Virus record (IMG/VR): IMGVR_UViG_3300005581_000134
Location: 1-23,854 of that record
Reading direction: 5' to 3' (one strand)
Length of the DNA stretch: 23,854 nucleotides
From: a virus
The notes under the pieces are model-generated. The model had not been told where the DNA came from and searched no databases. It saw only the letters and a list, made by a program, of their open reading frames with translations. A program made the translations under genes and the position numbers. Positions 1 to 23,854 of this stretch are shown one piece after another. Position 1 is the first letter of the stretch. Every line of letters begins with the position of its first letter.

Positions 1-1554
1 CTCATAACCGTTTTGTACCTTAACATATATTGAACCATTATTTGGGTTTACCCGAGTAACAACACCCAAATAAACCATGTGCAATGGTGCTACAGGCTTA
101 GTAGTGGTCCAAGTACCAGCAGTAGTACCATCTAAGTAAACTATATCCCCAGAAGTTTTACCGGAAGTATCTATCCCTGTAAGATATCCCTCGGTAAGAA
201 CATATCCATCAGCACCATTTAAAATATTTGCACTAACAAAACCTAGGGTTCTAGCTGAAGTAGCATCTGAAGTAGCTAAAGCTTTAGAAACTTGAACATG
301 ATCGCCATTAGAACCAGAAGTGTATACAACTGTTCCCTTAGTCAAAGTAGAACCAGTAGCGTTTCTTACTAACGCATATGTAGAAGAACCTGTAGTTCCA
401 CCAGTAGTTTCTAGAGTTGATATTCTAGTTCCTAAATCACTTAAATCAGTTGTGAGGTTAGTAACTTGAGATTCCGCAATGGTAATTGGGTCAGAACCAG
501 CAACCGCATGAGTAGACGCGTGCGCAGTAGGCGTTCTAGAGTCAGTCAATCTAGAGTCAGATGTGTATACAAGGTTGGCGGTGTTTGAAATACCATGAAC
601 ACTAGTGGTTACTGCAGCATGGGTAGCAACTGCTCCATTAGCCTCATATACGCCTGAGTGGGCGTGAGTAGTGTCAGATTTACCAGACAGGGCAGATACT
701 AACCCCGTGATATCTGACACACCTAAGCTGACCACACCACTTTGACCATTAACTGCAGTTACCTGACCTGCAGCTAAAATCTCTTTCCAAGCATTTAAGA
801 CTGTTGGCGTATCTGCCGATAATATGTATGTTTTGCCCGTATCAGAACGAACTGCTACATCTCCACGTTGGGCTGTTAAAGCCAACATAGCGGCTTCTGT
901 AGCTACTACCGTAATTTCATTGATGGCAAGTGGCGGTAAATTGCCCGTAGGAATCAACCCAGAGCCATCTAAGACCGCAACACCGTTAGCCCCTTGTGGG
1001 AGTCTAGCTATGGCTATTTTTCTCCCAGAATCCAATACAGCGGTTCCGTTAATTTGGTCTAGGGAAGATAAAGGGACAAATTGCCCAGTAGCCCACGATC
1101 TATCAGCGTGTGGGTCTGCAGAGGATATGTGAGCTGATACAGCGGCTGCTGCAGTTCCTATTGGGTCATATACGCCCGTATGCAGGTGCGTAGTGTCTGA
1201 TTTAGTTGAATCGTGAGGGACATATATATAAGAATCTGTACCTAATATAGCTTGGTTATTAGCGTCTGTGCTAACTACTTGAGGCCCTTTTAGGTTACCT
1301 CTCAAAGTCCAAGTAGATACACCAGTTTTTTCATAGTAATCGCCATTAGTAGTTCTTAGGTAAAAATCTTTTTGTAATCCTAAACCTGAATCAGGTGTTG
1401 TACTTCCTGTGTACCAAGATGAACCAATTGGCCCTGGAACACCAAATATGGCGTTAACAGGGGCATCTCCAACAACTAAATCACTAACAGCCACTGGCGT
1501 AGTTATTATCAGTTCGCCAACTGTAACGGGTGTAAGAAGGACTTGATCTGTCAC
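1..1554 (-). CDS. Tail fibre protein, 3' end outside the window
   Basis: An open frame of 518 codons runs from a GTG at 1554 to the left edge with no stop, so the C-terminus is missing. The GTG overlaps the upstream stop as GTGA, and I see no good Shine-Dalgarno, so translation is probably coupled. After an N-terminal stretch ending in a short GVPGPIG collagen-like piece comes a module reading NGDYYEKTGVSTWTLRGNLKG, which is nearly repeated in the fibre protein at 10061-11068. Two further internal repeats read SDTTHLHTGVYDP and SDTTHAHSGVYEANGA. Low-complexity Thr/Ser/Gly/Ala-rich beta sequence follows, and a heptad-like stretch (VTNLTTDLSDLGTRISTLE) fits a trimeric fibre stalk. The role would be host recognition at the tail tip. 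The class is clear from composition and modules; the receptor is unknown. Confidence 0.8.
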   Translation of the reverse strand, partial: MTDQVLLTPVTVGELIITTPVAVSDLVVGDAPVNAIFGVPGPIGSSWYTGSTTPDSGLGLQKDFYLRTTNGDYYEKTGVSTWTLRGNLKGPQVVSTDANNQAILGTDSYIYVPHDSTKSDTTHLHTGVYDPIGTAAAAVSAHISSADPHADRSWATGQFVPLSSLDQINGTAVLDSGRKIAIARLPQGANGVAVLDGSGLIPTGNLPPLAINEITVVATEAAMLALTAQRGDVAVRSDTGKTYILSADTPTVLNAWKEILAAGQVTAVNGQSGVVSLGVSDITGLVSALSGKSDTTHAHSGVYEANGAVATHAAVTTSVHGISNTANLVYTSDSRLTDSRTPTAHASTHAVAGSDPITIAESQVTNLTTDLSDLGTRISTLETTGGTTGSSTYALVRNATGSTLTKGTVVYTSGSNGDHVQVSKALATSDATSARTLGFVSANILNGADGYVLTEGYLTGIDTSGKTSGDIVYLDGTTAGTWTTTKPVAPLHMVYLGVVTRVNPNNGSIYVKVQNGYE

Positions 1555-1889
1555 GAGGAAAGCCTAACCTTACCAGCAGCTATAACTTGAATAATACTGG
1601 AAAGCCTAAACTCCAATCTAACGTCGCATGTTTTCCACGTAACATTAGTTTGATTATAAGTTAATTCCCAGTAAAATACTTGGGTATTGCCCGCATCACC
1701 TTCGTTTACTGGGTTATTAGCAGTCCACAAAACTTGGCCAGTAGGAGTTTCTAACACTAATACAGCAGTTAAACCAGAAAATGTTGAACCAGCAGGTAAG
1801 GTAACTTTAAGCCCAAATTTAGATGCAGCGGCTCTAGCAAGCTCTACTTTTAATGTAGGAAGCACACTACCTAAAGTTAATGTAGACAT
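1551..1889 (-). CDS. Small beta-rich virion protein, probably tail-associated
   Basis: 112 aa, with a GAGG ribosome site six bases before ATG. There are no membrane segments. Alternating polar and hydrophobic residues (LTAVLVLETPTGQVLW, TCDVRLEFRLSSIIQVI) suggest a small beta-sandwich. It is translationally coupled by GTGA to the long tail fibre downstream, so a tail or baseplate accessory role is plausible. I do not recognise the family, and the structural role rests on context and composition. Confidence 0.6.
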   Translation of the reverse strand: MSTLTLGSVLPTLKVELARAAASKFGLKVTLPAGSTFSGLTAVLVLETPTGQVLWTANNPVNEGDAGNTQVFYWELTYNQTNVTWKTCDVRLEFRLSSIIQVIAAGKVRLSS

Positions 1890-1897
1890 AATTACCT

Positions 1898-2251
1898 CTA
1901 ATTGTTATTATTATGATCGAAAAGAGTTCTTTTTAATTTTAATCGTTCTAAATTATTGATTATACTATCTTCAATGTTTATCTGTCGTTCTTCTATTCTA
2001 TGCAACCTGTCTGCTAAGTCTTTTAATAAATTATCTCTTTCCATAGACTCTAAAACAGACATTTTCCACATTTTATATACACGCCCAATTCCAGCACCTA
2101 ATGCTAATAGTGACACTAATGTAGCTACTAAAAAAGACAAATTATCGGCAATAGAATTATCAGATATAAGCACAGCTACAGGCATACCAGTAAGGGCAGC
2201 ACCTACCATGCTACCAAATACTGCTATTTCGCCTGAATCATCTCTAGACAT
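1898..2251 (-). CDS. Membrane protein with C-terminal coiled coil (holin-like?)
   Basis: 117 aa with a strong AAGGAG ribosome site five bases upstream. Two hydrophobic segments (about residues 9-29 and 39-56) are followed by a charged amphipathic helix of about 45 residues (ESMERDNLLKDLADRLHRIEER onward) and a short Asn-rich tail. Two membrane helices with a cytoplasmic coiled coil occur in phage holins and other small phage membrane proteins. The window has a more typical holin candidate next to the endolysin at 8286-8549, and this gene sits between the tagged cassette and the tail fibre, so a second lysis protein is only one option. The function is not established. Confidence 0.6.
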   Translation of the reverse strand: MSRDDSGEIAVFGSMVGAALTGMPVAVLISDNSIADNLSFLVATLVSLLALGAGIGRVYKMWKMSVLESMERDNLLKDLADRLHRIEERQINIEDSIINNLERLKLKRTLFDHNNNN

Positions 2252-2295
2252 GCTACTCCTTATACCTTTCAGTATAACTTAGACCTCTAGAGTAC

Positions 2296-3318
2296 TTATG
2301 TATTTTTAATAGGTTTAGTTTTACCAATATCAAATAAAGTGCCTTGCACTGGCTTAGGTGGTTTACTAGGGGCTAATGGCTTAATAGAACTTTCAGGCCG
2401 CTTCTTCTTTAAAAATTTAAGCTGATCCCTATGCACAAAAACTTTAGCATCTTTATTGTTTAGTACAGTAAACATATTATCACCATCATATGTTTGTATA
2501 CGAGCTTTTCTCCCAAGATGCAGCACTTCCCTACCTTGCATAGAAAAGTCTGGATTGCGAGGAGTAAAAGCTTTAGAAACATTTCTTTTACTAGGAGCCA
2601 TATTAGTGGCCCTATGCCATATTAAATCTTGCGCAGACATACGATTTTCATCAAGATAAGTACTATCGTATTTAGCTTTTGTTGTTTCTCGCGCTGCTTT
2701 AATATCTTTATTAACCCTCAAATAACCTGGTAATCTTCTTTTTAGTTTTTGTCCTTCTTCTACTTGTGTTTGAAATCTTTCTCTAGGTCTATTTCTCATA
2801 GAAAAACTTTTTGGTATTTCAGAAACAAGTATTCGCCTCATGTTATCTGGCTTCATAGCAGCAGCTTTTTTACCAGCTGCATTAGCCCTTATTAAATTTG
2901 TTCTATAAACTCTACCTAAGCCAGTAACATTAGCGTTGGGCTTAATTTTTCCTAATTGAACACCTTTAACGTAAGAAGGCAGGCCCTTAGACACAGGATT
3001 ATTTTCAGAAGAGATAGAAGCAGCCTTCTTTTTAGCATCCGCCTTACTAGATGCTCCCCACGCCTGTAGCGACAGCAAGAGCCTTGTTGGCTCTCCATTA
3101 GGCTTACGCTCTGGACCTGGCATATTACCCATTCTAGCCAAGAAGGATGCTCTGCGAGGATTGTCGCCCCCCTTAACGGGTGCTTTGAGGTTCATCCCCT
3201 GTGCGCGTGCAGAAGCCCTGCCTTTGGCGTTTAATCCGCCCTTGGGGTTCTTGCCCTCGGACCGTTGCCACGCTGGGGTTTCAGCCTTAGAGATTTCTAC
3301 TCCGAATGCGTCAATCAT
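2296..3318 (-). CDS. Tagged basic protein with widespread phage domain of unknown function
   Basis: 340 aa. It begins with the short form of the shared leader, MIDAFGVEISKA (residues 1-12). Residues about 16-102 (WQRSEGKNPKGGLNAKGR, RRASFLARMGNM, LSLQAWGASSKADAKKKAA) match a small basic domain common in aquatic phage proteins. I believe this is the domain catalogued as DUF6321, but the accession is from memory. Core tag copies recur at 109-115 (VSKGLPS) and 246-250 (NVSKA), so the protein reads as leader, domain, tag, body, tag, body. The 3' arm of the gene is AT-rich like its neighbours, but hand counts of 60-base rows over 3061-3300 give about 57-58% GC against about 37% just upstream. That suggests the first domain was acquired. 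The start overlaps the previous stop as TAATG. Confidence 0.75.
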   Translation of the reverse strand: MIDAFGVEISKAETPAWQRSEGKNPKGGLNAKGRASARAQGMNLKAPVKGGDNPRRASFLARMGNMPGPERKPNGEPTRLLLSLQAWGASSKADAKKKAASISSENNPVSKGLPSYVKGVQLGKIKPNANVTGLGRVYRTNLIRANAAGKKAAAMKPDNMRRILVSEIPKSFSMRNRPRERFQTQVEEGQKLKRRLPGYLRVNKDIKAARETTKAKYDSTYLDENRMSAQDLIWHRATNMAPSKRNVSKAFTPRNPDFSMQGREVLHLGRKARIQTYDGDNMFTVLNNKDAKVFVHRDQLKFLKKKRPESSIKPLAPSKPPKPVQGTLFDIGKTKPIKNT

Positions 3319-3743
3319 TAGATTTTCTTAAACGGTCGTTTTTTAGCACGGACGAGCACCAATTTGCTTCCATTATTTTCACTTCGGTTTGCAGATATTT
3401 CAGCGGATCGTATTCTTCCTTCAAGATGTTGAGCCGTTCTTCTTTCTATGTCATTAGTAATCATTTTAGCGTCTTCTACTTTTCGAGTCGGATTTTTCAA
3501 AAACTTTAATTCTCTTGCGCGTATTTCAGGATATTTTTTAGTGTTCTGAGAAACTTTCTCGCCATATATTCTGGATATTGCTCTGTTATTTAACATTCCA
3601 TATCCTTGGCCTCTTGTGTCTGCGTAAACAAAAGGTTTTTTAATCACTTCTCTAGATCCAGGGGTAGCGTGAACAGCTTGTCTAATGTAAGAAGGCAACC
3701 CCTTAGAGATATCAGTACGTTCTACACCAAATGCGTCAATCAT
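3318..3743 (-). CDS. Tagged small basic protein
   Basis: 141 aa when started at the ATG at 3743, chosen because the shared leader MIDAFGVERTDISKGLPS begins exactly there. A longer frame from 3761 only adds residues overlapping the previous gene. After the tag the body (YIRQAVHATPGSREVIKK onward) is rich in Lys and Arg, with a likely helical stretch around DAKMITNDIERRTAQHLEGRIR. No enzyme motif or membrane segment is visible. The ATG overlaps the previous stop by 8 bases and the downstream gene starts at TAATG. I cannot assign a family to the body. Confidence 0.7.
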   Translation of the reverse strand: MIDAFGVERTDISKGLPSYIRQAVHATPGSREVIKKPFVYADTRGQGYGMLNNRAISRIYGEKVSQNTKKYPEIRARELKFLKNPTRKVEDAKMITNDIERRTAQHLEGRIRSAEISANRSENNGSKLVLVRAKKRPFKKI

Positions 3744-4050
3744 CCTTTTTAACCACACCATCTGGGATTACAGCAAAACGGCATACACCACCAGGCTCTA
3801 CGTCTAGTGCGATGATAGCGCAGTTCTTACCCCCGCGATACAGGGTACAGTTACTACACATAACGCCAATATTAGCGCAGTCATTCTCATCTGCTGAGAA
3901 ATACCCCGCCCATACACCAGTCTTGTCCATGTTGAACTTGCCATGCTTGGCTACTACGCCAAGGAGAGCGTCCTGCAGGGCCTTTTCTTCAGGCACAAGA
4001 TTCACGCTGTCATCAGCCTTAGAGATCTCAACTCCAAATGCGTCAATCAT
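3736..4050 (-). CDS. Tagged cysteine-rich protein (metal or Fe-S binding-like)
   Basis: 104 aa. It starts with the short leader variant MIDAFGVEISKA. The body is unlike its basic neighbours: acidic, with a cysteine pattern C-x6-C-x2-C-x8-C-x12-C (CANIGVMCSNCTLY, KNCAII, GGVCRF). This resembles the C-x2-C...C...C domains seen at the ends of some phage XkdF-like or prohead-associated proteins and in HiPIP-like small proteins, which suggests metal or Fe-S binding. One sampled 60-base row of the gene is about 55% GC, higher than the flanking genes. It shares both the leader variant and the raised GC with the 340-aa protein. Both ends are coupled (TAATG at the start, 8-base overlap at the end). 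Confidence 0.72.
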   Translation of the reverse strand: MIDAFGVEISKADDSVNLVPEEKALQDALLGVVAKHGKFNMDKTGVWAGYFSADENDCANIGVMCSNCTLYRGGKNCAIIALDVEPGGVCRFAVIPDGVVKKDD

Positions 4051-4382
4051 TAGATCGTCCTTGATTTAGGAAAAACATTAGTATCTGGTAATTTACGCGA
4101 AGGTCTAATTGTTTTCATGTTAGTGACTTTTCGAGCCATATTTGCTTCTTTATTATATTTAGAAGCCAAACCACGATTCGACATGTATGCGTTACTTAAA
4201 CCTTCTGGCTGCCCTTTACCAGTTCTAATAGCCTTAAAAGCTTTCTCAGACGCGTCATAATGCTGTCTAGCCTTTTTAGACGAAGACAAAGCTATCTCTC
4301 TAGAATTGATAATTCTCTTAGCTGCATAAGCTATCTTACCCTTAGAGATATCAGATCTCTCTACACCGAATGCGTCTATCAT
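4050..4382 (-). CDS. Tagged small basic protein
   Basis: 110 aa beginning MIDAFGVERSDISKG, the long form of the shared leader. The body is strongly basic (KIAYAAKRIINSREIALSSSKKARQHY and on) and probably helical, with no cysteine, membrane segment or enzymatic motif. Such composition fits a DNA-binding or capsid-internal protein. Its stop forms TAATG with the next tagged gene, and its start lies five bases after the previous stop. No family recognised. Confidence 0.68.
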   Translation of the reverse strand: MIDAFGVERSDISKGKIAYAAKRIINSREIALSSSKKARQHYDASEKAFKAIRTGKGQPEGLSNAYMSNRGLASKYNKEANMARKVTNMKTIRPSRKLPDTNVFPKSRTI

Positions 4383-4387
4383 TACAA

Positions 4388-4693
4388 TTATCTTCCTGTT
4401 AGCTGAGTAGAAACTGGGGCTTTACCCTTATAATTTCTAATTTTCTTGTTAGCATAAGTAGCTCCAGCTGTACCTACAACACCAGCACCTGCTGAAGCTG
4501 CACCAACCTTAACAGCTGTACGTGTAGCTCTACGCTCAAAGTCTTGCATAAGGCGGGCACCAGAATCTTCTACCTCTTTAGTTGCCCTACCAGTGGTCTC
4601 CCCTGCAATATTACCTAAATAGCGCGCAACCATACGTGGGCTTTTAAAACCCTTAGAAATATCTGCTCTCTCAACACCAAAAGCGTCTAACAT
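4388..4693 (-). CDS. Tagged small protein with Gly/Ala-rich helix
   Basis: 101 aa beginning MLDAFGVERADISKG. The body carries an amphipathic segment (residues about 20-60) and then a Gly/Ala-rich hydrophobic stretch, AVKVGAASAGAGVVGTAGA (about 59-77), ending in a basic tail. The hydrophobic stretch resembles those in the 285-, 186- and 396-aa neighbours and could be a membrane-active or packing helix. The start lies two bases after the previous stop. No family recognised. Confidence 0.68.
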   Translation of the reverse strand: MLDAFGVERADISKGFKSPRMVARYLGNIAGETTGRATKEVEDSGARLMQDFERRATRTAVKVGAASAGAGVVGTAGATYANKKIRNYKGKAPVSTQLTGR

Positions 4694-4695
4694 TA

Positions 4696-5553
4696 TTAAG
4701 ATCCTTTTCTAGCAGCTAATCTAGCTTGTAAAGCAGGATTTATTTTAGCTGCAGCAGGTGGGGCATTAAATTGTCCTTTAAAACCACCCATATCAGCATT
4801 TCTTAAAGCTCTAGTGTCAACCATCTGTCTAGTAGCAGGATCGGTGCCCATCCATTGTTCTCTTTGAAAACGAACCCTTTTTTGATCTCTGCCTTGTTTT
4901 ATAAAACCACCAGCTTGCCCTTGCCGATAGCCAGGGCTCCTAGTTCTCTGCATAGCCATCTGCTTAGATGCTTGCTTACCGCTCCAATTTGCACCTTGCA
5001 TTGTTCTACCTATTATATCTGCTCCAGGACCTGCTATTCGCTTGCCACCTCTCAAAGCAGAAGGAAGACCTTTAGAGACTTTACGCTTTTTGTTACTAAG
5101 TTTAAGTTGTTGGTTGCGTAGCTCGCCAACACCTTCACCAGCAACAGCACCACCATATGCCCCCAAAACTGGAGCATAAGTTCTAACCATCATATTTCCA
5201 ATGCCACTAGTTGAAAGTTTGTAACCCTTCCAAGATTTAACACCGCCTTTTGCTCCCTCTGGTGCATTACGAACAGCATTAATCGCGCCTCTAGCTTTGC
5301 TGCCACCTACCATTCTATTTACTTCCATAGAACCTTTTACTGCACCTCTAGCTCCACTAACGGCACCTCTAAATTTGCCACCGATAACTGGGGTTTGTGT
5401 AAAACCAGCTGCTATTCCTGCTGCTGCTCCTCCTAAAGCATATCTAGCTCTACGCTTTTCTTCTGCAGTAGGTGGTGCTTCTCTAACATAAGTAACGTTT
5501 TGCGTCTGCTTCTTAGAAATGTCTGTTCTCTCAACACCAAATGCGTCTAACAT
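4696..5553 (-). CDS. Tagged two-unit Gly/Ala-rich basic protein
   Basis: 285 aa from the ATG at 5553. This start leaves a GGGAG ribosome site seven bases upstream and gives the leader MLDAFGVERTDISKK in register with its paralogues; an ATG at 5556 is the alternative. Unit 1 (residues 16-157) has Gly/Ala-rich hydrophobic stretches (ALGGAAAGIAAGF and VLGAYGGAVAGEGVG). A second tag core, KVSKGLPSALRGG, appears at 158-170 and opens unit 2, which is rich in Arg, Gln and Gly (SKQMAMQRTRSPGYRQGQAG). The layout looks like two tagged cassettes fused in one frame. No known catalytic motif. Confidence 0.7.
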   Translation of the reverse strand: MLDAFGVERTDISKKQTQNVTYVREAPPTAEEKRRARYALGGAAAGIAAGFTQTPVIGGKFRGAVSGARGAVKGSMEVNRMVGGSKARGAINAVRNAPEGAKGGVKSWKGYKLSTSGIGNMMVRTYAPVLGAYGGAVAGEGVGELRNQQLKLSNKKRKVSKGLPSALRGGKRIAGPGADIIGRTMQGANWSGKQASKQMAMQRTRSPGYRQGQAGGFIKQGRDQKRVRFQREQWMGTDPATRQMVDTRALRNADMGGFKGQFNAPPAAAKINPALQARLAARKGS

Positions 5554-5555
5554 CA

Positions 5556-6116
5556 TCAAACTCCCTTTGGACCAAAGTAGCCACGGCTCATACCTGAAGC
5601 TATTCCTCTACCCATATTTTGACCTGCTTTAAGAGAAGACTTAGAGGTCTTAGGGTTCTTATTTAAATTAACTCTATTTAATCTAGCGTTAGTGGGGAAC
5701 ATTTTCCCGCCAGATGCAGCCTTACCACCAACAGGTATAGCTCTAGAACCAGGGATACTAGAAGTAATCATTCTAGCTAAATCAGCTCCAGATGCTTTAG
5801 CTACAGTGTGCTCAACACCAAAAGCAGACTTAGAAACTTTGGACTTAGGCTTTTGTTTTTTGTAATATCCAGCCTTTTGAGCATAATGAGTACCTACAGC
5901 ACCTCCTAGCACAGTTCCTGGTCCTGGTAAAGCTGAGCCTATAAACCCGCCAGCCAATTCTAACCCAGCAGCCTTTAACTTACGCTTATCTCCTTTTTCA
6001 CCAGCAATAGCTCCATGAAAACCTGGAAACAAACCTCCAGTTACATATCTACCAACTGAAGCTTTTGGCTCATCGCTACGCTTCTTGCTACTTGCTTTAG
6101 CAATGTATTCAGACAT
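5556..6116 (-). CDS. Basic Gly-rich protein with internal FGVEHT tag
   Basis: 186 aa. It starts MSEYIAKASSKKR, so an [IV]AK-type core lies at residues 4-8 rather than the MIDAFGVE leader. A Gly-rich region (about 22-80, AGLELAGGFIGSALPGPGTVLGGAVG) may be a glycine-zipper-like hydrophobic helix. An internal tag, KVSKSAFGVEHTVAKA, lies at 93-108. The C-terminal half is basic (NARLNRVNLNKNPKTSKSSLK). The TAATG start and TGATG end show tight coupling to both neighbours. I read it as a related cassette whose unit boundary is internal. Confidence 0.68.
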   Translation of the reverse strand: MSEYIAKASSKKRSDEPKASVGRYVTGGLFPGFHGAIAGEKGDKRKLKAAGLELAGGFIGSALPGPGTVLGGAVGTHYAQKAGYYKKQKPKSKVSKSAFGVEHTVAKASGADLARMITSSIPGSRAIPVGGKAASGGKMFPTNARLNRVNLNKNPKTSKSSLKAGQNMGRGIASGMSRGYFGPKGV

Positions 6117-7306
6117 TAAATGTTCCTCAATGGTCGGTTTCTAGCAGCTGGCTTAAGACGAGCTAGGTTCTCATTTGATATTTCTTTCAAATCAGCACCT
6201 ATTGGAGAGTAATTTCTACGTCTTCTACCTTCTGCATTAGCGCCAGCTCTAGTCAACAAATAATCTCCTTGTCGGCTACCATTAAGCTTAGCATTTTCAC
6301 CTTTATAGCGTCCTCGCGTTGGCCCATAATTAGTCAAGCCAGATTTATCACTATACATGTTTCTACCTGCAGCACCAGAAACTGTAGTATTAGCGGTAAC
6401 ATTCTTTTTAGTAGAGAACATTTTTCCTTTTACTCTAGAGTTAACTAGACTTGGGTAATCAGATTTAAGAGCTTTCATACCAGCTTTTTTGCCTTTTTCT
6501 CTATTCCCAGTTGCTGCTGTTCTTTGGGCAGCAATTTTATCTGCTCCCTTTATCGAATTTTTAAGATTAGATGGCAATCCTTTAGAAATATCAGTGTGTT
6601 CAACACCAAAAGCAGACTTAGCAACAGGGGCCATCTTGTTTCTATTCATCTTTCTAGCTGCAGCCATTTTGTCTCTTTTTCTGTACATAGGAGGCAATGA
6701 CGCACCAATACCTGCACCAAGAACACCTGCGCCTGCTATATCAGCAATATCACCTTGAGTGGTAGACAAACCCATACGGTCATACGCAGCTTGTTTTTTT
6801 GCAGAAAATTTAGCAGGAGCCATCTCTAAAGATTTTGCTTTTCTAGCAGCGCTAAAACCTTTAGGGAGCATGTTATAAGCTGATTTAGAAACCTTCATAT
6901 TTTTTCCTTTGTTTCTTTTGTATGCGGACGCATCAGACGCTAACATTCCAGCAGCACCTAAACCGGCTAAACCAAGACCAGTAGCTCTAGCCTTAGAACT
7001 AACTGATCTAAAAGCTTTTAAACCACCTTCGATATTATTTACACTTTTAGCTGTAGCTGGAGAAAAGTTTTTTGGATCTTTGCCAGCTATCATGTTATCT
7101 AATCTTTTTTGGCTACTTTTAACGTATTTAATTCCGCGATTACCTCTACCAGCTAAACTAACACCAGCGCCAATACCTGTAGCTGCACCTAGCTGAGCAG
7201 CTATGTCTGTCTTAGTGTATGGGCCTACAGAGTTCTTCTTAGTGCTTCCCTTAGAAACATTGTAGATAGCATCCAAATACTCAGTCTCTTCATCAAATTC
7301 TGACAC
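6116..7306 (-). CDS. Multi-unit basic protein with internal FGVEHTDISKG tag
   Basis: 396 aa from a GTG at 7306, chosen because GGAG lies six bases upstream. The longer frame from a TTG at 7333 has no well-placed ribosome site. Tag cores divide the chain: NVSKG at 16-20, KVSKSAYNMLPKG at 138-150, VAKSAFGVEHTDISKGLPS at 228-246. The pieces between hold Gly/Ala-rich hydrophobic stretches (AAQLGAATGIGAGVSLAG, GLGLAGLGAAGMLA, IAGAGVLGAGIGASLPP) and Lys/Arg-rich stretches. It looks like three or four tagged cassettes fused in one frame. It is the first gene of the tagged block and follows the lysis genes after an 80-base gap. No enzymatic motif seen. Confidence 0.7.
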   Translation of the reverse strand: MSEFDEETEYLDAIYNVSKGSTKKNSVGPYTKTDIAAQLGAATGIGAGVSLAGRGNRGIKYVKSSQKRLDNMIAGKDPKNFSPATAKSVNNIEGGLKAFRSVSSKARATGLGLAGLGAAGMLASDASAYKRNKGKNMKVSKSAYNMLPKGFSAARKAKSLEMAPAKFSAKKQAAYDRMGLSTTQGDIADIAGAGVLGAGIGASLPPMYRKRDKMAAARKMNRNKMAPVAKSAFGVEHTDISKGLPSNLKNSIKGADKIAAQRTAATGNREKGKKAGMKALKSDYPSLVNSRVKGKMFSTKKNVTANTTVSGAAGRNMYSDKSGLTNYGPTRGRYKGENAKLNGSRQGDYLLTRAGANAEGRRRRNYSPIGADLKEISNENLARLKPAARNRPLRNI

Positions 7307-7386
7307 GTGGTTCTCCAAATTTGTGATGTGCAACAGATGTATGCACCTTCAATGTCTTACTAAAAGAATATCTACACCCGCAACTA

Positions 7387-7608
7387 TCACTTGGCTTTAT
7401 ATGCCCTGTAAGTATTAACGGAATAAAGGATTCCATACGCTATACATAAAAAAGATAGCCCATACTGTTTTGTATAAACAGAATAGGCTATCCATAGTAC
7501 TTCCATACATGCAAGGAACACCCAACCCGCTAAAGGTCGTTTCCCAACGATCCATAGCCCGCTAAGCGATCCTGCAGCTAATGCAAAGGATAATACTGTA
7601 ATTAACAT
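7387..7608 (-). CDS. Small integral membrane protein
   Basis: 73 aa with about three hydrophobic segments (residues 2-21, 27-45, 49-66) joined by short basic loops and ending TYRAYKAK. An AAAGG ribosome site lies six bases before ATG. Small membrane proteins with this pattern, including the W-x-AYS-x-x-T/K-Q-x-G sequence between helices, are frequent in actinophage genomes and are often annotated only as membrane proteins, distantly PnuC-like. Its position just after the endolysin allows a lysis role (second holin or regulator), which is inference. Confidence 0.65.
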   Translation of the reverse strand: MLITVLSFALAAGSLSGLWIVGKRPLAGWVFLACMEVLWIAYSVYTKQYGLSFLCIAYGILYSVNTYRAYKAK

Positions 7609-7629
7609 CGTGGGCCTTTAGAATGGCTC

Positions 7630-8286
7630 CTAGAGCCCTAGACGCTTCCATTCATTCTTTCCAACATTACCAGTAGGACGCATAAGGTGCTTAAGTTGCC
7701 AAGCCTTAATAGCCCTTGTGGTTACAGGTCCATAGAAACCTGTATCTGGAACAGACTTGAACTTTGCTTGAATCTTACGAACTGACTCGTCATCTTTCTT
7801 ACTAGCATTACCATTATGCACTTTAGAGCTTGCGTTCTTACCAAACACATGCGTTGCTGGTAATGGGAAAGTAGACTTAACTACAGGCTTAGCAACTGGC
7901 TTAGCTACACCAAACCACTTAGTCATATTTTGCTCAGCAGCAGCGTTTTGCTTAATTGAGATATGAAGGTGCGTTGTGTGAGGGCTAATACCCGAATAAG
8001 GCTTAGATTTCCAATTGTCAGCTCTGGTATATATCTTACGGTTGAAGATCACATAACTAGCTGATGGGTGCTTAGAAGCAGCAGTAATGATTGTATTAGG
8101 GTCAACACCAGGGTAAGTAATATCAATGGCGTTTACTGATCTCCGAGAATTAGGGTTGTGATCACTATTTCTAGAAGCATGGGCAGGATCACCAACAGTA
8201 CCATCAGAACCCTTTGGGCGATTAGGCCACTTCTTATTTACTTCATTACGAAGCTGCACCAAAGATGGTGCTAAATGCCAAGCCAT
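7630..8286 (-). CDS. Endolysin: M15-type peptidase plus peptidoglycan-binding domain
   Basis: 218 aa. The N-terminal domain (about 1-115) has the typical phage opening MAWHLAPSLVQLRNEVN and the zinc-site signatures SDHNP (His43), VNAIDIT (Asp55) and HTTHLHIS (His106/His108) of VanY/M15 D-Ala-D-Ala carboxypeptidase-like lysins that cut peptide cross-links. After a Pro/Val/Lys-rich linker (about 120-150), residues about 160-218 (VRKIQAKF, DTGFYGPVTTRAIKAWQ) form a PG_binding_1 cell-wall domain. The length is normal for this class. The gene starts at TAATG directly after the holin candidate, with GAAGG upstream. There is no signal peptide, so a holin would be needed for export. Confidence 0.9.
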   Translation of the reverse strand: MAWHLAPSLVQLRNEVNKKWPNRPKGSDGTVGDPAHASRNSDHNPNSRRSVNAIDITYPGVDPNTIITAASKHPSASYVIFNRKIYTRADNWKSKPYSGISPHTTHLHISIKQNAAAEQNMTKWFGVAKPVAKPVVKSTFPLPATHVFGKNASSKVHNGNASKKDDESVRKIQAKFKSVPDTGFYGPVTTRAIKAWQLKHLMRPTGNVGKNEWKRLGL

Positions 8287-8549
8287 TATTCACCTTCAAT
8301 AGGTGCATCAGGCTGCTCCACATCAAGAGCAACATCCTCTGCTGGAACAGTTGAACCCAAACCAAAGCTGGTGTTTCCTGGGTCAAAGTAAGCTACAACA
8401 GTACGCACAGTGGTCAAAGCAGCAGCAATAAGTGCTGACTGCAACCAGCTGAAGTCACTTGAAGCTAAAGCGGACAGTGGTACGAGGGCAATAAAAGCAG
8501 TAACAAAAGTAGTTACAGCGCTTCTTACTAGATTGTTTAAATTAGTCAT
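8286..8549 (-). CDS. Holin candidate
   Basis: 87 aa with a hydrophobic N-terminal segment (residues about 9-31, AVTTFVTAFIALVPLSALAS), a second moderately hydrophobic segment (about 37-54, LQSALIAAALTTVRTVVAYF) and an acidic C-terminal tail (DVALDVEQPDAPIEGE). An AAGGA ribosome site lies upstream of ATG. It overlaps the endolysin start as TAATG. Size, two segments and position fit a class II-like holin that forms membrane holes at lysis time. The family itself is not recognised from sequence alone. Confidence 0.7.
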   Translation of the reverse strand: MTNLNNLVRSAVTTFVTAFIALVPLSALASSDFSWLQSALIAAALTTVRTVVAYFDPGNTSFGLGSTVPAEDVALDVEQPDAPIEGE

Positions 8550-8562
8550 TATATTCCTTATC

Positions 8563-9219
8563 TTAGGTGGCTGCGGGCCATGTTCCTATATTTGTTTGCA
8601 ATGTGGGCCATGCTAACACATTTAAAGTTTGGCGATATACACTACCAGTGGAAGTGTAGTACCCAGCTATAGATGAGTTTGTTTCTAATTTGATAGATAC
8701 ACCAGTATTAGCAGGAATTATATCTGTAGCCATTAATGACACACTATTGTTTGGCTCTCCCGTTCCATTATTGGTCATAGACGCACCAGAAGGAAGTTGT
8801 GCGTAGTTATATGTTCTATATGAGGAATCAGAGCCATAAGCCATAGTTGCTAAAGTAAACGTTACAGCACCAGTAAACACAAAGTCGCAGTTCCAGCTAG
8901 CTTGTATGATCCAGTTACCAGAAAGAAACGGTGCTGTGAAGGGATAACTCCATCTTTTAACGTTAGTGGCTGTGGTCCATGAAAACGCTGTTGGGTTTAC
9001 TCTGAACGCTACAGGTCGTTGATTTTTGTCTACATATGCTTTATTAGCTGCATGTCCAGATACGGTAGGAGCAGGCACACTTATAGCACCCGTTGCTGTT
9101 CCACCAGTTTTTAGCAGAGCGTAAGAGTTAACGTCGTCAGCTAAATTTTTAATATCTCTGGGTATATCAGGTGTGTCACCACCTACAGGGTATCTAAACC
9201 CGCCTGCATTACTAGCCAT
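8563..9219 (-). CDS. Tail fibre / minor tail protein
   Basis: 218 aa with a consensus AGGAGG ribosome site. The N-terminus (FRYPVGGDTPDIPRDIKNLADDVNSYALLKTGGTATGAI) is typical of phage fibre proteins that carry repeats of the form LLKTGGT..G.. followed by HAANKAYVDKN. The C-terminal 140 residues are Thr/Ser/Asn/Tyr-rich and beta-predicted, probably the distal receptor-binding domain. It is the last of a run of fibre genes before the lysis genes. Host target unknown. Confidence 0.75.
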   Translation of the reverse strand: MASNAGGFRYPVGGDTPDIPRDIKNLADDVNSYALLKTGGTATGAISVPAPTVSGHAANKAYVDKNQRPVAFRVNPTAFSWTTATNVKRWSYPFTAPFLSGNWIIQASWNCDFVFTGAVTFTLATMAYGSDSSYRTYNYAQLPSGASMTNNGTGEPNNSVSLMATDIIPANTGVSIKLETNSSIAGYYTSTGSVYRQTLNVLAWPTLQTNIGTWPAAT

Positions 9220-9335
9220 TGTTCCTCCTGTGGTTATACCCTACCATAACATGCTTGATAAGTATCTTGTATGTATTAATATTACTCGCCTTATATTACT
9301 ATTAGGGTTTAGTTAACTTTACACTTACATATACC
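9220..9335 (-). other. AT-rich intergenic gap between fibre genes
   Basis: These 116 bases hold no supportable ORF on either strand. On the minus strand they end with AGGAGG before the 218-aa fibre gene. A loose promoter-like pair (GTTAAC, 16 bases, TATAAG) is present but too weak to call. A 5-bp inverted repeat (GTTAT/ATAAC, 8-base loop) lies near 9233-9250. Confidence 0.4.
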
Positions 9336-10052
9336 TTATTGGAATTCATATGTGCAAGAAATAATAATTTGGTCTCCATTTGACCATGTAAACGGTTGAG
9401 TAGGTCTTATAGTCTGGTTTGTATAAACTAATAAATAATTCTGATTAGAAGCAGCTACAGATACTCCAGTGTAATATGTAGAGGCGCTAGAGTCGTACAT
9501 TCTAGCTGTACCAGTGGATTCTATACTTGAATTTCTTACGATCCCATAACTCATCTCGGTGCTGGCAGGTAGGCTAAACTGATAAGTCCCGCTCCCACCT
9601 GAAAAACCAGAACTTCCTGTTGTAAATTCAATATCTACGTGTACAGTTTTACTACCAAGTATTTTATATCTACCTTGGGCTAAAGCACCAGTTCCTAAAG
9701 TAGGGTTTGTAATGGATGCGGTCCATTGAGGGGTGTAATTAGTCCAAGACCGTACTGTTTCGTAAGTAGATAAAGTCCCGCCGTTAATCGCGGCAGAGTG
9801 ATTGTGTTGTGCGTAATAAAAGCCAGTTGAAGAAATAAGGGGTGTTGTTAACTGTGGTGCATCAAAAACCCCACTTGCAACAGTAGGAGCAATAATTGTT
9901 GGCGTAGTTATAGTTTTATTAGTTAATGTCTCTATCCCATCTTTGGTGGCAGCTCCATCAAATGGCTGTGAGGGCTGTGTTACAGGTTTTTGGCTTACTC
10001 GTAGATGATATTCCCCAATTGGAATATCAGGATCTACAGTACTTCCCGCCAT
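9336..10052 (-). CDS. Tail fibre protein
   Basis: 238 aa with AGGAG upstream of ATG. The N-terminal 20 residues contain IPIGEYHLRVSQKP, and the next part reads DGIETLTNKTITTPTIIAPTV, the 'LTNKTIT.P.I' stalk repeat common in phage tail fibre and structural proteins. A HNHSAAINGGTLS stretch then leads into a beta-rich Ser/Thr/Gly C-terminal domain of about 130 residues. Neighbours on both sides are fibre proteins. Probably a host-binding fibre; the receptor is unknown. Confidence 0.75.
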   Translation of the reverse strand: MAGSTVDPDIPIGEYHLRVSQKPVTQPSQPFDGAATKDGIETLTNKTITTPTIIAPTVASGVFDAPQLTTPLISSTGFYYAQHNHSAAINGGTLSTYETVRSWTNYTPQWTASITNPTLGTGALAQGRYKILGSKTVHVDIEFTTGSSGFSGGSGTYQFSLPASTEMSYGIVRNSSIESTGTARMYDSSASTYYTGVSVAASNQNYLLVYTNQTIRPTQPFTWSNGDQIIISCTYEFQ

Positions 10053-10060
10053 TTTATCTC

Positions 10061-11068
10061 CTAAGAGGTGGTCTTAAGACTTGTGTACGAAGGATAACCA
10101 TAGTATGCAGTTACTGTAACACCGGCACCTGAAGCAGGTGTGGTAATGGTAGTGCCAGCAGCTGAAGTGTATGTAAACGACGTTGTAGTGGGAACTGTGA
10201 GAATATAAGCACTCTCGTTGTTTCCTGAAGGTGTGGTAATACCACTCAAGGAAATAGCCATACCCACAGATAATCCATGAGCAGCAGCAAAGTTAGCTGT
10301 TTTAGTAGTAGTACCAGTAATTGAAGTAGTTGTTCTAGTTAGAGTTGCGCCAGATGCTCCAGTGTTTCCAATAGCTCCAGTGGCTCCAGTTGCGCCTTTT
10401 AAGTTTCCTCTAGAAGTCCAAGTGGTTGAACCAGTTTTTTCATAATAATCGCCATTTGTATTATTTACATAATAATTACCAACAGACCCAGTACCGCTAG
10501 ATGGAGCGCCTGATCCATTAAGCCAAACTGCATCTCCCTTTGGCCCACTACCTATTTTAGACGCTCTAACTTCAATACCAGTTATTGTTCCATTACCTTG
10601 AGAGTTTAGATAAAAAAACGTTAAAACATCGCCAGCGGTTAAATAGAATAACCCTGCAACGTTTTGATAAGTAGAAACAGTTGCCACTGAAGCATTTTTG
10701 TACCAAGATCGCTCAAGGGTTCCGTTCTTTTTCATTGTTAATATTCTATATCCCGAACCTGAAGCGGTTGGGTTCCATATAGCTTTTAAAGTAATTAGAT
10801 AAGACCCAGTAGATGCTACGGTCAAAGAACCAGTTCCAGTCCAAACTAATTCGTTAGTACTATTAGTTAGCGTGATGCCCTGTTCTGTTGCAGCAGATAC
10901 TGTAACTGTAGAGGCAGTCCAAACGTTTTTATAGTCGCTGATAGAACCAGCAGGACCCGCAATTCCTTGGTTTCCTTGAACTCCTTGTGGCCCTTGGCTA
11001 CCTTGAACTCCTGCTGGACCTGCTGGTCCTAATCCAGTTAAAGATCTAGATCTAATAATTATCGCCAT
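10061..11068 (-). CDS. Collagen-like tail fibre protein
   Basis: 335 aa with AAGGA upstream of ATG. Residues about 12-41 are Gly-X-Y triplets (GPAGPAGVQGSQGPQG and on), which form a collagen-like triple helix in phage fibres. A beta domain of about 130 residues follows, then the module NGDYYEKTGSTTWTSRGNLKG, a second collagen-like patch (GATGATGAIGNTGASGA) and a Thr-rich C-terminus. The NGDYYEKTG module nearly repeats in the fibre at 1-1554, evidence of shuffling between fibre genes. Role: tail stalk and host recognition. Confidence 0.8.
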   Translation of the reverse strand: MAIIIRSRSLTGLGPAGPAGVQGSQGPQGVQGNQGIAGPAGSISDYKNVWTASTVTVSAATEQGITLTNSTNELVWTGTGSLTVASTGSYLITLKAIWNPTASGSGYRILTMKKNGTLERSWYKNASVATVSTYQNVAGLFYLTAGDVLTFFYLNSQGNGTITGIEVRASKIGSGPKGDAVWLNGSGAPSSGTGSVGNYYVNNTNGDYYEKTGSTTWTSRGNLKGATGATGAIGNTGASGATLTRTTTSITGTTTKTANFAAAHGLSVGMAISLSGITTPSGNNESAYILTVPTTTSFTYTSAAGTTITTPASGAGVTVTAYYGYPSYTSLKTTS

Positions 11069-11077
11069 AATTTATCC

Positions 11078-11812
11078 TTATTGATAAGCTGAGAAACCAT
11101 ATATTGTATTGTATGAAGCTCTTCCGAGAACTGATGCGCCAGTAGGTCCTGTTGCACCTTGACTACCCGCATCACCAGTTGGAAATGTTGGTAAACCTGG
11201 ATCATCACCAGAAACTCCAGAAGCTCCCATAACCATCACACTAACGCTACAATTTAAATTTTCAATTCCTATATAGGCATAAGTTGCATCTGTAAGAGTG
11301 GATGTTATTTCAAAAGTTGAGTCAACAGTTGGAGTGTAATGAAAATTAACATCAGCATGTGCTGCAACATCAGGTGCTAAATATTCTGCTGTTGAAGACC
11401 AGCTTTCATTGGTAGTTATATTGTTTATAGAATAATACTGGTCCCCATCAGAAAGACCTATAAAATAAGAATTAATGAAATATGTATATCCCTTTTTTAA
11501 GGTAAACTGAGTACTATTTTTATATATACCTAAAAAATCTATTTCTGCACCAAGTTCTAGTGTTTTTACAGCTTCGGTTCCAATGTTTTGTCCAGTATTT
11601 GAAACTCTAAGCGTAGACATGGCTCCACTTGCCCAAGATGTAGGCAAATAACCAGTAGAACCATCAGGTCCAACAACACCCGTGGTCCCAATGTCTCCAC
11701 GTAATCCTTTTGGGCCAGTAGCGCCAGTTAATCCAGCTGATGTGGCTAACCCTTCAAAAAATAGGATTGAACCACCATCATCTAAACGATATTTAACTTC
11801 TATGGAACTCAT
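11078..11812 (-). CDS. Collagen-like tail fibre protein
   Basis: 244 aa. After a short N-terminal strand region come Gly-X-Y triplets at about 26-54 (GLTGATGPKGLRGDIGTTG), a beta-rich domain of about 140 residues, and a second collagen-like patch near the C-terminus (GDAGSQGATGPTGA). The start overlaps the preceding adaptor gene as ATGA, so the two are made together. Likely a short trimeric fibre mounted on that adaptor. Confidence 0.78.
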   Translation of the reverse strand: MSSIEVKYRLDDGGSILFFEGLATSAGLTGATGPKGLRGDIGTTGVVGPDGSTGYLPTSWASGAMSTLRVSNTGQNIGTEAVKTLELGAEIDFLGIYKNSTQFTLKKGYTYFINSYFIGLSDGDQYYSINNITTNESWSSTAEYLAPDVAAHADVNFHYTPTVDSTFEITSTLTDATYAYIGIENLNCSVSVMVMGASGVSGDDPGLPTFPTGDAGSQGATGPTGASVLGRASYNTIYGFSAYQ

Positions 11813-12213
11813 GGTACAACCGTTACGCTATCATTTACTATAAATTTACCTTGAATAACTTTAGTTATTTTAACGCTATTTACTGTTCCATTTGAGTTTA
11901 GATAATTGTACGATACAAACAAATCGTATACATAACTACCAGCAGTTAAAGCCAAAGTTTGGGCTGCTGTTAAAGTTATTTGTATAAAACCAGTAGTTCC
12001 GCTAACTTGAATACCTGTATCAATCCAAGTAGATAATACACCTGTCGTTTTTAATTTTAGAGTTGTCGTACCGCTACCAATGGAAGGTTTCACCATCATG
12101 TAGGCAGGATTAACCACAGGAAATGGATTGTCGCTAGAATCTAACCAATAAAACTGGGAGACATAATCTTCGCCTTTTTGTATTGTTAGATCTATATTAG
12201 CTGGGACGCTCAT
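11809..12213 (-). CDS. Small tail/baseplate adaptor-like protein
   Basis: 134 aa with AGGAG five bases before ATG. The opening NIDLTIQKGEDYVSQFYWLDSSDNPF matches a common phage structural module (IDLTI..G..F...F.W.D..G.P..L), which usually precedes collagen-like fibre genes and resembles the N-terminal part of BppU-type baseplate proteins. The rest is beta-rich. Its ATGA overlap with the collagen-like fibre gene supports an attachment or adaptor role. It is the first gene after an 11-bp hairpin. Confidence 0.7.
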   Translation of the reverse strand: MSVPANIDLTIQKGEDYVSQFYWLDSSDNPFPVVNPAYMMVKPSIGSGTTTLKLKTTGVLSTWIDTGIQVSGTTGFIQITLTAAQTLALTAGSYVYDLFVSYNYLNSNGTVNSVKITKVIQGKFIVNDSVTVVP

Positions 12214-12230
12214 CTAAACTCCTGTCTTGG

Positions 12231-12266
12231 GACCAGGGGACTTATGCCCACCTAGGTCCCCTGGTC
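12231..12266. terminator. Perfect 11-bp inverted repeat between early and late genes
   Basis: The arms GACCAGGGGAC and GTCCCCTGGTC flank a 14-base loop. The element fills most of the 75-base gap between the terminase-like gene and the structural block. Read leftward there is no T-run after it, and read rightward only a mixed TCTCTATTATTATC follows, so it is not a classic intrinsic terminator. It could be a partial terminator, an RNA-processing site or a stabiliser of the downstream mRNA. Confidence 0.55.
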
Positions 12267-12288
12267 TCTATTATTATCTCTTATATGT

Positions 12289-12720
12289 CTACGCTTCTAA
12301 TTCTTCTGTAGCAACCTGTTTTAAAGATTTAACGTACTCTTCAGTGTCTCCCATTACTATCAATGTTCGCATTCCATCATTGGTATTTGTGGGCACATCA
12401 AGTTGTAATAGCTTGGCTCTGTGTCCCATTATTTTTAATACAGTGTCCACTGCTCTTAAATCACCAGCCATTGCTTGGTCCCACGCTATGACATTTAACG
12501 AATCTAATCTATCTAACTCAAGTTGTAATGCTTCTCTACGCCACTCTTCGCTTTGTGATAACGCTGAACGTTGTAGATAAGTATTTACTGCAGTCATCGC
12601 ACTATCAGCAGAAGAATATCCATTGTCTTCTGCTATTTGTTCCCATGAGGCTCCAGATTGCCTTTGTTTGTAAGCATGGTAAGCATTTGATCCTTCTGGA
12701 ATAACTTCTATTTCTTTCAT
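12289..12720 (-). CDS. Possible terminase small subunit
   Basis: 143 aa. An N-terminal helix-turn-helix-like region (about residues 17-46, YKQRQSGASWEQIAEDNGYSS) is followed by helices reading EEWRREALQLELDRLD and MAGDLRAVDTVLKIMGHRAKL. This is the layout of small terminase or packaging-recognition proteins in many actinophages, where an E/L-rich helix precedes 'GD..AVD..LKI...RA.L.GLD'. That role is binding phage DNA at packaging initiation. No large terminase is in this window, so context is neutral. The start overlaps the WhiB gene stop as ATGA. Confidence 0.6.
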   Translation of the reverse strand: MKEIEVIPEGSNAYHAYKQRQSGASWEQIAEDNGYSSADSAMTAVNTYLQRSALSQSEEWRREALQLELDRLDSLNVIAWDQAMAGDLRAVDTVLKIMGHRAKLLQLDVPTNTNDGMRTLIVMGDTEEYVKSLKQVATEELEA

Positions 12721-13238
12721 TTTGCACCGTACTTATAAGATAATCCGTGTATGTAGTCTTCTGCTATTTTTTCTGGCTTAGTTCCATTATCTATGAAGTT
12801 AAAAAGATTCATTCTTTCATTCGCAGTTATTCCTCCCCAAATTCCATACTCTTCTCTGAAATTCAAAGAGGCCACTATACAATCTTTTCTTACTACGCAC
12901 AGCCTGCATATTTCTTTTGCTAGTCTTATTCGAGATGGAGTCATGGATGGATTTTCAGGAGTGCCATCCCCACCAAAAAATATATCATCATTCATATCTA
13001 AACAGGAAGCATTTATGTGCCAGCTAGGAAATAAACTAGCAAAAATATTATGCCGTACTTCTTCTGTCTCTTCTATTTCAGGATCTTCAATATCTGACCA
13101 AGACCATATGTGATCGTCTACATTAACCCAACTCTGCTCATTATAAACAAACCAAACATTATCGGCTATATGCTCTTCATATATTGGTTTATTCTTATCA
13201 GGATATGAGTTTCCCGTATAAGGCGATACATGTGGCAT
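12717..13238 (-). CDS. WhiB-family Fe-S transcription factor
   Basis: 173 aa. The four cluster cysteines are Cys79, Cys111, Cys114 and Cys120 (ICRLCVVRKDC), followed by the G[IV]WGG turn at 132-136 (YGIWGGITANER). Together they define the WhiB family, which binds a 4Fe-4S cluster and acts with the actinobacterial sigma factor. The approximately 75-residue N-terminal extension (acidic and Trp-rich, IWSWSDIEDPEIEETEE) is longer than in typical phage WhiB proteins of about 80-130 aa. The start has GACAGGA upstream and overlaps the resolvase gene by 41 bases. Probable job: redirecting host transcription. WhiB is restricted to Actinobacteria and their phages. Confidence 0.92.
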   Translation of the reverse strand: MPHVSPYTGNSYPDKNKPIYEEHIADNVWFVYNEQSWVNVDDHIWSWSDIEDPEIEETEEVRHNIFASLFPSWHINASCLDMNDDIFFGGDGTPENPSMTPSRIRLAKEICRLCVVRKDCIVASLNFREEYGIWGGITANERMNLFNFIDNGTKPEKIAEDYIHGLSYKYGAK

Positions 13239-13647
13239 CTATATGATCCTGTCTTTGGCATTTATTATAAAAGTCAGGATAGTACTTTTCTAACCAATTA
13301 GCAACCTCTTCTTTAGAGGCATTTCCTTTCCCAACTATTTCTTTCTTCCAACTAGCCACAGCTACTGTGACAGCAGTATGCGGAGTACAACTTGTTAGAA
13401 GTACTCCGCACACCTGAGACATAGATATTAGAACTTGTAAGTTTCTAGGACCCGCTAATACTGGGGATTCTATTACTACAATATCTATATTAGATAAAAA
13501 CTGTTCTACTTTAGACCTTATATATATAAGCTCGTCTTGCCGACTATCTAATTTATCTGTAGAAATAGTGTGTACTGTTAGATCTTTGTCATTAATTATT
13601 GCAATATGAGCAGATCTAACACCGTAGTCTATTCCTACGTATTTCAT
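13198..13647 (-). CDS. RuvC-like Holliday junction resolvase
   Basis: 149 aa from the ATG at 13647, where MKYVGIDYG starts the RNase H fold; the frame extends upstream but that part overlaps the previous gene. Acidic residues at the expected places are Asp7 (GIDYG), Glu60 (IDIVVIESP), Asp134 and Asp137 (QDHIDATCIAL), the four-acid site of RuvC-type nucleases. It would resolve branched DNA before packaging. The start is TAATG with the preceding gene. The length is a little shorter than bacterial RuvC (about 170). Confidence 0.85.
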   Translation of the reverse strand: MKYVGIDYGVRSAHIAIINDKDLTVHTISTDKLDSRQDELIYIRSKVEQFLSNIDIVVIESPVLAGPRNLQVLISMSQVCGVLLTSCTPHTAVTVAVASWKKEIVGKGNASKEEVANWLEKYYPDFYNKCQRQDHIDATCIALYGKLIS

Positions 13648-13976
13648 TACTGAGTTAGTACTGCGTAAGTTAAACCAGTAGTAGTCGGGGTGCTGACGGT
13701 GCAAAGACCAGTAGTTGGTGAAGCATTGTTAGCAGGAGTCAAGTAAAAAGCTCTAGTCGTGCTGTTAACTGCTGTGTAAGTTAGGTCTGGTACAGCAGCA
13801 CCCCATTCAGTGGTATCTGGGAAACAAGAAACAGTGATTACTTGGCCCGCTCCAGTTGCAGTCGTAACGAGCAAAATAACATTGCCAGACAAATCAATAG
13901 TGTCCGAGGCAGAGGCAGCAGTAAAAGTAACAACTGCTCCAGCCTTTGTAAGTGCTTGCTTGGTCAAAAGTGCCAT
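13647..13976 (-). CDS. Beta-rich possible capsid decoration or Ig-like protein
   Basis: 109 aa, Thr/Ala/Val-rich with alternating strand-like segments (ILLVTTATGAGQVITVSC, AFYLTPANN, TGLCTVSTPTTTG) and no long helix or membrane segment. AAGGA precedes ATG. This composition is common in small phage head-decoration or Ig-like virion proteins. It is oddly placed, coupled by TAATG to a RuvC-like resolvase and flanked by non-structural genes. The function is a guess from composition. Confidence 0.6.
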   Translation of the reverse strand: MALLTKQALTKAGAVVTFTAASASDTIDLSGNVILLVTTATGAGQVITVSCFPDTTEWGAAVPDLTYTAVNSTTRAFYLTPANNASPTTGLCTVSTPTTTGLTYAVLTQ

Positions 13977-14028
13977 ATTAATTCCTTAAAATAGTAGTAG
14001 CGCTACATTATTAGTATATTTCAGTTGT
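13977..14028 (-). promoter_or_regulatory. Short gap with 10-bp palindrome
   Basis: This 52-base gap upstream of the beta-rich protein contains the perfect palindrome GTAGCGCTAC (13997-14006). On the minus strand TATACT, a possible -10 box, lies upstream of it, and AAGGA lies near the start codon. No good -35 is visible. It may be a small operator or promoter; evidence is weak. Confidence 0.3.
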
Positions 14029-14235
14029 CTACATATCTTCTTTGTATCCAACACCGAAAAAACTTTCGGATATATCAGTAAAAGACTCTTGGGATTGCTG
14101 CGTGCTTAGCTCTCCCCATTCAGTTTCAATGGAATCAATCATAGTAAGCATCCTGAAAGCATCGAATATGGCATCAATTTGATCCTCTGAAAGCTTTACC
14201 GTATATATTTTTGGGTGATCAACTTCCTTCATCAC
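14029..14235 (-). CDS. Small acidic protein of unknown function
   Basis: 68 aa (or 67 from the second Met), acidic, with two likely helices (EDQIDAIFDAFRMLTMID and onward). It overlaps the preceding gene by 17 bases, with an AGG-containing purine-rich stretch near the start. No motif recognised. Its place in the same coupled run suggests an accessory role. Confidence 0.55.
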   Translation of the reverse strand: MMKEVDHPKIYTVKLSEDQIDAIFDAFRMLTMIDSIETEWGELSTQQSQESFTDISESFFGVGYKEDM

Positions 14236-14593
14236 TGCTTTCTTCCGTATCAGTAGTCATTTGTCCAGCTTCAGCAACAATTGAATCTGGATTAAGGGTT
14301 TCAGTACTAACCCATAATAGCATCCTAGATTTAGAGTCTTCTCTAATAGCATGGATTTGAGTAGGTATACTCATCATTTCTTCATCAGAAATAATAGCTT
14401 TTCCACCAGCATATTTCCAAGCCAATGTAGCTAAACAACGTTGCATACCAGCTAATTCCTGTTTTAGGAAATCAATTTCAGTAGCTTGGCTCATAATTCT
14501 TTGCATCTCTGGATTACTAGCCAACATTTGAGCCTGAGTTGGATTTGAATTGATATTCAAATTTCCACTACCTGGCAAAATAATACCGCTCAT
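14219..14593 (-). CDS. Protein of unknown function
   Basis: 124 aa. The N-terminal region is Asn/Pro-rich (ILPGSGNLNINSNPTQAQML). A helical segment at about 37-60 (ATEIDFLKQELAGMQRCLAT) could form a coiled coil, and the C-terminus is acidic (TTDTEESSDEGS). The profile somewhat resembles small phage chaperone or scaffold-like proteins, but no family is recognised. The start lies two bases after a tiny 11-codon frame. Confidence 0.55.
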   Translation of the reverse strand: MSGIILPGSGNLNINSNPTQAQMLASNPEMQRIMSQATEIDFLKQELAGMQRCLATLAWKYAGGKAIISDEEMMSIPTQIHAIREDSKSRMLLWVSTETLNPDSIVAEAGQMTTDTEESSDEGS

Positions 14594-14594
14594 T

Positions 14595-14630
14595 TTAATA
14601 TTCCAAATCTAGCTCAAGCTGCTCATCCAT
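14595..14630 (-). CDS. Possible 11-codon minigene
   Basis: A frame encoding MDEQLELDLEY opens at TAATG on the stop of the upstream gene and ends one base before the ATG of the next gene, so it exactly fills the gap. It may be translated by reinitiation and serve to carry ribosomes across the gap. It is too short for any homology-style argument. Confidence 0.25.
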   Translation of the reverse strand: MDEQLELDLEY

Positions 14631-15034
14631 TAAGATTCCAGCTTTTGCTGTTGTAGTAGTGTTTCTTGAGTAAGCCTGCGACTACCCAATTCTGCGCATT
14701 TTTTAGTTAGTTCTAGAAAAGCTCTTAGCTCTCCAGTTCTAAATTTGTAATAAGGAGAGCTTTTTAGAATTGAGCTACTACGCTCTCCTCTGTGTATGAT
14801 CATGTCTATTTCTTGACCGCGTGCGTGATAAGCAGTAGCAACTTCCATCATAGACAAATAAGGACTAGATATTGGAGAAGGTTCTCTCCCCAATAAAATA
14901 TCAACATATCCATCTATCTCATGTTCTAACTCTTCTAAAGAAGGAAGCCCATACTCTGTTTGTACTTCAGTTAAAGTCTTACTGAACTGAATATCTTTTT
15001 GAGTTGATTTTCTAATACTGACTGCAGGACTCAT
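14630..15034 (-). CDS. Protein of unknown function
   Basis: 134 aa, mostly helical and charged. Visible stretches are TEVQTEYGLPSLEELEHEIDGYVDILL (about 22-50) and a basic helix around FRTGELRAFLELTKKCAELGSRRL (about 98-121), ending in LLQQQKLES. It overlaps the Cas4/RecB-like nuclease stop by four bases (ATGA), so the two are probably made together. A recombination partner role is possible but not shown by the sequence. Confidence 0.55.
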   Translation of the reverse strand: MSPAVSIRKSTQKDIQFSKTLTEVQTEYGLPSLEELEHEIDGYVDILLGREPSPISSPYLSMMEVATAYHARGQEIDMIIHRGERSSSILKSSPYYKFRTGELRAFLELTKKCAELGSRRLTQETLLQQQKLES

Positions 15035-15789
15035 TTAGGCCACCCTTCGTAAGTAAAGCATACGTCTTTAAAATCGCAGTAATTGTAAGCCATGCCTTCT
15101 TTATTGATACATTTAGGCAATACAGGTGGCAATACTTCATTGTTTATGGACTCAGCTAAACCTAGCAAAGTGTCAGTTATTTCTTTGATAATACTATCAT
15201 TTCTATAAACTCTAAATTCGCGCCATTCTTGTGTGTTTTTGTCTTCATAAATAGCTGAATACTTTTCTAGATCACCCATTAACATGTATGCGTGCATTTG
15301 ATAAATGTGCTCTTCTTTTGGTCCATAGGCTAATACTTGTGAGTAGCCTCTAGAATTGATACTTTTAAATTCAAAGCCAGTATCGTCGTATAAAATACCG
15401 TCTGCAGTGCCTTCCAGCAATAATTCTGGAGCAGACATAGGTACTTCGGCAGCTTTTAACCAGCCCTCAGTTATTCCAGCCATTTGCCATTTCAAGTGCA
15501 AGAAGTTACCTGTGTGGAATATATTTGCTTGCTTTTCAGAAACTCTTTGCTCATATGGAATTTTTAGATATTTGAATATTCGCTTTCTATCACAACTTCC
15601 AGTATCTGATCCTCTAAAAGCTAGTCTTCTAGCTCTATTGCCACCAACTGAAGAGGACAATGCTTCCTCAGCAAATTTGATAGCTTCTTCGCTATAAATG
15701 GCGTTTGAATGGTTTTCCAACCAATCTGCGTGCCTCATAGTAACTGCTAGTTCTTCTTCAATTGTCTTGGCTAGCGTTGATAACTTCAT
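15031..15789 (-). CDS. Cas4/RecB-like PD-(D/E)XK nuclease with Fe-S cysteines
   Basis: 252 aa. The nuclease core has GTAD (Asp130), FEFKS (Glu140-x-Lys142) and the downstream helix IYQMHAYML (Gln164, Tyr168), matching motifs II, III and QxxxY of the RecB/Cas4 superfamily. Cys66 plus the C-terminal trio Cys227, Cys238 and Cys244 have the spacing expected for the 4Fe-4S cluster of Cas4/AddB-like exonucleases. It probably resects phage or host DNA during recombination or replication. No CRISPR array or cas genes are nearby, so a Cas4 adaptation role is not supported. It is coupled to its neighbours by TAATG and ATGA. Confidence 0.88.
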   Translation of the reverse strand: MKLSTLAKTIEEELAVTMRHADWLENHSNAIYSEEAIKFAEEALSSSVGGNRARRLAFRGSDTGSCDRKRIFKYLKIPYEQRVSEKQANIFHTGNFLHLKWQMAGITEGWLKAAEVPMSAPELLLEGTADGILYDDTGFEFKSINSRGYSQVLAYGPKEEHIYQMHAYMLMGDLEKYSAIYEDKNTQEWREFRVYRNDSIIKEITDTLLGLAESINNEVLPPVLPKCINKEGMAYNYCDFKDVCFTYEGWPK

Positions 15790-16004
15790 TATAAACCCAA
15801 TCCAGCTCTAATTATTGCTCTTAAACTGTTCTCTATTCCAAGAACAAAGTTTCTTGATTCGTTGTCGTCATCCATCTGATCTAACTCTAATGCAGTTTCT
15901 ATAGAAGCTATAGCCATTCTGTCTAAAGCATCACAGACAAGCAGCAAAGTCTCTCTTACTGAATCATCTGGAGCAGAAATAATCGTATATCTAACTTTGT
16001 CCAT
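15789..16004 (-). CDS. Small helical protein of unknown function
   Basis: 71 aa with GAAGG four to five bases before ATG. A short N-terminal strand (DKVRYTIISAPD) is followed by two likely helices (DSVRETLLLVCDALDRMAIASIETAL and NFVLGIENSLRAIIRAGLGL) separated by acidic DQMDDDNES. It sits between the HNH-like and Cas4-like genes and ends as TAATG. No family recognised. Confidence 0.6.
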   Translation of the reverse strand: MDKVRYTIISAPDDSVRETLLLVCDALDRMAIASIETALELDQMDDDNESRNFVLGIENSLRAIIRAGLGL

Positions 16005-16284
16005 AATGCCTTCTCAGGTAGTGGTTAGTTCCTTGGTATACGACTTTTCCATTTTCTTTAGTCACATATCCATCTATCAGAAGACCAGCTTCATATGCTT
16101 GTCCTCCATCGCTCCATGCGTGGTGTTCTCTGCATAGATTAATCTTGTGGTAGGTCTCACCAATCTCATCTAAAATTGCGCCACCACGAGCCCTAGTAAG
16201 CATGTGATGGGATTCAGTAGGTTGCTTCCAACATCTGCACCAAACTTCATTAACCCACAGCATTGCTTCGCATCCATCACTCAT
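15991..16284 (-). CDS. HNH endonuclease-like protein
   Basis: 97 aa when started at the ATG at 16284. GAAGGG lies seven bases upstream of this ATG, while the longer frame from 16326 overlaps the polymerase by 50 bases. The motifs are Cys16/Cys18 (WCRCW), ESHHMLTRARGG (His26-His27), then INLCREHHAWSD (Cys51, His54-His55). This is an HNH fold of about 50 residues. Phages often carry such small HNH proteins, some acting in packaging and some as homing enzymes. The first helix is less typical, and activity is unproven. Confidence 0.75.
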   Translation of the reverse strand: MSDGCEAMLWVNEVWCRCWKQPTESHHMLTRARGGAILDEIGETYHKINLCREHHAWSDGGQAYEAGLLIDGYVTKENGKVVYQGTNHYLRRHYGQS

Positions 16285-18907
16285 CTGATAACCCTTCAAA
16301 TGCCCTATTTTCATAGAGCTTCCCAAAAGTTCCTACTTCCATATCTCCAGTCTCTAAATATGGTTTAGTACCAGATACTTTGGTAAGTCTGGCAAACTGC
16401 TTGGTGCTTTCATAACCATCTTCTGGTCTAGCAGCAACAATCTTTTTTGCCGAAGCAGGGCCAAGACCTTTGATAGATCTCAAACCTTTTCTTATGTACT
16501 TACCATTTTTAGAGATGGTGTAGCTTTCATTAGATTCGTTTACATGAGCTATTTTGATCTTGATATTACGTGCTCTAGTAGCAGATACGTAGTTATCTTC
16601 TTTTGGAGAGCCAGATGAAACATCAAGCAAAGCAGTGTGAAATTCAACTGGGTAATGAACCATTAGATATGCGCATCTGTAAGCGGTCACTCCGTAAGCC
16701 ATTGAGTGGGCTTTGTTGAAACCATAAGCAGCGAATCCTGTAGCCGATTCCCATATGAACTCGTAATCATCAGAATTGAATCCATAATCATCGCATAGTT
16801 GCTTGATCTGTCGCTCAAATCCCTGAATAACATCTCCAGCTCCACCAATATTAGAGTTTGAAGCCTTAACTGCCTTCAGAAACTTAGTTAAATCAGCTGC
16901 CTCTAGCCCTATCTCTCTAAGTACGGAGATAACTTGCTCCTGGAACAAGAAGATTCCTTGAGTATCATTGGTCGTAGCCATAAGGAACTCATGTCTCTGA
17001 GGTATTTTTGTCTTCTTGGCTCTTCTAGACAAATACGTTTCCGTAGCGCCAGAGTTCATGGTTGCTGGTCTAAATAAAGCCATAGCGTCCACAACATCGC
17101 GTAGTTTAGTGGGCTTCAGCTTAGATATTTCACGCTTGGTAGTCCAGCCCTCTAATTGGAAAACACCGTCAGTATCACCTTTAGATATAGCCGTAAACGT
17201 TTTACTATCATTTAGAGGAATCCAATCTAAACCTTCGCTGAAATCTCTTCCTAGCATCTTAATAGTCTTGTTAATCACAGTTAAGGTTTTAGATCCTAAA
17301 ACATCAAGCTTAACCATTCCAAAGTCTTCAATATCGTCCATTGGATACTGAGTAACCATTGTTTCGCTGCTTGCTACCCACATAGTTGGAATCAACTTGT
17401 CAAATTCCGATTTAGTAGTAGTCACCACTAAGCCAGCAGCATGAGTTCCATAAGAAGAAATTGCGTTGTTATCGGCAAGCTTAAATAACGCGTTCTTTTC
17501 TTCAGAAGGTATTTGATTCCATTCCTGCAGAACAGCACCCTGTCTACGCTTAGACGCGTAATACCTGACTCTAATAGATCCCTTGCCACTTTCATCATCC
17601 CCTGTTAAAGAATGGGTAAGCCAGGTGCCAATTTGAGTGACAGCAAATCTTTCTGATAGCCAAGCAATTAACTTATCACGCTGTTCGTGTTCTACGTCTA
17701 GGTCCACATCTGGTGGTTTAGTTCTGTCTTTAGAGATAAATCTTTCAAAGGATAAGCCATACTTAATTGGATCTACTTGAGTGATCTTCAACAACCAGCA
17801 CACTAACGAACCAGAAGCAGATCCACGAGTAGTAGTGTAAACAGTGTTGTTAGCGCACCAGTCAGTAACTTCAGCAACTAAATTTAGATAACCAGCCATT
17901 CTAGTGTGCTCAATTACTTCCAATTCTTCTTGTAAACGCTGTTGATAAGCAGGCTTAAGAAGATCTCTTTTTTCCAATTCTAGGTAGCAACGGTCGCTAA
18001 TTTCCTTTAGAGGATCTTCCACAGTGAAAGGAATATTGTAAGAGTACGAATCCAGCTCTTTAATTTGCAGCGTGTGAGAATCAAGCAAATCAGATAAACC
18101 TTCAGTTCCTGCTGAAAGTCTTCTTTCGTTGTGGTGATCAACAAACCATTCGGTGTCTGCTAGATGGAACCCATCTCCTGGGAACACAGCATCTTCTGAG
18201 TCGCTACCATAAGCAACTAAGCGCTTCAATGTTTCATGGACCACTTTGTCGTGCTGGTCGCAGTAATGGCTATCTTGAGTAAGGATAGTTGGAATGCCCA
18301 ATTCAGTGGCTAAATCTAATAAAATATCTGCTACAGAATCGTCAGTTAGTCCGTTACCATGATCAATATTGTGGTTCTGTAGCTCAACGTAAAACTTATC
18401 TCCAAACCATTTAGCGTAGGAGCACAGGATGCTCTTAGCACGATCCATATCTCCGGTTGCTATAGCTTGGACTACAAAGCCGAAATAACAGCCTGAAGTG
18501 CCTGCTATGCCCTTTAAAAGACCTTGTGAGCTTAGTTCTGCTAAGTCGTGCATATCCAACAAAGGCTTATTGTAGAAATTGACGTTAGACATACTACTTA
18601 GATTACAAAGGTTGTTATAGCCCTCAGTGCTGTAAGCAACTACACACATATGGTGTCTTTTGGCCTTTTTGTCCTCTCGGCTATTAACTATATAAAGTTC
18701 CGAGCCAGGGAAGGGCAAAATACCTGCTTGCTTGCAGGCTTTATACAACTGAGCAGATCCAGCCATGTTCCCGTGGTCTGTTAGACCAAGAGCAGGCTGA
18801 CCATAACCAACGACTGTGTTTACCATGTCTTGAACACGTGGCAAAGCGTCGTTTGCGCTGAACTGACTGTGGGAATGAAGATTCCAGATCTTCTTTTTGA
18901 TAATCAC
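16277..18907 (-). CDS. dnaE: DnaE-type DNA polymerase III alpha subunit
   Basis: 876 aa from GTG at 18907. This is the only possible start: an in-frame TAG lies four codons upstream and the PHP motif HSHS is at residues 11-14. The PHP domain keeps metal-ligand-like residues (HSHS, LTDHGN, HHMCVV, QDSHY), so it may have proofreading activity as in actinobacterial DnaE1. The palm carries PDVDLD (Asp400, Asp402) and KLDVLG (Asp535); YGFNKAHS marks the fingers. The chain ends soon after the helix-hairpin-helix GLGPASAKKI, so the OB fold and the tau-binding tail of host DnaE (about 1160 aa) are absent. With the neighbouring helicase, primase and SSB it forms a phage replisome. No Shine-Dalgarno is present; the start follows a tRNA-like 3' end. 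Confidence 0.95.
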   Translation of the reverse strand: MIIKKKIWNLHSHSQFSANDALPRVQDMVNTVVGYGQPALGLTDHGNMAGSAQLYKACKQAGILPFPGSELYIVNSREDKKAKRHHMCVVAYSTEGYNNLCNLSSMSNVNFYNKPLLDMHDLAELSSQGLLKGIAGTSGCYFGFVVQAIATGDMDRAKSILCSYAKWFGDKFYVELQNHNIDHGNGLTDDSVADILLDLATELGIPTILTQDSHYCDQHDKVVHETLKRLVAYGSDSEDAVFPGDGFHLADTEWFVDHHNERRLSAGTEGLSDLLDSHTLQIKELDSYSYNIPFTVEDPLKEISDRCYLELEKRDLLKPAYQQRLQEELEVIEHTRMAGYLNLVAEVTDWCANNTVYTTTRGSASGSLVCWLLKITQVDPIKYGLSFERFISKDRTKPPDVDLDVEHEQRDKLIAWLSERFAVTQIGTWLTHSLTGDDESGKGSIRVRYYASKRRQGAVLQEWNQIPSEEKNALFKLADNNAISSYGTHAAGLVVTTTKSEFDKLIPTMWVASSETMVTQYPMDDIEDFGMVKLDVLGSKTLTVINKTIKMLGRDFSEGLDWIPLNDSKTFTAISKGDTDGVFQLEGWTTKREISKLKPTKLRDVVDAMALFRPATMNSGATETYLSRRAKKTKIPQRHEFLMATTNDTQGIFLFQEQVISVLREIGLEAADLTKFLKAVKASNSNIGGAGDVIQGFERQIKQLCDDYGFNSDDYEFIWESATGFAAYGFNKAHSMAYGVTAYRCAYLMVHYPVEFHTALLDVSSGSPKEDNYVSATRARNIKIKIAHVNESNESYTISKNGKYIRKGLRSIKGLGPASAKKIVAARPEDGYESTKQFARLTKVSGTKPYLETGDMEVGTFGKLYENRAFEGLSDE

Positions 18908-18908
18908 G

Positions 18909-18990
18909 TGCCAGAGCTAGGAATCGAACCTAGACAGGTGGACAACTGTTCCTGATAGAAATGCTGGGACGGAGCTTTCTATCCTCTGGC
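18909..18990 (-). tRNA. Unusual tRNA-like element between SSB and polymerase genes
   Basis: A perfect 7-bp acceptor stem (GCCAGAG at 18990-18984 with CTCTGGC at 18916-18910) and a perfect T arm (CTAGG-TTCGATT-CCTAG, 18933-18917) are clear; discriminator base A, no encoded CCA. The middle does not fold as a normal cloverleaf. A long hairpin GATAGAAAGCT/AGC-A-TTTCTATC with a 7-base loop (CCGTCCC) stands where the D arm should be, then ACAG/CTGT with loop TTGTCCAC. That loop would place a GTC anticodon (Asp) after U33, but the loop is 8 bases and there is no variable region. No D-loop GG is seen. It may be a degenerate tRNA, a tRNA with an altered D arm, or a tRNA mimic used for mRNA processing. 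The 5' end is 7 bases after the SSB stop. Confidence 0.6.
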
Positions 18991-18997
18991 TGCTTCG

Positions 18998-19714
18998 TTA
19001 AGAAGCGTTTAGAATCAAGCTAATGAGCTTAGACTTCGTGGAAGCCTCTTTAATGCTCTTTGGCTCAATTTCTAATTCAATAGCAACATTATGTAAAGCC
19101 GGAATCGTCATCTTAAACAGATCTGATTCATCAATGATTTTAGTGTCATTGCTGACACTTTGATCAAAAGGGACAACATCATCCTCTACGACTACTTCAG
19201 TGTTCTCAGTGATTGTGATGCCACCGAACTTGGCTTCCCAAACAGAACCGAGAATCTTATCCACATCAAGCAAAGCGTAGTCAGCAACATCAACTTCGTA
19301 CTTCTCGCCTTGTTCAACATCGTATTCGGTGTCTAACCCAGCTCCTGAACGGATAATAACATAGTCGCGGTTTAACAACGTGTCGTCATTGCGCTGAGCA
19401 CGCGTAACCAAACGGTTGTACAGGCTGACTGGGATCTTGTAAGCCTTAACAACTCCGGTAGAACGCTCAATAGCATTTACGCCGAACTTACGTGAAGCTG
19501 AACGTACTTTTTCGTCATTGCTTTGGCAACAAGGGCAAGTGCTCTTATCACGGGTGCAAGGAACAGAACCTCCATCGTACCAGTGCTCCCAGTACTCTCG
19601 AAAGTCTCCAGTTTCTTGAAGAAAACGGATCTTAGTGTCTCCAGTCTTGAACGTAGCAAGCCAATCGCTCTTTGCTGACGTTTTTTCAGAAGCTGCAGTA
19701 GTGAATCTAGCCAT
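18998..19714 (-). CDS. gp32-like single-stranded DNA-binding protein
   Basis: 238 aa. Residues about 15-50 have the aromatic, basic strands typical of phage SSBs (KSDWLATFKTGDTKIRFLQ, FREYWEHWYDGG). A zinc-type cluster Cys53-x6-Cys60-x-Cys62-Cys63 (CTRDKSTCPCC) follows, then VIIRSGAGLDTEYDVE, as in T4 gp32-like OB-fold proteins. The C-terminal 70 residues include an acidic region (VVVEDDVVPFDQ) that may contact partners, and a final helix. AAGGA lies eight bases before ATG. Placed just before the polymerase, it should coat ssDNA at the fork. Family assignment rests on motifs and context. Confidence 0.75.
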   Translation of the reverse strand: MARFTTAASEKTSAKSDWLATFKTGDTKIRFLQETGDFREYWEHWYDGGSVPCTRDKSTCPCCQSNDEKVRSASRKFGVNAIERSTGVVKAYKIPVSLYNRLVTRAQRNDDTLLNRDYVIIRSGAGLDTEYDVEQGEKYEVDVADYALLDVDKILGSVWEAKFGGITITENTEVVVEDDVVPFDQSVSNDTKIIDESDLFKMTIPALHNVAIELEIEPKSIKEASTKSKLISLILNAS

Positions 19715-19940
19715 TTGAATTTTCCTTAATCTTAGTATTGACTTCTTCTATTTTTGCTACGGTTTCAGTAATCACATCAATAACGTACTGGTTAACCTGA
19801 GCACTTATTCTTTGTGTCGCTTGTTCATTTGTTTCATTGGCATCAACGTCACTAGCCATTTCGTACTTGACCCATGAAGGTTCACGGTCAATGTATATCA
19901 TATGGGAAACGCTAATCTTGATTCGATCCGGTGTCATCAT
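19707..19940 (-). CDS. Small protein of unknown function
   Basis: 77 aa (76 from the second Met, which has AAGGA at better spacing). An N-terminal strand region (KISVSHMIYIDREPSWVKYE) precedes a long helix (NEQATQRISAQVNQYVIDVITETVAKIEEVN). It overlaps the MerR-like gene by about 29 bases and the SSB start by 8 bases, so it is in the replication operon. No family recognised. Confidence 0.6.
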   Translation of the reverse strand: MMTPDRIKISVSHMIYIDREPSWVKYEMASDVDANETNEQATQRISAQVNQYVIDVITETVAKIEEVNTKIKENSNG

Positions 19941-20382
19941 GAGTCCTTAAGTAAGTGTCAATCTTGTAAGCTTGTTTGAAGGCTTCTGAAGATTCTTCAT
20001 CTCTTCCTTCAGATCTAAGTTTGTGAGCGCGTTTTGTGTAATAGTAACGCTGGGCATAAAGTCGCTTTCTATGCGCAGCTTCTTCTTTAGAGAATTTACT
20101 CGGTCTGCCTGAAGGCTTTCCCATTCTTTCGCCATTGAAATCAACTACCTTTCTTCTTTCATTTAATTCGTTCTGTATTTTTTGGATATCTTCCATAGTG
20201 TAAAGATAAATACGCACTTTTCCGAAGTTAGCGCATTTGGTAGGTGATAGATTTGGATCGGATACATACTGTCTTAAAGTATGAGGTGAAACCCCAATCA
20301 TTTTTGCAGCTTCGCTCACCATGTAGTATTCACCAGGTAATGACCTGACGAACCTTACTGTTGGGCTGTATCCTTTAGGCAT
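19912..20382 (-). CDS. MerR-like helix-turn-helix DNA-binding protein
   Basis: 156 aa from the ATG at 20382, which has GAGGG six bases upstream; a TTG two codons earlier is the weaker option. Residues about 19-75 form a MerR/excisionase-type winged helix: YYMVSEAAKMIGVSPHTLRQYV, a wing (KVRIYLYTMED) and the helix IQKIQNELNERRK. The rest is basic and helical (RKRLYAQRYYYTKRAHKLRSEG), possibly for oligomerisation or extra DNA contact. It could regulate the replication operon or act as an accessory replication factor; its target is unknown. One candidate site is the 15-bp repeat described separately. Confidence 0.75.
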   Translation of the reverse strand: MPKGYSPTVRFVRSLPGEYYMVSEAAKMIGVSPHTLRQYVSDPNLSPTKCANFGKVRIYLYTMEDIQKIQNELNERRKVVDFNGERMGKPSGRPSKFSKEEAAHRKRLYAQRYYYTKRAHKLRSEGRDEESSEAFKQAYKIDTYLRTHDDTGSNQD

Positions 20383-20782
20383 CTTCAACCCTCGTTATTT
20401 TGGCGTATGCTCCATTTTTCTTTGTACTCAAGAATGGGGCAACTTCATCTTTTTGAAGATTTCCGCTCAAAATAGCTTTCATTAGTTTATCTTGATCTAA
20501 AGTCAAAGTAGCCACAGAGGAGAATCTAGTTCCAAGAGAATTTTTGAGCCCTGATTCGTCAACAATAGTTTTCTCGCCCTGTACACGAGTTACTTTGTAA
20601 GTACCGTGGTCTGTTTTAACATCAGTTGTCTTGATCTCGTTGCTTTCTAATAAAGCAATGATCTGGCTTTTAATGGAGTCTATGTTTTGCTTTGATTCAA
20701 CGTAGACTTTATTAGCGACTTCGTATTGGTCCAGCAAATCTGCTAGATCGTTAATTACCTTTGGGTCTGTATCTGTCAACAT
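20375..20782 (-). CDS. Helical protein of unknown function in replication operon
   Basis: 135 aa from the ATG at 20782; a TTG at 20788 is possible and neither has a strong ribosome site. An N-terminal coiled-coil-like helix (about 9-50, NDLADLLDQYEVANKVYVESKQNIDSIKSQIIALLE) is followed by a beta-like part (TYKVTRVQGEKTIVDE) and a C-terminal region. Small phage proteins with this outline are often called gp5.5-like or host-nuclease inhibitor-like, but the resemblance is structural impression only. A 15-bp repeat shared with the helicase upstream region lies about 52 bases before this start. Confidence 0.6.
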   Translation of the reverse strand: MLTDTDPKVINDLADLLDQYEVANKVYVESKQNIDSIKSQIIALLESNEIKTTDVKTDHGTYKVTRVQGEKTIVDESGLKNSLGTRFSSVATLTLDQDKLMKAILSGNLQKDEVAPFLSTKKNGAYAKITRVEDA

Positions 20783-20833
20783 ATTCAATAACCTAACTTA
20801 TGGTTGGCGGTTTGTCTAGTTTGAATGATCTTC

Positions 20834-20848
20834 GTTACCAAAACGTTA
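20834..20848. repeat. 15-bp direct repeat, copy 2
   Basis: GTTACCAAAACGTTA, identical to 23358-23372. It covers the primase stop and lies about 52 bases before the next start. It has two GTTA half-sites 11 bp apart, about one helical turn, which is operator-like. Confidence 0.55.
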
Positions 20849-21659
20849 TCATCTCAGCGTCGTCTAAAATCTGCTGCCTAGCCTCTAGGGATAGATCTCC
20901 CATGTCTTTACCCAACTTTGGGTGCCATTCGGCTACATAGATATGCATCAAAGACAAAAGGTTCTGCAAAGAATATATAGCTTGCTCTTTAGCATTTTGT
21001 CCTGCCGTGTCCATATCAAACGCAAGAATTACCTTTGACACACCAAGCCTGTTAATCATCTGGATTTGTGACTGATGTAATTGAGCTCCATACACTCCAA
21101 CAGCGTCGTATCCAGCTTCATAGCAAGCTACTACGTCCATTGCCCCTTCAACGATCACCAAAGTATCTGATGTGATTTTTTCATGGTTAAACAAGCAATT
21201 CTTAATTGAAACACCTTTTGGATATTTATATTTAGGTCTGTTAGTAGTTAAATTTCTACGGACAACTCCTAATACCTCTCCAGAAGAGTTTCTAATTGGA
21301 TACGTGGGAGTCTCGTTTTCATAGTCATATCCAAGCCGAAAGTACTTACACGCTTCTGGCGTGAATCTACTCAACCAGTACTCGTGTATTGGCCCAGAAT
21401 CAAACACATCTAACCATGATTCAGGGTAAATGCGCATTTCATTGTCGAAATTAAGACTGGCTAGAAAATCATTTTCTTCGTTTTCAGTCGCTTGTGGTAC
21501 ATCATCAATTTTTCCTTTTGCGCCACAGGTGTAGCAATACCAAACACCTTTAGCAATATTTACTGAAGCAGAAGGATTAGTGTCCGCATGTACTGGACAA
21601 GTAAATGGGCGCTCTATTCCTTTACCTCTAGCTAACGCATCTTGCAGTGTGATAATCAC
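20835..21659 (-). CDS. DNA primase (zinc finger plus TOPRIM)
   Basis: 274 aa from GTG at 21659, which overlaps the previous stop as GTGA and has GAAAGGGA six bases upstream. The zinc finger is C21-x2-H24 and C42-x2-C45 (CPVH, CYTC) of the CHC2 type. The TOPRIM core shows LVIVEGAMD (Glu171) and ILAFDMDTAG (Asp216, Asp218). It would make RNA primers for the DnaE polymerase at the fork opened by the DnaB-like helicase. The short length suits a phage primase without a fused helicase. The stop codon is inside the 15-bp repeat. Confidence 0.9.
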   Translation of the reverse strand: MIITLQDALARGKGIERPFTCPVHADTNPSASVNIAKGVWYCYTCGAKGKIDDVPQATENEENDFLASLNFDNEMRIYPESWLDVFDSGPIHEYWLSRFTPEACKYFRLGYDYENETPTYPIRNSSGEVLGVVRRNLTTNRPKYKYPKGVSIKNCLFNHEKITSDTLVIVEGAMDVVACYEAGYDAVGVYGAQLHQSQIQMINRLGVSKVILAFDMDTAGQNAKEQAIYSLQNLLSLMHIYVAEWHPKLGKDMGDLSLEARQQILDDAEMITFW

Positions 21660-21808
21660 AAATCGTCCCTTTCAAATAATGAGAATAGACAAGCTTTTGA
21701 ACAATAAACGAGCATTCTGGGGTATCTAAAGACCCTAAACCAAGTTAAAGATTCTTCAGAATCTACGGTGCGAGTGTCACAATTGTTGTTGCAACACCTG
21801 ACTATCAT
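21656..21808 (-). CDS. 50-aa zinc-finger-like protein
   Basis: A short frame starting MIVRCCNNNCDTRTVDSEES fills the space between the 88-aa gene and the primase. Its ATG overlaps the upstream stop as TGATG and its TGA overlaps the primase GTG as GTGA, both typical of real genes in this operon. Cysteines are arranged CC-x3-C ... C-x3-C (YCSKAC), a treble-clef or ribbon-like zinc site. It could be a small DNA-binding or host-takeover protein. Function unknown. Confidence 0.65.
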   Translation of the reverse strand: MIVRCCNNNCDTRTVDSEESLTWFRVFRYPRMLVYCSKACLFSLFERDDL

Positions 21809-22074
21809 CATTTCGCTAAATACTCTAAAATTGCGGTTCTGAAGAACGCAGTTGGGGAAAGAGATTGCTCAGAGCAAAATGACATAATCTCTTCGTATTC
21901 AGCAGTAGAAACTGGCACTGCTAAATAAACAATTTCTTCATAGTCATCATTAATTGCATATTTGTCGTATTCTCCGTTGATTGTTTGAGCAGCCGATGAA
22001 GCTTCTTCTTCTTTTTGGTAAATACCTGCAATTTTATTGTCGTCGCTAAATACGACAAATACTGAATTACTCAT
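21808..22074 (-). CDS. Small protein of unknown function
   Basis: 88 aa from the ATG at 22074, with GAGG nine bases upstream. The frame can be opened at 22083, but that leaves the ribosome site touching the start. The N-terminal half is beta-like (VFVVFSDDNKIAGIYQKEEEASS), and the C-terminal helices (AEYEEIMSFCSEQSLSPTAFFRTAILEYL) resemble a ribbon-helix-helix tail. It overlaps the helicase by 8 bases. No firm family. Confidence 0.6.
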   Translation of the reverse strand: MSNSVFVVFSDDNKIAGIYQKEEEASSAAQTINGEYDKYAINDDYEEIVYLAVPVSTAEYEEIMSFCSEQSLSPTAFFRTAILEYLAK

Positions 22075-23305
22075 AATCAACATCCTCTGTGTCTCTAATG
22101 TCCGCAGCGGTTTCTGCAGTTACTTCTTCAAAGTTTCCAACATCTGGTAGGAACTTGGTGAAAAATGGAATCTTGCTTGGACCGTGGCGGTTCTTACTGA
22201 TGCTATACGCCATGAGAGACGTAGTTTGCAAAGTGTGGGTAATAACTACATCCGCGTCCTGTCCAAGTGAGTCTGCGCGAGCGATATTAACAACATCTGG
22301 TGGTTTTCTTCCTCCGTGATCTCCTGTTCGGTTGATTTGGGCAGCAGCAATAATAGGAACTTCATTGACCAAAGCTATTTGCTTAAGTTGATTAGAAATC
22401 ATTCCAAGCATTTGCCAGTCTACAGACATTGACTTGCCTGGAACTGTCATCAAACCAATGTAGTCAATGATTACCAAATCCATTCCTACGGATTGTTGTC
22501 TAACTGTTTCAGCTGTGATATTGCCTGAACCAGAGTCAATAACAAACAGTTCGCCAGGTATCCTAGTTGAGATATCATCAAGAACTGTTTTGTATTGATC
22601 AACTGGAAGTGTTCGTGTCTCTAGTTCTGAGTGGGTAATTTTGTGTCCTAAGTGATTGCCCAACAAAACGTTCATACGAGCCATAATTTGATTTGTTGGC
22701 ATTTCCAAGGAGTAATACAAGACCTTTTTGCCGTCAATCAAAGCTTCTTTTGCAAAATTCTGTAGTGTCCAAGACTTTCCTTGCCCTAATCTGGCAGCAA
22801 TGATCCAGAACTCACCTGGGGCATAACCACCGTGAGTGGCAAAATTAATGGTTTTGTACGGGGTTTTAATCTTGATTGGTGGTTCTGAGTAATCATCTAA
22901 GAACGAATGGTCCTTTAATGCGTCAAACATCTTTTTACGCATGATTGGAACTTCAAAGTCAGCCATTGTGATAACGGCTGATTGAACATCGTCAGCTTGC
23001 AGTTGGTGCGTTACCTCTCTCATCGTTGAAATAAGCAACGATTTAGCGTGCTTTTCCAGAATTTCCTCAACGTAGTATTCAGTTTCGACTACTTCTGAAG
23101 CAGGAAAATCAGAGAATTTCTCTATAAATGTCTGTGTTGAAGGGGTTTTTCTGTGTGTTTTGATGTACTTACAGAGCCATTCGTATTCAGCCCTGTAAGC
23201 TTTAAACATGTCAGGCGTGACCCCTAATCCGGCAGCTTCATTGCCTGCTCGGTTGTTCAGGAGTGACGAGATCAATTGGGTCTCTGGGGAGTGGTTTTTC
23301 AACAT
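22067..23305 (-). CDS. DnaB-like replicative helicase
   Basis: 412 aa. The N-terminal helical domain (about 1-110) is followed by a RecA-type ATPase: Walker A RLGQGKSW (172-179), H1a LYYSLEM, Walker B LVIIDYIG (Asp281), H3 PIIAAAQINR, H4 SLGQDADVV, and the Arg-finger region KNRHGPSK. It forms a hexamer that unwinds DNA 5'-3' ahead of the DnaE polymerase and primase. GAAAGG lies before ATG. It is the first gene of the leftward replication operon. The upstream 115 bases contain the 15-bp repeat but no clear promoter. Confidence 0.93.
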   Translation of the reverse strand: MLKNHSPETQLISSLLNNRAGNEAAGLGVTPDMFKAYRAEYEWLCKYIKTHRKTPSTQTFIEKFSDFPASEVVETEYYVEEILEKHAKSLLISTMREVTHQLQADDVQSAVITMADFEVPIMRKKMFDALKDHSFLDDYSEPPIKIKTPYKTINFATHGGYAPGEFWIIAARLGQGKSWTLQNFAKEALIDGKKVLYYSLEMPTNQIMARMNVLLGNHLGHKITHSELETRTLPVDQYKTVLDDISTRIPGELFVIDSGSGNITAETVRQQSVGMDLVIIDYIGLMTVPGKSMSVDWQMLGMISNQLKQIALVNEVPIIAAAQINRTGDHGGRKPPDVVNIARADSLGQDADVVITHTLQTTSLMAYSISKNRHGPSKIPFFTKFLPDVGNFEEVTAETAADIRDTEDVDYE

Positions 23306-23357
23306 GGGAGCCTTTCTACTATTACTTATAGGGTAAAAGCAAGTTCAGGCGTGTTCT

Positions 23358-23372
23358 GTTACCAAAACGTTA
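23358..23372. repeat. 15-bp direct repeat, copy 1
   Basis: GTTACCAAAACGTTA in the divergent region, about 53 bases before the helicase start. Here the next base extends the half-site so GTTAC appears twice, 11 bp apart. See the matching copy at 20834. Confidence 0.55.
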
Positions 23373-23385
23373 CAATTGGAGAGAC

Positions 23386-23416
23386 TTGACTATTATAGTT
23401 AAATAGTGCATTATAT
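23386..23416 (+). promoter_or_regulatory. Possible promoter for the 42-aa zinc protein
   Basis: TTGACT (23386-23391) is followed at 17-19 bases by CATTAT/TTATAT. Transcription would start at or beside the ATG at 23421, giving a leaderless message, which is common in Actinobacteria. No Shine-Dalgarno is present, which supports this reading. On the other strand TATAAT overlaps the spacer, but without a -35. Confidence 0.45.
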
Positions 23417-23420
23417 ATAT

Positions 23421-23549
23421 ATGATCACTATTAATGAAGATATAGACATATGTGAAGAGTGTAATCAAGTAATACTAGTAGGGGAAATAATAATATGCAC
23501 CCTATTAGGTAATAAGTTGTGTTCTGAACACATATATAAAGTTAGCTAA
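23421..23549 (+). CDS. 42-aa zinc-finger-like protein
   Basis: This frame, pointing opposite to most genes here, starts MITINEDIDICEECNQVILV and ends in KLCSEHIYKVS. Cysteines CEEC, then a Cys in a hydrophobic IIICTLL segment, then CSEH look like a small zinc knuckle. Tiny C-x2-C...C-x2-H proteins are common in actinophage early regions. No ribosome site is visible, but the promoter spacing suggests leaderless translation. It is followed after 4 bases by the next promoter. Function unknown. Confidence 0.6.
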   Translation: MITINEDIDICEECNQVILVGEIIICTLLGNKLCSEHIYKVS

Positions 23550-23553
23550 AAAC

Positions 23554-23582
23554 TTGACATTCTAATCAATATGCGGTATAAT
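23554..23582 (+). promoter_or_regulatory. Consensus sigma-70-type promoter
   Basis: TTGACA (23554-23559), a 17-base spacer, and TATAAT (23577-23582) match the consensus at all 12 positions. Transcription should start near 23589. It drives the structured leader and the gene starting at 23821. Confidence 0.9.
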
Positions 23583-23601
23583 ATAAGCAATAGGGAAAGT
23601 T

Positions 23602-23631
23602 ATGTCGAAAATACATAGCAATCTACTATAA
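23602..23631 (+). CDS. Possible 9-aa leader peptide
   Basis: ATG at 23602 with AGGG about six bases upstream encodes MSKIHSNLL and stops 15 bases before the terminator stem. That spacing would let a ribosome at the stop codon affect folding of the hairpin, as in attenuators. No run of a single regulatory amino acid is present, apart from two Leu codons (CTA CTA) before the stop. Confidence 0.35.
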   Translation: MSKIHSNLL

Positions 23632-23646
23632 AACACGCAAAATACA

Positions 23647-23678
23647 AGCGCTTACGGTTTAATTCGTAGGCGCTTTTT
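23647..23678 (+). terminator. Intrinsic terminator in leader
   Basis: The stem AGCGCTTACG/CGTAGGCGCT (10 pairs, one G-U) has an 8-base loop and is followed by four more T after the stem. Flanking CGCAAAA and TTTTGCG can extend the stem with a small bulge, so it might also act in the other direction. Confidence 0.8.
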
Positions 23679-23689
23679 GCGTTAGGTTT

Positions 23690-23713
23690 CCTTACTCACC
23701 CCCCGAGGTAAGG
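23690..23713 (+). promoter_or_regulatory. Hairpin covering a ribosome binding site
   Basis: CCTTAC (23690-23695) pairs with GTAAGG (23708-23713), with a C6-containing loop. The right arm contains the AAGG that would serve the 14-codon ORF starting at 23718, so the hairpin would hide that site. Confidence 0.45.
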
Positions 23714-23717
23714 AAAA

Positions 23718-23762
23718 ATGCTAAATAATCTGCGATTCCCCCCCGTGTCAAAGGTTATTTAG
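23718..23762 (+). CDS. Possible 14-aa upstream ORF within a C-rich hairpin
   Basis: ATG at 23718, four bases after AAGG, encodes MLNNLRFPPVSKVI. The frame coincides almost exactly with a 9-bp inverted repeat GCTAAATAA/TTATTTAGC (23720-23728 and 23755-23763) whose loop holds seven C (23738-23744). Translation and the hairpin would exclude each other. Whether it is made is unknown. Confidence 0.25.
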   Translation: MLNNLRFPPVSKVI

Positions 23763-23765
23763 CGC

Positions 23766-23815
23766 CTCCTGAGCATGAGGTTAAAAGGCTCACTTCCACA
23801 ATAACCGTCAAGGAG
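23766..23815 (+). promoter_or_regulatory. Possible anti-Shine-Dalgarno pairing before the last gene
   Basis: CTCCT at 23766-23770 is complementary to AGGAG at 23811-23815, the ribosome site of the gene at 23821. A competing hairpin TGAGC/GCTCA (23770-23774 and 23788-23792) sits between them. This could be a translational switch; the pairing is short. Confidence 0.3.
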
Positions 23816-23820
23816 AACAA

Positions 23821-23854
23821 ATGGAGATCTACATCCAGACGTGCGGGTGGTGCG
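23821..23854 (+). CDS. Gene start, truncated by the right edge
   Basis: AAGGAG five bases before ATG gives a confident start. Only 11 residues are visible, MEIYIQTCGWC. A C-x2-C after a short strand is how glutaredoxin- or thioredoxin-like proteins begin, but a zinc-binding protein is equally possible from so little sequence. It is the target of the structured leader upstream. Confidence 0.6.
   Translation, partial: MEIYIQTCGWC

Follow-up and report, generated by a model that had tools for sequence, protein, structure and literature searches.

A short portable tag on otherwise unrelated actinophage proteins, with a possible role in loading the phage head

Why would six adjacent phage genes begin with the same short run of residues and then code for proteins that share nothing else? 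The question is raised by a locus of the window, by which we mean the whole stretch of 23,854 nucleotides analysed here, a 23.9-kb IMG/VR fragment. An earlier note had likened this locus to the genes for the internal head proteins of phage T4, and saw in the bodies candidate injected effectors. What is observed is that the tag is portable, conserved at the protein level, clustered with head genes and carried on basic bodies, with a lysine between its core and the body. As to its function, the sequences suggest that it is probably a portable head-loading signal: the core would dock, an XkdF-type protease would cut after the lysine, and some of the bodies would be ejected. The features of the window that matter here are the following.

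2296-3057, minus: remainder of the 340-aa protein (2296-3318), with isolated motifs VSKGLPS (2994) and VSKA (2580)
3058-3255, minus: DUF6321 domain (PF19846, Pfam E 3e-19) of the 340-aa protein, directly after the tag
3286-3318, minus: N-terminal tag MIDAFGVEISK (short form) of the 340-aa protein
3318-3701, minus: body of the 141-aa protein (3318-3743), pI 10.6
3702-3743, minus: N-terminal tag MIDAFGVERTDISK of the 141-aa protein
3736-4017, minus: body of the 104-aa protein (3736-4050), acidic, 5 Cys, pI 4.6, homologue of a head-protein domain
4018-4050, minus: N-terminal tag MIDAFGVEISK (short form) of the 104-aa protein
4050-4340, minus: body of the 110-aa protein (4050-4382), pI 10.8
4341-4382, minus: N-terminal tag MIDAFGVERSDISK of the 110-aa protein
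4388-4651, minus: body of the 101-aa protein (4388-4693), Gly/Ala-rich hydrophobic stretch, pI 10.8
4652-4693, minus: N-terminal tag MLDAFGVERADISK of the 101-aa protein
4696-5511, minus: body of the 285-aa protein, with a second, isolated motif VSKGLPS at 5079
5512-5553, minus: N-terminal tag MLDAFGVERTDISK of the 285-aa basic, Gly/Ala-rich protein (4696-5553; body pI 11.6, 30% G+A)
5556-6116, minus: 186-aa gene of a Gly-rich family, start MSEYIAKASS, internal tag KSAFGVEHTVAK at 5796-5831
6116-7333, minus: 405-aa gene, internal tag KSAFGVEHTDISKG (AFG at 6613), isolated VSKG (7258) and VSKS (6892)
12717-13238, minus: WhiB-family regulator (PF02467, E 3e-16)
16277-18907, minus: DNA polymerase III alpha-like gene, 59% identical to a gene of relative G004

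Tagged genes of the window

The six minus-strand open reading frames start at 5553 (MLDAFGVERTDISKK), 4693 (MLDAFGVERADISKG), 4382 (MIDAFGVERSDISKG), 4050 (MIDAFGVEISKAD), 3743 (MIDAFGVERTDISKG) and 3318 (MIDAFGVEISKAE). All share the M[IL]DAFGVE..ISK start, as the earlier note had it, and the tag is 11-14 aa long. Over tag positions 2-9 at least six of eight residues are common to all 15 pairs of the six, while this level of match occurs in 0 of 1275 pairs among the window's other ORFs of at least 60 aa. BLASTP alignments between the full proteins cover essentially the tag only (8-26 aa) and, once it is stripped, no pair of bodies is recovered at E 0.05, so that no similarity between them is detectable. 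The tag, described at the outset as N-terminal, is so in the six genes, but it is also internal in two neighbours, the 405-aa gene and the 186-aa gene (KSAFGVEHTVAKA at 5825); the Gly-rich family of the latter bears it at the N-terminus in other phages (e.g. L056 11049-11381). Of the six bodies, the Cys-rich type proposed earlier applies only to that of the 104-aa protein, the acidic exception; the other five have a pI of 10.6-11.6. Most bodies are without recognisable function, and that of the 285-aa protein has no significant match in Pfam or PHROG. In the 340-aa protein, the isolated motifs VSKGLPS and VSKA may mark segment boundaries.

The DUF6321 cargo of that protein shares 80% identity with a Pelagibacter phage protein that has no tag and begins exactly at the window's tag/body junction. 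The untagged DUF6321 phage proteins examined start with M(A)K-TPAWQR or MAYK-TPAWQR, the window having MIDAFGVEISKAE-TPAWQR; on viral contigs, AFG lies upstream of 0 of 79 DUF6321 homologues, 72 of them short ORFs starting at the junction. A model of the domain (pLDDT 81, pTM 0.53) gave no significant PDB match, and sequence relatives in the PDB were found neither for the 340-aa protein nor for an HExxH-bearing family.

Spread of the tag and its gene neighbourhood

The WhiB gene marks an actinobacterial host and, by this sequence marker, the phage is an actinophage, as had been presumed. No head genes were found in the window fragment, and the head context is therefore taken from relatives such as G004, which carries both the tag and a complete head module. 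The window's own tag locus lies between lysis and tail-fibre-like genes; a second tag locus is present in some relatives as well, G020, G023 and G033 among them.

The N-terminal tag is found on 138 distinct proteins from dozens of other IMG/VR contigs, and their bodies fall into 69 clusters. That the tag is portable, the bodies varying while it stays, thus holds well beyond the window. Depending on the protein, it is N-terminal, internal or C-terminal. Its Glu is replaced by Asp in 58 of the 138, and in 72% of tags [VI]SK is followed by A, G or S. The tag makes use of every synonymous codon for Ala, Gly and Val; selection therefore operates at the peptide level, and conservation as a DNA element, be it a recombination site or a regulatory repeat, is ruled out. 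INPHARED cultured phages gave 0 matches to the tag peptide or to several tagged proteins, the motif is absent from the closest cultured head relatives, and pattern matches in bacterial genomes are scattered single ORFs that look like chance. The literature searched contained no description of AFGVE-type tags or DUF6321, and a keyword search for capsid-targeting motifs in siphophages returned nothing. The carriers are a group of actinobacterial viruses among which we found no cultured member, and for the tag itself we found no earlier description. In this group it stands on dozens of proteins, most of them very basic, that have nothing else in common and are encoded beside head-building genes.

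The link to the head, suggested earlier from the window alone, is seen in related phages, where tagged genes sit in the head module, among the MuF, XkdF prohead protease, scaffold and major capsid protein (MCP) genes. In eight long contigs (54 kb or more), 27 of the 48 tags lie no further than 4 kb from head genes (21% expected, P 6.5e-8), and about 44% fall outside these zones. When loci were chosen by MCP similarity alone, 45 of 78 had a tag, and the motif occurred 152 times forward against once reversed; the AFG core, sought as a regular expression, is absent from the other 33, and hence is not essential for this head type. Some tags stand in the head genes themselves or among them: one is within a Mu-type portal protein (L157), another within an XkdF polyprotein (L020), yet another at the C-terminus of a gene between protease and scaffold. 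The candidate protease is encoded in the same head module: PF14550 (Peptidase_S78_2/XkdF) was detected in 5 of the first 20 records, and most of the long contigs have XkdF homologues, among them G032, which is closely related to the window. The 104-aa body resembles the C-terminal domain of a gene of Actinomycetia phage DSL-LC01 (60% identity, E 1e-29), annotated as a capsid maturation protease and located just upstream of the major capsid protein; this domain has tagged copies in L309 and L181, and ends a large head protein in L310-L312. Finally, the median pI of the bodies is 11.15, with 98% above 9, against 5.3 for controls (P 9e-39), and T4 internal proteins are basic as well (PMC9026906).

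A two-part tag with a lysine site

The tag consists of two parts, AFG[VI][ED]H and [VI]SK-[AGS]. Might the former be the docking part, and the latter a cleavage site? Whether a copy is N-terminal, C-terminal or internal, the lysine separates the docking core from the body; in internal and C-terminal tags it is just upstream in 33 of 34 cases, counted by hand (P 5e-13). [VI]SK is also enriched in XkdF proteins (48 against 7.2 expected) and scaffolds (32 against 1.9), but not in MCP (2 against 2.8) or MuF proteins (4 against 4.2). In a sister clade without AFG the scaffold again has 32, against 2.3. The HK97 prohead protease gp4 cuts at K103/S104, after Lys and before Ser (PMC10275583). There, however, it removes the scaffolding delta domain from the capsid protein and no cargo tag is involved; XkdF (S78_2) and gp4 being separate Pfam families, the lysine specificity is an analogy. 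A T4-like or phiKZ-like cut after GVE was put aside because the Glu is often Asp and C-terminal copies require an upstream cut.

In the mechanism that we propose, the AFG[VI][ED][HR] core would dock the protein on some part of the prohead during assembly, the scaffold and the XkdF-type protease being the probable partners. The tag has dialects within genomes, and a docking site that changes along with them would be expected on the partner. The XkdF-type protease would cut [VI]SK-[AGS] after the lysine and so free the mature body, in most cases very basic, within the head, from which some bodies may then leave with the DNA. A broader possibility, put forward tentatively, is a modular code, in which a clade-specific docking peptide and a constant [VI]SK site, placed at the N-terminus, at the C-terminus or between domains, allow any gene to be enlisted as delivered head cargo. 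The docking peptide, AFGV[ED]H here, apparently gives way to other motifs in sister clades and unrelated phages.

Other readings and related systems

Could the tag be a single uncut binding peptide, AFG[VI][ED]H-x-ISK, with the lysine as a binding residue? A parallel is offered by encapsulin cargo peptides, which function when fused to the N- or C-terminus and whose shell has the HK97 fold (PMC11190991); yet [VI]SK stands alone, enriched, in scaffold and protease, even in the sister clade, and it sits on the side of the core that faces the body, which makes this reading somewhat unlikely. It is unlikely, too, that the tagged proteins are accessories of the assembly core or scaffold, which would bind scaffold and protease, shape the prohead, and be degraded or line the head, never to be injected. 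The tagged portal protein, XkdF polyprotein and gene between protease and scaffold all speak for it, as do the scaffold's [VI]SK enrichment, the strongest of all, and the low-complexity Gly/Ala-rich bodies, suited to lining or core roles. Against it, the extreme turnover of bodies between related phages and the gain of DUF6321 from a wider phage pool suggest cargo rather than core parts, and the bodies are strongly basic where scaffolds are typically acidic. Since some tagged proteins, namely the portal and the XkdF polyprotein, seem to serve in assembly or structure, the notion of injected effectors, meant in the earlier note for the bodies generally, holds at most for some.

Docking to a target outside the head, such as tail, host membrane, DNA or lysis complex, would fit the place of the window's locus beside lysis and tail-fibre-like genes. 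Glycine-zipper stretches (G...G...G) occur in 39% of bodies against 6% of controls, so that some may be membrane proteins. Strong membrane-like hydrophobicity (Kyte-Doolittle 1.6), however, is found in 2% of bodies against 17% of controls, and with most tags on long contigs among head genes, and portal and protease proteins tagged, this is quite improbable. Most improbable of all is recent duplication, a shared N-terminus persisting as residual homology while the bodies diverge fast. The earlier note had set it against its own proposal, and adjacent genes are a common outcome of tandem duplication; it is rejected by the dissimilarity of the window's bodies and the 69 body clusters of the wider set, by untagged DUF6321 homologues whose start coincides with the junction and other body homologues without tag in unrelated phages or head proteins, and by the internal and C-terminal tags.

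Head loading remains our preferred reading, and T4 offers the right analogy for it. The T4 capsid-targeting sequence of IPI-III is likewise a short N-terminal leader (10-19 aa; PMC9026906) on small basic proteins with unrelated, fast-changing bodies, in the presence of a phage-encoded prohead protease. Judged from sequence, though, the tag is not a capsid-targeting sequence of T4 type: its residues differ, the associated protease is XkdF/S78_2 instead of gp21, the cut would follow Lys and not Glu, copies are internal and C-terminal as well, the head is of the MuF/XkdF actinophage type and cargo families are far more numerous. The best reading is that the mechanism would work as in T4 with an unrelated sequence, protease and site. 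If so, MuF/XkdF-type heads would have a short loading signal comparable to that of T4, suggesting more than one origin for such signals. The tag would then be a list of head cargo, readable from sequence, for a widespread uncultured actinophage group, and dozens of unknown protein families would become candidate internal or injected proteins, among them the DUF6321 domain, which is also found in hundreds of phages from the sea and fresh water. The long-open question of which phage proteins are carried inside the head could then be tested directly from sequence.

Giant phage heads (SPN3US gp245) also have N-terminal propeptides on several ejection or head proteins, cut by the prohead protease (PMC10052503); these are 20-254 aa long, cut after AXE, and not described as one shared portable tag. 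Encapsulin peptides are short and portable on unrelated proteins, but belong to a bacterial nanocompartment without DNA packaging, protease or cleavage site, and their sequence is unrelated; in relatives of the window the shell gene matches phage major capsid proteins (phrog_1005, E 1e-88) and has MuF and protease genes as neighbours.

A leader shared by unrelated proteins

Reading of the window ORFs reveals a close-packed series of eight genes on the minus strand (7333-2296). Six of them (starts 5553, 4693, 4382, 4050, 3743 and 3318) open with the tag, a peptide of 11-14 residues (M[IL]DAFGVE..ISK), exactly where the earlier note had placed it, and the two upstream genes, coding for 405-aa and 186-aa proteins, both hold an internal copy, KSAFGVEHT. 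That note had also held the bodies, i.e. what follows the tag, to be unrelated. Indeed, BLASTP of the full-length proteins aligns essentially the tag alone and, with the tag removed, no pair among the six matches at E 0.05. Two features are used below:

6116-7333, minus strand: gene of the 405-aa protein, with internal KSAFGVEHT
3058-3255: DUF6321 domain (PF19846) within the 340-aa protein

No head gene was found in the window, a 23,854-base virus fragment from IMG/VR. The presence of a WhiB regulator (PF02467, E 3e-16) points to an actinobacterial host. On either side of the lysis/tag region, at 1-1554 and 8563-12213, there are several genes of collagen-like (GxxG repeat) and tail-fibre-like proteins. 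The 405-aa protein ends in RPLRNI, as do two tagged proteins of a related phage (L024, 5395-5772 and 5772-6080). A close relative of the window (L316) has a Dps-like gene without tag (2352-2786) within its tagged gene run.

Searching viral contigs with DNA patterns for AFGV[ED]...[VI]SK recovered this N-terminal peptide from dozens of further contigs; in 85,462 bacterial and archaeal genomes matches were chance-like, and no carrier was found among cultured phages. The 138 distinct N-terminally tagged proteins gathered make 69 body clusters (E 1e-3), the biggest of which, with 35 members, probably owes part of its size to Gly/Ala-rich low complexity. Bodies vary and the tag stays: between the window and a relative whose replication genes are 33-59% identical (G015), alignments of tagged proteins span 14-31 residues only. 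In the tag core Ala, Gly and Val are each encoded by all four of their codons, so that it is the peptide which is conserved, not the DNA. On these sequence comparisons the tag is portable between proteins and under selection at the protein level. Tags from one genome resemble each other more than tags from different genomes do (difference 0.173, against at most 0.093 in permutations), as expected if the tags of each genome fit one partner. A weakness is that ORF calling was mechanical, in G+C-rich contigs.

The 340-aa protein offers a natural comparison with and without tag. Its DUF6321 domain comes immediately after the tag (E 3e-19), and this body shares 80% identity with a 102-aa protein of Pelagibacter phage EXVC031P Hodr, the junction reading MAYK-TPAWQR in the latter and MIDAFGVEISKAE-TPAWQR in the window. 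Among 79 homologues examined in viral contigs, none has AFG upstream and 72 lie in a short ORF starting at the tag/body junction; the tag is therefore an added leader. Similarly, the 104-aa five-Cys body is a domain of a bigger head gene in Actinomycetia phage DSL-LC01, a metagenome-assembled genome, and in three contigs (L310-L312). DUF6321, a family without known function, shows extreme conservation: viral contigs contain at least 599 relatives, of which the best 80 have 73-92% identity. INPHARED has it in 492 records, mostly of cyanophages and pelagiphages, and in Methylophilales phage MEP402 its gene is three genes away from that of terminase. Its structure model is mostly helical, with no significant match in the PDB.

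Head genes and basic bodies

Relatives place the tags in their setting. G032 encodes a tagged 104-aa protein 97% identical to that of the window, and G004 a DNA polymerase III alpha 59% identical to the window's; both have MuF and the XkdF prohead protease, and G004 also scaffold and major capsid protein (MCP). In G009 the order is MuF, XkdF (Peptidase_S78_2), a 502-aa gene, a scaffold-like gene and MCP (phrog_1005, E 1e-88); tagged genes come next, and among them lies a further gene, of 174 aa. This module recurs beside tags in many contigs. A count in eight contigs of 54 kb or more puts 27 of 48 tags no further than 4 kb from MuF, XkdF, scaffold or MCP, where 21% would be expected (P 6.5e-8); 44% fall beyond these zones, which weakens the case. 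As most loci had been sampled through the motif itself, we met this bias with loci picked through MCP similarity alone: 45 of 78 are tagged, the motif appearing 152 times forward and once reversed, and two of the 33 'untagged' loci (L322, L328) hold variants which the regular expression missed. Tags also occur within a Mu-type portal protein (L157) and a 1086-aa XkdF polyprotein (L020). By gene order, then, tagged genes are associated with head genes.

The bodies are basic: their median pI is 11.15, exceeding 9 in 98%, versus 5.3 for untagged ORFs of four related contigs (P 9e-39). In this they resemble T4 internal proteins, which are basic, with N-terminal targeting propeptides of 10-19 residues and divergent mature regions (PMC9026906). 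Of the bodies, 39% have G...G...G stretches, against 6% of controls; strongly hydrophobic segments are rare and known domains present in few. One recurrent tagged family has an HExxH-like stretch, with no match in Pfam or in a PDB sequence search; in L007 this stretch (HEASHA...REEARAD) looks like that of a zinc metallopeptidase. Its members are:

L007, 4903-5667
L094, 2625-3248
L140, 6775-7554
L179, 2739-3518

Two elements and a probable route into the prohead

The tag has two separable elements. Element 1 consists of AFG[VI] and [ED], with H, R or D as the usual next residue; element 2 is [VI]SK, and in 72% of tags the residue after it is A, G or S. Element 2 stands behind element 1 in N-terminal tags; in C-terminal ones a lysine precedes element 1 (e.g. 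the terminal VSKSAFGVDHE of a gene between protease and scaffold), and in internal ones lysines flank it on both sides. A hand count found Lys at most six residues upstream in 33 of 34 real copies at internal or C-terminal positions (P 5e-13 versus body composition). Element 2 alone is in excess in XkdF (48 copies in 20 proteins, 7.2 expected) and in scaffolds (32 copies in 19 proteins, 1.9 expected); MCP, MuF and the 174-aa protein have no excess. Scaffolds are still enriched in element 2 in sister loci that lack AFG (32 versus 2.3); a different leader, e.g. MENDYLVSKALR, opens some of the small proteins there. All this fits a protease site in element 2 and a clade-specific docking peptide in element 1. 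Leaders in these sister phages of the same MCP family (e.g. MENDYLVSKALR, MEKDYLISKAQR, MELVELGR[VI]AK) have another front part, then the same [VI][SA]K element:

L332, 4542: small protein with other leader
L341, 7118: the same
L374, 4152: the same
L355, 11335: the same
L392, 4082: the same

HK97 protease cuts at K103/S104 (PMC10275583), i.e. at a Lys before a small residue, as proposed for element 2; the link to XkdF is by analogy only.

The main idea of the earlier note, that of a portable capsid tag, has the best support of the readings considered. The data show that the tag is portable, selected at the protein level, associated with head genes and joined to basic bodies, and that its motifs have a regular geometry. 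From there on we infer: tagged proteins most likely dock on a partner through the AFG core and so enter the prohead, where the XkdF-type protease would cleave them behind ISK; they would be packed together with DNA, and some may be ejected. The proposed analogy with T4 holds for the presumed way of working, that of a targeting sequence, but not for protease and cleavage site, in which the tag departs from the T4 family.

Finally, in a different phage (contig IMGVR_UViG_3300009152_000184) three consecutive genes beside terminase share VR[IV]K[ST]xMR:

L299, 1422-4050 (= L314, 11392-14020): genes of Dps-like, DUF6321 and 413-aa proteins

The motif lies at or near each N-terminus, with three copies in the 25.7-kb contig and none in the reversed control; it may be an independent tag whose cargo overlaps.
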